In this document: positions 1 through 64,000 of the stretch, one piece after another | Position numbering within the stretch: position 1 is the first letter of the stretch | How the letters are laid out: each line of letters starts with the position of its first letter | The notes under the pieces: generated by a model | What the model saw: only the letters and a program-made list of their open reading frames with translations | Databases searched by the model: none | What the model was told of the DNA's origin: nothing | NCBI GenBank assembly: GCA_028047635.1 | Contig: JAOFXR010000008.1 | Location: 1 to 64,000, forward strand | DNA from: Verrucomicrobiales bacterium | Lineage (GTDB): Bacteria; Verrucomicrobiota; Verrucomicrobiia; Verrucomicrobiales; DEV007 | DNA: 64,000 nucleotides | Direction of reading: 5' to 3' | Program-made: the position numbers and the translations under genes

Positions 1-221
1 ATCTGACCTTTCCGGCGCTCTTGATCGAGACGCCAGCCATCGTATCCCATTTCGGTATTGAGCGGCCTAACCGACGCATAACCGCTCTCTTTCTGGAGCT
101 TCTGCATCGTCTCTAAGTCCTCTGCGAGGTCGGCCGTATTTCCATGAGAATGATAAGCCGAGAAACTGGCCTGCCCTTTCAACGTCTTTACGAAAAATCT
201 CGTTCTCGCCTGAGAGGAATT
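1..221 (-). other. open frame at window edge, coding status unclear
   Basis: On the minus strand a frame stays open from 221 (just after an in-frame TGA at 222-224) to the window edge. It reads like protein near 60-150 (for example AYHSHGNTADLAEDLETM) and would be a partial gene running off the left side. The only ATG is at 105-107. It overlaps the 5' end of rsfS, whose plus-strand frame is certain from about 211 onward, so at most positions 1-143 could belong to it. A competing plus-strand frame (3-116, ending in TAA) is also open. I cannot decide between them and recognise neither. Confidence 0.25.
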
Positions 222-506
222 TCATCTATTGCTGATTACTTTGTCGTCTGCACGGCGACTTCGGTCCCGCACCTAAAGGCGACTAATCGGGAGATCCGCA
301 GTGGGGTTGAGAAGGACCTGGACGAGAAGCCGCGCTCCGGCGAAGGCGACGCCAGCAGCTTGTGGGTGGTGATCGACTACGTCGATGTGGTCGTTCATAT
401 CTTTCACGAGGAAAAGCGTGAACTTTATGCGATCGAAGATCTCTGGTCCGACGCGCCACGGGTTAGACTCGATTTTATCGAGGCGGTAATTACTTCCGAG
501 TCGTAA
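144..506 (+). CDS. rsfS: ribosomal silencing factor RsfS (Iojap family), abnormal N-terminus
   Basis: RsfS binds ribosomal protein uL14 and blocks 30S-50S joining under starvation. From residue 23 the protein follows the family closely: LRGISSIADYFVVCTATS, then VVIDYVDVVVHIFHEEKRELYAIEDLWSD split over residues 76-104. The first 22 residues (RETGLPFQRLYEKSRSR) do not look like RsfS. The neighbouring frame at 157-210 instead reads AEKLACPFNVFTKNLVLA, which is what should precede LRGISS. This suggests two frame changes that cancel out, or sequence errors, between 155 and 211. The start at ATG 144 is the only ATG in frame. cinA follows after 9 bases, so the two are probably cotranscribed. Confidence 0.8.
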   Translation: MRMISRETGLPFQRLYEKSRSRLRGISSIADYFVVCTATSVPHLKATNREIRSGVEKDLDEKPRSGEGDASSLWVVIDYVDVVVHIFHEEKRELYAIEDLWSDAPRVRLDFIEAVITSES

Positions 507-515
507 TTTTTAGTG

Positions 516-1757
516 ATGCGCGTTGAGGTCGTCAACACCGGCACGGAGCTACTGCTCGGAAAGGTCGTGAACACACACGCTGGCTATTTTGGCCAGGAAA
601 TGTTCAAGCTTGGTCTTCGTATTCAGCGGCAGACGACGATCCCTGACGGGGGTGAGATTCGGGTGGTGCTTCAGGAATGTTTTCCTCGAACGGACGTGAT
701 TCTGATTACAGGAGGCCTCGGGCCAACCAGTGATGATATCACTCGCGAAGTGGTCGCAGAAATGTTGGGGCTCGAGCTGATCCTTGATGAGTCAATTCTT
801 GCGACGATCAACGAGATGTTTCGCAGCCGCGGATACACTCCCAGCAAATCAAACGACAGGCAGGCAATGGTTCCCGAAGGGGCGGTTGTTTTGGAAAACC
901 CCAATGGGACGGCGCCCGGGTTATATGTTCCCGCCAATTCTGAAGTTGATTCGCCGCATTTGTTTTTACTTCCAGGGCCGCCTCGCGAACTGAAGCCGAT
1001 GTTTGAAGCGTTGGTTTTTCCAAAGCTTGCTGAAATGGTCGGAACGGATACCGCTCCTGAATCGCGCAATTTTCGAATTTATGGTGTCGGGGAATCAACG
1101 CTCGCATCGAAACTGGAACCTCTCCTTCAGCCGATCGCGGATCTTGAGCTGGGTTATTGCGCGAGGCTCGGTGAGGTGGATCTTCGGCTCATCGGGACAT
1201 CGGCAGCAATCGAAGCGGCTTCTACAATTGTTCGTTCCGAGTATGCGGAGGATATTGTGGTCGAGTCGGAGGAGGCGATGGAGGAGGTCATCCAGCGGCT
1301 TCTCGCCGGCAAAGGAGCAACGGTTTCCACAGCGGAGAGTTGCACCGGTGGCTATATCGCCAGTTCGATCACCAATGCCTCCGGCTCAAGTCAGGTTTTT
1401 CACCAGGGCTTCGTTACTTACGCCAACGAGGCGAAGCGGGACATATTGGGTGTTCCTGAGGAGACTCTCGAAGACTTCGGCGCCGTTAGTAATGAAACGG
1501 TCATCGCTATGGCGGAAGGTTGTCTTCGCGTCAGCGGCGCAGATCATGCTATTGCGGTCAGCGGGATTGCCGGTCCGACAGGAGGAAGCGATGAAAAGCC
1601 AGTTGGCACCGTGCACGTCGCGATTGCCAGCAAAGGACAGGAGACCTTTGCAAAACGGTATTTCAATCCGGTCGACAGGCTGAGCTTTAAGATGCGTGTG
1701 ACCCGCCTTTCCCTCGATTTACTGCGTCGTCGATTGCTCGGCTTCCCACTCGATTAA
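516..1757 (+). CDS. cinA: CinA-like protein: MoCF-binding domain plus nicotinamide-nucleotide amidase domain
   Basis: This is the two-domain CinA architecture of about 413 residues, the usual length. The N-terminal MoCF_biosynth (MoaB/MogA-like) domain carries GGLGPTSDD near residue 66. The C-terminal CinA/PncC domain carries STAESCTGG near residue 272 and SGIAGPTGG near residue 350. In characterised members the C-terminal domain deamidates NMN to NaMN in the pyridine nucleotide cycle, and the N-terminal domain can act as an ADP-ribose pyrophosphatase. A GTG lies directly before the ATG at 516, and either could start the protein. It is probably in one operon with rsfS. Confidence 0.93.
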   Translation: MRVEVVNTGTELLLGKVVNTHAGYFGQEMFKLGLRIQRQTTIPDGGEIRVVLQECFPRTDVILITGGLGPTSDDITREVVAEMLGLELILDESILATINEMFRSRGYTPSKSNDRQAMVPEGAVVLENPNGTAPGLYVPANSEVDSPHLFLLPGPPRELKPMFEALVFPKLAEMVGTDTAPESRNFRIYGVGESTLASKLEPLLQPIADLELGYCARLGEVDLRLIGTSAAIEAASTIVRSEYAEDIVVESEEAMEEVIQRLLAGKGATVSTAESCTGGYIASSITNASGSSQVFHQGFVTYANEAKRDILGVPEETLEDFGAVSNETVIAMAEGCLRVSGADHAIAVSGIAGPTGGSDEKPVGTVHVAIASKGQETFAKRYFNPVDRLSFKMRVTRLSLDLLRRRLLGFPLD

Positions 1758-1804
1758 TTCCCGTTTCGGGTGTATCATTTCCACTTTCACCGCTGATCCC
1801 GACT

Positions 1805-3928
1805 ATGGAGAGTGCCCTCAATACTTTTTCGAGAAGTGGAATTATCTTTACGGTATTTCTTGCGATGGTCTGTGGCATTTTCGCGACGGCACCTGCAGAG
1901 GCGCAGATTTTCAAGCGCGAAGGTGGGCTTTTTAACCGTGATCCCAAGGCGCCGAAAGCGCAAACCTCCGATGAGATCGGGGTGCCCTCTCCGGTGATGG
2001 GGCGTGTCACTGCAAAGAAAGGCTTTGAAATTACTTTTGAAATCAAGGCTGAAACAAAGACTCCGGGGGCGGCAGTGGAGTTCTTGATTCGAACGTTCCC
2101 TTCGGCCGGGAAAATCGTCTCGATGGTGAACAAACCCAACGAGCGGAACAAAGCTCTCGTGACTTACTATGCCGATCCGACGACAGGAGCCTCTGCGGAT
2201 GCCTTTGCCTTTGCTGTTCGTTACCGCGGTGGCCGGTATTCCTCGGCGACGCGATACGATATTGATCTCGAAGGGGGCACTGATGGTAATTCTGCCGCCG
2301 CGATTCAGGTGCCTGAGTCGGTAGACTTTGGGAAAGTGTCAGTAGGCAGTGAAGCGGTTCGAGAGATCAAGGTGATCAACATCGGTGATGGTTCTTACGA
2401 GCAGACAATTTTACTGACACCACCCTGGTATCTGATTGAGCCAGTTTCCGGAAAACTTGGCCTCACGGGTAAGCAGGCGGCAATGATCAAAGTGGCGTTC
2501 CGTCCCGATTTGACGGGAGAGACGAGTTATTTTCTCAGTTTGACTCGAAGTAAGGCCGGTACGACGAAACTCTTTGGAAGTGGTGGTGAACCCTTTACGC
2601 TATCTTCAGAGGCGATCCAACTGGAGCTTGATCCCGCTACAGGCGAGCGTGTTGGAACCGTTTCGCTCATTAATCCAGGTGAGAAGCCGGTTCAGGTGAA
2701 GGCGCGGGGGAGTCCTCGTTTGGAGCGCAGTATTCTCGAGCGCTACCTTATTGCCCCGGCGAAGCCAAAGGAAATTACCGTGCGCCTTGCGAAGACGGAT
2801 ACCGCTCCATTTGACGGGATGGTTCAGTTCCAAATGGAGAACGGCTATTCCAAATATGTAAAGGTGATTGCTCCGGTCGTTCCCGGGAAGCTGGAGGTCG
2901 AGATACCTGACGCGATCTCGGCGGAGGTCCTCAATTTCGGGAAAGTGGAAGCGGGAAGTTCGGTAGAGAAGCAGTTCCAGATCAGGAATGTGGGTGGCGT
3001 TTCGGTTCCGCTTGAGTTTCATCTTCCGACGCCGTTTCAAATGCTCAACAATCCGGGACTCCAGCTGAGCCCGCGTTCAGAAGTGACGGTTTCAATTGGG
3101 CTGTTTCCCGGCTCGACCCAGAAGGGCAGTGTCGATGTAACGATGAAGGTGTTTGGGGGGGAGCAAACGTTTCCGATCCGCCTCCTTGGAAATGTGTTGC
3201 CGGGAAGTGGATCTAGCAGTTCTGCGGGAGGGGGCAAATCCGCGCTTTCCGCTAAACGCTTCCGTTTCGGTGCTCCGGGCGGTTCGTCCAGCGGGGTTAG
3301 TTCGAGCGCTCCCGTGGCGAGCGATACTCCCGAGGTCGTTCAGATTCCCAGCTCAGAGCCGAAGTCTCAGACTGCTCCTTCCGCGCCGGGGAAAGTGTGG
3401 CAGAAGTCACTGTCTGCTGCGGACCGCGCCGAGTTGCAAACGCCCTTCGGTTATCTGGCACGACCGGCAGTGCAAAGAAAAGTGAATCCGGCGCTGCGTC
3501 GTCCTGAAGATTTGACCATTATCGAGAAGGATTCGAAGTCGATCACGCTTGGTTGGACCGCTCCGAAGGGAACCGCTCCTTTTACCTTCGTCATCGAAAT
3601 GCGTGCTCTCTACGCGAATCCCGAAAGTCGCCGTCTCCCTGAAAATATTTGGATTCCATATACCAACGTGGAATTTGAGCGCATCGATCGCCTCGTCAAA
3701 GCGAAGGTGGCTGGCCTGAATCCCTACTCAAGCTACGAGATGCAGGTGCTCATGATCGACGATCACAACGAGAGCTCGCCTGCTTCTGAAATCCTAATGG
3801 GTGAAACAGATGCTCCGATGGATTGGACCTACATCTACTTGGTCTGCGGAATTATTTTCGCGATATTACTCGTGTTCGCGATCATGAAAGTCGTTATCGC
3901 TCGTCGACCGGAGGTCTATCAAATCTAA
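1805..3928 (+). CDS. large surface protein with ASH-like and fibronectin III domains, C-terminal membrane anchor
   Basis: I do not recognise a named family. A signal peptide (hydrophobic about residues 11-30, cleavage after PAEA) is followed by a beta-rich region. Two modules resemble ASPM-SPD-2-Hydin / choice-of-anchor-D domains: VDFGKVSVGSEAVREIKVIN near residue 178 and LNFGKVEAGSSVEKQFQIRN near residue 378. A Ser/Gly/Pro-rich linker follows, then a fibronectin-III-like module near residues 563-665 (SITLGWTAPKGTAPFTF). One membrane span (about 676-698) ends the protein with a short basic cytoplasmic tail. The inferred topology is a mostly periplasmic protein anchored by its C-terminus. It stands alone between cinA and a convergent gene. 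Confidence 0.75.
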   Translation: MESALNTFSRSGIIFTVFLAMVCGIFATAPAEAQIFKREGGLFNRDPKAPKAQTSDEIGVPSPVMGRVTAKKGFEITFEIKAETKTPGAAVEFLIRTFPSAGKIVSMVNKPNERNKALVTYYADPTTGASADAFAFAVRYRGGRYSSATRYDIDLEGGTDGNSAAAIQVPESVDFGKVSVGSEAVREIKVINIGDGSYEQTILLTPPWYLIEPVSGKLGLTGKQAAMIKVAFRPDLTGETSYFLSLTRSKAGTTKLFGSGGEPFTLSSEAIQLELDPATGERVGTVSLINPGEKPVQVKARGSPRLERSILERYLIAPAKPKEITVRLAKTDTAPFDGMVQFQMENGYSKYVKVIAPVVPGKLEVEIPDAISAEVLNFGKVEAGSSVEKQFQIRNVGGVSVPLEFHLPTPFQMLNNPGLQLSPRSEVTVSIGLFPGSTQKGSVDVTMKVFGGEQTFPIRLLGNVLPGSGSSSSAGGGKSALSAKRFRFGAPGGSSSGVSSSAPVASDTPEVVQIPSSEPKSQTAPSAPGKVWQKSLSAADRAELQTPFGYLARPAVQRKVNPALRRPEDLTIIEKDSKSITLGWTAPKGTAPFTFVIEMRALYANPESRRLPENIWIPYTNVEFERIDRLVKAKVAGLNPYSSYEMQVLMIDDHNESSPASEILMGETDAPMDWTYIYLVCGIIFAILLVFAIMKVVIARRPEVYQI

Positions 3929-3960
3929 TACGCGGATCAGTGAGCTCCGGTTTTTTCCGT

Positions 3961-4803
3961 TCAAGAGGAAGCCGTTTTGCGGCAGTCGTCGCAGTATTCT
4001 TCTCCCTCTGCTGAGACTCGGAACTCGCGCTGAGGATGAGTCTTCTCAGTGGCTCCGCAGCTTTCACACTCGTGGAAAGCATCCGATTCGCTCACTTGTC
4101 CGGCTTCGAAGCGATGGCGACGAACGGCTAACTCAGCGCCCTCGCGCCACGAATGAATGAAGCTGGGCACAAAAGTGAGGAGAAAGGGTGCCATGCCTAC
4201 AATAAGGATGATAGCCATGAGCACAGGCGAGGAGCTACCCAGGACGGCGAGGAGCAAGAAGGTCGCGTTTACGTAACCGAGCCATTTAGCTTTGATCGGA
4301 ATGATGCCGAACAGGTGGATGACCTGATTGGGGAAAAGTGAGGCAAAAGCGAGAAACACGATCGAATAAAAGAGCATGTTTAGAAAGCTAACGACGCCTC
4401 CAGCCCAGGGGAGGAGGCCCGCAAGAGTGATCAGAACGATGCTGGAAACGACGTAGAGAGTCACCCTGAATGAGCCCCAATGCCCTTCAAGTGAATCGCT
4501 GATAAAGAACATGAACAGCGCAGTGATGATGACGAAAATAACATTTTCGGTGCGGGGAACCAGCACCCAGCTAAAGATTCTCCAGACCTCACCGGAAAAA
4601 ATGGCTTCCTGATTGAACTCGATCCAATTCAGAAATTCTGGAGAAAAAGAGGCCAGCGCCCACGTCATCACCTGAAAGCCTGCAATCCAACGCAAGAGGT
4701 GAGGAAATGCGAGGTTTCCAACGCGCCGTTCCAGCGAATTGACAATCTGATTTCCCTTTTCGTAGATCATTGGGGAAGGTGAAGGGGAATTGGGGGATTT
4801 CAA
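3961..4803 (-). CDS. rhomboid-like polytopic membrane protein lacking the protease serine, with C-terminal zinc ribbon
   Basis: A 280-residue protein with five to six predicted spans. The segment GEVWRIFSWVLVP near residue 71, followed by a span and GHWGSFRVTLYVVSS, matches the N-terminal half of the rhomboid fold. The catalytic GxSG is absent: the corresponding stretch reads GGVVSFLNMLFYS, and I see no matching catalytic His. It therefore looks like an inactive rhomboid relative. The soluble C-terminus contains CESCG (about 243-247) and CDDC (about 273-276), a likely four-Cys zinc ribbon. The start could also be Met12 at 4770. It is transcribed divergently from gcvT. Confidence 0.75.
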   Translation of the reverse strand: MKSPNSPSPSPMIYEKGNQIVNSLERRVGNLAFPHLLRWIAGFQVMTWALASFSPEFLNWIEFNQEAIFSGEVWRIFSWVLVPRTENVIFVIITALFMFFISDSLEGHWGSFRVTLYVVSSIVLITLAGLLPWAGGVVSFLNMLFYSIVFLAFASLFPNQVIHLFGIIPIKAKWLGYVNATFLLLAVLGSSSPVLMAIILIVGMAPFLLTFVPSFIHSWREGAELAVRRHRFEAGQVSESDAFHECESCGATEKTHPQREFRVSAEGEEYCDDCRKTASS

Positions 4804-4869
4804 ATACCAAGTTTTGCGGGGTGATGATCCTGCCGATTGACTTCACCTCAACCCACGCGAAGATCTGGA

Positions 4870-5931
4870 ATGCTTCGCTCTCCGCTGCACGACAAACATC
4901 TTGAACTTGGTGCGCGAATTGTTCCCTTCGCCGGCTGGGAAATGCCGATTCAGTATGCGGGAATTGTGGCTGAGCATCACTCTGTTCGGAATGAGGTCGG
5001 TGTTTTTGATATTTCTCACATGGGTGAGCTGGAGATTGCAGGAAAGGAAGCAGAGTCTTTTCTTAATCGGCTTCTGACCAACGATGTATCAGCCCTTTCA
5101 GACAATGAAGGGCAATACACGTTGATGTTAAATGACGAAGGAGGCGTGATTGATGACCTCATTCTCTATCGACTTGATCACGATCGTTATTTCCTCGTCG
5201 TGAATGCCTCGAAGATTGAAGAGGATGTCGCCTGGATCAGTTCACAGTTGGTTCCGGATATTTCACTCACTGATCACAGTGAAGTGTATGGCGGTATTGC
5301 GGTGCAGGGACCCGAAGCCATTGCCTTGTGGGAGTCGCTCGAGCCCGAATTGCCTTTGCCGGAGCGAAATGGGATTAGTGAATCTGCTGATGGAACGATT
5401 CTTTGCCGGACTGGCTACACCGGGGAAGATGGATTTGAGCTTTTCGATTCGGTGGATCGCATCGACGACTGGTTTGCCCGAATCATCGAGGCGGGGGCGA
5501 CGCCCTGCGGCCTCGGAGCGCGGGATACCTTGAGGCTGGAGAAAGGGTATCCTCTCAACGGTTCGGATTTGGATGAAACGCATACGCCGCACGAAGCCGG
5601 GCTTGGTTTTTTTGTGAAATTAGAGAAGGTCGCCGGATTTATCGGAAGTGAAGCACTCGCCGCACAAAAAGAGAAAGGCTTACCAAGTCGACTCGTGGCA
5701 CTGCGCTTGTCGGGCAAGGCTCCGCCGCTTCGACAAGGTTACGAGGTGTCTGATCCTTCCTCGGGAGCAATTCTTGGAACGCTCTGCAGTGGCTCGCTCT
5801 CACCTACTCTCGGAGTGGGAATTGGTATGGCTTATCTGCCGGTTTCCTTTGCTGCGGTCGGCAACCATTTCTCAATCTTAATCCGTGGTCGCGAGTTTCC
5901 CGCCGAGATCGTGAAAAAGCCATTTGTGTAA
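4870..5931 (+). CDS. gcvT: glycine cleavage system T protein, aminomethyltransferase
   Basis: GcvT transfers the methylene group from the aminomethyl-lipoyl arm of GcvH to tetrahydrofolate, releasing ammonia. The protein opens with LHDKHLELGARIVPFAGWEMP, split here as LHDKHLELGARIV and PFAGWEMP. It has FDISHMGE near residue 48 and GLGARDTLRLEKGYPLNG near residue 215, all typical of the folate-binding domain, and a C-terminal GcvT barrel domain. Length is 353 residues. I chose ATG 4870 because the family starts a few residues before this block; an upstream TTG at 4837 would add 11 residues. gcvH and gcvP follow in the same direction. No glycine riboswitch is apparent in the short upstream region. 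Confidence 0.96.
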   Translation: MLRSPLHDKHLELGARIVPFAGWEMPIQYAGIVAEHHSVRNEVGVFDISHMGELEIAGKEAESFLNRLLTNDVSALSDNEGQYTLMLNDEGGVIDDLILYRLDHDRYFLVVNASKIEEDVAWISSQLVPDISLTDHSEVYGGIAVQGPEAIALWESLEPELPLPERNGISESADGTILCRTGYTGEDGFELFDSVDRIDDWFARIIEAGATPCGLGARDTLRLEKGYPLNGSDLDETHTPHEAGLGFFVKLEKVAGFIGSEALAAQKEKGLPSRLVALRLSGKAPPLRQGYEVSDPSSGAILGTLCSGSLSPTLGVGIGMAYLPVSFAAVGNHFSILIRGREFPAEIVKKPFV

Positions 5932-5987
5932 GAATTAATACTTTGGTGGTTATTTGAAAATTTAAATCATGTTCTTTTCCTGATTCA

Positions 5988-6368
5988 ATGAACGTTCCTG
6001 AAAATCTCCATTACGCTGAGTCCCATGAGTGGGTCAATCCGGAAAATTTCGAAGCCGCTCCCATTGGCATTAGTGATCACGCCCAGGCGGAGCTGAGCGA
6101 CGTCGTCTACCTCGAGCTTCCTGAAGTGGGCAAGGTGATTGCGAAAGGGGATTCCATCGCAGTGATCGAGTCGGTCAAGGCTGCCAATGATATTTATTCT
6201 CCTGTCAGCGGTGAGATTGTTGAGGTAAACGAGGCCCTCGTCGAAGCGCCCGAGCCAATCAATGCCGATCCATACGTGACCGGCTGGATGGTCAAAATTA
6301 AATTGTCTGATACCAGTGAGATCGAGGGACTTCTCGATTCGGCTGCGTATCAAAAAATTCTTTCGTGA
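5988..6368 (+). CDS. gcvH: glycine cleavage system H protein
   Basis: Lipoyl carrier of the glycine cleavage complex. The protein has 126 residues, the normal size. The lipoylated lysine is Lys64 within [13 protein letters not shown]. Other hallmarks are the start region (HYAESHEWV), [21 protein letters not shown] and the C-terminal [11 protein letters not shown]. It lies 56 bases after gcvT and ends in TGA two bases before the likely gcvP start, so translation of the two is probably coupled. Confidence 0.97.
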
Positions 6369-6369
6369 T

Positions 6370-9195
6370 TTGGGCTCTCCCTTTTTAGATCGTCATCTCG
6401 GAGTGCTCTCATCTGATGAGGGGGACTTGCTTGGATCACTCGGTTACGAATCGATTGAATCGCTTATAGCGGACGTGGTTCCGGAACAATTGCTCGAGGA
6501 GAAGGCGCTCGATTTACCGGAGCCTCTCACTGAATACAACGCGCTCGCCAAGTTGCGGAGCTATATGGAGACGAACGTGGTCGCTACCTCCATGATTGGG
6601 CGTGGATATTACGACACGATTACTCCTCCTGTGATTCAGCGGACCATTCTTGAGAACCCCGGTTGGTATACCGCCTACACGCCCTATCAGGCAGAGATCT
6701 CGCAGGGTCGACTCGAAGCACTCTTAAATTTTCAAACGCTCATCTGCGAGCTGACGAGTCTTCCTGTGGCCAATGCCTCATTGCTCGATGAGGGAACCGC
6801 TGCTGCCGAAGCGCTTGCGATGGCTGCGGCAGCCCAGCCTAAAGGGTCCGTTTTTGTAGTCAGTGACCAGTGCTTTCCACAGACTATCTCCATCCTTGAG
6901 ACTCGCGCTGACCCTCTCGGCATTGAGTTGGTGATCGGCGCGGTTGATGACTTTGATTTCGCCGGACGTGGTGACGAGCTCATCGGCATGTTGCTTCAGT
7001 ATCCCGGCGAAAGCGGGGGGATTGATATCCATGAGAGCGGCGTGATCCGGTGCCGCGAACGCGGGGGCGTTGTGATCGTCGCCGCGGACCTGCTTTCACT
7101 GACATTACTAAAACCACCCGGGGAATGGGGGGCTGATATTGTAGTCGGCAGTGCGCAGCGGTTTGGCGTTCCCTTGGGATTTGGTGGACCTCACGCTGCC
7201 TTTCTCTCTTGTGCCGATTCAATGAAGCGCCGCTTGCCGGGACGACTCGTAGGTGTGTCCAAAGATTCTGACGGGAGGCCTGCTTTGAGGCTCTCACTCC
7301 AGACCCGTGAGCAGCACATTCGCCGGGAGAAAGCGACCTCTAACATTTGCACCGCTCAGGTCTTGCTGGCGGTCATGGCGGGATTTTATGCGGTCTATCA
7401 TGGACCCGAGGGGCTGAAGCGGATCGCTGGAGAAATTCACGAAGCGACCAGTGCTGTTGCGAATGCTTTGAAAGAAAAGGGCTATGAAGTGCTCAACGAT
7501 AGTTGGTTCGACACCCTCACCGTTTCCCTCTCCGGAGATGAGCGGGAGGCTGTGATTCTTCGTGCGGGTGAGGCAGGATTGAATCTTCGGATTGATCAGG
7601 AATACCGGGTAGGGCTTTCGCTCGATGAGGTCTCGGTGGAATCCGGTGAGTGGAAAAAGCTTTTTACGGTTTTCGATTTGGGAGAATTAGACCAGGCGAA
7701 CGCTCAGGGGATTTCGGGCGAGATGAAGCGGGCTTCACCATTTCTCACCCACGCCATTTTTCACCGCTTCCGAAGCGAGACGGAGCTGCTTCGTTATATC
7801 CGGAGGCTCGAAGGGAAAGACATCGCTCTTAACTGGAGCATGATTCCGCTGGGTTCGTGCACGATGAAGCTGAACGCTGCTTCGGAGATGCTTCCCTTGA
7901 GTTGGCCTGAAGTCGGGCGGATTCATCCATTTGCGCCTGAGAATCAGGTCGCGGGTTATCACAAAATGATTGATGAGCTTTGTGATTGGCTCGCCGAGAT
8001 CACTGGATTTGATGCGGTGAGTGTTCAGCCCAACGCGGGATCGCAGGGCGAGTATGCAGGCCTTCTCGCGATTCGACGATTTCATGAGGCGGCGGGTGAC
8101 AACGATCGTAAAATTTGCCTGATTCCCATGTCTGCGCATGGAACGAATCCAGCAAGTGCTGTTATGGCAGGGTTTGAAGTCGTGCCGGTTGCCTGTGATA
8201 AAGAGGGGAATATCGACATGGAGGATATTGCGGCGAAATCAAAGGAGCATGCGGCTAGGCTGGGTGCTCTCATGATTACCTACCCTTCGACTCATGGCGT
8301 GTTCGAAGAAACCGTAGATTGTATCTGCGCACTTATTCACGAGAACGGCGGGCAGGTCTACATGGACGGGGCGAACATGAATGCTCAAGTCGGGCTTTGT
8401 TCTCCGGGTAGCATTGGCGCAGACGTCTGTCATCTCAATCTCCATAAGACGTTTTGTATTCCCCACGGAGGTGGGGGACCCGGCGTGGGGCCGATTGGTG
8501 TCGCGTCACATCTCACACCCTTTTTACCCGGGCACGGGGATTGGATCGAAAACACTGCAGCTCCGGTGAGTGCAGCTCCTTTTGGTAGCGCGAGTATCTT
8601 GACGATTTCGTGGATGTATATTGCGATGACAGGAAGTCGCTTACGAAAGGCGAGCGAGATTGCGATTCTCAATGCTAATTACATTGCTGCAAAGATTAGT
8701 GATTGTTACCCCGTGCTTTATCAAGGCAGGAAAGGGCTCGTTGCTCATGAGTGCATCATTGATGTTCGCCCTTTGAAAGAACGTGCCGGTGTCGATGTTG
8801 AAGACATTGCGAAAAGGCTCATTGATTATGGATTCCATGCGCCGACCATGTCTTGGCCTGTCCCCGGAACTCTTATGATTGAACCGACTGAGAGTGAGTC
8901 GAAAGAAGAGCTCGATCGCTTTTGTGAGGCGATGCGGAGTATTTACGGGGAAGTCAAAGCGATCGAATCAGGCGAGTGGAATGAAACGATCAATCCACTG
9001 AAGTGTGCGCCGCATCCTGCTGAGACGCTTCTCGCGGCCACGTGGGATCGTTCTTATTCTCCCGAGACCGCTGCTTATCCGCTTGATTGGGTTCGGGAAC
9101 GTAAATTTTGGCCTCCGGTCAGTCGCATTGACAATGTCTTTGGTGATCGAAATCTGGTCTGCACCTGCGAAGGGATGGATGAGTATGAAGCATGA
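6370..9195 (+). CDS. gcvP: glycine dehydrogenase (decarboxylating), single-chain P protein
   Basis: PLP enzyme that decarboxylates glycine and passes the aminomethyl group to the lipoyl arm of GcvH. It is full length (about 941 residues) and of the fused GcvPA-GcvPB type. The first half opens with FLDRHLG and has [14 protein letters not shown]. The second half has the PLP-lysine motif [15 protein letters not shown] near residue 692 and [13 protein letters not shown] just before it. I take TTG 6370, right after the gcvH stop, as the start because the family begins at FLDRHLG. A GTG at 6316 would extend it inside gcvH. A Nudix gene starts four bases after its stop. Confidence 0.95.
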
Positions 9196-9198
9196 ACG

Positions 9199-9696
9199 AT
9201 GAGTGATACTGAAGGTCGAGTCTTTCCTGATGATTGGGAGCCGAACATGGTTGCCAATCTGGTTTTCCTTACTCGCGGGGAAGAGGTGCTATTGATTCAC
9301 AAGAAAACCGGTCTCGGTGCCGGGAAAATCAATGGTCCCGGAGGAAAGCTTGAACCGGGCGAGACTGCGTTGGAGGCGGCAATACGCGAAGTTCAGGAGG
9401 AGTTGCTCATTACGCCGCATCATTTGGAAGAAAGAGGCGTGCTTCATTTTGACTTCATTGACGGGCTAAAACTCCACTGCACCGTTTTTCATGGTAGCGA
9501 GTTCGATGGAACTCCCGGGGAAACGAGGGAAGCGCGGCCCGAGTGGTTTCCGATCAACGCGATCCCATTTGATCAGATGTGGGCAGACGATCAATACTGG
9601 CTTCCACAGATGCTGGAAGGGATGCACTTTCAAGCCTGGTTCCATTTTGATGGTGAAACGATGCTCTCACGAGAAGTGCGTTTTCACCGAAGTTAG
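9199..9696 (+). CDS. MTH1-like Nudix hydrolase (oxidised purine nucleotide diphosphatase)
   Basis: The Nudix box is complete at residues 48-70: GGKLEPGETALEAAIREVQE, then ELL. Unusually for a bacterial MutT-type protein, both flanks resemble eukaryotic MTH1/NUDT1: KKTGLGAGKINGPGGK before the box, and WFPINAIPFDQMWADDQYWL with FQAWFHFDG after it. MTH1 hydrolyses 8-oxo-dGTP and 2-OH-dATP, so nucleotide pool sanitation is the likely role. The length of 165 residues fits. The gene starts directly after gcvP and probably shares its transcript. Substrate is inferred from family resemblance. Confidence 0.88.
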   Translation: MSDTEGRVFPDDWEPNMVANLVFLTRGEEVLLIHKKTGLGAGKINGPGGKLEPGETALEAAIREVQEELLITPHHLEERGVLHFDFIDGLKLHCTVFHGSEFDGTPGETREARPEWFPINAIPFDQMWADDQYWLPQMLEGMHFQAWFHFDGETMLSREVRFHRS

Positions 9697-9702
9697 AGAG
9701 GT

Positions 9703-9742
9703 AATACTTTCGCATGCTTGATAATCTGATCTTGAAAGTATT
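9703..9742. promoter_or_regulatory. inverted repeat AATACTTTC / GAAAGTATT
   Basis: Perfect 9-base arms at 9703-9711 and 9734-9742 enclose 22 bases. It lies just after the Nudix stop and about 95 bases before the LysM gene. There is no T-run after the second arm, so it is not a clear terminator. An operator or mRNA structure is equally possible. Confidence 0.35.
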
Positions 9743-9835
9743 CAACGATTGGAAAATATGAAAATTTGAGTCTCAGGTGTGATTTTTTAAAAACTTCGGT
9801 CTTTCCGGCAGGCAAAACCGGTGGTATTTGTGCGG

Positions 9836-10696
9836 ATGCTTTGTAAACATCCATTATTGGCTCTGACATCCGGACTTGTATTTGCTCTGGGGACCGTCAG
9901 TTGCGTAGGCAATAAGAACAAAGATGTCGCGGAAACTCCCGTCGCGGCTCCTCCGGCGGCGGCTTATCCCGACAGTTCTACCGATTATCCTAATTCATCA
10001 GGAAATTCTTCTTCCTCTTCGGCAAACGATTACGCGGCTACTAATTCTTCAAGTGCCCCTCAGTCGGCGCCCAGTGCTCCTAGTGCGTCGGTATTTGATT
10101 TGCGTGCAGGAGAGCAGCTGATCGATCACACGATCAAAAGAGGGGACACTTTGGGTGGACTTGCTACTCATTACAATTCCAGCCAGAGCCGCATCATGGC
10201 GGCAAATGGGATGACGAGCACTAAGATCTACGCCGGAAAGAACATTAAGATTCCTACTTCAGCACCTCCTCCTGGTCTGGCGATGAACGGTGCTGGCGCC
10301 GGGGCTGCTCCTTCTACCACTGCGAGGACTGGATCATACCCTTCGTCTGCGCCCGCGTCTCCGTATTCCAGGTTGGGTAGCTATTCAGCTCCAAGCTCAT
10401 CGCCTTACTCACCGCCGGTACCCGTTGCTCCTGCTCCGGTTGCTCCGTCGACCTCTTATGGAAGTGGCAGCTATGGTTCATCGACCACGGGAGGTTCCTA
10501 TCCGTCACCAACGAGCGCTCCGGCGCCCGCGCCGGTTCAGCCGGGGTATTCGACGGGCGCACCAAGCCCACCGGTCTCTCCTTCGACGACTTCTTTTCCA
10601 CGAGTCCAGACCGCACCTGTTCCTCCACAGGCCGGAGGTTCTTTTCCAACGCCTAATTTGAGTAGTGGCAGTGGACAGGTTCAGTTTTCGAACTGA
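9836..10696 (+). CDS. LysM-domain envelope protein with Ser/Pro-rich tail
   Basis: The start at ATG 9836 gives a signal-like N-terminus (LLALTSGLVFALGTVSC). The cysteine could be a lipidation site, although the residue at -3 is Thr rather than Leu. After a low-complexity Pro/Ser/Ala linker comes one LysM module at about residues 97-142: HTIKRGDTLGGLATHYNSS, then AANGMTSTKIYAGKNIKIP. LysM binds the glycan strands of peptidoglycan. The remaining 140 residues are Ser/Pro/Tyr-rich with no recognisable catalytic domain. It is probably a wall-associated structural or anchoring protein. A GTG at 9821 is an alternative start. Confidence 0.82.
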   Translation: MLCKHPLLALTSGLVFALGTVSCVGNKNKDVAETPVAAPPAAAYPDSSTDYPNSSGNSSSSSANDYAATNSSSAPQSAPSAPSASVFDLRAGEQLIDHTIKRGDTLGGLATHYNSSQSRIMAANGMTSTKIYAGKNIKIPTSAPPPGLAMNGAGAGAAPSTTARTGSYPSSAPASPYSRLGSYSAPSSSPYSPPVPVAPAPVAPSTSYGSGSYGSSTTGGSYPSPTSAPAPAPVQPGYSTGAPSPPVSPSTTSFPRVQTAPVPPQAGGSFPTPNLSSGSGQVQFSN

Positions 10697-10726
10697 GCCA
10701 AGATTCGACTGAAAACTTTCGACGAT

Positions 10727-11209
10727 ATGGCTATCCCTGTCGGTATCATCACCGTGTCTGACCGTGCTTCTGCCGGAGAATACGAAGACCATGGCGGACC
10801 TGCTGTGAGAAAAGCCTGCCAGGAAAATGGCTGGGAGGTTCTCGCCGAGGCGGTTGTGCCCGATGAGCTCGAGCGTATTCAAACGACGATTCGCGCTTTT
10901 TCAGCTCAGGGATGTGGGTTGGTTTTGACGACGGGCGGCACCGGTGTGGATCGACGCGATGTCACTCCCGAAGCGATTCGCGGGATCATGAGAGTGGAAA
11001 TTCCCGGGTTTGGAGAGACCATGAGAAGGCGTTCTCTTGATATTACGCCCAATGCGATCCTATCCCGCTCCCTCGCTGCGATGGTAGATCAATCGCTCGT
11101 CATTGCCCTGCCGGGGAAGCCGACCGGCGCTGTCGAGTGCCTCGAATTTGTTAAAGGGGCGATTCCACATTCCGTGAAACTCGCTCTCGGTGTTCCGACT
11201 TCCTGTTAG
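10727..11209 (+). CDS. MogA/MoaB-family molybdopterin biosynthesis protein
   Basis: A single-domain MoCF_biosynth protein of 160 residues. It has IITVSDRASAGEYEDHGGP at residues 7-25, TTGGTGVDRRDVTPEA near 68-83 and ALPGKPTGAVECL near 126. MogA adenylylates molybdopterin before molybdenum insertion. The residues EDHGGP and RDVTPEA favour the MogA/MoaB group but I cannot separate the two by eye. No other Mo-cofactor gene is in the window except the related domain in cinA. It lies 30 bases after the LysM gene. Confidence 0.9.
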   Translation: MAIPVGIITVSDRASAGEYEDHGGPAVRKACQENGWEVLAEAVVPDELERIQTTIRAFSAQGCGLVLTTGGTGVDRRDVTPEAIRGIMRVEIPGFGETMRRRSLDITPNAILSRSLAAMVDQSLVIALPGKPTGAVECLEFVKGAIPHSVKLALGVPTSC

Positions 11210-11232
11210 TCGGCCCTTCGGGGAAGGGGATG

Positions 11233-12573
11233 TTACAGGTCCCAGCCCGGGCGGTATTCCCGGCGGAGGAACTGATTGGCTTCTTCGCAATTCGAAAACG
11301 CCAGGTTCTCGGCATCCCAAAGTAGTTTTACTTTCGTCAATTTTTCGCGGAGCTGAGGACGCAGCGCTACATTGCCGAGCAGAATTGCCTCGGTCATGGG
11401 GCCAGCCCAGTCAAAGTTCGAGCCGCCTTTCTCGCCACCTTTACAGGCACGAATCCATTCGGCGTGATGCCCGGGGGAACGGACTAATTTCTTTGGTGGG
11501 GCTCCATATTCGATTGCCTTTTTTTCAGGGTGCAGCTTCCACTTATTCCAATCGGAAGTGAGGCATCCGTCATCGCCGATCAGCATGAGTCCGTTGGCTC
11601 CGAGGGTTTCATTATCTTTGATCGATTCAGGTCGAGTGGGGCGGAGCCCGCCATCATACCAGACGAGTTTGACCGGCGCCATGTCGCCGCGTTCGGGAAA
11701 GTGCCAGGTAATCATCGAGCCGACCGGAAACGTTTCGTCATTCACACGAGTCGAAGCCGCTTCGACGCTCGTCGGTGCGGCAAGGTGCAGGGCTCGAAAG
11801 ACTGGATCAAAGTAGTGGCAGGCGATGTCACCCAGCGCGCCGGTTCCGAAATCCCACCAACCGCGCCATTTGAACGGAGCATAAGCGGGGTGGTAGGGGC
11901 GCTCGGGTGCCGGGCCAAGCCACAAATCCCAGTCCAGTTCTTTCGGCGTCGCAGGAGAGCCTTCGGGGCGGTTGACGCCTTGTGGCCAGTATTCTCCGTG
12001 CAATCCTTTTGAAGGACGATCGGTCCAGATGTGGGCCTCTCGAACTTGCCCGACCGCACCATCCATCACAAATTCCTGCACAACTCTAGTCGGTTCGTTT
12101 GCTTGCGCCTGGTTTCCCATTTGAGTAGCAACCCCTGCTTTGCGGGCCGCTCTCGTGAGTTCTCTTGCTTCCCAAACCGAATGGGTGAGGGGCTTCTCGC
12201 AATAAACTGGCTTGCCTCGTTTGATAGCAGTCATGGATGCATGAAAGTGATGGTGGTCCGGAGTCGCAACCACCACGGCATCAATTGTGGTGTCCATCTC
12301 CTCCAGCATGACTCGATAGTCTTTAAAAGGTTTCGCCTTCTCGTGCAGTTTCAGCATCGGGGCAGCACGCTGCCAATCGACATCGGCAAGCGCGACGATA
12401 TTCTCGGTCCCGGCGACCTCGCTTATATCACTGGCGGCCCGACCGCCTGCACCAATCGAAGCAATGTTAAGCTTTTCATTGGCGGCATAAGTTCGAGCAG
12501 AGCCTGCCTGAAGGATCATAAAAGCGGAGGCGGTTTTGCCCGTGCCTGTCTTTAAAAAACGACGTCGATTCAT
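11233..12573 (-). CDS. TAT-exported Gfo/Idh/MocA-family oxidoreductase
   Basis: NAD(P)-dependent sugar oxidoreductase family. The N-terminal MNRRRFLKTG is a twin-arginine signal, so the protein is probably exported with its cofactor bound. The Rossmann motif is SIGAGGRAASD near residue 39, and the family motif VYCEKPLTHS is at 123-132. The C-terminal domain has WWDFGTGALGDIACHYFDP. At 446 residues it is typical of the large group of such enzymes in Verrucomicrobiota and Planctomycetota, whose substrates are mostly unknown. It converges with the mog-like gene with a 23-base gap. Confidence 0.9.
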   Translation of the reverse strand: MNRRRFLKTGTGKTASAFMILQAGSARTYAANEKLNIASIGAGGRAASDISEVAGTENIVALADVDWQRAAPMLKLHEKAKPFKDYRVMLEEMDTTIDAVVVATPDHHHFHASMTAIKRGKPVYCEKPLTHSVWEARELTRAARKAGVATQMGNQAQANEPTRVVQEFVMDGAVGQVREAHIWTDRPSKGLHGEYWPQGVNRPEGSPATPKELDWDLWLGPAPERPYHPAYAPFKWRGWWDFGTGALGDIACHYFDPVFRALHLAAPTSVEAASTRVNDETFPVGSMITWHFPERGDMAPVKLVWYDGGLRPTRPESIKDNETLGANGLMLIGDDGCLTSDWNKWKLHPEKKAIEYGAPPKKLVRSPGHHAEWIRACKGGEKGGSNFDWAGPMTEAILLGNVALRPQLREKLTKVKLLWDAENLAFSNCEEANQFLRREYRPGWDL

Positions 12574-12912
12574 AAGAAATGTTTAACGAGTGAAACAGGG
12601 GAAGTGTGAGTGTTGCTCTCATTGCTATCAATCCCTGACCATGACGGAATTGCGGAATAAATCCGCCGCAAGTTCTCCATGGGGCATGGCTTCTCTTTCC
12701 AACAGGCGCTCTCTCGTCTCGGCATTTATTTGATGGATCCCGGCTCCTGTCGCTTTCTGACGCGGCTGACAATCGCATTGGACTCGTTAATGCATTTACT
12801 TTTTTATTCTGGTATTGAAAAGCTATTTACTAGTGCCGGTTTTTTCCTAATGTGCGCAGCAACGCTCCTGGCTATCCGCCACCTTGAATCACTCGTTTTC
12901 CGACTTTATTCC
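12574..12912. other. gap upstream of the methyltransferase
   Basis: Between the divergent Gfo/Idh and methyltransferase genes. The methyltransferase frame remains open upstream to an ATG at 12679, giving 78 extra residues (hydrophobic stretch LTIALDSLMHLLFYSG) that do not resemble a methyltransferase N-terminus. I treat it as untranslated and expect it to hold promoters for both genes. I see no clear hairpin. Confidence 0.4.
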
Positions 12913-13602
12913 ATGTCAGACAAATCCCTAATTGAAGAGCAGACAGCCTACTATCGGGCCCGTGCGGCAGAGTATGATGAGTGGTTTCTGCGGCAGGGGA
13001 GGTATGACAGGGGCGACGATCATAGGCAAAAATGGAATAATGAGTGCGAGGTGGTTCGCAATGCGCTAACAGCATTGGGCGCGTTTTCGAAAACATTGGA
13101 GATTGCCTGTGGAACTGGTCAATGGACCTAATTTCTAGCCGGTAGGTCTGACTCGATGACGGCGATGGATGCAGTGGAAGAAACGATCGATCTGAGTCGA
13201 GAGAAAAATTCAGAGGCAAAGATCGACTTTGTCACCGCTGATATTTTCGAGTGGCGACCGACTGGGAGATACGATTTTATCTTCTTTGGTTTCTGGCTTT
13301 CTCATGTTCCGGCAGAACGGTTTGACGCATTCTGGGAAAAGCTGGAGAAAGTGTTGCAGCCCGGAGGACGCGTGTTTTTTGTCGACAGTCTCAAAGCGCA
13401 GAGTGCCACCGCTCACGGGCATCAAGTGCTCGATGATTCCGGCGTCGATAAGCGAAGTTTGAACAGCGGTGAGACCTTCCGTATCGTTAAGTATTTCTAC
13501 GAGCCGGAAACCATCGAGGAAAAGCTAAGGAGCCTCGGATGGAGTGGGGAAGCCAGTCGAACCGAGGAGTTCTTCGTGTATGGCGCTTTTCAGAAAAGTT
13601 AG
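12913..13602 (+). pseudogene. class I SAM methyltransferase interrupted by one in-frame TAA
   Basis: From ATG 12913 the frame reads MSDKSLIEEQTAYYRARAAE, a usual opening, then motif I as LEIACGTGQWT. It then hits TAA at 13129-13131. The same frame resumes at once with FLAGRSDSMTAMDAVEETID, the expected motif II region. It continues through IDFVTADIFEW, YDFIFFGFWLSHVP and VLQPGGRVFFVDS to a normal stop at 13600-13602. Without the TAA it would be a full 229-residue enzyme. GAA to TAA is a plausible change because family members often have Glu there, but this is inference. No codon is missing, so this is a nonsense change, not a frameshift. The target molecule is unknown. Confidence 0.85.
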
Positions 13603-13649
13603 CTCTCTGTCCATTGGCGGCAGCACGTAAGAGGGCTTTTGAATCCTTC

Positions 13650-13671
13650 GCGGGAGATATCTGCTCCCCGC
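13650..13671 (-). terminator. possible terminator hairpin after the antiporter
   Basis: GCGGGAG at 13650-13656 pairs imperfectly (one bulged base) with CTCCCCGC at 13664-13671, directly next to the antiporter stop codon. No clear T-run follows on the minus strand. Confidence 0.3.
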
Positions 13672-13672
13672 C

Positions 13673-14926
13673 CTATTCCATCCGGCTGCGCCTGCTGATT
13701 CGCGAATAGAGTTTGCCCACGGTGAGGCCTTGAGCGGTGATTGAGAAAATCACGATCATATAGGTGATCTTAAGGAAGATACTCCTTCCAGCCTCTTCGG
13801 GAAGTGCAAGCGCGAGGGCGATCGAGATGCCGCCTCGCAGGCCGCCCCAGGTTAACATTTTCACAGTCCCTTCGCTAAATTTCCGGAACGGCCGAAGAAT
13901 CGTTACCGGAATCGAAACGGCAATGGCTCTGGCGAGGAGAACCAGAATGATCATGACAAATCCGAGTAAGAATGTGTTCAGGGAAAACTGGTTTGCGACA
14001 ATAATGAGCTCGAGGCCAATCAGAGCAAAGAGGAGGGCATTAAAAATCTCGTCGATCAATTCCCAGAATAAATCGAGGTGCTTTCGAGTCGTATCAGACA
14101 TTGCAAGAAGTCGCCCGTGGTTACCAATCATGAGACCTGCGACGACCATCGCGAGCGGGCCTGACAAATGCCAATAGGAGGCAAGCGCGTATCCACCTGT
14201 GACAACGGCAAGCGTGATAAGAACTTCGACCTGATAGTTGTCGATCCGTTTGAGAAGATAATAGGCAAGAAATCCAATCCCCGCGCCGAAGGCAATTCCT
14301 CCGAGTACTTCGACAAGAAACATTTCACCAATATAAGCAACGGAAACATCGTGACCGCCGTTGGCAATCCCAAGAAGGGCCAGAAAGATAACGACACCGA
14401 CTCCATCATTAAAAAGAGACTCGCCCACAATTTTGGTTTCGAGGCTCTTTCCGACATTCGCCTTCTTCAGAATTCCCAGCACAGCTACCGGATCAGTAGG
14501 GGAGATCAGCGCACCAAAAAGCAGGCAATAGATAAACTTGGTCTCAATCCCGAAAAGAGGCATCAGAAAATAGGTGGCTGATCCAATCAGTGCGGTTGAG
14601 ACGACCACTCCGAGGGTGGCCATCAGGGCAATGACCCACTTATGCTTTGCCAGATCGGATAGATCGACATGGAGGGCCCCAGCGAAAAGGAGATAACTCA
14701 GCATCACGTCGAGAAGCACGCCTTCAAAATCGATCTGGCCGATGATCTTTGCAGCGCCTTCTTCGATGCTCGGAAGGAACTGTCCGAGAACAATCAGCAG
14801 CAACGAAAAGATCATACTAATGATCATGATCCCGATCGTCATGGGCAATTTGAGATAACGCACATTGAGGTATCCAAATAGCGCGGCAATGGCCAAAACC
14901 ATGGCGATGAGTTCGAAAAGAGACAT
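13673..14926 (-). CDS. Na+/H+ antiporter, CPA1/NhaP family
   Basis: Monovalent cation/proton exchanger of the inner membrane. It has 417 residues with about twelve hydrophobic segments. Family motifs are SPTDPVAVL at 142-150 and GESLFNDGVGVVIFL at 168-182, the acidic pair used for ion exchange. There is also GGLRGGISIALALALP near the C-terminus. It lacks the long cytoplasmic tail of some NhaP proteins. It is the last gene of a minus-strand set: yaaA, two exported proteins and this antiporter, with gaps of 8-16 bases, so one operon is likely. Confidence 0.93.
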   Translation of the reverse strand: MSLFELIAMVLAIAALFGYLNVRYLKLPMTIGIMIISMIFSLLLIVLGQFLPSIEEGAAKIIGQIDFEGVLLDVMLSYLLFAGALHVDLSDLAKHKWVIALMATLGVVVSTALIGSATYFLMPLFGIETKFIYCLLFGALISPTDPVAVLGILKKANVGKSLETKIVGESLFNDGVGVVIFLALLGIANGGHDVSVAYIGEMFLVEVLGGIAFGAGIGFLAYYLLKRIDNYQVEVLITLAVVTGGYALASYWHLSGPLAMVVAGLMIGNHGRLLAMSDTTRKHLDLFWELIDEIFNALLFALIGLELIIVANQFSLNTFLLGFVMIILVLLARAIAVSIPVTILRPFRKFSEGTVKMLTWGGLRGGISIALALALPEEAGRSIFLKITYMIVIFSITAQGLTVGKLYSRISRRSRME

Positions 14927-14939
14927 GGCAACGAGTAAG

Positions 14940-16295
14940 CTAGCGCTCGTGGATAGTGTAAGAAGCGGCAGTGCTTAAAAGCTTCTTACCATCTTCGGAA
15001 GGAACATTCTGGCATACCACCCGCAGGACGGTTCGTGCCTTGAGGTTGGGAGTTTTCAAAATCACGGTGCGGCCATCAGATTCGATCACTGGTTGGACAA
15101 CCAATGAAGACTCTCCGCCTTGAAGTGAGAAAGCCCTCACCGAATAGCTATCCGGTTTCACTGCCGCAAAGCGATCAACAGGAGCGGTGAAGTTGAGTGC
15201 GATCCCGTCTTCAGCAAGGCTGACGCGGGAAATCCGAAAGGATTCTTTAGACGACTCCATGGGAATGAAACCGTCATCACTTCCCGCGAGGAGCTGGCCC
15301 TTACCCATATCAATGAGCGTCATGACTGCTTTCCCGGTGATCGCTCTCACCAGAATGGAACCCTCCCAGGTCGAGCCTATTTTAGTCGGTTCGATTTCGA
15401 TGAGCTGTTTCGAGTCGGGGCAGGTGACGATCACCTTCTCCGTCTTGCCTTCGCGGAAAAAACTTAATTGAGTGGGAGCGGCTTTTTTCGTGAGCTCGGC
15501 GGGAATGAGAAAGGAAGGAAGGGTGCGTGGAATCGGAAGCGGTGGAGTGTCAGCAGCCGTTTCAGCGACCGGTGTGGGAAGCTCTGTGAGCGATACATAG
15601 TAGCCGTCTTCGTATTCAGGCATGTAGAGTCGGCAGGCGAGCAGCCCCGAGTCGTTGATCGCGAAAGCACTGATTGTCAGATTGCTTTCCGTCACGACCT
15701 CGAGTGGCTTCGCTTCCTCTCCCGCGCCGGGTGGAGACCATGCTACCAATTTGGCAAGAGGTGTTGCCTCTTTTTCCGCCGCGCAGGGGGAGAGAGCAAA
15801 CAGCACCTTGCCGTTGGGTTGCGTCACAGGGCCTGCCGTAATCGTGACCCCTTCGGAACGGCCCGGCCAATCCGATACGATGGCCTGGAAAAAATCGAGC
15901 GTGCCATCTGCATCAGTGTCGAACCCCTGAGTGAGCTCCGTTGGCGATGCGGTGATGATTGAGTAATTCGGACCGATCGTGAGAGCTGTGAGCGCATTCA
16001 GCTTCACGTGAGAATAGAGTTCCCATCCGATTTGACTTAGACCGGGCGAAAATTTTGCGGCACCAATCTGCCCTCTGCGATTCAGGAAGAAGACATTATT
16101 ATCGTCCATCGGCGCAATCGCTCGAACCGTTGGTTTGATCTCCTGCTCGCGTATCTGAACAAAAGACCTCTCACGGCTCGTTGGAGGATTGGTATCCACG
16201 GCAGGTTCATCCTGCCCCAGCAATGGCGAAGGTTGCGTGAACGTCAGGAGTGATCCGATGAATAAAGAAAGAATCAGGAAACGGGGGGATCTCAT
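14940..16295 (-). CDS. exported protein of unknown function, possible beta-propeller
   Basis: The start at ATG 16295 gives a clear signal peptide (LILSLFIGSLLTFTQPSPLLGQ); upstream starts would overlap the neighbouring gene. The mature protein of about 425 residues shows blade-like repeats (IRAIAPMDDNNVFFLNRRG-like segments, ITAGPVTQPNGKVLFALSP) and a FDTDADGTLDFF stretch. These recall the propeller part of membrane-bound dehydrogenase-like proteins of PVC bacteria. I see no CxxCH haem motif. The C-terminus looks like an Ig-type beta-sandwich (GIALNFTAPVDRFAAVKPDS). Tight spacing links it to the preceding exported protein and the antiporter. Confidence 0.72.
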   Translation of the reverse strand: MRSPRFLILSLFIGSLLTFTQPSPLLGQDEPAVDTNPPTSRERSFVQIREQEIKPTVRAIAPMDDNNVFFLNRRGQIGAAKFSPGLSQIGWELYSHVKLNALTALTIGPNYSIITASPTELTQGFDTDADGTLDFFQAIVSDWPGRSEGVTITAGPVTQPNGKVLFALSPCAAEKEATPLAKLVAWSPPGAGEEAKPLEVVTESNLTISAFAINDSGLLACRLYMPEYEDGYYVSLTELPTPVAETAADTPPLPIPRTLPSFLIPAELTKKAAPTQLSFFREGKTEKVIVTCPDSKQLIEIEPTKIGSTWEGSILVRAITGKAVMTLIDMGKGQLLAGSDDGFIPMESSKESFRISRVSLAEDGIALNFTAPVDRFAAVKPDSYSVRAFSLQGGESSLVVQPVIESDGRTVILKTPNLKARTVLRVVCQNVPSEDGKKLLSTAASYTIHER

Positions 16296-16311
16296 GGTCG
16301 TGGCGGCGTTT

Positions 16312-17088
16312 CTAGTTTTCCACGGTTTGGGACGATTCCCGCTTATCGAGAAGGAAAGTGAGGACAAGTGCCTCAGCTGCATCACCGGGAACGGCGAGCT
16401 GGTTCTCTTTCCACTCGCCCACAGACGCTTCACATCGCGCCTTCCATTCTGCTGGAAAGCTGAGCGTAAAACCTGACTTTGAGCCCTTGACTACGTAGCG
16501 CACCTTGAGAATAAGACCTTCGTCTTCCAGCCCGATTTGCTCTTCGATTTGAAGCCCTCCAAAAGTATAGAGAAACTCGGGTCGGCCACTGACGAGGCGA
16601 AAGCCAAAGTATTTGGGTGACTCAAAGGCACCTTTCGATCCGCTGAGCGGATGTGACCCCGCTGCGAGGAGCGTGTAGGGCGACGGGGCTTCTTCATCGC
16701 CTTCAGAAGACTTAGCAGGTTCTGCGGTATTTTTTAGGTTGAGAGCTCCCAACATCCGGCATGAGACAGGGTCCCAAAAGACGGCGTGAGAAGACTTGAC
16801 CGCGCCGATCATGAAAGTGCCCTGAAGCTCCTTCGTCGCACCGTCTTTATCCTGATAGGGGATTAGAGCGACCTCGTCAGTGAGGAAGTTCTTTAGAAAA
16901 CGTCGTGAAATATCCAGCTTGAGTGGCTTTCCCTGTGGCGTCGCTTCGGAGACTTCTGTGGTTGAAGGCTGGGGGGGCTCTACGTCTTTTTCGCTCGACT
17001 CGTTCTGTGCTCTAAGCGACAAGCCGGTGGCACAAGCTATGAGGAGAGTCACTGCCGGGAATAAGAATCTGTTGCGCGCGCCTCGCAT
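16312..17088 (-). CDS. exported protein of unknown function
   Basis: 258 residues beginning with a signal peptide (FLFPAVTLLIACATGLSLRAQ). The stretch MIGAVKSSHAVFWDPVSCRM resembles a segment found in secreted dehydrogenase-like proteins of Planctomycetota and Verrucomicrobiota, where a Cys follows an aromatic/Asp turn; this match is by memory and weak. The rest is beta-rich. It sits 8 bases after yaaA and 16 bases before the next exported gene. The two exported proteins may be two parts of one module, because together they look like a single larger PVC protein. Confidence 0.68.
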   Translation of the reverse strand: MRGARNRFLFPAVTLLIACATGLSLRAQNESSEKDVEPPQPSTTEVSEATPQGKPLKLDISRRFLKNFLTDEVALIPYQDKDGATKELQGTFMIGAVKSSHAVFWDPVSCRMLGALNLKNTAEPAKSSEGDEEAPSPYTLLAAGSHPLSGSKGAFESPKYFGFRLVSGRPEFLYTFGGLQIEEQIGLEDEGLILKVRYVVKGSKSGFTLSFPAEWKARCEASVGEWKENQLAVPGDAAEALVLTFLLDKRESSQTVEN

Positions 17089-17096
17089 AAAAAGTG

Positions 17097-17879
17097 TCAG
17101 GGAGAAGGAACCACGTCTCGGGTGAACATCCAGTCGTTACCCTGACTCAAGCCGGGATTAAACGAGTAGCCTTCGCGGTCAAATCCTTTGAGCCCTTCTG
17201 GATCGTCGATCTGATTCCTGATCAAATAGTCGCACATCATCCCGCGTGCCTTCTTGGCATAAAAGCTGATTATTTTGTAGCTCCCGTTCTTGAGGTCCTT
17301 AAAATTAGGAGTGATTACATCCCCTTTGAGATCGGACGGTGTGACAGATGAGAAGTATTCTTTGGAAGCGAGGTTCACCAGAGTGTTTGATCCAGATGCT
17401 TTAAACGCTGAGTTTAACTCCTTCGTGACACCATCACCCCAGAACTCATAGAGGCTCTTGCCGGCAGATGTCTTCAGCGCCGTTCCCATCTCGAGTCGAT
17501 AGGGCTGCATGAGATCAAGAGGCCTGAGAACCCCGTAGAGACCTGAGAGAATACGAAGGTGTTTCTGCGCGTAGGAAAGATCGGATGAGGCATACTCATC
17601 GAGAGAAAATCCCGTGTAGACATCGCCTTTGAAAGCAAAGAGGGCAGGGCGGGCGTTGTCGCTGGTGAAGGGAACGGACCACGATTGATTTCGTTCAGCA
17701 TTGAGGTCTCCCAGTTTCTCACTGATCCCCATCAATGATTGAAGATCTGAAGAGGAGAGCTTTCGCAGAACCTTGATTAAGTCTTCCGACTGGTCAAGGA
17801 GTCGCGGCTGAGTTGGCCTGAGAGACGGAAGCGTGCTCTCGTAATCGAGTGTTTTTGCAGGGGATATGACAGCTAACAT
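17097..17879 (-). CDS. yaaA: peroxide stress protein YaaA (DUF328)
   Basis: YaaA lowers free intracellular iron and protects DNA during hydrogen peroxide stress in E. coli; the fold binds DNA. The 260-residue protein matches along its length: start MLAVISPAKTLDYES, ALFAFKGDVYTGF, LRILSGLYGVLRPLDLMQPY, LVNLASKEYFSSV and ISFYAKKARGMM. It is the first gene of the minus-strand operon ending in the Na+/H+ antiporter, which would link oxidative stress and ion balance. Confidence 0.95.
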   Translation of the reverse strand: MLAVISPAKTLDYESTLPSLRPTQPRLLDQSEDLIKVLRKLSSSDLQSLMGISEKLGDLNAERNQSWSVPFTSDNARPALFAFKGDVYTGFSLDEYASSDLSYAQKHLRILSGLYGVLRPLDLMQPYRLEMGTALKTSAGKSLYEFWGDGVTKELNSAFKASGSNTLVNLASKEYFSSVTPSDLKGDVITPNFKDLKNGSYKIISFYAKKARGMMCDYLIRNQIDDPEGLKGFDREGYSFNPGLSQGNDWMFTRDVVPSP

Positions 17880-18064
17880 TGCCTGTAATCAAAGAAAAAT
17901 TCAGACTCAGACTAATCGATTGAGTCAGCAATCTCAACCCGTGAAAAGGGCAAGTGGCTAAAAAGGATGAGATAATACGCAAATAATTTTTAATAAATTA
18001 AATTATTTTGTTTAAAAGTTATAAAAATTTGTTAATATTATAAAATATCTGACTTTTTCTACTG
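17880..18064. promoter_or_regulatory. AT-rich divergent promoter region
   Basis: The last 90 bases (about 17970-18060) are almost entirely A and T, in sharp contrast with the surrounding DNA, with several TATAAA/TTAATA-like boxes. An inverted repeat GACTCA (17904-17909) / TGAGTC (17921-17926) lies close to the yaaA start. It is the likely promoter area for yaaA on one side and the small membrane protein on the other. Exact -35/-10 elements cannot be fixed by eye. Confidence 0.45.
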
Positions 18065-18376
18065 ATGTCTACTGTTTCTGCGATCTATCTCGGCTTTTTC
18101 TGCCTCGCCTTAACTATCCTTGCGGCGATTGTCTGCCTGAAGTTACCTGAGTTGTATCGCTCGCTGTCAAAGCTGCGGCGGCAGGGTCGAGCAAGGAAAA
18201 CGCGCGCCGCAAGAATGTTGGCGGACCTGGCTCAACTGGACGCTGATGCCTCAACCCTGGAGGGGCTTTGCCTGTTTGACTCGGAAGCGATCCTTGAAAA
18301 TCACCGGGGATTTCAGAAACTCCAATACTCTCAAGTTGAGACGGGGATGGAAGTCGCGCGGGAGTCCGCTCGATAG
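18065..18376 (+). CDS. small membrane protein of unknown function
   Basis: 103 residues with one N-terminal span (IYLGFFCLALTILAAIVCL) followed by a basic stretch (KLRRQGRARKTRAAR) and a soluble tail. No family is recognised. The AT-rich region in front supports a real start. Its 3' end overlaps the end of the convergent tRNA-dihydrouridine synthase gene by 46 bases, which is unusual and lowers confidence in the annotated tail. Confidence 0.5.
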   Translation: MSTVSAIYLGFFCLALTILAAIVCLKLPELYRSLSKLRRQGRARKTRAARMLADLAQLDADASTLEGLCLFDSEAILENHRGFQKLQYSQVETGMEVARESAR

Positions 18377-19359
18377 TCGTTGAGATAAGCTTCAGCGATC
18401 CCGTCGAGTTCATCAATACTTGAGACGGTTGCGAATTGGTTTCGCAGCTGCTTTCCTTGTGGAAGCCCCTTCGAATAGGCCATAAGTCTTGATCGGAGTG
18501 ATTGCATCGCGTGACGCTCAGTCGGGAATTTACCCCATTCGAGCAGCATTTTTGCGTGGCGATGAATTAAGGTCCAGCGTTCCTCGATCGGAAGGGAATC
18601 GGGATGTTCGCCGGTCTCAAGGTAGTGCTTCGCATCGCGGAAAACCCACGGGTATTGCATCGCAGCCCGGCCGATCATAACACCACTGACGCCTGTTGAG
18701 TTGCGCCGGCGCTCAACGTCTTCGCCCGCAGCGATATCGCCATTACCGACAATGGGAATTGAAACGGTCCGCGAGCATTCATCGATAATTTCCCAGTCAG
18801 CTTCGCCGGTGTAACCCTGCGCGCGGGTCCGGCCGTGAATCGCGATGGCCTGCATTCCGCAGTCCTCCAAAATTTTACAAACTTCCGGCGCGTTAATCAT
18901 TTCCTGATCCCAGCCCGTTCTGATTTTTGCGGTGACGGGGACTTGATCGCCGACGCCTTTTGCAATTTTTGAGGCAACGTCAGCGAGAACGGGGCAATCT
19001 TTGAGCAAAGAGGAGCCCCCATTCCGTGAAACGACTTTCTTCACGGGGCATCCAAAGTTGATGTCGATGAAATCAGGCTGTTTCCAGTCGATGATTTTCC
19101 GGGCAGCCTCAGCCATGCGTTCGCCGTCTGCCCCGAAGAGTTGGACCCCGACGGGGCGCTGTTCTTCATCAAATTCTGTGTAGACGCGTGTTCTGTCGTC
19201 CGCCTGGATGATGCCCTCGGCCGAAACAAATTCAGTTACCATGACATCGGCGCCGAGTTCTTTGCAGATTCGTCGGAACACGAGGTCGGTTACTCCCGCC
19301 ATTGGCGCGAGGTAGAGGGGGAATTGACCGTTGGTGAACCAGGGAAGCATGAAGTGCAA
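18331..19359 (-). CDS. tRNA-dihydrouridine synthase, DusB-like
   Basis: FMN enzyme reducing specific uridines of tRNA D-loops. Motifs in order: LYLAPMAGVTDLVFRRIC at 15-32, VGVQLFG at 70-76, IDINFGCPVKKV at 98-109 with catalytic Cys104, VTAKIRTGWD, IAIHGRTRAQGYTG and IPIVGNGDI with the FMN-binding region MIGRAAMQYPWVF. Length of 342 residues is normal for DusB. Met4 at 19350 is an equally good start. It stands alone, with a ceramidase-like gene divergent on the other side. Confidence 0.94.
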   Translation of the reverse strand: MHFMLPWFTNGQFPLYLAPMAGVTDLVFRRICKELGADVMVTEFVSAEGIIQADDRTRVYTEFDEEQRPVGVQLFGADGERMAEAARKIIDWKQPDFIDINFGCPVKKVVSRNGGSSLLKDCPVLADVASKIAKGVGDQVPVTAKIRTGWDQEMINAPEVCKILEDCGMQAIAIHGRTRAQGYTGEADWEIIDECSRTVSIPIVGNGDIAAGEDVERRRNSTGVSGVMIGRAAMQYPWVFRDAKHYLETGEHPDSLPIEERWTLIHRHAKMLLEWGKFPTERHAMQSLRSRLMAYSKGLPQGKQLRNQFATVSSIDELDGIAEAYLNDYRADSRATSIPVST

Positions 19360-19500
19360 TAAGTGCGTCGGACTCTAGATTCAAATGGGTATTCAGGCAA
19401 GTTGGAGGCTTGAATGCAAGAATCTCATTTCCGCTAGTCTGGGTGGGCGTGGTCGATTCAACAGTTGCAAAGAAAGGGAATATACGGTGAGCTTTTCTGT

Positions 19501-20877
19501 ATGAGGAACTTGTCTTGTTTTGCGATCGCCTGCTGCTTGTTCGGCTCGGGGTGTGGAAAGGCGGGCACTGCTGAATTTAAACTTTCGGCATTTCAGGCGG
19601 ATGTGACACCGCCCGTTGGTCACATGCTTTTCACAGGGCAGTTTAAGACGTCGACGGGAATCGAAACACGGTTGGAAGCGAGAGGCCTGCTTCTGCAAAT
19701 CCCGGAAGACAAACCGATCGTCATCTGCGCAGTCGATTGGTCCGAGATACGGAATGAAACCTACGATCTGTGGCGGGATCGGTTGGCAGAGGCAGCCGGC
19801 ACGACTCGTGAGAGAGTTTTGGTGTCGGCGATTCATCAACACGACACGCCGCTCGGTGATTTGGGAGCCGAGAGGATCCTGCGTTCGCTCGGGTCGGAGC
19901 ATCAGGTGATCGATCCCCAATTTCACGATGAGGCGCTAGGTCGAGTGGTTAAGGCCCTTGAGGATTCGATCGCCAATGCGGTTCCTGTTACCCATGTCAC
20001 CTACGGAAAGGGCAAAGTCGAGAAACTTGCGTCGAACCGCAGGTATTTGTCGGCAGAGGGAACTCCGCAATTCAACCGGGGAAGTGCCTGTAAAATCCTC
20101 GCCGCCCAACGCGCTCCTGAAGGTGAGATCGATCCCTATTTGAAATCATTGGGTTTTTGGAACGGTGATCATGAGTTGGCGGTTTACAGCGTTTATTCGG
20201 TTCACCCGATGAGCTACTACGGGACACGGAAGACGGACTCGGATTTTCCGGGGCTGGCGCGATCGAAACGTCAGGCGGAAACGCCGAATACCTTTCAGAT
20301 TTATGCGAGTGGCTGCAGCGGCAATACGACCGCCGGAAAATACAACACAGGGTCGGAAGAGAATCGCGAGGTGTTGGCTGATCGACTTTATCAGGGAATG
20401 GTGGCCGCTTCTGCGAGTGCAACAAAATCGACTCTGAGTTCGCTCTCATTTCGAAACGAGAAACTCGAGATCAAACCGCGGACGTCTAAAGGTTTCAACA
20501 AAGCCGAGTTAGAGAAGGAAGTCAGGGAGACCACTGATGTTCGAAATCATTTGCTGGCTTCGCTGGGATTGAGCTGGTTGGATCGAATTGAAAGGAAGGG
20601 GAGTATCATCGATGTGCCGTCCCTCGTGGTTAACGGTGGTGAAGCTCAAGTGGTTTTGCTTCCCGGTGAGATCTACGTCGAGTATCAAAAATACGCTCAA
20701 AGCATTGCTCCTGAGCGATTGGTGATGACACCCGGCTACGGCGAATCCGCTCCCGGCTACATTCCGCTCGAAGAGCATTGGAAAGAGAAGGATCACAATC
20801 TCAAAGATTGGTGCTGGGTCGCCGAAGGCATGGAAGAACCCATCAAAGCAGTGCTGCGGAAGCTGATTGCGGAGTAA
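19501..20877 (+). CDS. ceramidase-like lipoprotein (neutral/alkaline ceramidase N-terminal family)
   Basis: ATG 19501 gives a lipoprotein signal ending in LFGSGC, so it is probably anchored to a membrane by lipid. The body matches the neutral/alkaline non-lysosomal ceramidase N-terminal domain: FQADVTPPVGHML, RLEARGLLLQ, VSAIHQHDTP with the metal-type His residues, VYSVHPMSYYG and ASGCSGNTTAGKYN. The C-terminal Ig-like domain of true ceramidases is missing. This short form is common in Verrucomicrobiota and Planctomycetota and its substrate is unknown. The 12 upstream residues from 19465 are not needed. Confidence 0.85.
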   Translation: MRNLSCFAIACCLFGSGCGKAGTAEFKLSAFQADVTPPVGHMLFTGQFKTSTGIETRLEARGLLLQIPEDKPIVICAVDWSEIRNETYDLWRDRLAEAAGTTRERVLVSAIHQHDTPLGDLGAERILRSLGSEHQVIDPQFHDEALGRVVKALEDSIANAVPVTHVTYGKGKVEKLASNRRYLSAEGTPQFNRGSACKILAAQRAPEGEIDPYLKSLGFWNGDHELAVYSVYSVHPMSYYGTRKTDSDFPGLARSKRQAETPNTFQIYASGCSGNTTAGKYNTGSEENREVLADRLYQGMVAASASATKSTLSSLSFRNEKLEIKPRTSKGFNKAELEKEVRETTDVRNHLLASLGLSWLDRIERKGSIIDVPSLVVNGGEAQVVLLPGEIYVEYQKYAQSIAPERLVMTPGYGESAPGYIPLEEHWKEKDHNLKDWCWVAEGMEEPIKAVLRKLIAE

Positions 20878-21062
20878 ATAAATTTAGATAGTAGGCATCA
20901 CCGCCGCTTCCAGTTCCGCGTCTTCTGTAGCCGAGTGTCCTTGGCCTCGGTCCGGCGCACGAATCTCCGACGACCTTCTACCCGTGATATGGTTTCCGTT
21001 CGGTTCAGGCAATTCACCTCACCCGACTGCATCATCAGCAAACGCACGATAGCTAAAGCAAT
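20878..21062. other. intergenic, no recognisable feature
   Basis: 185 bases between the ceramidase-like gene and the end of the broken S1/P1 nuclease (convergent). I see no strong hairpin and no convincing reading frame. Confidence 0.4.
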
Positions 21063-21899
21063 CTACTCCCCACTCAAAATCTCATTCAGCTTCGCGGCCA
21101 GCCGAAGTCCACCATTTCTCAACTGAGCCCGGACGATAGGAAGCGTTTGGTGGCGGTAGTCATAGCTCAGAGTAGGAGGCTCGACGACGTTGATGAAGTA
21201 GTTACTCCGCTGAGCCCCGAAGTCGTAAACTCGCTCGCGAACCGCTCTGGATTCCTTAGCCCAGTCCAGATAAGATGAATGGCTCAGGATCTCCTCTTTG
21301 TCACCCGTGGGGCGATTGAGAAAGGTTGAGAGCTCCGTGTAGCTCAGATTGAGCGATTCGATGAGCTTCTCATCCCAGACTTTGTGCAGGGAATGCTCCT
21401 CGCTAAACCATTCGACCTGAATCTTATTACCGCCCTGATCATCGCGTCGCCCGACGTGGAGAGGTTGGTGAATGTCTCCTGCAAAATGGACGTAGAAGGC
21501 GAGCGCTTCCCGCTTTCCAATCGTCTTCTGGAGAGTGGGGGTGAGTTTTGAACTGCCCTTTTTGACGGGGCCCTTAACCGTGAGTGTTTCGGCGTCGGGG
21601 TCGCGCAGGAACTGATCGAGCTTCTCAAGAATAGCGAGAACATCTCCTTTGTCCTAGGACTCCCGTTCGAAATCCTCCCAGGTTTCGTCGTCATCGATCG
21701 AAATATAATGCCAGGGCGTGGCAAAGTCCCAGGTTCCATCCGAGCGGATGTCGTCGGGCCAGGTCGAAATTTCTGCGAGCGATTCGTCACCAATGATTTC
21801 ATGAACCGCCGCCAGCGCCTTCGGATTGAGATTCCGCTCCGCGATCTCCGCTGTGATTCGATGCCCGTCCTGACCCCATGCATGAGCGTGGCTCCTGAA
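21063..21899 (-). pseudogene. S1/P1 zinc nuclease, broken by an in-frame TAG and lacking its start
   Basis: Reading 21899 down to 21063 gives 278 codons plus a TAG stop, with all S1/P1 hallmarks: HAWGQDGHRITAEIAERNL at the mature N-terminus, STWPDDIR, TPWHYISIDD, FYVHFAGDIHQPLHVG and HSLHKVWDEKLIES. These carry the His/Asp/Trp ligands of the trinuclear zinc site. Two lesions are visible. TAG at 21654-21656 splits RES from DKGDVLAIL in the same frame. At the 5' end an in-frame TGA (21900-21902) comes just before the end of what looks like a signal peptide (SHAHA), with no start codon. A palindromic repeat begins exactly there. An intact enzyme would be secreted and degrade single-stranded nucleic acid. 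Confidence 0.85.
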
Positions 21900-21901
21900 T
21901 C

Positions 21902-21961
21902 ATCACTCGGAGAGTGATGGGCACGTAGGCGTCTATTTCCGAGAGACGTGGCGGAGACTCC
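21902..21961 (-). repeat. palindromic repeat, copy 2
   Basis: Read on the minus strand: GGAGTCT, then TCTCTCGGAAATAGACGCC, TACGT, and the palindrome ATCACTC-TCC-GAGTGAT (21902-21918). The same order and spacing occur at 35561-35626 on the plus strand. The outer base pair of the stem differs between copies but stays paired (A-T here, C-G there), suggesting that the hairpin itself is kept. This copy abuts the truncated S1/P1 gene. Confidence 0.55.
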
Positions 21962-21979
21962 GTTAGGTTGGTCTGTTAA

Positions 21980-22681
21980 TTACGATTCAGCCCAGTTCAG
22001 CTGTCTATCGAGAATTGCTAGTTCAGCAAACTCGAGATGGATGATTCGCCGGTGACTTGGCTCTTGTGCTCGTCGGGACGAATGGAGGAGAAGGGGGCGC
22101 ATCATCAGCACGTCGCCGGCGTTGCAGGTGAGGGACGACGTGCCTCGTTCCGCGATTTCTGGGATTTGATCCGGTGGGATCTTGCCTTTGCGATGCGAGC
22201 CCGGGATGACGGAGAGGGGACCATTATCTTCTCCGGTGTCATCGAGATGGATTCGTAAGGTGACCATTTGCTCGAGCAGTTCAGCGGGTGGCTCGACGTG
22301 GTCGATTCCTGCCTTTCTGCTCCAGGGGCTGTAGCCTTCGACTTCGTGTCGTTCTTTGGTGGTGATGGTTCGATCTTGATGCCAGGCAACGGGCCAATTG
22401 GCTTGAGGCGTTTTGTCGAAAAGGAGACTTCTCACCGGTTGGCGTTCGGGCCCAAGCAAAAGGTCGGTGATGCATTCTAAACTTGCGAGAGCAGCGATTG
22501 CCGGAGACTGGGCGATGACGTTGCGGATGCCTGCAGTGCTTTGCGAATTGAGGCGCCTGAACTCTTGGCGGAGCACTTCGAGAGTGCTCTCGTCAAGTAC
22601 TGACGAGAACAAGGTATAGCCTTCGGTTTCGAAGTTCATGCGGCGTGTTTTACCACTTTTGTCCTCAAATGTCAGGACCAT
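21980..22681 (-). CDS. phytanoyl-CoA dioxygenase (PhyH) family protein
   Basis: Fe(II)/2-oxoglutarate oxygenase. The iron ligands are visible: HxD in WHQDRT near residue 103 and the distal His in RPLLLHSSRRA near residue 201, followed by RRIIHLEF with the Arg that binds 2-oxoglutarate. MVTLRIHLDDTGEDNGPLSV and PGSHRKG are typical of bacterial PhyH proteins. Residues 1-14 may not be translated; Met15 at 22639 (MNFETEGYTLF) is the more usual start. The substrate is unknown. It may be cotranscribed with the radical SAM gene 50 bases upstream. Confidence 0.88.
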   Translation of the reverse strand: MVLTFEDKSGKTRRMNFETEGYTLFSSVLDESTLEVLRQEFRRLNSQSTAGIRNVIAQSPAIAALASLECITDLLLGPERQPVRSLLFDKTPQANWPVAWHQDRTITTKERHEVEGYSPWSRKAGIDHVEPPAELLEQMVTLRIHLDDTGEDNGPLSVIPGSHRKGKIPPDQIPEIAERGTSSLTCNAGDVLMMRPLLLHSSRRAQEPSHRRIIHLEFAELAILDRQLNWAES

Positions 22682-22730
22682 ACCTTATGGCTGATGGGCT
22701 GCACGGACGATGGTGGAAAAATCACCCTAT

Positions 22731-23978
22731 CTACTTGGCACTCTCTGCCTTTTCTTCCGCTGCCTTTTTCTCCATCTCGTCGTAGACACCGAAGTCGTTG
22801 AACCAATAGCGTTTTGCCCAGCGATAGACGGGATGCTTTTCAGGAATCTCTTCGCCGGTGGGGAGCCACTGGCTGTTTCTCGCGGTCATGCCTTCGAGTT
22901 CTTTGATCGCGGTTTGGCGAAGCGTCGTATCTTTGGCTCCGTGTTTTTCGGCGAGGTCTTTGACCAAATCGGGACGTTCGAGAACGATGCACCCACGGGT
23001 GTTTTTCGCGGCGGTCTCACGAAAATCCTTCATGAAAGCTGACTTCGTGAGCGTGTCGTAGATTCCACCGTCTTTGACGTTCTCGGTCGCGAACTGAATG
23101 ATGGGGCACGGCTCGACGGCTCCGGTGGGGGAGATGTGATGAGAAATGCCATTCGCCATCGGGCAAAGCGCTTTCCCTTCGCCGTCGTAATAGGCATCGA
23201 TGATCCCGATGGGGAGTTTGACCCGCATGTTAACGACAAATTCGCGAACCTTGAGGGCTTGCTCGGGAGTGAGGGCAAGCTCGTCGTGAATCTGTGGACC
23301 GACAGGACGGTAGGTGTGATACCAGGCGTAGTGAACGCCCCGATCGATCAGCTTGCGCAGCCATTCCTCGGTGAGAAGATCGTCGATGTTCGTTTGGCAG
23401 AGGCTCGTTGCGACTCCAGTGAGGAGCTTGTTGTTGAGGCAGTTGTCGAGTCCTCGCAGAGTGCGGTTGAGGACGTCTTTTCCGCCGCGTCGTTCGTTGG
23501 CGACCATCTCGGTGCCTTCGATTGAGATCAATGGGGTCACGTTTCCAAGTTGGCGAAGTTGCTTCGCTTTCTTGTCGGTGATCATCTGGCCGTTGGTGAA
23601 AAGCTGGAAAAAACAATCGGGATGCTCGGCGAAGAAATCGAAGAGCTCGGGGTGCAAGAGCGGTTCGCCTCCGAGAATCCCGAAGAAGGAATTCCCGTGA
23701 GCCTTGGCGTCATTCACGATATTGTTGAGATCGTCGAGATCAATTTTGACCTGTGGTTTGTCGACGTCGACCCAGCATCCCTGACAGCGGAGATTGCAGC
23801 TGTTGAGGACGGAGATGTAGATGAAAGGGGGGAAGTGGATTCCCTCTTTGAGGCGCTTTTTGAAAAGGTTCACCGAGCGCACGCCCTTGTATCCAAAGTT
23901 CCACATGAACTTGGCAAGATGCCGTTTGTCAGCAGAGGCAAAGGTGCGAGCTGCAAATTGGAGACTGGGGACAATCAT
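22731..23978 (-). CDS. radical SAM protein with SPASM-like C-terminus
   Basis: The [4Fe-4S] motif is CNLRCQGC (Cys61, Cys65, Cys68), slightly different in wording but standard CxxxCxxC. It is followed by FGILGGEPLLHP (about 99-110) and IEGTE, the SAM-binding strands. Further cysteines in ALCPMANG and VEPCPIIQF suggest an auxiliary cluster. The C-terminus is charged (EKKAAEEKAESAK). The 415-residue protein resembles HpnH-type and other uncharacterised radical SAM proteins of PVC bacteria; I cannot assign a reaction. The class I aldolase gene lies immediately upstream in the same direction. Confidence 0.85.
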   Translation of the reverse strand: MIVPSLQFAARTFASADKRHLAKFMWNFGYKGVRSVNLFKKRLKEGIHFPPFIYISVLNSCNLRCQGCWVDVDKPQVKIDLDDLNNIVNDAKAHGNSFFGILGGEPLLHPELFDFFAEHPDCFFQLFTNGQMITDKKAKQLRQLGNVTPLISIEGTEMVANERRGGKDVLNRTLRGLDNCLNNKLLTGVATSLCQTNIDDLLTEEWLRKLIDRGVHYAWYHTYRPVGPQIHDELALTPEQALKVREFVVNMRVKLPIGIIDAYYDGEGKALCPMANGISHHISPTGAVEPCPIIQFATENVKDGGIYDTLTKSAFMKDFRETAAKNTRGCIVLERPDLVKDLAEKHGAKDTTLRQTAIKELEGMTARNSQWLPTGEEIPEKHPVYRWAKRYWFNDFGVYDEMEKKAAEEKAESAK

Positions 23979-24003
23979 CTGAATAAGTGGGGTGTCAGGA
24001 GAA

Positions 24004-24789
24004 TTAGGTAAGCTTCAGTGCTGATTCGACGGACGCTTCGTCGTGCACGATGGCGTTGAGCGCAGCGGCGATTTTGGCAGGCTCGGCATGCTGCCAGACG
24101 TTACGTCCCACGGCGATTCCAGAGGCTCCTCCGTCGATTGCTTTTTTCACCATGGTGAGAAGGGCTTCGTCGTCTCCCATCGTGCAGCCACCGAGAATGA
24201 TCACGGGAACGGGGCAGGCATCGACGATGGCTTTAAAATCGTCAGCGCTGGCTCCGGTGGGGAAAGCGGTTTTGACGACGTCGGCACCGAGTTCTGCTCC
24301 GGCGCGAACGGTGAAGCCAATGTTCTCAACGGTGTAATCGTCGGCACGACCGATGCTGAAAGGAAGGGCTTCGAGAATGACCGGAATGTCGGTGTCGAGG
24401 CTTTCCCCGACCAGCTCGGCGACTTCGCGAGTGATACCGACTTCGTTGGCGTGATGCGTGTAGAGCATGTTCATCATTCCGTGCGCGCCAACGGAGAGAG
24501 CTTCATCTGCGCCATAGAGGCGGTAGCTGCCTTCGTCCATGTTGTCGCCGTAAACGGGCTTGTAGCAATCGGTTCTCAGGCAGATGCCTTTTCCTTCGAG
24601 CGCATCTGCCGCAGCGAGAGCGATTCCAAGGTTTACGACGTAGCCATCGACAATAGGGTTAAGTGCTTCGATCAACCCGATTGGGTCCTCGAGTCCCGGC
24701 ACAGGAATCGCCGTTCCGTGGTCGATTGGGAGGATGACGGTGCGGCCATCTGATTGGAAAAAACGGGATAAATTCGATTCACGATCCAT
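24004..24789 (-). CDS. class I aldolase of the FbaB/LacD/LsrF type
   Basis: TIM-barrel aldolase using a Schiff-base lysine, here Lys173 in DVVKTAFPTG. Other motifs are VILPIDHGTAIPVPGLEDP at the N-terminus, VILEALPFS, VIILGGCTMGDDEALL and GASGIAVGRNVWQH, the phosphate-binding end. ATG 24789 (MDRESNLSRFF) is preferred, as the 15 residues before it do not fit the family. Members include class I fructose-bisphosphate aldolases and the autoinducer-2 enzyme LsrF. Without neighbours of a known pathway I cannot choose. It is 25 bases upstream of the radical SAM gene. Confidence 0.88.
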   Translation of the reverse strand: MDRESNLSRFFQSDGRTVILPIDHGTAIPVPGLEDPIGLIEALNPIVDGYVVNLGIALAAADALEGKGICLRTDCYKPVYGDNMDEGSYRLYGADEALSVGAHGMMNMLYTHHANEVGITREVAELVGESLDTDIPVILEALPFSIGRADDYTVENIGFTVRAGAELGADVVKTAFPTGASADDFKAIVDACPVPVIILGGCTMGDDEALLTMVKKAIDGGASGIAVGRNVWQHAEPAKIAAALNAIVHDEASVESALKLT

Positions 24790-24851
24790 AGGGGCTAATG
24801 GAACGTGGGATAGGCAATTAATCAAGCGACGCAAAGGCGAATTCGTGTGTC

Positions 24852-25748
24852 CTATTCGGAGGAAGAGGCGGGAAGCGCGACCTTCAGGTAGGGGCTCACT
24901 TTTTTCAGCGTGACAGGACCAATCCCCCGAACATTCTCGATCTCTGCGACCGTTTTGAAGGGGCGCATCCTAATCGCCGCATCGGCGAGTGATTCGCGGA
25001 GGCCGGTGCTGACGAGTTCTTCGAGGGAGGCGGTGTTGAGGTCAATGGGCGTCTCGGGAGGTTTGATAGCGAGCGCGTCGTCGATTGCTTCAAGGCCTCG
25101 CATTTCATCGCGCTCTTCCTTTCGCATTTCGACGATGGCTTCAGGATTGCTAATGCTCCACGCGCCCTTTTTTCGGATCGCGGCAGCCAGTTCGATGTCT
25201 GACAATAGCGCGTCCTGTTCGTCACGGGGTCTGCCATCGGGCATTTCTCTTCCGACACCGAAGGCTCGCGCATATCCCGTCGTTACAAGAAGCTGAGCGA
25301 GATCTTTTCCCTCTGAGGTGGTGATAAAGCAATAATATCTGGGCTTTCCTGATCGTCCGCGTGCGTCAGCAAAAGAGGTGTGGATCGTAAAGGGCTTGCT
25401 CAGTTGCTCATTGGTAAAAGTTTTTGCCTTGAGGCCAAAATCATGTGCCTTCCGAAAATCGTTCAGCCCAAAATAGCGGGATTGTTCGCGCAGCCTTCGC
25501 TTGTCAGACGTAGTGGAAATCCCCGTTTCTATGCAATCAACGTAATAAAGCCGGAAGACCTTTTTACTTCCCTCCGGCATCTCCACCTCAAACGAATCGC
25601 CATCTGACCAGTCGTTTTCGACAAGGGTGCAGCCTTCGAAGGTCTCGAGCGAATCCGCCGCGTGAACGGACACTGCGAGAGCTAGCCCAAGGCCTGTTGC
25701 TGCGATCCATTTCAAATAGTTAACGAACTCCGGGGAAGCTTTCGACAT
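24852..25748 (-). CDS. secreted SNase-like nuclease fused to a helix-hairpin-helix domain
   Basis: A signal peptide (LKWIAATGLGLALAVSVHA) leads into a staphylococcal-nuclease-like (TNase) fold at about residues 36-195, with DGDSFEVEMPEG and VFRLYYVDCIET, DFGLKAKTFTNEQL and FADARGRSGKPRYYCFI. An acidic/basic linker is followed by a ComEA-type helix-hairpin-helix domain at about 228-292 (IDLNTASLEELVSTG, IENVRGIGPVTLKKV) that binds DNA non-specifically. The combination suggests an extracytoplasmic DNase with its own DNA clamp. Its start codon lies inside the end of the upstream repeat-protein gene (29-base overlap), so the two are probably translated together. Confidence 0.85.
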   Translation of the reverse strand: MSKASPEFVNYLKWIAATGLGLALAVSVHAADSLETFEGCTLVENDWSDGDSFEVEMPEGSKKVFRLYYVDCIETGISTTSDKRRLREQSRYFGLNDFRKAHDFGLKAKTFTNEQLSKPFTIHTSFADARGRSGKPRYYCFITTSEGKDLAQLLVTTGYARAFGVGREMPDGRPRDEQDALLSDIELAAAIRKKGAWSISNPEAIVEMRKEERDEMRGLEAIDDALAIKPPETPIDLNTASLEELVSTGLRESLADAAIRMRPFKTVAEIENVRGIGPVTLKKVSPYLKVALPASSSE

Positions 25749-26043
25749 ACTTGACCTTAAAATCAGGAAAGCTGTCTACAATCTGTATTTTGAAATCGGG
25801 GAAACTTTCTACGATTTGCCATTTCCCGGCGGCGTTCGGGAAACTGCTAACGCACTTCACGTGAACGTCGGCGAATGATTTTACGATTTTGACCCGGTAG
25901 TCGGGAAAACTGGTCACGAACTGGATACGGCCTCGAACTTTACTGAGATCGTCGGGACAGTCGGCGTTGAGACTTGGCAGGCTGCACAGGAAAAGAAAAC
26001 TGATCACTACGATGATCGTCAACGGGCTCGAGAAATGATTCAT
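25720..26043 (-). CDS. small exported protein of six 11-residue SFPD repeats
   Basis: ATG 26043 gives a signal peptide (ITIIVVISFLFLC-type core, ending SLNA) and a mature protein starting DCPDDL. The rest is six tandem units of about 11 residues: RIQFVTSFPDY, RVKIVKSFADV, HVKCVSSFPNAAG, KWQIVESFPDF, KIQIVDSFPDF, KVKYVESFPGV. The consensus is [KR]-hydrophobic-[KQ]-x-V-x-S-F-P-D-aromatic. Such short beta-strand repeats suggest a small solenoid or sheet stack. I do not recognise a named family, although similar short repeats occur in other bacteria. It overlaps the start of the nuclease gene. Confidence 0.75.
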   Translation of the reverse strand: MNHFSSPLTIIVVISFLFLCSLPSLNADCPDDLSKVRGRIQFVTSFPDYRVKIVKSFADVHVKCVSSFPNAAGKWQIVESFPDFKIQIVDSFPDFKVKYVESFPGVR

Positions 26044-26096
26044 TGGCGGCATGTTCGTTCGACGAACGTTTGGCAACGAATATGCGACGCCGTCGG

Positions 26097-26484
26097 TTAC
26101 TTGTTCGCCGGCGGAGCGTCTGCTGCGATCGCGGCCTGATAGTCTGCGAGTGCCTTGAAGTAGTTGTAGCGGGCTTCGACTTCGAGCTTTCGTCCGGAAA
26201 AGGTGGACTGTTCTCGGATTTGGAGAGCGAGGAGGTCGCTGACGCCTTGTTCAAACTTGTCGTTCTCGGCACGCTCAATTCGCTGTTCGAGTTCGCGAAC
26301 TGAAGTGAAATACTCATCGAGTTTTTGGGCATCGCGGCTGCTGGCATTTGCAAGCCCGAGATCGAGGACGCTTTTATCGCGCCGCTTTTACTTTCAGCAT
26401 CGAAACGCGGGAATCCCTCAATTCCGCTAGGACCGACGCACCGATAAGAGCTACTTTTAAAAGCAGATTCCCATTAGTTCTCAC
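26097..26484 (-). pseudogene. remnant of a TolC-type outer membrane efflux gene
   Basis: At 26387-26097 the frame reads KSVLDLGLANASSRD, then a coiled-coil region and FEQGVSDLLALQIREQSTFS and LEVEARYNYFKALADYQAAI, the last part of OEP/TolC family proteins, ending in a proper stop. Upstream the frame is closed by TAA (26388-26390). In another frame, 26484-26374, a GTG is followed by a signal-like stretch (NLLLKVALIGASVLAE). The simplest view is that the middle of the gene was deleted and the ends joined out of frame. No inner-membrane pump or adaptor gene is nearby. Confidence 0.65.
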
Positions 26485-26488
26485 TAAT
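26473..26488. promoter_or_regulatory. inverted repeat ATTAGT-TCTC-ACTAAT
   Basis: Perfect 6-base arms with a 4-base spacer between the TolC remnant and the porin gene. It overlaps the possible GTG start of the remnant. It could be an operator for either transcription unit. Confidence 0.3.
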
Positions 26489-26649
26489 AACGAAACTTTT
26501 ACCATTTTGTAACACAATTTTTCTTGTTAGCTCCCTCGAACTAGCCAACGTCAGCATGTGTTCGGAGGTTTTCCAGGATGCTTCCATTGAGTGATGGTTG
26601 TGGCGAAGATGTCACATTAAGGGATTGGTAAATGTTCAGGAACATACCA

Positions 26650-26680
26650 TTGATAAATGTGGTTATTGACCGCTACAAAT
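26650..26680 (+). promoter_or_regulatory. possible sigma70-type promoter of the porin gene
   Basis: TTGATA at 26650-26655 and TACAAA at 26674-26679 are 18 bases apart, directly before the porin start at 26696. This leaves a very short leader, and the ribosome site is weak (only A/G-rich sequence). Confidence 0.3.
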
Positions 26681-26695
26681 AAAAGAAAAACAGAA

Positions 26696-27955
26696 ATGAT
26701 AAAACAGAACGCCTTAAAAAAGCTTGCCACATTAGCCTGCACAGGTCTGCTAAGCGCACAGCTCGTCACTGCCGGTGATGGCAAATTGATAATCGATGAC
26801 AAGAATCCGATGGCTGAGGCCTTCAGCCCTTGTGACATTTTTGATAAGAACACCTTATACGAGAGCGATAATGGGTTCATCAGGAAAGTAAAATTAAAAG
26901 GCAGGTATCATGGCCAGTACATCAGCCAGACCGAGGATATTGATGATGTCCGGGACAATGGATACCATAACCTTCAACACCGCCGGGCTCGAATCCAAAT
27001 GGACTTCGATTTGGCTCACGATCTATCATTTGGATTCGACGCTAACTATTCGGATGGCGATGGTTCAAGCACAGGGCTAGTGGATGGAGGCGATACTTTC
27101 ATTAATAACTTCCAGACCATTAACTTGCAATGGAAGCCCAGCGATGATTTCTACGTGATTATCGGTAAAGATAAGCAGGACATTACCCGTGAGGATATTC
27201 AATCCTCGAGGTTTATCAAAACCGTCGAGCGTGCGCCCATCGTAAACGAAGTGGGGCAGCAACGTCCCTGGGGAGCTCAGGTGGGATTCTTGATCAATGG
27301 TATTGAACAACGCTTTGGTGCCTGGGTTTATGGTGCACATGATAGCGGTCCGGAGTGGGTCGACTTTCGTGCCAATAAAGGGGCATCCTACAACCTCACC
27401 GTTCCTGTAAATGAGAACCTCGACTTCCACTTCGACTGGAATTTCGTTAACAACGATGGCGGGCGTGAGCGTGCACGGGGAGATGCTGAAGTGGGCACTT
27501 TCGGGTCAGCTTATGAGCATGCATTTGCCTGGGGAGTCGACTACGAAAAGGACCGGTTCAAACTTATTTCCGACTTCATCTACGGGGCCAACCGCGAAAG
27601 TTCGGGAGCCTATCGAGGGTCCGGAGAAATTCCGACTGGAGATGATACGTGGGGATTCTACGTATTGCCTTCCTATAAAATCACCGACAGGCTCGAAGGT
27701 GTATTCCGCTACCAATATATGGATTCGGGGCGTGAACAACGCACCCAGCGATTTGGAAACGACGGAGGCGGGGACAACAACGCACGTTTTAATGTTGAAA
27801 ACTACCACTCGGTTTACGCTGGATTTCAGTATTTTCTTTGCGGAGAAAACCTCAAACTTATGGGTGGATATGAGTATGCCTGGGGTGACCTTTTCGGAAC
27901 CAACACCGAGATCGCGACCGGAAGCTGGCAGTTCGCAGTTCGGACTTATTTCTAG
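26696..27955 (+). CDS. outer membrane porin, phosphate-selective porin O/P type
   Basis: ATG 26696 gives a signal peptide (LKKLATLACTGLLSAQLVTAG). The mature protein is built of alternating beta-strands with aromatic ends and finishes with Phe (FAVRTYF), the usual outer-membrane insertion signal. Segments such as RRARIQMDFDLAHDLSFGFD, NLQWKPSDDFYVIIGKDKQ and GVFRYQYMDSGRE are typical of the porin O/P family. The protein has 419 residues. The transported solute cannot be told; O/P porins often serve phosphate or pyrophosphate, others sugars. It is a single gene followed by a terminator. Confidence 0.85.
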   Translation: MIKQNALKKLATLACTGLLSAQLVTAGDGKLIIDDKNPMAEAFSPCDIFDKNTLYESDNGFIRKVKLKGRYHGQYISQTEDIDDVRDNGYHNLQHRRARIQMDFDLAHDLSFGFDANYSDGDGSSTGLVDGGDTFINNFQTINLQWKPSDDFYVIIGKDKQDITREDIQSSRFIKTVERAPIVNEVGQQRPWGAQVGFLINGIEQRFGAWVYGAHDSGPEWVDFRANKGASYNLTVPVNENLDFHFDWNFVNNDGGRERARGDAEVGTFGSAYEHAFAWGVDYEKDRFKLISDFIYGANRESSGAYRGSGEIPTGDDTWGFYVLPSYKITDRLEGVFRYQYMDSGREQRTQRFGNDGGGDNNARFNVENYHSVYAGFQYFLCGENLKLMGGYEYAWGDLFGTNTEIATGSWQFAVRTYF

Positions 27956-27993
27956 TAGCTGTCACTTAAGATAGAGACTTCCAACGCTATTTT

Positions 27994-28034
27994 CGAATGG
28001 CCCGGTTCCGAAAGGAGCAGGGCCATTTCGTTTT
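27994..28034 (+). terminator. rho-independent terminator of the porin gene
   Basis: AATGGCCC (27996-28003) pairs with GGGCCATT (28020-28027), and the stem extends outward with one bulge (CGA / TCG). TTTT follows at 28031-28034. It begins 38 bases after the porin stop. Confidence 0.75.
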
Positions 28035-28098
28035 CATACCCGGTGATTGCTGGAAACAGCTATTCTTGCAGTTCGATACTTATTCTCATTTTATCTCA

Positions 28099-29490
28099 CT
28101 ACTTCACTTTGCGAAGGTGATAGCGACGGGGCACTGGCTGGGCCGCTGCGTAGATTTGCTCTTCGAACGCTGCTGCCTTTTTCTGCAGTGACACGATCTT
28201 CTCTCTAACCTCAGAAAAACGGGCCTCGAAATCGATCTTCGCTTTGTTTCGGCGGAGACCTTTGATTTGTGTCTGGAGATCCCTTGATGGGCGAACCGCT
28301 TCATCATTTCGCGTCCGGTTGAGCTCGGCTACTTTTAGCGATTGCTGATACTGCGGGGTCTCGGCATACTTCTGCAGCTCTATTTTGATTGAAAGAACGG
28401 TGTGAGAAAAAGTTCCGATGACTTGATCGTCGATTTTCAGTTCATAGGTGCCGGGGGCGAGCCCGGATACGCGCAGCTTTTCGTTACTGAGCTTGTGCCC
28501 GGCCTTGGTGAGATCATATCCAACTTGAGCGGGAGTCGATTTACCCCATTTCAGATCGCGTTTAGATGACTCGGCTGGAACCACCCAGGGCAGCGCTTTC
28601 GCAAGGTGGGTAAAGGAGAGTTCGGTGCCGTCTTCCGAGCCGGAAATGTCGGTGATCTTTTCATTTCGAGAACCGCTCCATTCACCCCGAGCGCTTCTTG
28701 TGAGGGCAACTCCGCTGACGGTTCGACGCTCCGGTTGAGAGGCCGAAAGAATCGAGAAGGCCATCACAAATTGTCCGGCAGCTCCGGGATGAATCGAGTC
28801 TTCGACGAGAGAGAAATCGGGTTGGCTGCGGCGGGCCGCAAAAGTCGTGTCATTGAGCGGGCCCCAGAGATTGACGAAGGGAACGCTCTGAGCGCTGGCG
28901 GTTTCGCGGAGCCAGGCGCCGTAGTAAGCCATGAGTGAGTTGTAGTTCCCGTCAAAGTCACGAGTTCCAAATCGAAACGTGGGATCTTTTTTGCGCAGCG
29001 TGAGCTGATGGTGATCGAACATTGTCGGCGAGAGCGCGATTGTCTCAGCACCGGTGGCCTTCACTTTTTCGAGCACCGTTTTCATTCCCGTCGCATAGGT
29101 CTCGAAGATTTCCGGCGTGAATGGCGCGTAGGCCCCATCATTCATCCCAAGGAGGATCGTGACAAAGTCCGGGTTTTCCAAAACGATATCTTCTTCAAAT
29201 CTATTAAGTGTGTCGACAGCTTTGTCACCCGTGATGCCTGCGTTGTGAAAGTGAATTCTCCGCTCGGGGTAACGGGTGTAAAAAAAGGTCTCAATGTATT
29301 GAGTGTAAATGCATTGATGAGTAATCGAGTCCCCGAGAAACACAACGGTGTCTTCATCCTGAACCTGAAGAAACGAAGAGGGTGCCAAGGCAGGCAACGG
29401 GGCTGACTCAACGGCAACGGGTTCCTTTGCTGAGAGCGGTGGCGCGACGTAGGTCGCAATAAAGACGAGGAAGGGGAGAAAGAGTTTCAT
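28099..29490 (-). CDS. secreted SGNH/GDSL hydrolase with C-terminal extension
   Basis: A signal peptide (FLPFLVFIATYVAPPLSA) is followed by an SGNH hydrolase domain: block I FLGDSIT at 52-58 (nucleophile Ser55), block II HNAGITGD, block III LLGMNDG at 113-119 and block V VEDSIHPGAAG with Asp231 and His234. About 200 residues follow with a beta-rich segment and a coiled-coil-like tail (LQTQIKGLRRNKAKIDF). Such enzymes deacetylate or de-esterify carbohydrates and are frequent in PVC polysaccharide loci. It is divergent from the DUF1549/1553 gene next door, which suggests a shared role. Confidence 0.88.
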   Translation of the reverse strand: MKLFLPFLVFIATYVAPPLSAKEPVAVESAPLPALAPSSFLQVQDEDTVVFLGDSITHQCIYTQYIETFFYTRYPERRIHFHNAGITGDKAVDTLNRFEEDIVLENPDFVTILLGMNDGAYAPFTPEIFETYATGMKTVLEKVKATGAETIALSPTMFDHHQLTLRKKDPTFRFGTRDFDGNYNSLMAYYGAWLRETASAQSVPFVNLWGPLNDTTFAARRSQPDFSLVEDSIHPGAAGQFVMAFSILSASQPERRTVSGVALTRSARGEWSGSRNEKITDISGSEDGTELSFTHLAKALPWVVPAESSKRDLKWGKSTPAQVGYDLTKAGHKLSNEKLRVSGLAPGTYELKIDDQVIGTFSHTVLSIKIELQKYAETPQYQQSLKVAELNRTRNDEAVRPSRDLQTQIKGLRRNKAKIDFEARFSEVREKIVSLQKKAAAFEEQIYAAAQPVPRRYHLRKVK

Positions 29491-29635
29491 GATGGACTTT
29501 TGCCAGTTCCTCGAAATGCGACAAGTTCAATCTTGACGCTCATGCGCCGACGGAATTCAGAGGAGAGCTGTTACGGAGAAAATCTGCGCTTTTGCGGCCT
29601 TGTGTGTGGAGCTGTTTTTCGCAAGAGTTGAAGCC

Positions 29636-32632
29636 ATGAGATTTTTCTCTGCCACCCTTGTCGTTCTCTTCTCGCTTGTGTTCTCTTATGCTGCCGGAGA
29701 GATTGATTTCGCAAAAGACGTTCAGCCAATTCTCTCGGACAATTGTTATGCCTGTCACGGCCCGGACGAACAGGAGCGGAAAGGTAAGCTGCGGCTCGAT
29801 ACCGAAGCAGGTGCTTGGAAGGCTCTGACGAAGGGAGATCCTGAAGGTAGCGAATTGATCGCCCGGATCGTGAGCACTGATCCTGATGAGTTGATGCCAC
29901 CTCCGAAGAAGAAAGACGCATTACCTGCTGCTGAAATTGATATTTTGAGACAGTGGATCGAGGAAGGGGCAGCGTGGGGAAGTCACTGGGCGTTTGAGGC
30001 ACCTGTTAGACCTGCGGTTCCAACGAACGGAGAGAAGGATCCTATCGATGCTTTTGTAAAGGCCACTCACGGCCAACACGATCTCGCCTTTTCGAAAGCC
30101 TCTTCTAAAGCGAAGTTATTGAGGCGGGTCGCGCTCGATCTCACAGGGTTGCCTCCGACGGTGGCTGAACTGGATGCCTTTCTGAAAGACGAAAAAGAAG
30201 GGGCTTACGATCGTGCCGTGACTCGGCTTTTGAATTCAAAACATTATGGCGAGCGCTGGGCTCGCTGGTGGATGGACGCGGGGAGATACGCCGACTCCAA
30301 CGGCTACGAGAAGGACGCTGAGCGATTTGTCTGGCCGTATCGAGATTGGGTCATTGATGCGTTTAATGATGAGCCTCAGTATGATCAGTTCATTATCCGT
30401 CAAGTAGGAGGAGATTTACTTCAGAATGCTTCGGTCTCAGATCGCGTTGCGACCGGGTTTCTGAGAAACTCAATGGTGAACGAGGAAGGGGCGATCAATG
30501 CGGAGCAGTTCAGGATCGAAGGAATCTTTGATCGAATGGATGCGGTCGGAAAGTCGATTCTCGGCCTTACAACGCAATGTGCCCAGTGCCACACTCACAA
30601 ATACGATCCTATTCAGCACGAGGAATACTTTGGGATGTTCGCCTACTTGAACAACTCACATGAGGCGACAGTGCCGTATTTTAATAAGGCGGATTCGAGA
30701 ACGGTCAGCCAGGTTGAGGAGCAAGTGAAAGCGGTGAGAGACCTTGCTAAAGTTCGTTTTCCTATGTGGGAATCGTCGTTACAGAATTGGGTTGCGGCGG
30801 AAAAGACGAAGCTTAGCGCCGAGCCAAAATGGCAAGTCGTCACGCCCAAACATCTCGGTGACGGCGGGCAGAAATTCTATGCTCAGGAAGATGGGTCGAT
30901 CATGGCGATGGGTTATTCACCGTCGCGCAGTTCCGAAAATTTCGAGACGGAAGTGACTCTCGATCAAATTTCGAGTCTGCGGATTGAATTGCTCATGGAT
31001 CCTTATCTCACCTATGGCGGGCCGGGACGATCGCTTGAAGGGACCTCTGCGGTGAGTGAATTTAGCTTCAAGGTGGGAGACGAGTCTGACTTGCTTGAGA
31101 AAGTGGCGATTGAACCGGCGCAATCGGATCTCGATCGTCCCGAACGTCTCATCGACACGGCCAAATATCCGGATCGAAAAGGGGAAGCAGGAAAACGAAA
31201 GGAAGGCCCCGCCGCATTTATCAACGACGGTGACACGAAGACGGCCTGGGCGACTGAGGCAGGAGTGCGCAAGTCGAATCAGCCAAGGCTGGTCGTCATG
31301 AACTTGAAAACGCCGATCAAACGGAAAGGTGATGGACCGCTCTTTGTTCGCTTTGAAGTGTCTTGTCAGCACGGCGGCACAAACAGCGATGCGAATGAGC
31401 ATCGCAACCTGGGACGCTTCCGGTTTTCGCTCTCTCCTGATCGATATGAGGCCAGTAAACCGTTGAGTCCGGCGCTTCGCTCGATTATCGGAAAATCTTC
31501 CGGAAAGTGGACTCCGGCAGATAAGAAAGCTCTCTTTGCCGCGTGGATGGAAACGCGTTCTGAGTTGGCTAAGCTGAATAAGACGATAGCCGATCTTGAG
31601 GCCGAATATCCTGCGGCGACACCCCAGCTTGTGACGCAGGAAATCGAAGGGAAGCGACGCGAAACGAGGCTCTACCATCGAGGTGAGCAAATGCATCCCC
31701 GGCAAGCCGTTGAGCCGCATGTTCCCGCCTTCCTTCATGATTTGCCAGAGGGCGGCGATCCGAAGTCACGCCTCACTTTTGCCCGTTGGCTTGTGGATAG
31801 GGATTCGCCGATTGCAGCACGGACATTTGTGAACCGAATCTGGCAGGCGTTTTTTGGCAGGGGGATTGTCGAAACGGTGGAGGACCTCGGGCATCAAGCT
31901 TCGGCACCGACTCATCCCGGCTTGCTTGATTGGCTCGCTGTGGAGTTCATGGAATCGGGCTGGGATATCAAGCACCTGCACCAGCTGATCGTGAGCAGTC
32001 GCACTTACCGACAGGACTCCGCTCTGACTCCGAAACTGGCGGCTCAGGATCCGGATAATCGACTCCTTGCACGCGGTCCGCGATTTCGCCCCGATGCAGA
32101 AATGGTTCGCGACATTCAGCTCGCGGCGAGTGGGATTTTGGATCGAACCGTCGGGGGCGAAAGCGTGCGCCCACCGATTCCTCGTTTCCTTTTTGATCCC
32201 CCCGCTAGCTATGGTCCCAAAAAGTGGAACGAGGATATGGAACCAGAGCGGCGTTATCGTCGGGCGCTTTACACGTTTCGCTTTCGCACCGTACCACCTC
32301 CTTTTCTTTCCGCTTTCGATGCCCCGGTTGGGGATATTTCCTGCGTGAGACGCCCTCGCTCGACGACACCTTTGCAGGCGCTGGCTCTGCTCAATGAACC
32401 ACTTTCACTTGAGTCGGCCGAGGCGCTCGCTGGTCAGATCAAGGCGGTGAAAAGTGATCTCCCGGCTGGTGTGGTCGCTGCATTCCGAAGCTGCACCTGC
32501 CGTGAGCCCGATGCTGATGAACTCGAAGTCCTCCTAACACTTTTCAACAAGGAAAAAGCGGACGGAGGAGATCCCTGGCTTGCTGTCGCCCGTGTCCTTC
32601 TCAATCTCGACGAGACGATCACGAAGTCATAA
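29636..32632 (+). CDS. DUF1549/DUF1553 protein with planctomycete cytochrome C (PSCyt1) domain, first copy
   Basis: ATG 29636 starts a signal peptide (LVVLFSLVFSYAAG). Domains in order: PSCyt1 haem-binding motif CYACHGPD at 37-44, DUF1549 from about 130 (LDLTGLPPTVAELDAF, HYGERWARWWMDAGRYADS) with a second CxxCH (TQCAQCHTHKYDP), a discoidin/galactose-binding-like insert (about 415-590), then DUF1553 (HPGLLDWLAVEFMESGWDIK, SRTYRQDS). The protein has 998 residues. Its biochemical role is unsettled. Pairs with DUF1501 proteins are a PVC hallmark and often accompany sulfatases and carbohydrate genes. The partner gene follows 19 bases downstream. Confidence 0.92.
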   Translation: MRFFSATLVVLFSLVFSYAAGEIDFAKDVQPILSDNCYACHGPDEQERKGKLRLDTEAGAWKALTKGDPEGSELIARIVSTDPDELMPPPKKKDALPAAEIDILRQWIEEGAAWGSHWAFEAPVRPAVPTNGEKDPIDAFVKATHGQHDLAFSKASSKAKLLRRVALDLTGLPPTVAELDAFLKDEKEGAYDRAVTRLLNSKHYGERWARWWMDAGRYADSNGYEKDAERFVWPYRDWVIDAFNDEPQYDQFIIRQVGGDLLQNASVSDRVATGFLRNSMVNEEGAINAEQFRIEGIFDRMDAVGKSILGLTTQCAQCHTHKYDPIQHEEYFGMFAYLNNSHEATVPYFNKADSRTVSQVEEQVKAVRDLAKVRFPMWESSLQNWVAAEKTKLSAEPKWQVVTPKHLGDGGQKFYAQEDGSIMAMGYSPSRSSENFETEVTLDQISSLRIELLMDPYLTYGGPGRSLEGTSAVSEFSFKVGDESDLLEKVAIEPAQSDLDRPERLIDTAKYPDRKGEAGKRKEGPAAFINDGDTKTAWATEAGVRKSNQPRLVVMNLKTPIKRKGDGPLFVRFEVSCQHGGTNSDANEHRNLGRFRFSLSPDRYEASKPLSPALRSIIGKSSGKWTPADKKALFAAWMETRSELAKLNKTIADLEAEYPAATPQLVTQEIEGKRRETRLYHRGEQMHPRQAVEPHVPAFLHDLPEGGDPKSRLTFARWLVDRDSPIAARTFVNRIWQAFFGRGIVETVEDLGHQASAPTHPGLLDWLAVEFMESGWDIKHLHQLIVSSRTYRQDSALTPKLAAQDPDNRLLARGPRFRPDAEMVRDIQLAASGILDRTVGGESVRPPIPRFLFDPPASYGPKKWNEDMEPERRYRRALYTFRFRTVPPPFLSAFDAPVGDISCVRRPRSTTPLQALALLNEPLSLESAEALAGQIKAVKSDLPAGVVAAFRSCTCREPDADELEVLLTLFNKEKADGGDPWLAVARVLLNLDETITKS

Positions 32633-32651
32633 TTTTACACCAGTATTTTAA

Positions 32652-34103
32652 ATGAATCGGAAGCAAGGCTCTTTCACTCAAGTGGACGGAAATACTCTGT
32701 CTGATTTTTCGCGTTCAGTGAGTCGCCGCTGGTTCATGCGTGACTGCGGCATGGGACTTGGCGGGGTTGCGATGAATCATCTCATGCAGGGGGATTCCCG
32801 TGCTGCGACTGCGGCGAATTTGCTCGCGCCCAAACAGCCTCCCTTTCCGGCAAAGGCGAAGCGGGTCATTTTTCTCTTCATGGGTGGGGCGCCCAGTCAT
32901 ATCGATTTGTTCGAGAATAAAGCGACCTTGGCCAAGCTTGACGGGACAGCTCCTCCGGCGGAGTTACTCGAGGGATACCGCTCCGCATTCATCAAACCTG
33001 ACAACAAGCTGCTTGGGCCAAAATTTCCCTTCAAGCGTTATGGACAGTGTGGCATGGAGATGGCGGAGATTTTACCCCACCTCGGTGGTATGGCTGACGA
33101 GATCACGTGGATCAAATCGATGCACACGGATGCGTTCAACCATGCTCCCGCTCAGATTCTGATGAGCACAGGATCCCAGCAATTCGGACGCCCTTCTCTC
33201 GGATCGTGGGCGACTTATGGGTTGGGAAGTGAGACTGAAAATCTCCCCGCCTTTGTCGTCTTGTCTTCAGGCAAGAAGGGACCAAGCGGTGGGTCAGCGA
33301 ATTTTGGATCCGGGTTTTTGCCTTCGGTCTATCAAGGGGTGCCTTTCAATTCGGTCGGCGATCCGGTTCTTTTTCTGTCCAATCCCGAGGGAATCAACCG
33401 CAAGTCTCAGCGCTCTGCGATTGACGCCATCAATGTGCTGAATCAAAAGCGTTTCGATTCAGTCGCTGATCCTGAGATTCAGACGCGGATCAATTCTTTT
33501 GAGATGGCTTATCGGATGCAGGATGTCGCTCCTGAAGTGACTGATATCAGCCTGGAGTCTCGGGAAACACTGGAACTGTATGGTGCGAAACCCGGCGAGC
33601 CTTCGTTTGCGAACAACTGCCTTTTGGCGCGAAGACTCGTGGAACAGGGTGTGCGATTTGTGGAGTTGTTCCATGAATCGTGGGATCAGCACGGGAATTT
33701 AAAGAAGGGGCTCGAGAATAATTGTCTCGATACGGATCAGGCCTGTGCGGCGTTGCTGAAAGATTTGAAACAGCGCGGTTTATTGGAGGATACGCTCGTC
33801 GTCTGGGGAGGAGAGTTCGGGAGAACACCGATGGTTCAGGGAGGACTCGATGGGCGCGATCACCATTCCAATGCCTTCACGATGTGGATGGCCGGGGGAG
33901 GCGTGAAAGGTGGCCACATTCATGGAGCCACTGATGACCTAGGATTCAACGCGACCGAGAAACCGGTTCATGTTCATGATCTCAACGCAACGATTTTGCA
34001 CCTGCTTGGGTTCGACCACGAGCGGCTGACGTTCCGCAGTCAGGGAAGAGATTTTCGACTGACTGATGTCCACGGAAATGTCGTGAGAGACATTCTGGCG
34101 TGA
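32652..34103 (+). CDS. DUF1501 protein, TAT-exported, first copy
   Basis: The N-terminus has a twin-arginine-like signal (SRRWFMRDCGMGLGG, residues 24-38). DUF1501 proteins have an alkaline-phosphatase/sulfatase-like fold, seen here in FLFMGGAPSHIDLFENK, SMHTDAFNHAPAQI, WGGEFGRTPMVQGG, DGRDHHSNAFTMWMAGGG and LNATILHLLGFDHERLTFR. The metal-type Asp/His residues look intact but there is no sulfatase Cys/Ser motif. The protein has 483 residues and forms an operon with the preceding cytochrome-like gene. Confidence 0.93.
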   Translation: MNRKQGSFTQVDGNTLSDFSRSVSRRWFMRDCGMGLGGVAMNHLMQGDSRAATAANLLAPKQPPFPAKAKRVIFLFMGGAPSHIDLFENKATLAKLDGTAPPAELLEGYRSAFIKPDNKLLGPKFPFKRYGQCGMEMAEILPHLGGMADEITWIKSMHTDAFNHAPAQILMSTGSQQFGRPSLGSWATYGLGSETENLPAFVVLSSGKKGPSGGSANFGSGFLPSVYQGVPFNSVGDPVLFLSNPEGINRKSQRSAIDAINVLNQKRFDSVADPEIQTRINSFEMAYRMQDVAPEVTDISLESRETLELYGAKPGEPSFANNCLLARRLVEQGVRFVELFHESWDQHGNLKKGLENNCLDTDQACAALLKDLKQRGLLEDTLVVWGGEFGRTPMVQGGLDGRDHHSNAFTMWMAGGGVKGGHIHGATDDLGFNATEKPVHVHDLNATILHLLGFDHERLTFRSQGRDFRLTDVHGNVVRDILA

Positions 34104-34218
34104 CACGGGAAAGCGGGGCGTTAACTCTCAGTTCCAGACGAAGAGGCCCACGAGGCCAGGGTTCTTGCCTTCGGCATTCGGTAGATCCAGGTGCTGTGGC
34201 TGAGCCGTATCGTTGACG

Positions 34219-35436
34219 ATGAATCGTTCGGACAAAAGTGGCTCAGATTTCCCCGCCGTTCGCGCCGATGCGTGGCGCCGCCTCGAAGTGTTTGCGGATC
34301 AGATGCCAAAGTATGCAGCGGAGCGCAATAGGGTCGTTCCCGGTCACACGAATGTATCGCAGCTATCGCCGGCGATTCGGCATCGGGTACTGAGCGAGCA
34401 GGAGTTTGCTGCGTTTGCGATCGAGCGGCACGGTTTTCGTGAGGTCGAGAAGTTGGTTCAGGAAATCTATTGGCGCTTGTATTGGAAAAGCTGGTTGGAG
34501 ATGAGGCCGGACATCTGGACTCGCTACTGCTCCGACCGTGACCAGTTTAGCAGCGGTGCCTGGCGGGCGGGCGAGAAAGTAATGAACGGCCAGTCAGGCA
34601 TCGATATCATTGACTATTTTGCGCGGGAATTGACGACGACGGGTTATTTACATAATCACGCTCGCATGTGGTTCGCAGGGGCCTGGATTCATCATTTTGG
34701 TTTGCCGTGGGAGATGGGGGCCGATTTTTTTCATCAGCACTTACTCGATGGCGATCCGGCGTCGAACACACTTTCATGGCGTTGGGTTGCAGGGCTGCAC
34801 ACGCAGGGGAAATCGTATCTGGCTCGTCCTGCCAATATCGAGAAGTATGTCGATCTTGAAATCCTCGATGCGAATCGCGCTGGTCTCGAACGCTTAGACG
34901 GTTCCATTGCGAACATTCCGTCTGAGGATCCCATACCGGAGCGGTCACTTCCGAAGATCGAAGATGGGGAGGCGGGGCATGATTGCGAGCAGATCGGTTG
35001 GTGGTTGCACGACGACGACCTGCAACTTGGGGAAGATTGGAAAGGGGCGCGCGCCGTGGCGCTGCTTTCGCGGGATATTCATGTTCAGGCTCGCTATGGT
35101 GAAAACCGAAAGATGTTTATCCAACAGGGATTACGCGATGCCGCGAAGCAAATGGAATCGAGGGCTGCGGTGGAGTTTGCCGAGACGAGTGCTACAGCCA
35201 CGTTTCTGGGCGATTGGGCGGATGACCATGGACTGAAGACAATCGTGGCCTACCAGCCCTGGGTGGGTCCCATCCGCGATGCTTTGCCGGAAATCGAGTC
35301 GCAACTTTGTCGACGGGGCATCGCCTTGCAGTTGCATCGAAAGCCCAGCGATCACTGGTGGGTCGGAGAGGCAACCGCCGGATTCTTTGGTTTCTGGAAA
35401 AAGGTTTGCCGGAATCAGGCGTTCGTATCGGAATGA
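34219..35436 (+). CDS. photolyase/cryptochrome-type FAD-binding protein with unusual domain order
   Basis: The first 230 residues match the C-terminal FAD-binding helical domain of DNA photolyases: VSQLSPAIRHRVLSEQEF (the LSPxL-type FAD loop), LVQEIYWRLYWKSWLE, DYFARELTTTGYLHNHARMW, DFFHQHLLDGDPASNTLSWRW, split here, and AGLHTQGKSYLA. The usual N-terminal antenna-binding domain is absent in front. Instead residues about 290-405 (RAVALLSRDIHVQARYG, LKTIVAYQPWVGPIRDALPE) look like an alpha/beta domain, possibly that same domain moved to the end. The start is ATG 34219 (TTG 34213 also possible). Light-driven repair is possible but not proven. Confidence 0.75.
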   Translation: MNRSDKSGSDFPAVRADAWRRLEVFADQMPKYAAERNRVVPGHTNVSQLSPAIRHRVLSEQEFAAFAIERHGFREVEKLVQEIYWRLYWKSWLEMRPDIWTRYCSDRDQFSSGAWRAGEKVMNGQSGIDIIDYFARELTTTGYLHNHARMWFAGAWIHHFGLPWEMGADFFHQHLLDGDPASNTLSWRWVAGLHTQGKSYLARPANIEKYVDLEILDANRAGLERLDGSIANIPSEDPIPERSLPKIEDGEAGHDCEQIGWWLHDDDLQLGEDWKGARAVALLSRDIHVQARYGENRKMFIQQGLRDAAKQMESRAAVEFAETSATATFLGDWADDHGLKTIVAYQPWVGPIRDALPEIESQLCRRGIALQLHRKPSDHWWVGEATAGFFGFWKKVCRNQAFVSE

Positions 35437-35658
35437 GTATCGGTTTTTGAGAAGACTGGCGAGGTGCTTTGATCCTGAATCGATTAAGCGGAATGGTACG
35501 GAATCAACCATTGAAGGCCTGCCTTCCCAAGTGAGCGAAGGATTTCGCGACCTGATGGCGGGAGTCTATGAGGCTTCTCTCGGAGATGGAAGCCTACGTA
35601 AACCTCACTCTCCGAGTGAGGTTTACAAGCCTGACGGACTTTTTACCGCTAGCAGCGC
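35437..35658. other. intergenic between photolyase-like gene and murA end
   Basis: 222 bases between convergent genes. It contains the palindromic repeat copy 1. A 45-codon open frame overlaps it (MRLLSEMEAYVNLTLRV), but the perfect stem argues for a structural element rather than a gene. Confidence 0.4.
35561..35626 (+). repeat. palindromic repeat, copy 1
   Basis: GGAGTCT, then TCTCTCGGAGATGGAAGCC, TACGT, then a perfect 13-base stem: GTAAACCTCACTC (35598-35610), loop TCC, GAGTGAGGTTTAC (35614-35626). It shares order and most bases with the element at 21902-21961 on the other strand. It could also serve as a terminator for the two convergent genes, but no T-run follows directly in either direction. 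Confidence 0.6.
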
Positions 35659-36933
35659 TTACGCGTCAGCGGGAAGGCGTTCGATATTCGCACCGAGATC
35701 GATGAGTTTGTCATCGATGTGCTCGTAGCCGCGGTCGATGTGGTAAACGCGTGAAATCTCGGTTTCTCCTTTAGCAAGGAGACCGGAGAGGACTAGGGCG
35801 GCGGATGCACGAAGATCACTCGCCATCACGGGAGCGGCGCTCATGCTATCGACGCCGTTAATCACTGCGGTGCCATCGTCGACGTTGATATCGGCTCCCA
35901 TGCGTTTCATTTCTGAAGCATGCATGAAGCGCTGCGGGAAAATAGTGTCTTTCACGACGCTGATGCCGGGAGTGAGAGCGAAAAGGGCACACATCTGAGC
36001 TTGCATGTCGGTCGGGAATCCCGGGTAGGGCTCCGTCGTGATGTTGGCTCCAATCGGTTTATCAGCTTTGGAAATGGAGATCGTTGTCTCTCCTTTTTCG
36101 ATCTCGCAACCGCAGGATTCGAGAACATCAGTGACGGCAGTGAGATGATCAGGATTGACTCGCTTTAGAGTTATTTTGCTCTTCGCCGCCATCGCCCCGG
36201 CAACGAGAAAGGTTCCTGCTTCAATGCGGTCGGGGATCACAGTGTGCTCGACGCCTCCGAGCTCAGCAACGCCCTCAATCGTAATGCAGGAAGTTCCTGC
36301 CCCTGAGATTTTTGCGCCCATTTTGTTGAGCATGTCAGCAAGGTCGACGACTTCAGGTTCGCAGGCGGCTCCGTTAATAATCGTCGTTCCCTGTGCGAGA
36401 ACCGCTGCCATCATGACATTGTCGGTTCCCAGAACAGTTGCGCCGTTTTTACCGCTCATGTCGATCGTGCTTCCCTTAAGGCCATAGCGGGCCTCAAGGT
36501 GAACATTTCCGCCTTCGACATTCGCTTCTGCTCCCAGCCCAGCGAGGCCACGCAGGTGAAGATCAATAGGGCGATCTCCAATCACACAACCACCGGGAAG
36601 AGAGACATCGGCCCGGTTGTGACGTGCCAAAAGTGGCCCCATCACGCAGACGGACGCCCGCATCTTTCGAACTAAATCGTATGGCGCTTCGTGACTGCGA
36701 AGCTTCTCGCATTTGATGATCACCGTTCCGCTGGCGCGTTCTACTTCCGCTCCGAGATTCTGCAGAATCTGAAGCATGTAGTTGGTGTCTGATACATCAG
36801 GAACCCGTCGAATGACGCACTGTTCCTTGGTCAAAAGAGTCGCTGCGAGAATCGGCAGTGAGGCATTTTTGGAACCGCTGATATTAACGCTACCTTCCAG
36901 TTCAGCGCCGCCGTGAACAATGAATTTTTCCAT
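35659..36933 (-). CDS. murA: UDP-N-acetylglucosamine 1-carboxyvinyltransferase
   Basis: First committed enzyme of peptidoglycan synthesis: adds enolpyruvate from PEP to UDP-GlcNAc. The protein has 424 residues. Key residues are Lys22 in NISGSKNASLPIL and the catalytic Cys116 in SLPGGCVIGDRPIDLHL. DRIEAGTFLVAGAMA and EPYPGFPTDMQAQM are also typical. The Cys form is the fosfomycin-sensitive type. It is the last gene of the minus-strand run hprK-HPr-ptsI-MRJP-prmC-murA. Both MurA and enzyme I use PEP, an interesting regulatory pairing. Confidence 0.97.
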   Translation of the reverse strand: MEKFIVHGGAELEGSVNISGSKNASLPILAATLLTKEQCVIRRVPDVSDTNYMLQILQNLGAEVERASGTVIIKCEKLRSHEAPYDLVRKMRASVCVMGPLLARHNRADVSLPGGCVIGDRPIDLHLRGLAGLGAEANVEGGNVHLEARYGLKGSTIDMSGKNGATVLGTDNVMMAAVLAQGTTIINGAACEPEVVDLADMLNKMGAKISGAGTSCITIEGVAELGGVEHTVIPDRIEAGTFLVAGAMAAKSKITLKRVNPDHLTAVTDVLESCGCEIEKGETTISISKADKPIGANITTEPYPGFPTDMQAQMCALFALTPGISVVKDTIFPQRFMHASEMKRMGADINVDDGTAVINGVDSMSAAPVMASDLRASAALVLSGLLAKGETEISRVYHIDRGYEHIDDKLIDLGANIERLPADA

Positions 36934-36983
36934 AAGTTGAGTAGGGAACGGTTTCGAAAAACCGAGTCGTGATGGTAGCAGCT

Positions 36984-37829
36984 TTAGACTGCTTTGGTAG
37001 CAAAAAGAAAACGCTCTATTCCGTTGAGGTCTTTCCTGGTCGTAACTGGTTCAAAAGCATGGTCTTCAGCCTGTTTTTTGAGGGTGTCGTGCTGTTCGAT
37101 CCCATATTCAAGCGCGATTTGTCCGGGGTTCAAGAGGTGCCCTGATGCCGCTTCGAGAAAGCGGGTCATGATCTCCGTTCCCAGCTCTCCGCCATAGAGT
37201 GCGAGGGCGGGGTCGCGTTGGACCTCCCGACTGAGCTCGGTTTGCTCGGAATTCGGAATGTAGGGGAGGTTGGCGACAATGAGATCGAATTGCGAATCGA
37301 TCGCGGAAAAGAGATCACTCTCTACCCATTCAACATTGGAGATTTGGAGCGATACGGCATTCTCTTTCGCAAGAGCGAGCGCGTCGGCTGAAACATCTGA
37401 TAACACGACGTGCGCTCCTTTTTCCGCGAGATGATGCGCGAGTGAAAGCCCAATGACTCCGGACCCGCAGCCAAGATCGAGGATGCGTGCATTCGCCGGC
37501 CATTCTTTTTGGAGAAGCAAATGCACCAGTTCTTCCGTTTCGGGACGGGGGATTAACGCTCGACCATCGACCTGAAACTCAAGTTCACAAAACTCAACGG
37601 TGCCGAGAAGGTGTTGAAGCGGCTCACCTTTACTGCGCCGCTTCGTTAAATCCCTCAACGATACGAGGGCGGGTTCTGTCAACGCCTTGTCAAAGTCGAC
37701 GTAAAGCTGCATCCGATTCACCTTCAGAACATGGGCTATGAGGTGCTCCATGTTCAACCGCGCGTCTTCCACATAATACTTCTCGAGGTATTCAGTTCCC
37801 TTTTTGAGGGTGTCCAGGATTGTCGCCAT
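36984..37829 (-). CDS. prmC: peptide chain release factor glutamine methyltransferase
   Basis: SAM-dependent enzyme methylating the Gln of the GGQ motif in RF1 and RF2. It has an N-terminal helical domain for RF recognition (residues 1-80). In the Rossmann domain the SAM loop DLGCGSGVIG is at 118-127, and the substrate-binding motif reads NLPYIP at 187-192, a known variant of NPPY. The stretch ALIPRPETEELVHLLL at 91-106 is diagnostic. The length of 281 residues is normal. The gene lies between murA and the MRJP gene in one run with short gaps. Confidence 0.95.
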   Translation of the reverse strand: MATILDTLKKGTEYLEKYYVEDARLNMEHLIAHVLKVNRMQLYVDFDKALTEPALVSLRDLTKRRSKGEPLQHLLGTVEFCELEFQVDGRALIPRPETEELVHLLLQKEWPANARILDLGCGSGVIGLSLAHHLAEKGAHVVLSDVSADALALAKENAVSLQISNVEWVESDLFSAIDSQFDLIVANLPYIPNSEQTELSREVQRDPALALYGGELGTEIMTRFLEAASGHLLNPGQIALEYGIEQHDTLKKQAEDHAFEPVTTRKDLNGIERFLFATKAV

Positions 37830-37846
37830 ATAGCTGTTGCACGAGG

Positions 37847-39118
37847 CTAGAAGGGAAACCTGCTCGACGGACGTGGACGTGCCCGGAAGATGGAAAAGGG
37901 AGGAGTCGTGACATCTTTGCCACTGTTGAAGAATCCAGTGCGGTGGAGCTGACTGCTGAAAAAGTGAAGCTGGCCGTCAGGCCCGATGAGAAGACCACCC
38001 GGCCAGGTAATTCTAGGATCCTGAATGTGGAGCCGGAGGTTTAGATAATCATCATCAGGAGAGACATAATCAATCGCCCCGCGGGAAATATCCCCGAAGT
38101 AAATCCGCCCCTTGGAGTCGATTACAAGGCTATCACAGACGGGTTTAGGAGAGACTCCCAGGACTTGGCTCTGCAAGACCTGGGGTTGGATATCGGGGCG
38201 ACGAAGAAGCTCCGTTTTGATTTTAAAAAGCGAAGAACCGTTTCTCGGTCCATAATAAAGCCAGTCACCTTTGCGATCAATGGCGAGAGGGCTTACGCCG
38301 GTGAGAGGGGTTGCCACCGCACCGTCCGGTCTGCGAACCTCAACCGAGCCGCCATCAATTTCAAGATTGATAGATTGATCCATTTGAACCGAGCGGTGCC
38401 CTTCGAGAACGCGTCGTGTTAGTCCTGTTTCAATATCGACGACGATGATCGCTGAAGTGTGGCCGTCGGATGGGTCTGAGATGTAGATAAACGGGGCGAC
38501 GGGGTCAAGAACGAGATTTTTGAGAAAGGATCGGGGGGAGAGCGCTTGCTGGTTGATCGGAATGACACGGTGAATGGCTTCCTTCTTTGTATTCCAGGCA
38601 ACCAGTTTAGGCATCGTCCCGGTACGTCTACCATTGTCGAGCATCCAGACGACTCCACGGGAATCCGAAGCGAGTCCAAGAACCGAGTCTAAAATAACAG
38701 GGGAACCGGAACCGGGGGTATTCATTTCCTCGTTGGGAAAAGGCACCCAGTTGTCATCTTTGTCTCTTCTTACGACTCGATAGTGGAAGTGGAAGAATTG
38801 GTGGCACGAGACAATGTAATCACCTGAAACGGTCATGCACATGCCGCCGGGGCCGCTGGGAGCCTGAGCTCTTTCTTCGAGTTCATCGCCACGGTCTTTT
38901 TTACCCCATGAGGGAACCTTTGGCAGTTTGAAATCAGGAGCAGGGGATCGTTGCGTAAAAAGCAGCACAGAGACGCCGATAGAAAATAGGACAAAAGATC
39001 TCCCTGCCTTCCCGAACGGGGAAGGAGCATTTTTTGAGGAAGGCCGGAGCTGCATGGGGAGGAGCGAAAGTATTTTTAGTTGGGAAAGCAATTTCGTCAA
39101 TCTTAGAACGCGCATCAA
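37847..39118 (-). CDS. major royal jelly protein/Yellow-family beta-propeller
   Basis: The 423-residue protein begins with a basic N-terminus and one hydrophobic segment (SFVLFSIGVSVLLFTQRSPA, about 41-60), a signal or anchor. The remainder matches the MRJP/Yellow family: GLASDSRGVVWMLDNGRR, FIYISDPSDG, IIVVDIETGLTRRVLEGHRS, GDWLYYGPRNGSSLFKI and GRIYFGDISRGAIDYVSPD. Bacterial members are six-bladed propellers of unknown activity, some related to lactonases. It lies between ptsI and prmC with gaps of only 7 and 17 bases, an odd place for an exported protein. Confidence 0.88.
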   Translation of the reverse strand: MMRVLRLTKLLSQLKILSLLPMQLRPSSKNAPSPFGKAGRSFVLFSIGVSVLLFTQRSPAPDFKLPKVPSWGKKDRGDELEERAQAPSGPGGMCMTVSGDYIVSCHQFFHFHYRVVRRDKDDNWVPFPNEEMNTPGSGSPVILDSVLGLASDSRGVVWMLDNGRRTGTMPKLVAWNTKKEAIHRVIPINQQALSPRSFLKNLVLDPVAPFIYISDPSDGHTSAIIVVDIETGLTRRVLEGHRSVQMDQSINLEIDGGSVEVRRPDGAVATPLTGVSPLAIDRKGDWLYYGPRNGSSLFKIKTELLRRPDIQPQVLQSQVLGVSPKPVCDSLVIDSKGRIYFGDISRGAIDYVSPDDDYLNLRLHIQDPRITWPGGLLIGPDGQLHFFSSQLHRTGFFNSGKDVTTPPFSIFRARPRPSSRFPF

Positions 39119-39125
39119 AACTACT

Positions 39126-40898
39126 TCAGATTAAGAATTCGGGGTAAAATTCTTTGGCAAAATTGATGCAGTGTCGTTCGATCTCGCCGGCAGTTCCGTG
39201 GGCGCGTAATTCTTCAACGAGCTTGCCGCAACTCTCAGAATCAAGCTTCGAAATTGCATGGCGAATTTTGAGAAGTTGGGCGGAACCCACCGACAATTCG
39301 TCGACGCCGAGACCTACCCAGATCGGAGTCATTCTCAGATCACTGGCTGCCTCGCCGCATATGCCACACCAGATATTGTTCCGGTGCGCCGCTTCCACGG
39401 TTTCACGTATGAGCGCGATCACAGCAGGGTGAGTCGGTTGGTAAAGCCCTGCAACGCGATCATTTACCCTGTCGACTGCGGTGGTGTACTGGATGAGGTC
39501 GTTGGTCCCAATACTAAGAAAATCAACTTCGCGCGCGATGTGGTCGGCGATCATGACGGCGCTCGGAATCTCAATCATGGCTCCGACTTCGATCTCTTCG
39601 TCGAAGGGTATGCCCTGGTCGCGAAGCTCGGTTTTAGCCGCCTCGAGATGCTGCTTGGAACGTTGAACTTCTTCGAGCGTAGAAATGAACGGGAACATGA
39701 CCCTAACCTTACCAACAGCACTTGCCTTCAGGATGGATCTCAGTTGAATTCTGAAATCAGCAGGACGGTCGAGGCTTAGTCGGATCCCTCTCCAGCCAAG
39801 GAATGGATTCGGCTCAGGCACCGTATAGAGCTCGGGACACATTTTATCCCCTCCAATATCGAGTGTTCGAATAATTACGCCATGGGGGGCGGTTGCTTCA
39901 GCCACTTCCCGGTAGTTCGCGGTTTGATTCTCTTCGCTGCGAAGCTCCTGATTGCTCAGGTAGAAAAATTCGGTTCGATAGAGGCCAATTCCTTCAGCCC
40001 CTTGGTCGGCGACACTGGAAAGCTCCTGCAGGAACTCGATGTTAGCGGAGAGGGTAATAGTAACACCGTCCGACGTTTCGGTGGGCGCATCCTTGATATT
40101 ATCGAGCCCCGAGACGACTAGCTTTTCCTTTTCGGCGAGCGCTTTGTAATCGGCAAGGGTTTCCGGCGAAGGATTCAAAATGACGAGACCATGATGGCCA
40201 TCCACTATTGCCGTATCACCGGTCGAACAACCTTCCGGAATCTTGTGAATCGCCACTACCGCGGCGATGTTCAGCGATCTCGCCATGATTGCTGTATGAG
40301 AGGTTTGACTTCCCGCCTCAGTGGCGAATCCACGAACCTTGGAGCGATCCATACTCACCGTATCCGAAGGCGTAAGGTCATGAGAGAGAACAATATTGGT
40401 TTGCGCGTTCAGTTGCCCGGGCACCGCACCGTGAGTGGTTCTTCTTAAATTGCCAAGGACACGCTTCGCGACATCTTCAATATCGACCGCCCGCTCGCGA
40501 AGATAGGGGTCGGCGATCTTGCGCAGGGAATCGATATATCGTTTCACCACCGAAAAGTAAGCCCAGTCGATTGTTTTAAGCTCCGACTCAGTAATCTTCT
40601 GCACTTCTTTGAGGACGGTTGCATCTTCAAGGAGCAACAAATGGGCGTCGAAAATAGCGGCGCTGTTCTCAGCATCTTCGGAAATGATCTCCTTTTGGAG
40701 TTCTGAGATTTGTTCGCGTGTCGCAACGAGTGCCAGAGAGAGGCGATTAATCTCGCTCTCCACTTCAGACCTCTCGATAGAAGCTTCTTCAGGCTCCTCT
40801 AAAGCGGTGCTGAGAATTTCAACGAGGCCCCAAGAAATCCCCGGTGAAACACCGATACCTTGGATTCGCGTCTCGGGTTTCGATGCAGCGGAAGTCAT
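39126..40898 (-). CDS. ptsI: phosphoenolpyruvate-protein phosphotransferase (enzyme I)
   Basis: Takes phosphate from PEP and passes it to HPr. Start at ATG 40898 (MTSAASKPETRIQG), 590 residues. The phospho-accepting His201 lies in EAGSQTSHTAIMARSLN; the usual GGRTSH is GSQTSH here. The C-terminal PEP-binding barrel has GIGLYRTEFFYLS, RTLDIGGDK, NPFLGWRGIRLSLD, EVGAMIEIPSAVM, FLSIGTNDLIQYT and the Cys-containing WCGICGEAASD. No N-terminal GAF domain is present, so it is the sugar-type rather than the PtsP type. HPr and HprK lie directly upstream; no EII gene is in the window. Confidence 0.95.
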   Translation of the reverse strand: MTSAASKPETRIQGIGVSPGISWGLVEILSTALEEPEEASIERSEVESEINRLSLALVATREQISELQKEIISEDAENSAAIFDAHLLLLEDATVLKEVQKITESELKTIDWAYFSVVKRYIDSLRKIADPYLRERAVDIEDVAKRVLGNLRRTTHGAVPGQLNAQTNIVLSHDLTPSDTVSMDRSKVRGFATEAGSQTSHTAIMARSLNIAAVVAIHKIPEGCSTGDTAIVDGHHGLVILNPSPETLADYKALAEKEKLVVSGLDNIKDAPTETSDGVTITLSANIEFLQELSSVADQGAEGIGLYRTEFFYLSNQELRSEENQTANYREVAEATAPHGVIIRTLDIGGDKMCPELYTVPEPNPFLGWRGIRLSLDRPADFRIQLRSILKASAVGKVRVMFPFISTLEEVQRSKQHLEAAKTELRDQGIPFDEEIEVGAMIEIPSAVMIADHIAREVDFLSIGTNDLIQYTTAVDRVNDRVAGLYQPTHPAVIALIRETVEAAHRNNIWCGICGEAASDLRMTPIWVGLGVDELSVGSAQLLKIRHAISKLDSESCGKLVEELRAHGTAGEIERHCINFAKEFYPEFLI

Positions 40899-40992
40899 TA
40901 ACAACGACCCCAATACGTTTCGGGATCGGAAAAATTATAGATTTCGAAAGGAAAACTAATCCTTCGTCGAAATCTGAGGAAGATCAACCTTC

Positions 40993-41253
40993 TCACTCAA
41001 ATCCGGCATTCACGAGCGCGGAAATCTGCGCGAGGGCGTCGTCTTCCTGTTCGCCTTCAGTGGTGACCGTGATAACGGAACCGTGAGCAGCCGCGAGCAT
41101 CATTAAGCCCATGATACTTTTGCCATTGATCTCCTCGTCGTCCTTCTCAACCCATATTTCACAGGGGAAAGAGCTCGCGAGCTTGACGAACTTAGCCGCA
41201 GGGCGGGCATGGAGCCCATCCTCGTTGGGGATAGTGAGTTCGCAAGTTGGCAT
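40993..41253 (-). CDS. phosphocarrier protein HPr
   Basis: 86 residues. His15 in GLHARPAAKFV is the site phosphorylated by enzyme I, and Ser46 in GKSIMGLMML is the site for HprK; both are at the classical positions. The three helices and four strands expected of HPr can be followed along the sequence. It lies between hprK and ptsI, which makes phosphorylation at both sites likely. The role is probably regulatory, given that no sugar permease accompanies it. Confidence 0.95.
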   Translation of the reverse strand: MPTCELTIPNEDGLHARPAAKFVKLASSFPCEIWVEKDDEEINGKSIMGLMMLAAAHGSVITVTTEGEQEDDALAQISALVNAGFE

Positions 41254-41286
41254 AAAGGACGGTATCTAAATGGGCTGACCTTTGTT

Positions 41287-42261
41287 CTAGACGATCGATT
41301 TACGTTCGTCTCTCATTTTTTTCAATAACTTCTTATTGAACTCGACGGCGGAATCATGGCCCAGTGATTTTAACTTCTGATCAAGTGCCGCGACTTCGAT
41401 GAGTTGTGCCATGTCGCGGCCGGCTGCTACGGGCAGCTCGATATGAGGCACTTTGAGACCGAGAAGGTCGACGGTATTACGATCCAACCCGGTTCGCTCC
41501 ATATCATTAAAACTTTCATCCCGAACGAGTTTTACAACCATATCGAGTCGTTTTTCGGTTCGAAAAGTTCCCACACCGAAGAGAGCGGCGACGTTGATGA
41601 TACCAAGACCTCTCACTTCCATGTGGCTGCGACCCAGCTCCGGTGCCGTCGCAATCAGCTCGCGATCTTCGATGTTGCGGACCTGCACCATATCGTCAGC
41701 GACGAGGCTGGCTCCGCGGCGAAGCAGGGCAAGAACGGTCTCGCTCTTTCCTGTTCCGCTGTCCCCTTTGATCAGGATTCCAATGCCCATCACATCAACC
41801 ATACAGCCATGTTGGGAAATGGACGGAGCGAATTCCCAGTCCAGGCGCACGGTGGCGGCATTGATGAAGTTCATCGTCACGAGAGAGGTTTGAAAGACGG
41901 AAATGCCGGCGTCGTTGGCGATTTTTAGGAGATTTTCAGGTAGCTCGAGTCCTCGACTGATGACGAGGCAGGGGATCGCCTGACTGCAGAGATCGGTAAA
42001 TCGCTTGGCGGCATTCTCTGTGCTGAGGTGCTCAAGGTAGGAGAATTCAGCGAGACCGATGGCCTGGATTCGGTGGAGCGCGAAATACTGATAGAATCCC
42101 GTGAGGGCAAGGCCCGGACGGTTAATCGTTGGTTCCAGGATTTTACGGTCGAATCCGACTTCCGAACCGATGAGAGTCATCGTCAGGTCATCGGCATGAT
42201 GTTCGTAAAAATCTCCGACGCGCAGGAACTCGGGGGTGATGACTTTGTTTTTTCTGGGCAT
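41287..42261 (-). CDS. hprK: HPr kinase/phosphorylase
   Basis: Phosphorylates and dephosphorylates Ser46 of HPr in response to energy state. The protein has 324 residues with the N-terminal HprK domain and a C-terminal P-loop kinase domain: ISQHGCMVDVMGIGILIKGD, Walker A GDSGTGKSE at 166-174, LVADDMVQ, and the HprK signature MEVRGLGIINVAALFG followed by PVAAGRDMAQLIEVAA. It is the first gene of the run to murA. The gap to HPr is 33 bases. Confidence 0.95.
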   Translation of the reverse strand: MPRKNKVITPEFLRVGDFYEHHADDLTMTLIGSEVGFDRKILEPTINRPGLALTGFYQYFALHRIQAIGLAEFSYLEHLSTENAAKRFTDLCSQAIPCLVISRGLELPENLLKIANDAGISVFQTSLVTMNFINAATVRLDWEFAPSISQHGCMVDVMGIGILIKGDSGTGKSETVLALLRRGASLVADDMVQVRNIEDRELIATAPELGRSHMEVRGLGIINVAALFGVGTFRTEKRLDMVVKLVRDESFNDMERTGLDRNTVDLLGLKVPHIELPVAAGRDMAQLIEVAALDQKLKSLGHDSAVEFNKKLLKKMRDERKSIV

Positions 42262-42575
42262 GGAACTGGGAAATCCAGAGTATCAGATAATATCGGAACA
42301 AGGGCGAACAAAAAAGTGAGATTGCTCGCGCTTTCGTCTTCTTTGCTCTCTCTATAGGTGAGCAAAAGGGCCGGGTTCCAGCGTTGCCAGTGCGGTCCAC
42401 ACCAAGCGGTGAGGAAGAAGGAGGAGTTTTGTATCTGTTTTGTCCTTCCTCTTACCTCCTTAAGCCGGCTTGGTGACGCAATCAGGGAAAGGCTGGCGTT
42501 GAGTAATCGTATAGATTATTCTCGACAAGATCAGTGAGGCCATGAAAGGCTTCCGCCACTTTAATTCTTAGAAAA
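42262..42575. other. intergenic region, divergent promoters
   Basis: 314 bases between hprK (minus) and the alpha/beta hydrolase gene (plus). It must hold promoters for both. The main visible structure is the hairpin at 42400-42475, described separately. I see no convincing frame or tRNA. Confidence 0.5.
42400..42475. promoter_or_regulatory. long imperfect hairpin
   Basis: CACCAAGC (42400-42407) and GCTTGGTG (42468-42475) are perfect complements. Between them AAGGAGG (about 42419-42425) can pair with CCTCCTT (42455-42461), and AGGAAG with CTTCCT. A purine-rich strand faces a pyrimidine-rich strand. It may be a leader structure or small RNA; no T-run marks it as a terminator. Confidence 0.4.
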
Positions 42576-43379
42576 ATGCCATACGTCGAATCAAACGGAA
42601 TCCAAATGTACTATGAAGAGCAGGGAAGTGGAGACCCTCTCATCATGATTATGGGAATCACTGCTAACGGAGCGGTCTGGGAGGCTCATGCAGCCGACTG
42701 GAGCGAGAAGTTCCGCTGCATCATGCCTGACAACCGGGGCGTTGGTCTCAGTGATAAGCCAGCGGGGGATTACTCCAGCGAAATGATGGCCGATGACTAT
42801 GCAGGGCTCATGGATGGACTGGGAATCGAGAAAGCGCGTATTGTTGGCGTTTCGATGGGATCGATCATCGCCCAACAACTTTGCCTCAAGCATCCTGAGA
42901 AAGTCCAGAGCGCCGTTTTGATGTGCCCCTGGTCTGAGTGCGATCGCTACGCGAAGTCGACTTTCGAGCACATGAAGGTATGCAAAGCACATCTCGACAA
43001 TAAGCAGTTTCTCGAGTGGATCCAATTGCTGATTTTTACCAAGCCATTCTGGGACAATGACGAGGCGTATGAAGGACTGGTTTCCGGTCGTGATGACTTT
43101 AATGCGAATCCCACCCCTCAGCCCCTGCATGGATTGAAAGGGCAGGCCGCCGCCTGTATCAATCACAATGTCACTGATCAGCTGGGTAATATTTCAGCTC
43201 CCTGTCTCGTCATTTCCGGCAAGGATGATATCTTCACTCCTCTTTGGATGGGTGAGCAGGTTTCTGCTGGAATCCCGAATTGCGATTCCCATTTTTACGA
43301 TGGCGCCGGTCATGCTTTCCACTGGGAAGTGATGGATGATTTCAATCCACGCGTCCGCGAGTGGCTCCTGTCCCATTAA
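42576..43379 (+). CDS. alpha/beta hydrolase
   Basis: Cytoplasmic alpha/beta hydrolase fold of 267 residues without signal peptide. The nucleophile elbow is GVSMGS with Ser93, the acid is in SGKDDIFTP near residue 215, and His is in GAGHAFHWE near residue 246. The oxyanion region is IMIMGITANG. The cap (about residues 120-185) is short and rich in aromatic residues. It resembles the broad group of carboxylesterases, lactonases and haloperoxidase-like hydrolases, so the substrate is open. The isomerase gene follows after 69 bases. Confidence 0.88.
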   Translation: MPYVESNGIQMYYEEQGSGDPLIMIMGITANGAVWEAHAADWSEKFRCIMPDNRGVGLSDKPAGDYSSEMMADDYAGLMDGLGIEKARIVGVSMGSIIAQQLCLKHPEKVQSAVLMCPWSECDRYAKSTFEHMKVCKAHLDNKQFLEWIQLLIFTKPFWDNDEAYEGLVSGRDDFNANPTPQPLHGLKGQAAACINHNVTDQLGNISAPCLVISGKDDIFTPLWMGEQVSAGIPNCDSHFYDGAGHAFHWEVMDDFNPRVREWLLSH

Positions 43380-43448
43380 TCGTAAAATTTTCTAATCCGA
43401 TACTCCCAATTCCTTTACTTTTTCACCACTAATCGTTTTAATAATACT

Positions 43449-44312
43449 ATGTCGAAAATCAAATTTGGATCCGAAGTTTACACCTGGTTTATGCAGGACA
43501 CCGGCAAGGGCTATGACAACAAGCTCGGCCACATGATCAAAGTCGCTGGAGAAGCGGGCTTTCAGGGAATTGAGCCGATGGTGCTCCAAATTTCTGAAAG
43601 TGCTCTAGGTTGCAGCAAATACTGGCTTGGAGATTATTGCGACCCCAGCTTGTTGAAGGACACTCTTCAGGAGCACAACGTCGAGTTGGCCGGTCTAGCG
43701 CTTATTTGCGCGTGGGACAATGAAGAGGAGACTCCCGAGGAGCGAGAGGCTGCCGATTTCACGATCGATTTGCTCAGTCATTTCCCCGGCGCGATGCTTG
43801 GAACTGTGACTCTCCCGAGTGGCCGTAAGAACGACCTCCAAAAGCGTCGTCTTAATATTGCCCGCAACATCAACCGCGTCTCGCAGCGTGGAACCGATGC
43901 TGGCCTTGTTTGCTCTTATCACCCCAACAGTCCTCCTGATTCACTGGTTAGAACCCAGTATGACTACGATGTTGTGCTCAGTTCCCTCGACCCTTCTGTA
44001 ACCGGTTGGACACCTGACGTGGGCCATATCATTCGTGGTGGCATGGATGTGATCGAGACCTTGAATAAGTGGCAGCACCTCGTGAATCACATTCACTACA
44101 AGGATTACTCGGGCAACGGACCTGAGCCATGGGCTCAAATGGGGACCGGAAAGCTCGATTTCCACAAGATCACTGAGTGGCTCACGATGCGTGACTACGA
44201 GGGGTGGATTATTTGCGAAGACGAAGCACACAAGGCGGTGGAAAACCCGGATGGTGTCACGATGCAAAATGGCGAGTGGTGCCGTGAGAATCTGCTGCCG
44301 CTCGTTGATTAG
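43449..44312 (+). CDS. sugar phosphate isomerase/epimerase family TIM barrel
   Basis: Xylose-isomerase-like TIM barrel (AP endonuclease 2 superfamily), 287 residues. It shows KFGSEVYTWFM at the start, KVAGEAGFQGIEPMVLQ, LVCSYHPNSPPDSL, TGWTPDVGHIIRGGMD and HIHYKDYSGNG, with a C-terminal IICEDEA. Glu, Asp and His at the barrel mouth are the expected metal ligands. Members epimerise ketoses or dehydrate inosose (IolE). It lacks an export signal. Together with the hydrolase before it, it may form a small catabolic unit ending at a strong hairpin. Confidence 0.87.
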   Translation: MSKIKFGSEVYTWFMQDTGKGYDNKLGHMIKVAGEAGFQGIEPMVLQISESALGCSKYWLGDYCDPSLLKDTLQEHNVELAGLALICAWDNEEETPEEREAADFTIDLLSHFPGAMLGTVTLPSGRKNDLQKRRLNIARNINRVSQRGTDAGLVCSYHPNSPPDSLVRTQYDYDVVLSSLDPSVTGWTPDVGHIIRGGMDVIETLNKWQHLVNHIHYKDYSGNGPEPWAQMGTGKLDFHKITEWLTMRDYEGWIICEDEAHKAVENPDGVTMQNGEWCRENLLPLVD

Positions 44313-44349
44313 TTGGCGGCGATAACCATTTCATAATCTCTATGGAGTA

Positions 44350-44380
44350 AACAGGGTTAGGTGATTCACCTAACCCTGTT
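44350..44380 (+). terminator. 15-base perfect stem-loop after the isomerase gene
   Basis: AACAGGGTTAGGTGA (44350-44364), one T, then TCACCTAACCCTGTT (44366-44380): a perfect inverted repeat. In RNA it would form a 12-base stem with a 7-base loop. The T-rich stretch after it is interrupted (GTTTAGGTCTATTGTTTG), so it is a probable terminator rather than a textbook one. The palindrome could also bind a protein dimer. Confidence 0.55.
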
Positions 44381-44453
44381 AGGTTTAGGTCTATTGTTTG
44401 TGAACCTCTATTCGTATTGATGGTGGCGCGAACTTGTCTCATTTTTTTCTTCC

Positions 44454-45872
44454 ATGAATTCCAAATCACTCCGCAGTGAAAGCGATTCGTCCAACCCGGA
44501 TTGGAAGTTGTATTGGCGGGCTCTTTTGGATGATTTGAGCAGTGCGCCCCGCTTTCCCGAGCCGGGGCTGTGGGCCTTTAAGCTTTTGCCACTGATTGTC
44601 GGAATTCTCGTGACGATTGGTTTAGTGCTTGGCGACTGCGACCTTCGACTTCAGCAGGCTATTTACCACGCCGGGGAAAACTCCTGGAAGTGGGGCACGC
44701 ACCCCGTTTGGACGACTCTACACAAAGTGGGGCCTTACCTTGCGATTATTCTGGGGATCGCGGCTTTGATTGGGCTCAGTCTGAGCTGGTCGAAGCCACG
44801 TTTTGCAAAGTGGCGTCGCGTGTATCTCTTTATCGCTCTGCTTCTTTTTCTGGGGCCGGGCGTAATTGTTAATTTCGCTTTGAAGGACAACTGGGGACGG
44901 CCCCGGCCGGTCCATGTTGATTCGATGGGGGGGAAGCAGCCTTTTGAGAATGTGTTTGTCTGGAATGAGAGTCGAGAGGGGAGATCCTTTCCCTGCGGGC
45001 ATGCCTCGACCGGATATGTGCTCATGGCAGGCTTTCTCCTTCTCTGTCGGCACCGGCGTCGCCTCGCTTATGGGTGGCTCATTTTCGGAGCGTTCTTTGG
45101 GACGCTTCTGGGAGTCACGAGAATGTTGCAAGGGGGGCATTTTTTAACCGACGTGATATGGGTCGCTCTCATTGGTCATTATCTGGCATTGGGGCTCTAC
45201 TATTTGTTAGGGCTCAATGACAGCGTCTCGCGCGAAGTAAAAGAGCGCCGCAAGATGCCGATTATATTCAAGGTTTTGCTCATACTTGTGGCGGTGGCTT
45301 CACTGGCAGGAATCCTTCTCGCGACCCCGTATCATGACAAGCGAAGCCAGGTCATAGGCGAGGAATGGAACGGTGAGCTACCTGTGCGGTTTAAAATTAC
45401 TCTGGCGGCCGGGCGCGCGGAGATCGTTCCCGCAGACACGTTTAAGACGTTCAAGGAGTCAACCGGGCATGGCTTACCAACTTCACGAGTGGCGGCATCT
45501 CTTCGGGAAGAAGAGAACAAGAAAAGATATCACGCTCATTACCACGAACGATATAGCGGGTGGTTTCACGAGCTGGAGACGGAGACGAGAATTGAGCTTC
45601 CTTGGCATAAGGCGCTGGCGGTTGAAATTAACAATCATCTCGCTGAGGTTCTGATCGACCCCGGAGACATTGCCCACAAAATACCGGTCAAGATTGGATC
45701 GGGAGAGGGAGTGATTACCCTGCGCGTAGGGGGGAACAGGATTCTCTGGGACGAGGGAGACAAGAGTCACCTCGAGGGAGCGGAATTGCTTGAAACCGAA
45801 TCGGAGATTGATCAAGGGCTTGTGATTGAGGTGAGCGATGAGTTCACTGGTGTGATTCGATTAGTGAAGTGA
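44454..45872 (+). CDS. PAP2-family phosphatase with C-terminal beta domain
   Basis: Membrane phosphatase of the PAP2 type. The three catalytic boxes are KDNWGRPRP (144-152), FPCGHAST (179-186) and RMLQGGHFLTDV (from about 222), with the catalytic His in the second and third boxes. About six spans make up residues 40-290. An unusual extension of about 180 residues follows a further span (IIFKVLLILVAVASLAGILL); its GSGEGVITLRVGG and beta pattern recall the LiaF/DUF2154 toast-rack fold, a weak inference. Substrate may be undecaprenyl or lipid phosphates. The ppk gene follows 67 bases later. Confidence 0.85.
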   Translation: MNSKSLRSESDSSNPDWKLYWRALLDDLSSAPRFPEPGLWAFKLLPLIVGILVTIGLVLGDCDLRLQQAIYHAGENSWKWGTHPVWTTLHKVGPYLAIILGIAALIGLSLSWSKPRFAKWRRVYLFIALLLFLGPGVIVNFALKDNWGRPRPVHVDSMGGKQPFENVFVWNESREGRSFPCGHASTGYVLMAGFLLLCRHRRRLAYGWLIFGAFFGTLLGVTRMLQGGHFLTDVIWVALIGHYLALGLYYLLGLNDSVSREVKERRKMPIIFKVLLILVAVASLAGILLATPYHDKRSQVIGEEWNGELPVRFKITLAAGRAEIVPADTFKTFKESTGHGLPTSRVAASLREEENKKRYHAHYHERYSGWFHELETETRIELPWHKALAVEINNHLAEVLIDPGDIAHKIPVKIGSGEGVITLRVGGNRILWDEGDKSHLEGAELLETESEIDQGLVIEVSDEFTGVIRLVK

Positions 45873-45939
45873 ATCTGCCCGAATTTTCACAAACAAGATC
45901 TAGCTTTCGCGCACTCTTGTTATTAAGTTTTGGAAAGAT

Positions 45940-47979
45940 ATGGGTTCGCAATTTCGAAGCAAAGAAACAAGCTGGTTATCGTTCAATGCACGGGTCCTGC
46001 AGGAGGCTGCCGACCCTAACGTTCCGCTTTTTGAGAGAATTAAGTTTCTCGGGATCTACAGTTCGAATCTTGACGAGTTTTTCCGCGTTCGAGTAGCGAC
46101 CTTGAAACGTCTTTCCACTCTGGGTGACGAGTGGAAAAGGCTCGATATGCCTGATCCCAACGTGACCTTGAAGAAAGTCAGCCGCCTTGTTTCGATGCAG
46201 GCAAATGACTTTAACGTTGCTTACGGAAAGGTGAAAGAGGACCTCGCCGAGAATGGGATTAAGCTGATCAACGAACAAGAAGTCCCTGCGCACCTCACGA
46301 GCTACCTCAGAGAGTATTTCCGGAGAGAAGTGAGTCCCTACATCTTTCCCATCATCTTGAAAGCTTCTGCCAAGTTGCCGAAGCTGAAGGATCTCCCCAT
46401 GTATCTCGCGGTGAAGGCGTCGAAAGCGGATGGAAGTGGTAGGCCGATGCATGCTCTGATTGAGATCCCGGGAGGGCTGCCGCGATTTATTCCTTTGCCG
46501 TCTGACGACAGCACACAGCTGGTGATGTATTTGGATGATATTATTCGCTTTGGTCTCGACGAAGTGTTTGCGAGCTTCCCGTTCGATACTTACGATTCGT
46601 ATGCGATCAAGTTTACGCGGGATTCAGAACTCGAGTTTGATGACGATTTCACCGAGAGCTTCTACGAGAAATTGGAAGAAAGCCTCCGTGCACGCGAAGA
46701 GGGGCTTCCGGTGAGAGCGAACTTTGACCGTGATTTTCCGAAGCCGTTTCTGAATTTGATTCTCAGGAAATTGAATCTGGCGAGGTCGGATTCTCTTTAT
46801 CCGGGGGCCCGGTATCACAATCGTCGAGACTTGCTCAGTTTTCCAAAGTTCGGAAAAAAAGGACTTAGCAACGAAGATTCCGAGCCGGTTTCGGTCAAAG
46901 CAATCACGAAGAAATCAACGAGCATGTTCGCTGCGATTCGGGCGAAAGACTTGCTGATTCATATTCCTTATCAGCCGTTCCGTCATCTCATTCGATTGCT
47001 TCAGGAAGCCTCGATTGATCCTCTCGTGCAAAGCATTTCGATGACCCAATATCGTCTCGCGAAGCATTCCTGTGTTGCCAGCGCTCTGCAGGCGGCGGCC
47101 CGCAATGGGAAGCGCGTTTTTGTGCTCGTGGAACCTCAGGCCCGCTTTGATGAAGAGGCAAATATTCGTTGGGCGAGTGCGTATCGTAGCGCCGGCGTTC
47201 AGGTGCAATTGGGTGTTCAGGGTCTCAAGGTTCACAGTAAACTGATTCACATCGAGCGTCGCGAGTCAGGGAAAAGTCAATATTACAGCGTTCTTGGAAC
47301 GGGGAATTTTAATGAGGATACCGCGACGATATTCGCAGACCACATGCTGATGACTTATAATCAGGAAATCGGGGCTGATGTTGCTGAGATCTTCCAGTTT
47401 ATCAAACGTTCGTATCGTCCTCCCAAGTTGAAGCATCTCAATGTAGCGCCTTTTGATCTGAGAAAATTCCTCAGAGATCGAGTTGATAGGGAGATCGCCA
47501 ATCATCAGGAAGGAAAACCGGCCGGTTTATCGTTCAAGGTGAACAATTTTTCCGACGGAGAGACGAATGATTTAATTCAGGAAGCGGCGGACGCAGGTAT
47601 TCCTGTTCGGCTGATTGTTCGGAGTATGTTCTCTATGGTGATTGATGATGAAAGCCCGATCGAAGCGATCAGTATCGTCGACAAATACCTTGAGCATTCC
47701 CGGATTATGATCTTTGAAAATGACGGTAACCCTGAGGTGTTTTTGTCATCAGCCGATTTCCTTCCACGGAACTTCGATACCCGGGTTGAGACCATTTTTC
47801 CGATCCTCGATAAGAAGCTTCAAGATCAGATGATCGAGTATTTTAACATTCAGTGGAGCGATACGGTGAAGGCGAGGAAGCTCGATGAAGGCCTCACTAA
47901 TTCCTATCGATCTGCGAAAGGAAAGAAAGCGATTCGCGCGCAATTCGAGATCGAAGAGTATTTGCGTAAGATCAACTGA
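45940..47979 (+). CDS. ppk1: polyphosphate kinase 1
   Basis: Makes polyphosphate from ATP reversibly. The protein has 679 residues with the four PPK1 domains. The N-domain has WLSFNARVLQEA and LFERIKFLGIYSSNLDEFFR, split here. The phosphorylated His is His432 in LKVHSKLIHIERR, and the second catalytic His is about residue 585 in YLEHSRIMIFEND. GTGNFNEDTATIFADH and GMCC-type ends are as in the family. It probably shares a promoter with the PAP2 gene upstream. The C-terminus of the window's ppk is intact. Confidence 0.96.
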   Translation: MGSQFRSKETSWLSFNARVLQEAADPNVPLFERIKFLGIYSSNLDEFFRVRVATLKRLSTLGDEWKRLDMPDPNVTLKKVSRLVSMQANDFNVAYGKVKEDLAENGIKLINEQEVPAHLTSYLREYFRREVSPYIFPIILKASAKLPKLKDLPMYLAVKASKADGSGRPMHALIEIPGGLPRFIPLPSDDSTQLVMYLDDIIRFGLDEVFASFPFDTYDSYAIKFTRDSELEFDDDFTESFYEKLEESLRAREEGLPVRANFDRDFPKPFLNLILRKLNLARSDSLYPGARYHNRRDLLSFPKFGKKGLSNEDSEPVSVKAITKKSTSMFAAIRAKDLLIHIPYQPFRHLIRLLQEASIDPLVQSISMTQYRLAKHSCVASALQAAARNGKRVFVLVEPQARFDEEANIRWASAYRSAGVQVQLGVQGLKVHSKLIHIERRESGKSQYYSVLGTGNFNEDTATIFADHMLMTYNQEIGADVAEIFQFIKRSYRPPKLKHLNVAPFDLRKFLRDRVDREIANHQEGKPAGLSFKVNNFSDGETNDLIQEAADAGIPVRLIVRSMFSMVIDDESPIEAISIVDKYLEHSRIMIFENDGNPEVFLSSADFLPRNFDTRVETIFPILDKKLQDQMIEYFNIQWSDTVKARKLDEGLTNSYRSAKGKKAIRAQFEIEEYLRKIN

Positions 47980-47999
47980 GTCGAGGCCCGCTGCTTATT

Positions 48000-48998
48000 C
48001 TACTGCCAAAGCGACTCGAGACTGTCGGTTCGCAGGATGACGGTGCGAGTCCGTTCTTTTCCCGGGGTGATTACGACCAGTTCAAAGGTGGATCCGACCG
48101 GTTTTGATCGGATTGCCGAGAGCAATTCAAAGCGACGGGTGAGGGGGCGCCCATCGCAGGAAAGAATTAAGTCATGCGCTTTGATTCCGGCCCCGTTGAG
48201 AGGGCGTCCTTCAAAGACGGGATTGACGAAGAGGCCTTTGGTCCCGGGAGGAAATTTTTCCAGCATGTCCAAGTCAGCATTGCGGAGTTCCCAGACATAA
48301 CCTCCGATTCCCGGGGTGGCGGCAACGTTACGGGATTTGAGTAGTTCACGGATCGCTGACGGGGGGGAGACTAGGCTGAGTCCGGATGAGGCCGCTTTTT
48401 CGCCAAGCAGTCGGCCGTGCTGAATTCCGACAATTTGACCGCTTTGGTTAATCCACATCCCGCCGGAGGTAAATACCGGATTAATCCCTGCGGCGAAGAA
48501 ATGACGGATGTGCCCTTTGGACGAGGCAAAATCGGTGTAGCTGATGCGCGAATCAGCGACCTTTCCCGGAAGGATGAGCATGCGTCTTCTTAGCGCAGGG
48601 CCGAGATTGTAGAGGCCCTGAGTGTCTTGAGGAATCGACCGGGCAATTGCCAAGCCTCCGCGACTGGTCGCTTCTGGATCCACTTCGAGGAGCGCCAAAT
48701 CGTGCCCGAGATCGTAAGCGGAGAGAGAGGCGGGAAAGGTTTCATCGTCGTGAGTCACAATCGAACACGTATCACGGGGGCTATGGAAAAGGTGGGCTGC
48801 GGTGAGCGCGTAGATGTTGCCCGATTCGGCTTTTACGAGGGCTCCGCCCCCTCGCATTTGACCATTGATATGAACTTCGATCGCGGCACGGCGCACTTTT
48901 TGAATCATGCTGGCGCTCAATTCATCCGCCGCTCTTGCGTGAAAGCTTGACCAGAGGCAGCAAAGTAACAGGACGTAGGTTCCTCGTAAAACAGGCAT
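48000..48998 (-). CDS. exported trypsin-like serine protease with PDZ domain
   Basis: A signal peptide (LRGTYVLLLCCLWSSFHARA) leads into an S1 chymotrypsin-like domain. The triad appears as His69 in LTAAHLF, Asp100 in DLGHDLALL and Ser178 in VFTSGGMWIN; the classical GNSGGP reads FTSGGM here, so the oxyanion-side Gly and the Pro are changed. A C-terminal PDZ domain (about 250-325) contains NGAGIKAHDLILSCDGRPL. This is a DegP-like layout with one PDZ. Activity is likely but reduced specificity determinants cannot be excluded. It converges with ppk1 at a gap of 20 bases. Confidence 0.85.
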   Translation of the reverse strand: MPVLRGTYVLLLCCLWSSFHARAADELSASMIQKVRRAAIEVHINGQMRGGGALVKAESGNIYALTAAHLFHSPRDTCSIVTHDDETFPASLSAYDLGHDLALLEVDPEATSRGGLAIARSIPQDTQGLYNLGPALRRRMLILPGKVADSRISYTDFASSKGHIRHFFAAGINPVFTSGGMWINQSGQIVGIQHGRLLGEKAASSGLSLVSPPSAIRELLKSRNVAATPGIGGYVWELRNADLDMLEKFPPGTKGLFVNPVFEGRPLNGAGIKAHDLILSCDGRPLTRRFELLSAIRSKPVGSTFELVVITPGKERTRTVILRTDSLESLWQ

Positions 48999-49021
48999 TT
49001 TTGCGAACGTTCAGGGGAATG

Positions 49022-51094
49022 TTAGAGAGTTGCGGCCTGCTTGGCAATTGTGATTTTGATTATGAATCGCGTTCCTTCATGCATTTCGTTGAGGAAAAGA
49101 GAACCTTCTTCAATCAGACCTTTCTGATCCAATACGGCGGTGTTTTCGTAGTTCGTGCCTGGGTCCCGCTTCAGGAGTTCAAATTTCACGCCGTGGCCAG
49201 AGGCAACTTTCTTTCGCAGCTCGTGCGTCACCCTTCCCATCGTAAAGCGTGAATTCACCTCACAAAAGGTGCGCAGAGCGATTTCGCCATCGGGCTTCCG
49301 GTGCACGTAAGCATCGACTCCGACGGGGCCTTCGTAGCGGAGTTCGTTCAGCCACGATTCGAGTGCGGCAGTGAAGGGCGCGTTGTTTTCGTAATGCTTC
49401 AGTGCCTCCTGCATCAGAAATTGGGACATCTCCGTGCTCAGGCCCTGACAGAATTTGTTCACGCTGATACTCCCCCGGTATTGGCCGGAATCGGCGATGA
49501 TCTGTCGTATCAAGCCGAGTTGGGACAGCTTCCCGTCTTTCATCTGATACTGAACTGAAAAGTCCAATTCCCTGCGATGAGCCGGTTCAAGGATGAGGCC
49601 GCCTTCATGGAGAATTTTATCGCTGAACACAGGTGCTTCACCGCTTCTGACTTGGCTTAAGGTGATGCGTCTCATACCGCCTCCGGCAGTGGAGAACGGT
49701 CGTTTGATGATCGCTTCCGTGTATCCTAAATCGAGCAGGTCGTCGATTGCCTCAGTCAACTCATCCGGAGTGGAGCAGGCAAAAGAGAGGCCGGCCCAAT
49801 CTGAAAGTGACTCTACCTGTTCCGCCTTGGAAAAAAGCGCACGGCGGCTGTCCTCCCAGTGAAAAGCGGGGGACTCATGTGAGGTGTTTTTCTCAAGGCA
49901 TGAGAAGTGTTTGGCGACCTCCGGTGTAAGTCCCCAGGGACGGAAGTCATTGAGCTTCCGGTCCCGCAGGAGACTATCGGGAGCGAGGCTGCCGTTTTTG
50001 TCGAGTGGTTCGATTTCCGGCAGTGGAAATCCGAGTCCGGCGAGAGTTGCCCGGTGCGCCAGTGAAGGGGGGCGACGCATCAGAATGACATCGTCACGAC
50101 GTGCGAGGACCGCGGTTACGATCTCGAGGTCTTCTATCACGGAGAGGATGCGCTTGTCGGGATGATAGGGGGCAGGATGAACTGCGACCGCGTTTTCGGC
50201 TTGGGGATTGAAGAGAAACACATTCGGGGTCCGTCCATTCGAACGCTCAAAGAGCGAGAGCTGGTGGATGTAATCGTCATCAAACCCTGCTTCCCGCCTC
50301 CCTTCGACATTGAAACCGGTTCGATTGCCTTTTGCCCGTGAAGGGGAGAGAGGGAAGTGAAGGCGGGATTTCAGAGCTTCCCAATCGCTTTCTGACTCCT
50401 CTTTCCACCGACGAAACCAATGGAGTCCGTAGCCTACGTGCGAAATTTCGTCCTCGTAGATGCGCTTCAGAATCGCTGCGCTTTTGGTGTCTCCAGCTTG
50501 CCCGAGGACGTCGCTGTAGTAGTTCGCGTAGTCCAAGTTGGCCTGTTCGAAGGTCAGGCTGAGGCGGGAGACATAGTCGATCGGGGATTCCATGCTCGAA
50601 ACCGCGTCCCAGAAAAAACGACTGAGAGGGAACTCGCCGAACTCCACTCCGCAGTCCTTCATTCTTGCCAAATACCATCGGGTGTGCCGTTGCTCTTCCC
50701 GCAGCGTGTTGGCAAGCCCGACCCGGAATTTGTGAGGTGCATCCGGAAAACGCAGCAGCGCGAGGGCCATTAGTTCGGCGGCGAGGAGTTCGTGATTCGC
50801 GAAAAAATGAAGCAGCGTTCCGCGATTTTCATCCGTTACCAGATGAGCGGAAGCGGGGAGTTTGGGCCGCGTCGCAGAACCTGAGGCAAATTGAATTGAG
50901 TCAGATCGGGCCGGAGTCAGGTCGTGCGATAGAGCGATTCGCGCCGCGGGGCCTTCAGGGCGGGCGATACAGAGAGAGCGCGGCTTCAGTTTCTCGTCGA
51001 GTTGGTTCGAGAAAAGAACCCGCTGAGCCAATTCAGTGATCGACTCATCTTCAGTTGACCGGCTATGGGGTGACGAAATTGAAGTTTTAGACAT
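49022..51094 (-). CDS. DUF455 ferritin-like domain fused to an ATP-grasp domain
   Basis: 690 residues from ATG 51094. The N-terminal half matches DUF455, a ferritin-like fold related to the MiaE di-iron enzymes: NHELLAAELMALALLRFPDA with Glu107, TLREEQRHTRWYL (133-137 EEQRH), LTFEQANLDYANYY with Glu183, and YEDEISHVGYGLHWFRRWK with Glu216 and His219, which together can hold two irons. After a linker comes an ATP-grasp-like half: a pre-ATP domain (VFLFNPQAENAV onwards), AIIKRPFSTAGGGMRR with Lys464, GGLILEPAHRRELDFSVQYQ and the metal-binding FCEVNSRFTMGRV (Glu612, Asn614). I know no characterised protein of this layout. It is divergent from, and close to, an LptF/LptG permease gene. Confidence 0.82.
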   Translation of the reverse strand: MSKTSISSPHSRSTEDESITELAQRVLFSNQLDEKLKPRSLCIARPEGPAARIALSHDLTPARSDSIQFASGSATRPKLPASAHLVTDENRGTLLHFFANHELLAAELMALALLRFPDAPHKFRVGLANTLREEQRHTRWYLARMKDCGVEFGEFPLSRFFWDAVSSMESPIDYVSRLSLTFEQANLDYANYYSDVLGQAGDTKSAAILKRIYEDEISHVGYGLHWFRRWKEESESDWEALKSRLHFPLSPSRAKGNRTGFNVEGRREAGFDDDYIHQLSLFERSNGRTPNVFLFNPQAENAVAVHPAPYHPDKRILSVIEDLEIVTAVLARRDDVILMRRPPSLAHRATLAGLGFPLPEIEPLDKNGSLAPDSLLRDRKLNDFRPWGLTPEVAKHFSCLEKNTSHESPAFHWEDSRRALFSKAEQVESLSDWAGLSFACSTPDELTEAIDDLLDLGYTEAIIKRPFSTAGGGMRRITLSQVRSGEAPVFSDKILHEGGLILEPAHRRELDFSVQYQMKDGKLSQLGLIRQIIADSGQYRGSISVNKFCQGLSTEMSQFLMQEALKHYENNAPFTAALESWLNELRYEGPVGVDAYVHRKPDGEIALRTFCEVNSRFTMGRVTHELRKKVASGHGVKFELLKRDPGTNYENTAVLDQKGLIEEGSLFLNEMHEGTRFIIKITIAKQAATL

Positions 51095-51213
51095 CTTTAG
51101 GCTATCAAAGCTGGCGCTTGACCGTTTCATCTAATGACGCGAACCTTGCAACCGTTTCAGGGAAGCAAATAGTCAGGATCGCTGATAGATCTTCTTCCCA
51201 TCAACTATGGATC

Positions 51214-52956
51214 ATGATTGACTTTCTGACAAGAAACCCCGTATTCCGCTTTTATAAGTGGCTCTTTGTAAAGGGGCGGGATTCGTTTGTCTCTTTGACT
51301 GAGAAGGGGGACAAAGGGCCTTTGGTGATCAAGGTGTGCATGGCCGTGCTGTTTTTCAGCATGGCATCAGTTTTCCTCAGCACGTGGGGCGATTACCGTG
51401 ACGCGGGGACCTCTCAATTGGGCCTGGAAAGTGGCCCTGCTACTGAATTGCCACCGGTGGCTCCTATCATTTGGCGCGGGCTCAGTGTCGTGCTGGCATT
51501 ACTGGGAGTCGTCGCTGCTTTTTTGATTCGTCCGACTCGCTCGAATCGGAACCAACAGCGATTTATTATTATCGCGCTTTGGATGGCCGCGTTAGCAGGT
51601 TTGGCCTCGTGGCTGCCGCCTGACGTGATTGCCACGCAGCGCGCGTTGACGGGTAAGGCACTCGCGGGGGAGACTCCTTCCATTGTCGCCTACTTTGGTC
51701 AGGTTGTGCTCGTTGCCTCTTTGATTATCAGCATCCCGCTTGCGGCCTGGTTGTACTTTCGACTTTCTTTAATGGATCGATACGTCGTTCAGTCCTTTCT
51801 TTCGCCGTTTCTGTTTTGCTTGTTTTCGTTCACCGCCATTTGGGTGATTGCGGATATGAATGATCACTCAAAATACCTGGCTCAGATGAAAGACGGTCAG
51901 GCGATCACTTACTATATCGTTCAGATACCCTTTGTGATTCTATTCGTGATGCCCATCGTGATGTTGCTCGCAGGATTGTTTTCACTCACGACGCTTTCAA
52001 AGTCGAATGAACTGATCAGCATGATTGGCGCGGGCCGAAGCGTGACCCGTATCCTCATGCCTCTTTTCATTATCGGCCTTTATAGCTCGATGATCTGCCT
52101 TGCCTTCAAGTTCCAATGGGCTCCCACTTCGGTCGGAACCAGCGATGCGATGATGGAATCTGCGAGGGCCAAGTTTCGGGCAAAGCGTAAGGGGGAAGAA
52201 GTGGAGCCGGTGCTGTATTCCAAACGCGGATGGATGCATGTGAATGAACCCGATCAGCGAACCTGGTTTGTCGGCGCGGTGCCTTTAAAGCTCAGCGATC
52301 CGATGAGTGATGTCGTTGTCGCCAAACTCGATGACAAGGGACAGCCTCAAGTTGTCTGGATTGCGAAACGGGCAAAGTGGGTGTGGAACACGGTTCCGCC
52401 TCAGTGGCAGCTCTTCAGCGTGACCGTTTACACCTATGATGCCGAGCGGATCCCGCGGATGACGAGGCACGCCCAGCTCACGATTGATGATTGGTCCGAG
52501 ACTCCCTGGAAAGTGTTGAGTTCGGCGCAAAATCCCGAGTATCTCGGTATGCCCGGACTGACGATGTATTTGGATGCCAATGCGGATATGAATGACGATC
52601 GACTCGCTGCTTTTCGAACGAACCGTTGGAATATCTTCGCCGAGCCTTTCACCTGTTTCGTCATGATTCTTGTGGCGGCGCCTTTGGGAGTGGTCTACTC
52701 GCGGCGCGGCGGGATGGCCGGTGTGACCGGTGCGATCATTCTTTTTGCAATGATGTATCTAATGCGCACCACCTTTATTGCCCTGGGGCAGGGGAGCAAT
52801 ATGGGGCCTTTTCTCGCGGCCTGGTTGACCAATTTTATAATTGCTACGATCGGATTGTTCCTCCTTGCATTCCGGGCTCGGAATCGTGAGATTCCGAAGC
52901 TGAGAAATCTGATTATGGCTCCTTTCAAAAAGAGGCCGGCGGTTCCCACTGCCTGA
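51214..52956 (+). CDS. LptF/LptG (YjgP/YjgQ) family permease with extra N-terminal membrane domain
   Basis: Inner-membrane component of lipopolysaccharide export. The canonical part starts near residue 185 (MDRYVVQSFLSPFLFCLFSF) and continues with VMPIVMLLAGLFSLTTLSKSNELISMIGAGRS, split here, a periplasmic beta domain, and spans NIFAEPFTCFVMILVAAPLG and TNFIIATIGLFLLAF. It is 580 residues instead of the usual 350-400, because about 185 residues with four predicted spans precede the LptF/G fold. ATG 51214 is chosen over 51118, which would overlap the divergent gene. Confidence 0.88.
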   Translation: MIDFLTRNPVFRFYKWLFVKGRDSFVSLTEKGDKGPLVIKVCMAVLFFSMASVFLSTWGDYRDAGTSQLGLESGPATELPPVAPIIWRGLSVVLALLGVVAAFLIRPTRSNRNQQRFIIIALWMAALAGLASWLPPDVIATQRALTGKALAGETPSIVAYFGQVVLVASLIISIPLAAWLYFRLSLMDRYVVQSFLSPFLFCLFSFTAIWVIADMNDHSKYLAQMKDGQAITYYIVQIPFVILFVMPIVMLLAGLFSLTTLSKSNELISMIGAGRSVTRILMPLFIIGLYSSMICLAFKFQWAPTSVGTSDAMMESARAKFRAKRKGEEVEPVLYSKRGWMHVNEPDQRTWFVGAVPLKLSDPMSDVVVAKLDDKGQPQVVWIAKRAKWVWNTVPPQWQLFSVTVYTYDAERIPRMTRHAQLTIDDWSETPWKVLSSAQNPEYLGMPGLTMYLDANADMNDDRLAAFRTNRWNIFAEPFTCFVMILVAAPLGVVYSRRGGMAGVTGAIILFAMMYLMRTTFIALGQGSNMGPFLAAWLTNFIIATIGLFLLAFRARNREIPKLRNLIMAPFKKRPAVPTA

Positions 52957-52985
52957 TTTACAGCACGACTTTTTTCTCTACTAAA

Positions 52986-53909
52986 ATGGCAATCATCCAG
53001 GATTGGAAAATACGCGCAACGAGCGCTCGCTGTGAGATCACAGAAGAACCTTTTGTCGACAAGCAGGAGTTCTATACCTGTATTTTTGATGATCCTGAGT
53101 CGGATGGTTTTCTGCGTAAGGATTTCTCGGTCGATTCGTGGAATGAAGCGAAAAAAACAATCGATCCGGCACCGTTTTCGTTTTGGAAATCGACCTATCA
53201 TGCCCCGGTTACGGCGGTCGCGGAAGCCAGTCATGTCGACACGTCTGCGGAAGGGATGTTGCGTCGTTTCATCGACGAGGATGATCAGAAAACCGAGAAC
53301 GTCCGCTACATTCTCGCCTTGATGCTCGAACGAAAGAAGGAGTTCGTTCAGACCGATGCTCAGGAGTCCGATGAGAGGCGATTACTATTCTATGAGCAGG
53401 CTGCAACGGGAGATGTATTCATCGTCGCTGACCCCGGTTTGAAGCTCGACGAGATTGAAACCGTTCAGCGCGAGGTCGCCGATCTGCTCCTAGCCGAGGA
53501 ACGACGAGCTACGAGCGTGGCACCGGCTGATTCTGACGAGGCTAGCGAGACGGCCGAGCCCACAGACTCAGAGGACCCGGAAGCCGAAGTCATTGAAGAA
53601 TCAGAGCCTCCGATTGAGCTCGTCGAGAAACTGGATGAGCTTGAGGCCGGCGAGGCCGAGGCCACCGAAGAAGAGCATGAAGAGACCGCCGCCGCCCCAC
53701 ATGAGGCGGTTGCCCTTTCCGACGAGAATCTTCCGGAGCCCCTCGGAGCGGATGCGCTTGTAGATGCCGGGGAAGAATTCGCCAATGACGTAGACGAAGA
53801 GATGGAGAACTCCAAGGAGGACGGAGAACCAACTCAGCCATCTAATGAGAGGGACCGCGACTTCAAGGCTGATGATGGGCTCGGCGAGCATATGTCGGAG
53901 ATCAGCTGA
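52986..53909 (+). CDS. acidic protein of unknown function
   Basis: The first 165 residues form a compact region: MAIIQDWKIRATSARCEITE, FVDKQEFYTCIFDDPESDGF, FSFWKSTYHAP, MLERKKEFVQTDAQESDERR and FIVADPGL. Two early cysteines (16 and 31) might bind a metal. The remaining 140 residues are a highly acidic, Glu/Ala-rich tail, probably disordered. I recall similar proteins in other Verrucomicrobiota, without a known role. It follows the LptF/G gene after 29 bases in the same direction. The end overlaps the convergent DUF1460 gene by 8 bases. Confidence 0.78.
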   Translation: MAIIQDWKIRATSARCEITEEPFVDKQEFYTCIFDDPESDGFLRKDFSVDSWNEAKKTIDPAPFSFWKSTYHAPVTAVAEASHVDTSAEGMLRRFIDEDDQKTENVRYILALMLERKKEFVQTDAQESDERRLLFYEQAATGDVFIVADPGLKLDEIETVQREVADLLLAEERRATSVAPADSDEASETAEPTDSEDPEAEVIEESEPPIELVEKLDELEAGEAEATEEEHEETAAAPHEAVALSDENLPEPLGADALVDAGEEFANDVDEEMENSKEDGEPTQPSNERDRDFKADDGLGEHMSEIS

Positions 53910-54912
53910 TCAGTTTCTTTAGGTTAGCCTGATACTGCGCGGCATCCGTGACGGTCTCATTCAGCTCGAGAGGGCGACCTACGATCATTCCGGCGTGAGA
54001 ACTGAAATCGTTGAGGTAGCCGGAAATTGATTTATCGACGACGACCTTTTTGTAGTTCCGCGAGGCGCGCATAAAGCGGGCGACTCCGTCTTTGGTTCTC
54101 GAAATCAGTCCCACGTGCGAACAATAACCGCCGTGGTGCTTTGTCGCGATTCCAATGACATCGCCATCCCGCAACTGAGGTTCGATCGCGGCGACTTTTG
54201 ACTTGGGGATGTAGTGCACCGGCATCGCCGCGACGCGGTCTTCTGTCTCCTTCATCGGTGCACGCAATTCCGGGTTATTTTTGAGGTAACGGTAGCTCTT
54301 CCAGAGAATCGTCATCTCGCTGATTTTCCGGCCCTGAATCTGCTCTGCGCCGGGTAAGCCTGGAGTGATGTAGTTGCAGGTGCCACGTGCATCGTTTTCA
54401 ATAAACCATTCTGCGAGGTAGTGGATGCGTTCAAGGTAGTTGCCTGAGCAATGGCCGCCGCGGTAGCGAGTAAATTGAATTTCCCTCAGAAGATCCTCCG
54501 GACTGTACTGTGATTTGGGCGCCCCTAACATGCGCGCCATGCCTAGGCATGGCGCGAAAAAAGTCCAGCAGTCGAGTCCGTCGAGATTGACGGAAGGGGA
54601 TTCGATGTGGTCATCGATTTCCAGGGTGAAATTCTGATAAGGAAGACCACGCAACTCGTAGGCACATTTCATGAGGCGCTCATTCATGGGAAGCTTGCCC
54701 CAGTCTTCCTTCAGAGCCTTTTCCACGATGCCGTTAAACCGCGCCTCCCCCTTGAAAATTGTCGACATCGGTAACGGTCGTCTCAAGGCCGGCTGAGAAG
54801 AGGCATTCTCCTTTTTCGCTTCCAACTGGTAAGCCAGCTGGGCCTGAGCCGGATTTGAGAAAAGGGCAGCGCTACCCAGAGCGAGACAGGAACGTCGACT
54901 GATTGCTTTCAT
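53902..54912 (-). CDS. DUF1460 amidase-like protein, TAT-exported
   Basis: MKAISRRSCLALGSAALFS is a twin-arginine-type signal. The 336-residue body matches DUF1460, an NlpC/P60-related fold reported to hold N-acetylmuramoyl-L-alanine amidases: NLDGLDCWTFFAPCL with candidate nucleophile Cys115, QFTRYRGGHCSGNYLERIHY and HHGGYCSHVGLISR with His266. The likely role is peptidoglycan turnover or recycling in the periplasm. It is transcribed away from the hairpin-rich region beginning at 54913. Confidence 0.88.
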   Translation of the reverse strand: MKAISRRSCLALGSAALFSNPAQAQLAYQLEAKKENASSQPALRRPLPMSTIFKGEARFNGIVEKALKEDWGKLPMNERLMKCAYELRGLPYQNFTLEIDDHIESPSVNLDGLDCWTFFAPCLGMARMLGAPKSQYSPEDLLREIQFTRYRGGHCSGNYLERIHYLAEWFIENDARGTCNYITPGLPGAEQIQGRKISEMTILWKSYRYLKNNPELRAPMKETEDRVAAMPVHYIPKSKVAAIEPQLRDGDVIGIATKHHGGYCSHVGLISRTKDGVARFMRASRNYKKVVVDKSISGYLNDFSSHAGMIVGRPLELNETVTDAAQYQANLKKLIS

Positions 54913-55322
54913 CCTCTATAAAATACCGAAAATTGTGGGGAATACCAGATTAAGTTAAGATATCTAAATGAGTTGGGGGTGATCGAGGGGTTCGGGAGGA
55001 GGATTTGGGGGAGATTGCGGAACGAAAAGCCGGCCGCGCAGCTAGCGGCAAGCCACGTATCATTTTTGGGCTGATCGGTTCTCCCTTTTTAGACTGTCCT
55101 CACCTTGCGTTTGCTTAAGGTGCGAAAGAGGGGGCCTCACTACGGAGTGATATCAGCCACATCAGGTCCTGTTTGAGAGCCCTGCGAGAGGCACCCTGAT
55201 AGACGCATACTTTTTGAATACCTCCCTGCTAAATCAGGGGCTGGAGGACATTCTCAATCAAGAATACCTCAGGTGATATCACTTTTGGGGGTGATACTAA
55301 TAACTACTGTTCGGTCTAGAAA
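54913..55322. other. hairpin-rich intergenic region
   Basis: 410 bases with no convincing frame. Structures in order: CACCTT (55101-55106) / AAGGTG (55117-55122); TCACT-ACGG-AGTGA (55137-55150); CCCTG-CTAAAT-CAGGG (55224-55239) with outer CCTCC (55221-55225) and GGAGG (55243-55247) as alternative pairing; and the perfect 10-base palindrome GTGATATCAC (55273-55282). The last lies 41 bases before the next gene and could be its operator. The density of structures suggests a non-coding RNA or a cluster of binding sites. Confidence 0.4.
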
Positions 55323-55751
55323 ATGAAGCCGGAGAAAATCACACTAGATAGCTTCGGCGACTTTCACCTCTGGCAGAAGACTCTGAATGGCCACGAATTC
55401 TTTTACTATACCGGCGAGATCACTACCACGAACAAAGTAGTCAAGGTTGTTCTCCACCCGCCAAAGGGCACTCTCGATTGGGATGAATTTATTAGGTCGG
55501 CACCCGCTTTGATTGCCTCGATCAATGGGAGGCACAGAGAGATCATTTTATCGCGATGGTTTCCGATTTGGAACTTGCTCCGAAGATATGGCGACTGGTC
55601 GATCACACCACGAAATCATCGGAAACTTGCGGAGAAGCTGCATCTTCAAACAATCAAGATAATCGCCGACGAAGATCACGAGATCATCCTCAAAGGGGTT
55701 CCGACGCATTCTTTTCTGGACCTCTTCGTCAGCTTTGATGAGGCGTTTTAG
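55323..55751 (+). CDS. protein of unknown function
   Basis: 142 residues, no signal peptide or membrane span, no family recognised. It is rich in aromatic and charged residues (FHLWQKTLNGHEFFYYTG, RWFPIWNLLRRYGDW). The alternating pattern suggests an alpha/beta domain. It starts soon after the palindrome GTGATATCAC and stands alone. Its surroundings are intergenic on both sides, which together with the lack of relatives I know may point to recent acquisition. Confidence 0.6.
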   Translation: MKPEKITLDSFGDFHLWQKTLNGHEFFYYTGEITTTNKVVKVVLHPPKGTLDWDEFIRSAPALIASINGRHREIILSRWFPIWNLLRRYGDWSITPRNHRKLAEKLHLQTIKIIADEDHEIILKGVPTHSFLDLFVSFDEAF

Positions 55752-56376
55752 ATGGCGGACGCTTGGTTCGATGGCTGACCGAAAACCGGACCGAACAAGC
55801 CGGCGATCGTAAGCCCAATTCCGCTGTGAGTTGATTGACTTCTCCGGTTGGAATTCCTATCCTAAAATCGAGATCGCGCTGGTCTCTCTAACATATGAAT
55901 GGGATCTACTGAAATGAACGAACTTGACTAATGTCGTTTTTCTTCTCTTGAGTTATTCGGCCTTTTTTCCCGTAATGGGTCCTTCGCACTCGTATGAATG
56001 GAAAGACGAGCCCGAATCGTTTCAGTCTATAGACGCGCTCAATGAAGGAAGGATTAGTAGCGAGGGGCTGATGCTTATTGATCTTCAACCAGAAGAACGA
56101 AGTGACGATGCCCGTGAGATCCCATGATGAAAAAATCTTCCAGGGGCCTGTCCCTCGAAGGGCGCTTCTCAAAGAGAACAGAGGGCCGCTCCCCTTAGGC
56201 TGTGGCTGTCGGTCTGTTATGGATTGAGAGGCGGCTAGGTTTTCCGGTGAATAGAAAGTCACCTTATTTTCAATCTTTAATCGGGACCTGATTCTGCTGG
56301 CGCGATGCGTCTTTTCAGCGACTATCGTCGTATCTCTCTCGTTTCTCCTATCACAGTCCCCCGCCCGAGTGACCTT
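55752..56376. other. 625-base stretch without a clear gene
   Basis: A plus frame from a TTG at 55924 to 56127 (67 codons, hydrophobic start VVFLLLSYSAFF then acidic) and an opposing minus frame 56262-55906 (118 codons) overlap; neither is convincing. CCCTC (about 56151) and GAGGG (about 56183) can pair around a 24-base loop with GGGGC / GCTCCCC outside, a possible terminator or structured RNA. The promoter of the desaturase should lie near 56250-56370. Confidence 0.35.
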
Positions 56377-57486
56377 ATGCTATCCCGCATCCCTTTTCAG
56401 CGTGTAAACTGGATCAATTCCGTTTTCCTTTTTATCATTTCCGCACTGGCCGTCATTGCCGCTCCTATCTATCTCGTCAAATACGGGATGGATTGGTTTA
56501 CCGGTGGGCTGATGCTGTTTTACATCATCGCGACCGGCCTCAGCATCACGCTGGGCTATCACCGGCTCTTCTCGCATCTCTCCTTCAAGGCCAAATGGCC
56601 GGTGCGACTTGCCACCCTGATTTTTGGGGCCTGCGCTTTTGAAAATTCCGCTCTTTGTTGGGTCTCGGATCATCGAAATCACCACAAACATACCGATCAC
56701 GACGACGATCCTTACGATATTTCGAAAGGCTTTTTCTGGGCTCACATGGGTTGGATTCTCTTCAAGGTCGAACCTGCCCGCCCGCTCGATAACGTGTCTG
56801 ATTTGCAAAAAGACGAATTTGTCATGTGGCAGGCCCGCTGGGACAAGTGGATCGCTGCTCTCGTTGGCCTCGCGTTGCCGGCGCTGCTATGTGGGCTCTG
56901 GTCCGGAAGTTGGGTCGGAGCGCTCGGAGGATTTCTCCTCGTGGGCCCGTTGCGGATATTCCTCGTTCAGCAAAGCACTTTTTTCATCAATTCCCTGTGC
57001 CACACCCTCGGCCGTCAGCCATATTCGAGGAACTGCAGCGCGAAAGACAGCACCCTGATGGCATTTCTCACCTTTGGAGAAGGCTATCACAACTACCACC
57101 ACGAGTTTCAGCATGATTACCGCAACGGTGTGAGAGCGTGGTGCTTTGATCCCACCAAGTGGATGATCTGGCTCCTTGAGAAAGTGGGTCTTGCTTCGAA
57201 TCTTCGGCGCGTCCCCAATAGTCGGATTCTCCTTGCTGAAATGGGCGAAGCCCGACGTCGGACGAGCGAGCATCTTGAGAAACTGGCTGCCTCTGGAGTG
57301 ACCGTTAGCGATCGAAGCCATCAGGCGGTGGTCGAACTGCTGGAGCGGGCTACTAAAAGTTACCACGAGCTGGAATCCGCCACGAGTGAGAGTGTTGAAA
57401 TGTCGAAGGACAAGGTCGCTCAATGGCGTCGTGAAACGAGCGAGCTCATGTCTCGCCTCGCTAAGCTGACACCTTCGCTGGGGTGA
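56377..57486 (+). CDS. acyl-CoA/acyl-lipid delta-9-type fatty acid desaturase
   Basis: Membrane di-iron desaturase. The three histidine boxes are HRLFSH (62-67), HRNHHKH (99-105) and HNYHH (238-242, in FGEGYHNYHHEFQHDYR). Four predicted spans lie in two pairs. ATG 56377 (MLSRIPFQRVNW) is the natural start; 24 residues further upstream look untranslated. A helical C-terminal tail (about 310-369, rich in Glu, Ser and Arg) extends beyond the core. It should introduce a double bond into membrane fatty acids, for example in the cold. Confidence 0.92.
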   Translation: MLSRIPFQRVNWINSVFLFIISALAVIAAPIYLVKYGMDWFTGGLMLFYIIATGLSITLGYHRLFSHLSFKAKWPVRLATLIFGACAFENSALCWVSDHRNHHKHTDHDDDPYDISKGFFWAHMGWILFKVEPARPLDNVSDLQKDEFVMWQARWDKWIAALVGLALPALLCGLWSGSWVGALGGFLLVGPLRIFLVQQSTFFINSLCHTLGRQPYSRNCSAKDSTLMAFLTFGEGYHNYHHEFQHDYRNGVRAWCFDPTKWMIWLLEKVGLASNLRRVPNSRILLAEMGEARRRTSEHLEKLAASGVTVSDRSHQAVVELLERATKSYHELESATSESVEMSKDKVAQWRRETSELMSRLAKLTPSLG

Positions 57487-57524
57487 GCGAAAATTAAGCG
57501 CCTTGCTTGGGTTCGGCCGGAGTC

Positions 57525-58841
57525 TTATCTGGCGGCTGGAAGCTCGTCACCCCTTGGCACGGGGGATTCGATCAACTCGAAGTGATCGACGATAACGGGG
57601 TGGTTCTTCGGAAAGTTCGTGATAAAGACTGTGGCGGTTTTCGTGTCAGGACCCGTCGTAAACTCGAGGCTCTTTCGTGTGAAGTTTGGTTTGAAGAAAC
57701 TAATGGTTCGTTTGTCGCCTCCGTATGCGGCGACATTGAGGTAGGCGTCAGTCCAGGCATCCTTCATATTGGTAGCAGGGAGTTTAACCCTGGCTGAGAG
57801 GACGTAGGTGGTGTTGGGTTTGACGGTGACGGTTTGTTGGATTTTGCCTTCTTTCGTGAGCTGCGCCGCGAATGTGCCAATGTAGGCGTCTTTGGTGAGC
57901 GCTCCTCCGCCACTCCAGTATTTCAGGTCTTCTTCGAAGCCCTGGTTGCCGAAGAGGTTGGGGAGCGGTTGGGTATTCGTTTCGGGTTTAGCGCGTTGCC
58001 AGATACGGCATTAGTCGACGACGAATCGGGGGCTGTTTTTGAAGTGTTCTGCTTTAAGCAGGGCGGGGTTCATTTCCCAGTCGAATGTCTCAGAGTCGAT
58101 CCAGACTTTTTGCTCGTTGGTGGCGACCCATTGGTTTCCCAGTTGTTGTCGAGTGACGGTATTGATAAGGCGGCCGTCGATATAGATGCGGAGAAAGTCA
58201 GGATCCCATTCGAGCCCGTAGGTGTGAAAGTCGTCGGCAACTTTGAAGTTGAGGTGATGGTCGTTTTCCCAGATTCGTGTGCCGAAGTGGGGTGAACCTT
58301 TTCGCCAATCGTGGAAAGAGGTATTATAGAGGAAGGCCGAGTTCGAATTGGTCGGGTTTTCACCGAAATGCTCGAAGACGTCAATCTCGCCCCCGATGCC
58401 GGTAGTCCAGAACGAGGATGATACAGGACCCGCGGCAGCTTTGCAGCGCATCTCAAGGTAGCCGTGCTTGAACATTGCTTTTGAAACGATGGAGCCGGTG
58501 GTGACAGGGGCTGCTTTGCCGTAAGGGACTCCTTTGAGGGGCGTCTCTGAGAATTGGAAATCAGGATCCCACCGCGAGGCGATTGTAAGGTTGCCGTTCG
58601 CGACGGTGACGTTCGCCGGGTTGAATTGGGAAGGCGCGCGCCCTTTCCATTCATTGTAATAATTGCCATCGAGTCCGAGGTTGTTCCATTTCGTGAGATC
58701 GAGGGAATCGCCGTTGAACTCGTCTGAGACAGATTCGATGAGAGTCCAGCCGCCACGGTTCGACGGATCCGACACGGGGACGGGATCTCCGAATGCGTTC
58801 GACGTGGCGAGAAGGGTAAAGAAGAGGGTGCAGCGGGTCAT
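57525..58841 (-). pseudogene. secreted GH16 glycoside hydrolase with C-terminal module, interrupted by TAA
   Basis: A signal peptide (CTLFFTLLATSNAFG) precedes a GH16 domain. The catalytic motif is GGEIDVFEHFG with Glu152 and Glu157, and GYLEMRCKAAAGPVSSSFW precedes it. The domain ends FKNSPRFVVD, then TAA at 58011-58013, then CRIWQRAKPE in the same frame. GH16 enzymes usually read VDYVR-type sequence there, so TAC to TAA is the likely change. The frame continues for 160 residues as a beta-sandwich, probably carbohydrate-binding (LFGNQGFEEDLKYWSGGGAL, KPNTTYVLSARVKL), to a stop at 57525. Up to the stop the catalytic domain is almost complete, so a truncated enzyme could still fold. Beta-agarase or related activity is possible. 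Confidence 0.85.
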
Positions 58842-58892
58842 GAAAATGAATGCCGATTAGATTGCGTAATCGAAACTGATCAGTGGTGCTTT

Positions 58893-59630
58893 CTACTGAT
58901 CGACGCTGTCAGCTTCCGGAGCATCCCCGGGCTCATTTCGATAAAGGATCGCGCCGGTTTGTTTCTCGAACTCTGCGGACATTTTTTGAAGCAAGTCCTG
59001 TCGAAGCAGCTGGTTGATTTCGAAGACCAGGTTCTGATTGAGTTTCCATTTCTCAGCCTTGGCCTCGACGAAGCCGGCTGCGACTCCTTCCGTTTGGAAA
59101 CGCAGCAGGTAATTCTCCGTTTCCCGGTCATAGAGAGTCCCGTCTGCTTTTGCGGTGCCGTCTTTGTAATAGCTTTTGCCGTCGACAACGAGAGGTGGCT
59201 TGTAGCTATGCGTCCAATAGATGAAGAGGTAACGCTTGATCAGGATGGCTTCAACTCTCTCCGTCCAGTCCTCTTCCATCGGTTCGCTGGCGAATGAACT
59301 CTGAAGCAAGCGACCCATACCGTAGTTGGTGTTCAGGATTAATTTGTCCTCCGTCGTCAGCCTACTCAGCATCGGAGAGCCAAGTTCTTGAATCGAAACC
59401 GTGAGCGAGTTTGCAGGGGATAGCGGTTCAGCGAGTGGTGTTGCCAAGGCGAATGGCTTCCCTTCATAGGGGAAATCGGCAGCAAGCGCTTCGAACTCTG
59501 CGGCGAAAGCGTCGATACGTTCACGCAGTCCGGTTTCCTGTGAGAACTCGCGTTTGGTTGGCTCTCCGCACGAAGTGAGTAAGACGATTACCACTAGCGG
59601 ACAGGAGAACAGAACCAGACGTCTGAACAT
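58893..59630 (-). CDS. lipoprotein of unknown function
   Basis: A lipoprotein signal ends in VVIVLLTSC with lipidated Cys21. The 225-residue mature part is mostly helical, with Glu/Arg-rich segments and the stretch KRYLFIYWTHSYKPPLVVDG. No family is recognised. It is upstream of, and in the same direction as, the GH16 gene with a gap of 51 bases, so it may belong to the same unit. Confidence 0.7.
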   Translation of the reverse strand: MFRRLVLFSCPLVVIVLLTSCGEPTKREFSQETGLRERIDAFAAEFEALAADFPYEGKPFALATPLAEPLSPANSLTVSIQELGSPMLSRLTTEDKLILNTNYGMGRLLQSSFASEPMEEDWTERVEAILIKRYLFIYWTHSYKPPLVVDGKSYYKDGTAKADGTLYDRETENYLLRFQTEGVAAGFVEAKAEKWKLNQNLVFEINQLLRQDLLQKMSAEFEKQTGAILYRNEPGDAPEADSVDQ

Positions 59631-59704
59631 AACGAAAGAGTAAAGACGAAACGGGGCGCTCTGGAAAGCATCTGTTTTGCAGCGGTAATCTTTCGCTACT
59701 CTAA

Positions 59705-61090
59705 TTATGCCAGAATCCCTTTCACAATCTCACCATGCACATCGGTGAGGCGGAAGTCTCGTCCTGCGTAGCGGTAGGTGAGCTTTTCATGATTCAGGCC
59801 CAGCAAATGCAAAATCGTGGCGTGCCAGTCGTGAATGTGAACTTTATCGAGGACTGCTTTGTGGCCGTGGTCGTCGGTTGCGCCATAACGCAAGCCGCCT
59901 TTGACGCCGCCTCCGGCCATCCACATGGAATAGCCCTGATTATTATGATCGCGCCCGTTCGTGCCCTGAGCGTGTGGCGTTCTTCCAAACTCACCGGCCC
60001 ACATCACCAAGGTGTCTTTGAGCATGTCTCTGTCCTTGAGATCCCGGAGCAGTCCGGCAATGGGTTGATCAATCTCGTTACAGTTCCGCGTCAGGCTGTC
60101 GCGAAGGTTGTTGTGATGATCCCAGTTCCCGTGATTGATCTGAATGAAGCGAACCCCGGCTTCCGCCATGCGACGGGCGCTGAGACACTGACGTCCGAAT
60201 CCGGCGGTGGTGTTGTTTTCCAATCCGTAAAGTTTCTTCGTCGCCTCCGACTCCCTGGAAATATCGAGGACTTCCGGCACTTCATCCTGCATCCGGAAAG
60301 CGAGTTCGTAGGATTCAATGATCCCTTCGACTTCGGGGTGAAACTCATCCCGTTTGAGTTTGGCTTCGTTGAGGGATTTGATGAAATCGAGCTGCACGCG
60401 CTGCATTTCCGAAGTCATCTGAGGATTCTTGATGTTGCTGATCGCTGCTTGTTGATCAGCGGCTACGAAACGGTTTCGAGCCTGCTTACCGATAGGAGTT
60501 CCCTGGTAGATCGCAGGAAGGAAGGCGCTGCCGTAATTCTGGGCGCCGTTCGGTGGAGCGAGAGTGACAAAGCCGGGAAGGCTGTCGTTTTCCGTGCCGA
60601 GCCCGTAGAGGGTCCACGCGCCGAGTGAGGGGCGGACAAACTGGAAGTTCCCGGTATGCATCATCGTCTGCGCCTGCGGGTGATTCGGCAGGTCGGTGTG
60701 CATGCTGTTAATCAGGCAGAGATCGTCGGCGTGGTTCGCGAGCTGGGGGAAGAGCTCGGAAATCGGGAGTCCGCTTTCACCGTGTTGATTGAACTCAAAA
60801 GGGGAGCCGAGAAGTTTGGCGAATCCCTTGGCCTCTTTCCCGCTGTCGCGATTGAGGAGGGGCTTGTGATCAAAGGTATCGACATGTGAGGGGCCACCTT
60901 GCATTGAGAGAAAAATGATCCGTTTTGCCTTGGGGGCAAAGTGGGGGGTTCTTGGCGCGAGAGGATTCAATTCTGCTTCTTTGGCCGCCGCGGCGAGCGC
61001 GGAAAAAGCGAGGTAACCGAAACCACAGGAGCTCGTTTTCAGAGCCACTCTTCGCGAGAATGCTTGAGGATTAAATGCGTTCATAATCAA
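59705..61090 (-). CDS. DUF1501 protein, second copy
   Basis: The N-terminus has FSRRVALKTSSCGFGYLAF, a twin-arginine-like signal. The DUF1501 body matches the copy at 32652: FLSMQGGPSHVDTFDHKPLL, INSMHTDLPNHPQAQTMMHT, WAGEFGRTPHAQGTNGRDHN and ATILHLLGLNHEKLTYRYAG. Metal-type Asp/His residues are conserved and there is no sulfatase nucleophile motif. The protein has 461 residues. It lies 26 bases after the DUF1549/1553 gene, the same order as at the first locus. Confidence 0.93.
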   Translation of the reverse strand: MIMNAFNPQAFSRRVALKTSSCGFGYLAFSALAAAAKEAELNPLAPRTPHFAPKAKRIIFLSMQGGPSHVDTFDHKPLLNRDSGKEAKGFAKLLGSPFEFNQHGESGLPISELFPQLANHADDLCLINSMHTDLPNHPQAQTMMHTGNFQFVRPSLGAWTLYGLGTENDSLPGFVTLAPPNGAQNYGSAFLPAIYQGTPIGKQARNRFVAADQQAAISNIKNPQMTSEMQRVQLDFIKSLNEAKLKRDEFHPEVEGIIESYELAFRMQDEVPEVLDISRESEATKKLYGLENNTTAGFGRQCLSARRMAEAGVRFIQINHGNWDHHNNLRDSLTRNCNEIDQPIAGLLRDLKDRDMLKDTLVMWAGEFGRTPHAQGTNGRDHNNQGYSMWMAGGGVKGGLRYGATDDHGHKAVLDKVHIHDWHATILHLLGLNHEKLTYRYAGRDFRLTDVHGEIVKGILA

Positions 61091-61116
61091 TAAGTAAGCG
61101 TGGTATTTTAAGCGGA

Positions 61117-63654
61117 TTAATTAAGGTAGCGGAATTCGGCTGAGGAGATAAGGGACTGGCAAAAAGTGGTCAGCGCCATATACCTCGATTTTTCCACGGA
61201 GAGATTTTCGGCTTTAGCCACCTCGAGGAAGCGCTCGATATAGGCCCTGGTGTGTATACCTTCCTCCTGAGTGGGAGGGCGCGAGTAGCAGAGGTAAAAA
61301 GCAGCTTTCGCGAGTTCGGGGCCTTTGAGTTTTTGTTCTTTCACGAGATACTCAGCCATCGCCTGGGCGCTATTGATCGCGAAATCCGAGTTCATGAGGT
61401 AGAGCGCTTGAGAGGGAACCGTCGTCACTTCGCGCTTTCCGGAAAGGAGGCTGGGATCAGAAAAATCGAACAGGCTTAAGCTTTCAGGAACAAGCCCCCG
61501 CACGATCGGCAGATAGACGGAACGATGATTCGAAGGGGTATTGAGTTGGGTCTCCTGAATATTGCGTCCGACAAAACCATCGCCAACCTGAGAGACCATG
61601 GAGCCTTCGGGGCGCGAGAGGTCTAGATGCTGACTCACGGCGAGTGTTGCGTCGCGGAGCGATTCAGCATCGAGGCGTTTTCGATTGGCACGCCAGAGAA
61701 GCCGGTTCTCCGGATCTTTTTCAAACTGAGTCTCATCGTAGTTTGAGCTCATGCGGTAAGTTCGGCTCGTGACGATTTCACGGATGAGATCTTTGGTCGA
61801 CCAGCTTGAATCGATCAGGGTGAGCGCCAGGTAGTCGAGGAGCTCGGGGTGACTTGGTTTTTCCCCGGTCGTGCCAAAATTATCCACGCTCGTGACAAGT
61901 CCTTCGCCAATGAGCCATCCCCAAACGCGATTGGCATAGACGCGGGCGGTGAGCGGATTCTCCGGAGAGGTGATCCATTCGGCGAGTTGGCGTCGTCCGC
62001 TTTCGTGGGTGCCAATCGCGGATTGGTTATTCGTCTGGATCACTTGGAGAAAGCCTCGAGGAGCCCGCTCTTCGGTGGGATTGCTTTCTTCTCCCCGGAT
62101 CAGAATCTGGGAATCAAATGGCTCGTCGCGATCTTGAACGCCCATCGTGAAGGCGATGGGATTGCCGTCATCGTCGTAGGATTTGATAAGTTGTTCCTGA
62201 ATGCCAACCTGGTTTCGTGCTCTGAGGATTTGATTCAGCATGGCGCGTGCCCCATCGGCGTCACCACTTTGGCGAAGGTCTCTTGCCTTGTCTGTTAATT
62301 CGGTGAGCCGCTCCTCTATCAACGTCATCTGATACGTCATCTCGATCATTTCACCAAGAGATTTGGTTTCGGTTCCCGCTTTCGATGTGGCGGGAAGCGA
62401 GACCAACTCGGTAGTGCGGCGGCTTTGCAGCGCCTCGGCGGTGCCGTAAAGGGTTTCAGAACTCAGGAAAATTCCCGCCATCGAATAGTAATCTCCCATC
62501 GGAATGGGATCGAATTTGTGATCGTGGCAGCGGGCACAGGCGACCGTTGTGGCGAGGAAGGCCTGGCTGGTCGTGTCGAGTTGTTCGTCTGCGAGATCGA
62601 AACGAAACTGGCGCGAGTTGACTTCGTTGAGGCCCTTGGTTCCGATCGCGAGAAAGCTCGTCGCGATGAGATGTTCCGCCTTTTCTTCGGGCGATTCTGC
62701 CTCGAGCAGGTCACCGGCGATTTGCTCCTGAACAAATTCATCGAACGGTTTGTCGGCATTGAACGCATCGATCACATAGTCGCGATACCGCCAGGCATGA
62801 GGAAAGGTCGCGTTAATTTCTTTTCCTGAGGACTCGCCATAACGCGCCACGTCGAGCCAGTGGCGGCCCCAGCGCTCTCCGAATTGTTCCTTCGCGAGTA
62901 AAGTATCGACCGTTTTCGCGATCGTCGTTTTGGGATCGGCTCCATAGCCCGCGACAAATGCCTCAACCTCCTCTTGGCCCGGGGGGAGCCCAATTAGGTC
63001 AAAGTAGAGTCTCCGAACCAGCGTCAGAGGATTCGCATCACCGGCGGCGGTGAGTCCGGCGGTTTCGCGTCCTTTCGCTATAAACGTGTCGATCTCATTG
63101 AGCGACCACGAACCGGCTTCGGGCGAGGGCTCGCTGGAGGCGGAGGGGAGTTGATAGGCCCAATGGTCGCGACCGGCTTCGATGTCGATCGTGTTAGTGT
63201 ATTCCGCGGGCGCTCCTGATTTGGACTTCCGCTCTCTGGGGTCCGGCGCACCCATTTCGATCCATGTTCTAAAGTCGGCGATGACGCCATCATCGAGCTT
63301 GTACTTAGGCGGCATCTCTAAATCCGAATCCGTATAGAGGATCGCGGCATAGAGGAGGCTTTCGTCGAGATCACCCGGAACCACGGCTGGTCCTGTGTCT
63401 CCGCCAACAAGGCTCATCTCCCGTGTGTCGAGAAGCAGACCGCCTTTAATTTTATCACCGTCTTCGGAGTGGCATTTGTAACAGTGCTTAACGAGAGCAG
63501 GACGAATTTTTGACTCGAAGAAGTTGATCTGCTCGTCGGAATATTTCGGAGCGGTCGAATTCATGATCATTTCCTGCGTCAGGCCTGATTGCCCAATAAG
63601 GGCAGGCAGGAGGCAGGTCGTTAGAAGCAATGTGCGATTCAAAACGGGCATCAT
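61117..63654 (-). CDS. DUF1549/DUF1553 protein with PSCyt1 domain, second copy
   Basis: Start at ATG 63654 with a signal peptide (LNRTLLLTTCLLPALIGQ). The haem motif CYKCHSED of PSCyt1 is followed by DUF1549 (LYFDLIGLPPGQEEVEAF, FGERWGRHWLDVARYGES) with a second CxxCH (VACARCHDHKFDPIPMG), then DUF1553 (HPELLDYLALTLIDSSWSTK, SRTYRMSSN). It has 845 residues and lacks the galactose-binding-like insert of the first copy. With DUF1501 downstream it forms a second two-gene unit. Confidence 0.92.
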   Translation of the reverse strand: MMPVLNRTLLLTTCLLPALIGQSGLTQEMIMNSTAPKYSDEQINFFESKIRPALVKHCYKCHSEDGDKIKGGLLLDTREMSLVGGDTGPAVVPGDLDESLLYAAILYTDSDLEMPPKYKLDDGVIADFRTWIEMGAPDPRERKSKSGAPAEYTNTIDIEAGRDHWAYQLPSASSEPSPEAGSWSLNEIDTFIAKGRETAGLTAAGDANPLTLVRRLYFDLIGLPPGQEEVEAFVAGYGADPKTTIAKTVDTLLAKEQFGERWGRHWLDVARYGESSGKEINATFPHAWRYRDYVIDAFNADKPFDEFVQEQIAGDLLEAESPEEKAEHLIATSFLAIGTKGLNEVNSRQFRFDLADEQLDTTSQAFLATTVACARCHDHKFDPIPMGDYYSMAGIFLSSETLYGTAEALQSRRTTELVSLPATSKAGTETKSLGEMIEMTYQMTLIEERLTELTDKARDLRQSGDADGARAMLNQILRARNQVGIQEQLIKSYDDDGNPIAFTMGVQDRDEPFDSQILIRGEESNPTEERAPRGFLQVIQTNNQSAIGTHESGRRQLAEWITSPENPLTARVYANRVWGWLIGEGLVTSVDNFGTTGEKPSHPELLDYLALTLIDSSWSTKDLIREIVTSRTYRMSSNYDETQFEKDPENRLLWRANRKRLDAESLRDATLAVSQHLDLSRPEGSMVSQVGDGFVGRNIQETQLNTPSNHRSVYLPIVRGLVPESLSLFDFSDPSLLSGKREVTTVPSQALYLMNSDFAINSAQAMAEYLVKEQKLKGPELAKAAFYLCYSRPPTQEEGIHTRAYIERFLEVAKAENLSVEKSRYMALTTFCQSLISSAEFRYLN

Positions 63655-63723
63655 GAATGATAGAACATCCACCCGGGGAAAAGGTTGCGGGGAAACCGCC
63701 GCTTTCGGTAAAAGCGACTGAAA

Positions 63724-64000
63724 TCAGTCTTCGCACATCCAGTACCAATCGCCCACGAGGTGTCCTTTGTTGCCTGAATTGTATCGGAGGTTGTCGATTC
63801 CGTCAGGGCTGTGGATGAAGGCTTGCTCACCATCGCTCTTGAAGCGGAAGACCAGGATTTCTGTTGGACTCCTTTCGCCGTTAATTTGTGGCGATCTGAA
63901 CGAATAAATTCCCGCTCTCACCATTTCAGGAGAGTTCTGCTCCCAGTTCTCTCTCAGTTCTGGAACCGTCGCGTCGAGTGCCGGCCTCGCAGTTAGAAAC
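63724..64000 (-). CDS. C-terminal part of an unknown protein, cut by the window edge
   Basis: The frame is open from the right edge down to a stop at 63724. The last 91 residues include ELRENWEQNSPEMVRAGIYS, RFKSDGEQAFIHSPDGIDN and end GDWYWMCED. No signal or motif is recognisable in this portion. It is upstream of the second DUF1549/1553 gene in the same direction with a gap of about 70 bases. Confidence 0.6.
   Translation of the reverse strand, partial: FLTARPALDATVPELRENWEQNSPEMVRAGIYSFRSPQINGERSPTEILVFRFKSDGEQAFIHSPDGIDNLRYNSGNKGHLVGDWYWMCED

Follow-up and report, generated by a model that had tools for sequence, protein, structure and literature searches.

The window analysed here, a 64,000-nucleotide stretch of a Verrucomicrobiales bacterium genome (contig JAOFXR010000008.1), carries on its minus strand a short gene for an apparently exported protein built largely of repeats, which overlaps the gene of a nuclease. 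The features of the locus are the following.

24004..24834, minus strand: DeoC/LacD-type aldolase, the next gene downstream of the nuclease.
24852..25748, minus strand: exported SNase + HHH_3 nuclease, the repeat gene's lineage-specific transcription-unit partner, overlapping it by 29 bases.
25720..26052, minus strand: exported six-unit repeat protein of the Q9PR55 family (ATG at 26052 or 26043, stop at 25720-25722).
25963..26052, minus strand: signal-peptide-like N-terminus, residues 1-30, called by eye, with cleavage expected after LNA.
25897..25929, minus strand: unit 1, RIQFVTSFPDY.
25864..25896, minus strand: unit 2, RVKIVKSFADV.
25825..25863, minus strand: unit 3, HVKCVSSFPNAAG, 13 residues, with the central loop preceding the conserved GxW.
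25792..25824, minus strand: unit 4, KWQIVESFPDF.
25759..25791, minus strand: unit 5, KIQIVDSFPDF, whose Gln is present in 61 of 63 relatives.
25723..25758, minus strand: unit 6, KVKYVESFPGVR, with the C-terminal conserved FPG.

Read from the ATG at 26043 the repeat gene has 107 codons, and from the in-frame ATG at 26052 (MPPMNHF...) it encodes 110 residues; the nearest relative (L001) has a methionine matching the latter start. The units, of the type KIQIVESFPDF, begin at residues 42, 53, 64, 77, 88 and 99. When the protein is compared with itself, a lag of 11 gives 26 matching residues, whereas 10,000 shuffles never gave more than 16 at any lag. Between units, 4-9 of 11 residues and 42-70% of the bases are identical, which points to old repeats held under selection and to no recent duplication, and the six units are absent from the output of Tandem Repeats Finder. 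The first-pass annotation had proposed, at 25720-26043 on the minus strand, an exported protein consisting of six near-identical 11-residue units: the reading frame is confirmed by its conservation at 78 genome loci and so is not a chance product, export agrees with the signal-like N-terminus seen by eye and with predicted leaders in most relatives, and the units do fill nearly the whole mature part (68 of about 80 residues), but at 4-9 shared residues they are not near-identical, and the general length of 11 does not extend to the third.

The 78 loci, all in genome contigs, represent at least ten phyla. With the centre genome counted in each case, the gene was found in 19 of the 33 genomes of the window's genus, in 8 of 387 genomes of its own phylum, and in 11 of 345, 6 of 398 and 29 of 247 genomes of the phyla of loci L037, L009 and L030, respectively; three plasmid records (two of Leptospira weilii and one of Burkholderia) also carry it. 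On a tree of 96 rows, built from few columns, omitting L060 and L063 and leaving 45 of its 87 inner branches open, the phyla are interleaved (25 label changes against a minimum of 11), and the window copy falls inside a starred set of 26 rows drawn from Verrucomicrobiota, Pseudomonadota and four viral contigs. Several genomes hold more than one copy: a Bacteroidales locus (L013) has two in tandem on the plus strand (4228-4698 and 5830-6261), two genomes of the window's class (G197 and G347) have three and four divergent paralogues, and two of its genus (L163 in G014 and L164 in G031) have truncated second copies that are probably decaying.

A hydrophobic leader was recognised by a simple hydrophobicity rule at 68 of the 78 genome loci and at 17 of 19 viral loci, and the rule-negative members L001, L010, L024, L053 and L061 appear leader-like by eye. 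Members lacking any leader include L014, L020, L077, L078, L099 and L100, so export is not universal in the family.

The architecture of the mature protein is nearly invariant. The spacing from the first GK to the last FPG is 65 residues in 61 of 63 aligned relatives, divided in 59 of them into 35 residues to the GxW and 30 beyond it and in two further ones otherwise but with the sum preserved; the last two, which by sequence are L077 and L078, resemble Q9PR55. No member with more than six units occurs among the loci fetched, apparent counts of seven having been traced to a loose pattern. V16, F30, D32, D56, F65 and D67 (mature-protein numbering) are invariant in the 63 relatives, and G46, W48 and Q60 nearly so; these are the positions of the repeat itself, and no catalytic-looking set of polar residues was found among the conserved positions. 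A cysteine pair, one residue at the N-terminus and one before the GxW, is present in full in 33 relatives, by one member in 8 and not at all in 22 (Fisher p 2e-9 for co-occurrence, computed as if the 63 were independent, with kinship ignored), which suggests that roughly half the family has an extra disulfide; the window protein has no cysteine before the GxW.

Such constancy bears on the suggestion that short beta repeats of this kind might assemble into a sheet or polymer. The beta repeats themselves stand, as six predicted strands. In repeat polymers the number of copies is usually variable, and the spacing fixed in 61 of the 63 relatives argues for one closed unit and against a growing polymer. 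A structural polymer or functional amyloid would be consistent with a small exported protein of six beta units; given that neither unit number nor spacing varies among those 61 relatives, and that all amyloid rows in the Foldseek search had E > 3, we consider it highly improbable.

What the closed unit may look like is indicated by a solved relative, UU089.1/Q9PR55 of Ureaplasma (PDB 8iwa, 8iwb, 8iwc, 8jrm and 8w68). The window protein matches 8iwa_A by phmmer at E 8.1e-12, and a profile of the 63 relatives searched against PDB sequences matches UU089.1/Q9PR55 at E 3.6e-20, with no other match up to E 1. An AlphaFold2 model made from the window protein and 62 relatives has six strands (mean pLDDT 89.4, pTM 0.73). 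Searched with Foldseek it matched only Q9PR55 entries at E < 0.001, with a poor superposition (TM 0.35, rmsd 10) that is perhaps due to a slip in repeat register, and VIA-align ranked Q9PR55 first (Z 7.9, 2.5 A over 67 of 80 residues). The two proteins have homologous sequences, Q9PR55 is the best structural match of the window model, and a six-unit beta layout with a lengthened central loop is common to both; as modelled, the window protein has the Q9PR55 fold and adds to a known fold family. It differs in its export-type leader, its conserved GxW and its C-terminal FPG unit, ahead of which the aligned region of Q9PR55 stops.

The single chain of Q9PR55 forms a 7_1 knot, which was predicted in PMC9278004 and later confirmed (PMC13352647 and PMC11223836). 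Its 112-residue homologue P73136 (48% identity, similar structure) is predicted by Brems et al. to form a 5_1 knot instead (PMC9278004), so knot type may vary in the family. By homology, the chain of the window protein would carry a torus knot of type 7_1 or 5_1.

The overlap with the nuclease gene, which the first-pass annotation had taken as a sign of joint function, is real. Among the 19 genomes of the genus that bear the repeat gene, the nuclease lies directly behind it with an overlap of 26-35 bases in nine (the window's own, G007, G008, G010, G013, G015, G017, G026 and G030), the length being reckoned by projecting residue 1 of the window nuclease, even where the alignment begins later. 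Nine others have no nuclease within the flank fetched, and in G019 an intact repeat gene adjoins a nuclease reduced to an HHH remnant. A close relative of the nuclease occurs without the repeat gene in G006, and both genes are present and unlinked in G005 and G012. The annotation's proposed check, a search for homologues and their neighbours in other genomes, found the window's nuclease adjacent at 6 of the 78 loci, all in Verrucomicrobiales; by sequence these six are some of the genus genomes and so are no independent evidence. Within the nuclease gene, a short imperfect tandem duplication of 27 bases lies in the HHH region (window positions 24986-25039).

Retention of the overlap in nine of 19 genomes makes local translational coupling plausible, and this much of the proposed joint function stands; none of the 78 loci that lie outside the lineage shows the pairing. 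A partnership in which the repeat protein, co-translated from the overlapping gene, serves the nuclease as inhibitor, chaperone or anchor would draw on that retention and on the apparent export of both proteins, but the pairing is inconsistent both within the genus and across the family, the orthologues can be unlinked or occur singly, and an exported nuclease would presumably need no cytoplasmic inhibitor. A dedicated holder or inhibitor of the nuclease is a poor fit to this distribution. We therefore judge inhibition unlikely and a nuclease partner of any of these kinds quite improbable, and infer that the overlap couples expression within an operon layout local to one genus, with no conserved protein pair involved.

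Nor does another gene take the nuclease's place across the family. Where the nuclease is missing the aldolase may adjoin the repeat gene, as in L003 and L010, in which it lies directly behind. BLAST clusters of 842 ORFs from the 78 loci contain only lineage synteny or generic families, together with ORFs that look like frames antisense to the repeat gene itself. In the matches listed, each Pfam family accounts for at most three of 93 flanking genes, which were called by a simple codon score at 48 of the 78 loci, and the PADLOC and PHROGs tallies of the same genes likewise have at most three members per family among the matches listed; PD-T4-6 models match one flanking gene each. In the window, Rfam and tRNA scans returned no matches, and a promoter and terminator scan stayed at or under chance level.

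Our preferred reading, to which we assign a probability of roughly 60%, is that the repeat gene encodes an independent, exported accessory protein with the knotted fold of the Q9PR55 family and that its overlap with the nuclease gene is merely local. Under this proposal the secreted protein would be a compact, knotted domain, its six 11-residue beta units closed into a single Q9PR55-type (7_1-knot) fold. Knots have been associated with stability and resistance to degradation (PMC11223836), and a 7_1 or 5_1 torus knot could give a periplasmic or extracellular binding module of great stability and resistance to breakdown, with K/Q-bearing strands and variable loops forming its contact surface. 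The protein would act alone, as an accessory of the envelope or extracellular space, and its benefit would be portable enough for pick-up by unrelated prophages.

Phage carriage is indeed a feature of the family. All 63 aligned relatives match phrog_6462, a phage family of unknown function to which the window protein also belongs by profile match (E 5.9e-24, residues 2-79); the window copy differs from that setting in being chromosomal, and no phage genes were found among the flanking genes scanned. The gene is encoded on 19 IMG/VR contigs. A check for PHROGs hallmarks, made on five of them, found terminase and portal genes beside it in L099, terminase and endolysin in L101, terminase and an endolysin-like gene in L104, and tape measure and baseplate hub in both L108 and L117; L100 encodes the same protein as L099, and L102, L103, L105 and L106 are putative phage contigs. 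A further nine contigs (L107 and L109-L116) make up one starred clade, and in the four examined (L107, L109, L112 and L116) the gene lies among tail-type genes whose order resembles that in an annotated region of a Leptospira weilii plasmid; there the gene is flanked by tail genes on one side and by a baseplate J gene on the other, and lies on the strand of the tail operon. The viral label changes at least seven times on the tree, three of these changes being forced by starred branches. The family gene is carried by prophages of at least five kinds. A tblastn search of 50,697 phage records gave zero matches, so the family must be rare or divergent in isolated phages. On viral contig L105 the gene lies near DUF262- and HsdM-like restriction genes, recognised by eye, and L106 encodes a near copy of the L105 protein.

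That prophages have acquired the gene repeatedly suggests that lysogens profit from it, and phage exclusion is the most testable form of such a benefit. The exported knotted domain might then be a lysogenic conversion factor that shields the envelope of its carrier from superinfection or a similar threat, with the chromosomal copies domesticated. This would agree with the position of the gene in or beside structural modules, with leaders in all but two viral copies, with at least three separate viral placements on the tree, and with its orientation, which opposes the structural genes nearby in L099, L101, L104 and L117 and part of those in L108. Set against it are the lack of any PADLOC-DB family for the window protein (two families match one of the 63 relatives each, at noise-level E values of 0.0089 and 0.039), the absence of enrichment for defence genes among the 93 chromosomal neighbours, the empty search of phage records, and the Leptospira copy, whose strand is compatible with a role in the virion or its assembly. 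We hold this alternative to be tentative and rather unlikely.

The family also appears to have a distant relation in Pfam DUF6150 (PF19647), a name absent from the literature searched. DUF6150 proteins resemble the repeat family in having six units, a central GxW and export, and differ in their 13-residue period and NQAYAD/YESQAD turns. At locus L034 a family member is immediately preceded by a gene (5347-5685, plus strand) that matches DUF6150 at E 2.2e-31 and whose product has the same six-unit plan around a central GKW with a period of 13 residues; it is likely to be a distant paralogue of the adjoining gene. Profile comparison by hhalign of the 63 relatives with 8 DUF6150 rows gave E 2.3e-4 and a probability of 45% with GKW in register, phrog_6462 matches two of the eight rows (best E 5.8e-5), and a paralogue at L166 matches the family profile at 3.3e-9 and DUF6150 weakly (0.001, under the DUF6150 cut-off). 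The window protein itself has no match to DUF6150 up to E 1 and falls below the Pfam gathering score, DUF6150 has no convincing match in the PDB (best E 0.029), and a structure predicted from two sequences only has a pLDDT of 37. On these sequence comparisons, common descent of DUF6150 and the Q9PR55 family, with DUF6150 as a distant branch, is likely but not proven. A 239-residue ORF on the minus strand of L214 (G481) has about five 13-residue YEAD units, neither leader nor GxW, and after the units a hydrophobic stretch and, by eye, an apparently SH3-like end; it is possibly a membrane-anchored variant of DUF6150.

A more far-reaching proposal would make the 7_1-knot protein the prototype of a phage-spread family of knotted domains that are exported and protect the envelope (for example by superinfection exclusion), DUF6150 forming its second branch; stability conferred by the knot, and by the likely extra disulfide of about half the members, would have been selected. 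We regard it as unlikely, and the independent accessory protein remains the reading that we prefer.

In the literature searched, the 7_1 knot is represented only by a single solved protein, that of Ureaplasma, and by a predicted homologue, and no printed account was found of the wide spread of the family, its mostly exported state, its carriage by phages or its probable kinship with DUF6150, most subscription papers lying outside the search. The Q9PR55 family, that of the most complicated protein knot known, occurs in many bacteria and in several temperate phages. A solved fold is now linked to phrog_6462 and probably also to DUF6150, neither of which has an assigned function. With its dozens of divergent natural members, the family could be used to test how complex protein knots of this kind fold, whether they need to fold after secretion, and what purpose they serve.

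Follow-up and report, generated by a model that had tools for sequence, protein, structure and literature searches.

A Verrucomicrobiota protein joining a DUF455 ferritin-like domain to an ATP-grasp ligase-like region in a single chain

Introduction

DUF455 is a widespread protein family for which, to our knowledge, no reaction is known. The combined use of a di-iron oxidase and an ATP-grasp amino-acid ligase within one pathway has precedent, with the two enzymes encoded by separate genes (PMC2922099), and 25 or more gene clusters have been reported to pair such enzymes, also as separate genes, including MboA with MboC/MboD in the case of mangotoxin (PMC13185094). The gene described here, from a member of the Verrucomicrobiales, joins a DUF455 domain and an ATP-grasp region in one open reading frame (ORF). 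Each half is of a known kind, and no description of the combination was found in the open-access papers searched.

Results

Extent and reality of the gene

The window (the whole stretch of DNA analyzed, 64,000 nucleotides) comes from a draft assembly (3.18 Mb, 193 contigs); the coordinates of the fusion gene, its domains and its neighbors are collected in Table 1. An earlier note on this DNA had placed the gene at 49022-51094. The ORF was retained but its start was moved, position 51094 being an in-frame second Met located twelve codons after 51130. The start at 51130 fits better, since the N-terminal motif M-K/E-R-S-R/S-x-S-F was found at or near the start of several close homologues. Both an assembly artefact and a chance ORF were ruled out as explanations, because homologues were read alike in dozens of independent assemblies; relatives with named records were mostly MAGs of Verrucomicrobiota. 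Based on domain matches, structure comparison and a genome survey, the one-chain fusion of DUF455 and ATP-grasp proposed in the earlier note is real and old. The search with PADLOC gave no defense-system match.

Table 1. Position of the fusion gene, its predicted domains and sites, and adjacent genes in the window.
Feature	Position	Strand	Evidence or remark
DUF455/ATP-grasp fusion gene	49022..51130 (stop codon included)	minus	uninterrupted ORF, 702 codons/702 aa; dozens of genomes have a homologue over the full length
DUF455 ferritin-like domain, residues 69-288	50267..50926	minus	PF04305 E 3.1e-47; ferritin-like model
Six predicted di-metal ligands E114, E146-x-x-H149, E195, E228-x-x-H231	50438..50791	minus	on four helices
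ATP-grasp peptide-ligase-like region with N-terminal pre-ATP-grasp subdomain, residues 300-702	49025..50233	minus	structure comparison, profile search
Predicted ATP/Mg site K435, K476, D606 (G-x-D), E624-x-N626-x-R628	49247..49828	minus	conservation
Trypsin/PDZ (HtrA-like) gene	48000..48998	minus	PF13365, PF13180; 23 bases after fusion stop
LptF/LptG-type permease gene	51214..52956	plus, divergent	PF03739 E 4e-55

The DUF455 half

PF04305 matched the fusion protein with 161.6 bits (E 3.1e-47; cut-off 34.3) and was matched by all 62 aligned homologues. Residues 26-300 were modelled with a pLDDT of 91.6 and four long helices (100-127, 133-159, 183-211 and 215-242), each bearing one ligand set. 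The six predicted ligands (E114, E146, H149, E195, E228 and H231) were invariant in 62/62 homologues, in agreement with the ferritin-like half with Glu/His pairs for two metals that had been proposed, and were also kept in standalone DUF455 proteins of Alphaproteobacteria. On sequence and model, the pattern E, ExxH, E, ExxH is a complete predicted class-I di-iron site.

The solved folds nearest to the DUF455 model were Dps-like proteins, bacterioferritin, rubrerythrin and aldehyde-deformylating oxygenase (ADO), with Z values of 14-16. The best Foldseek E value was just 0.008, and the resemblance is therefore one of fold, not of any single enzyme family. The kinship between DUF455 and the MiaE hydroxylases put forward in the earlier note was faintly visible in one standalone DUF455 protein, which matched the MiaE model (PF06175) at E 0.0036, under the model cut-off, while the fusion protein gave no match to it at E up to 1. 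Mean column identity was 61% for the DUF455 half vs. 34% for the ligase half, the latter figure coming from an alignment that takes in three distant Bacteroidota proteins. The better conservation of the DUF455 half, which extends to the surroundings of the ligands, suits a substrate-binding catalytic domain.

Weak matches to the DUF455 model (20-55 bits) came from further ORFs, mostly of 390-620 aa and present in several copies per genome (G469, G221 and G487, among other genomes); these probably represent another ferritin-like family.

The ATP-grasp half

Every Pfam family scored below its cut-off for residues 300-702, the best PreAtp-grasp match in the fusion protein reaching 13.2 bits (cut-off 27.5), and weak profile matches were spread across the members (LdmS in 17/54, PreAtp-grasp in 19/54). 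The profile of the 62 homologues matched 7R8P, an ATP-grasp protein of solved structure, at E 4e-4, and a profile of the C-terminal half only reached 7R8P at E 2e-4 and 8YND at E 0.013. The entries 7R8P/7R8Q (SAOUHSC_02373) are presumably LdmS, L-aspartate--L-methionine ligase, and the LdmS model was in agreement the commonest NCBIfam match across members.

The full-chain AlphaFold model had a pLDDT of 90.9 and a pTM of 0.87. In the structure comparison, residues ~300-702 were closest to PGM1 (3wvq, Z 28.5, aligned over about 360 residues), followed by 8ynd (26.8), BesA (8yi6, 25.6) and 7r8q (24.9); the peptide-ligase group scored Z 23-28.5, vs. 20 and below for ATP-grasp enzymes of the purine pathway, and Foldseek gave E 1.9e-12. 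As modelled, this region clearly has an ATP-grasp fold; the earlier note had named the lack of a structural match as the result that would speak against its ATP-grasp assignment, and the match found was strong (Z up to 28.5). Judged by its sequence, the ligase half is a divergent branch of the ATP-grasp superfamily, and amino-acid and peptide ligases being the nearest structures to its model, it may catalyze carboxylate-amine ligation. Matches to ECF-transporter ATPases (E 0.004-0.02) were discarded as chance-level and contradicted by the fold.

Residues K435, K476, D606, E624, N626 and R628 were invariant in 62/62 homologues, and in the profile alignment D606 and the E-x-N-x-R motif matched identical residues in 8YND. 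In ATP-grasp enzymes such residues bind ATP, Mg and the acyl-phosphate. For both halves, the active-site residues claimed in the earlier note were found, with little or no variation across the 62 sequences.

Distribution and joint inheritance of the two halves

Among 142 genomes of near relatives, 87 contained DUF455 above the cut-off. Nearly all of these copies lay in ORFs about 600-800 codons long; several of the shorter ORFs corresponded to incomplete contigs or broken copies, the latter present in a few lineages (e.g. L058, where the frame is split). Of 388 genomes drawn from across the phylum, 22 gave strong DUF455 matches and the same 22 gave strong matches of the ligase half, and in 22/22 a single ORF, 648-776 codons long, encoded both halves. 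A smaller group, also at phylum level and found via a locus whose record is titled Gemmatimonadetes (L109), contained DUF455 in 21/64 genomes, in every case within an ORF of 616-776 codons; ten of these loci were inspected, and each encoded the two halves in a single frame. The pairwise divergences of the two halves were correlated (Pearson r 0.83; Mantel test, 0/999 permutations as high), as expected if the halves were inherited together. Because the halves share one ORF in 22/22 genomes and in a second phylum, with correlated divergence, the fusion is ancient and has become fixed, and its two halves have been passed on as one unit. The counter-explanation foreseen in the earlier note, of separate genes joined by an assembly artefact, failed, as the halves were never split in the 388-genome sample of the phylum.

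One apparent standalone ligase half (G089) proved to be a fragment, its contig of 3786 bases ending within the match.

The heme-copper oxidase gene COX1 was detected in 80/87 genomes with the fusion, but also in 33 genomes without it, and complete genomes of one genus (g19), among those listed, carried neither the fusion nor a heme-copper oxidase. The co-occurrence is loose and confounded by descent, and is compatible with an O2-using enzyme.

Occurrence of each half alone in other phyla

Searches with tblastn of plasmid records revealed DUF455 alone in Proteobacteria, plus a diverged Geobacillus copy. The ligase half by itself, at 371-402 aa, occurred in Bacteroides, Parabacteroides and Prevotella. 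A peroxiredoxin gene adjoined DUF455 in 2/4 annotated alphaproteobacterial loci, which could suggest a function in redox protection. The Bacteroidota with a standalone ligase half are known anaerobes; ligation therefore need not depend on the oxidase half in every organism, nor on an oxidized substrate.

The Bacteroidota ATP-grasp proteins of ~400 aa were unannotated (L111:5992-7197, L112:5989-7101 and L113:5989-7191), and nifJ and an AAA ATPase lay beside the gene in 2/3 of these loci.

Genomic neighborhood

The product of the trypsin/PDZ gene is secreted-looking, with TAAH and TSGG motifs. A homologue lay directly downstream of the fusion in 14/80 loci, all from the closest relatives, in which the gene often overlaps the fusion gene or sits a few bases away, and the two are possibly co-transcribed as a two-gene operon in close relatives only.

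The start of the permease gene is likely at 51214, not at the TTG of the ORF at 51118, since homologues begin at the equivalent Met; an N-terminal membrane extension of about 190 aa precedes its Pfam domain. The permease neighbors the fusion in 24/80 loci, all from the closest relatives, and distant loci differ. The envelope or lipid substrate suggested in the earlier note from this neighbor is consequently unsupported, and permease and fusion are probably not functionally linked.

At distant loci the immediate neighbors of the homologues included MutS, phosphoglycerate mutase, M42 peptidase, TauE, hexapeptide transferase and AcrB, among others. No conserved operon or partner gene (pathway enzyme, reductase or transporter) was found beyond close relatives across 80 homologous loci, and given the unrelated neighbors at distant loci the enzyme looks self-contained.

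Two further genes were observed near the fusion. An acidic protein starting MAIIQDWKIRATSARCEITEEPF is encoded at 52986-53909 on the plus strand, with homologues at the same place in 20/80 loci, and in nine Roseibacillus-type loci (e.g. L108:7177-7998) a CBM9-like gene, restricted to this clade, lies just upstream of the fusion, often with an overlap of a few bases.

Discussion

The reading somewhat favored here is that of a bifunctional enzyme, in which the di-iron half acts oxidatively on an amino-acid-like substrate, and this molecule or the product formed from it is ligated to an amine by the ATP-grasp half; both folds, the complete ligand sets and the fixed, ancient fusion, all computed, were counted in its support. 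Counted against it were the standalone ligase half of anaerobic Bacteroidota, the peroxiredoxin genes beside DUF455, the loose co-occurrence with COX1, and the finding that no pathway, reductase or transporter gene is a conserved neighbor. The protein would be a self-contained, soluble enzyme. In its four-helix DUF455 bundle, two irons would most likely be bound and O2 used to oxidize a small molecule resembling an amino acid, by hydroxylation, desaturation or cleavage, while the ATP-grasp half most likely uses ATP to activate a carboxylate as an acyl-phosphate that is then joined to an amine, so that both sites would act in consecutive steps on one small peptide-like metabolite. The identity of the metal, the use of O2, the peptide-type ligation and the order of the steps are what we infer from these predictions. 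More tentatively, the product might be an oxidized dipeptide-like metabolite not yet described, made by a single-chain oxidase-ligase from a stand-alone gene of Verrucomicrobiota and of one or more further phyla.

Other explanations of the same architecture were considered. The ligase could be the sole enzyme, protected or gated by a DUF455 domain with a structural, regulatory or O2/peroxide-sensing function, as a rubrerythrin-like or ferroxidase-like di-iron domain would have. This is consistent with the ligase half standing alone in Bacteroidota, with bacterioferritin/Dps and rubrerythrin folds scoring equal to the oxygenase ADO, and with the peroxiredoxin genes adjoining DUF455 in two annotated loci, yet the higher conservation of the DUF455 half, including residues around the ligands, makes a purely sensing or protective role rather unlikely. 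Still less probable is a macromolecular target, in which tRNA, the terminus of a protein or a peptide side chain (modified as in graspetides or by RimK) would be acted on by the ligase and also hydroxylated by DUF455. MiaE hydroxylates tRNA and its model weakly matches a standalone DUF455 protein, and ATP-grasp enzymes include RimK-type and RiPP ligases; however, the closest folds are ligases of free amino acids or short peptides, the RimK family was matched once, weakly, among 54 members, and no conserved precursor-peptide gene was seen among neighboring ORFs of at least 100 aa.

The fusion might also be uncoupled, with halves that catalyze unrelated steps and are only co-expressed. The separate occurrence of each half in other phyla would agree with this, but within the phylum the halves never part or stand alone in 388 genomes, and their relative orientation is predicted with fair certainty (pTM 0.87), which makes such an arrangement very improbable.

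For DUF455, a fused partner of recognizable chemistry, never separated from it across the phylum, limits the range of likely substrates, the probable one being an amino-acid- or peptide-like molecule. Should both sites be active, the bifunctional oxidase-ligase would condense into one gene the type of oxidase-plus-ATP-grasp pathway currently mined for natural products, carried as a stand-alone chromosomal gene by environmental bacteria, in contrast to the gene clusters of known pathways.

Comparison with known systems

Among proteins with one of the two halves, standalone DUF455 proteins, such as that of Sinorhizobium meliloti (UIJ93556.1), resemble the fusion over the full domain (27-30% identity) and have the same six ligands, but comprise about 275 aa and lack the ATP-grasp half. 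The best structural matches of residues 300-702, the pheganomycin peptide ligase PGM1 (3WVQ/3WVR) and the ATP-grasp peptide ligase 8YND from Streptomyces, share 15-18% identity with it, and the Mg/ATP residues of 8YND are equivalent to those of the fusion; neither has an oxidase domain. LdmS (presumably 7R8P/7R8Q), which the ligase half matched best in the profile searches (E 2e-4; Z 24.9), is without a DUF455 domain, and against its model NF047900 the fusion scores 12.4 bits, vs. an equivalog cut-off of 475. Three Bacteroidota proteins annotated as "hypothetical protein" (WP_122246558.1, WP_004363789.1 and WP_237923076.1) are full-length relatives of the ligase half (21-22% identity) with the same motifs, keep the ATP/Mg residues except K435, and lack the DUF455 half.

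The pairing proposed for the fusion, an ATP-grasp ligase with a di-iron oxidase in one pathway, is found in BesA/BesC and MboC/MboD/MboA, BesA being also a close structural match to the ligase half (Z 25.6). In those systems, however, the enzymes are encoded by separate genes of a cluster, and the oxidase has the heme-oxygenase-like (HDO) fold (PMC13185094), whereas in the protein described here the oxidase candidate is a ferritin-like DUF455 domain within the same chain as the ligase.
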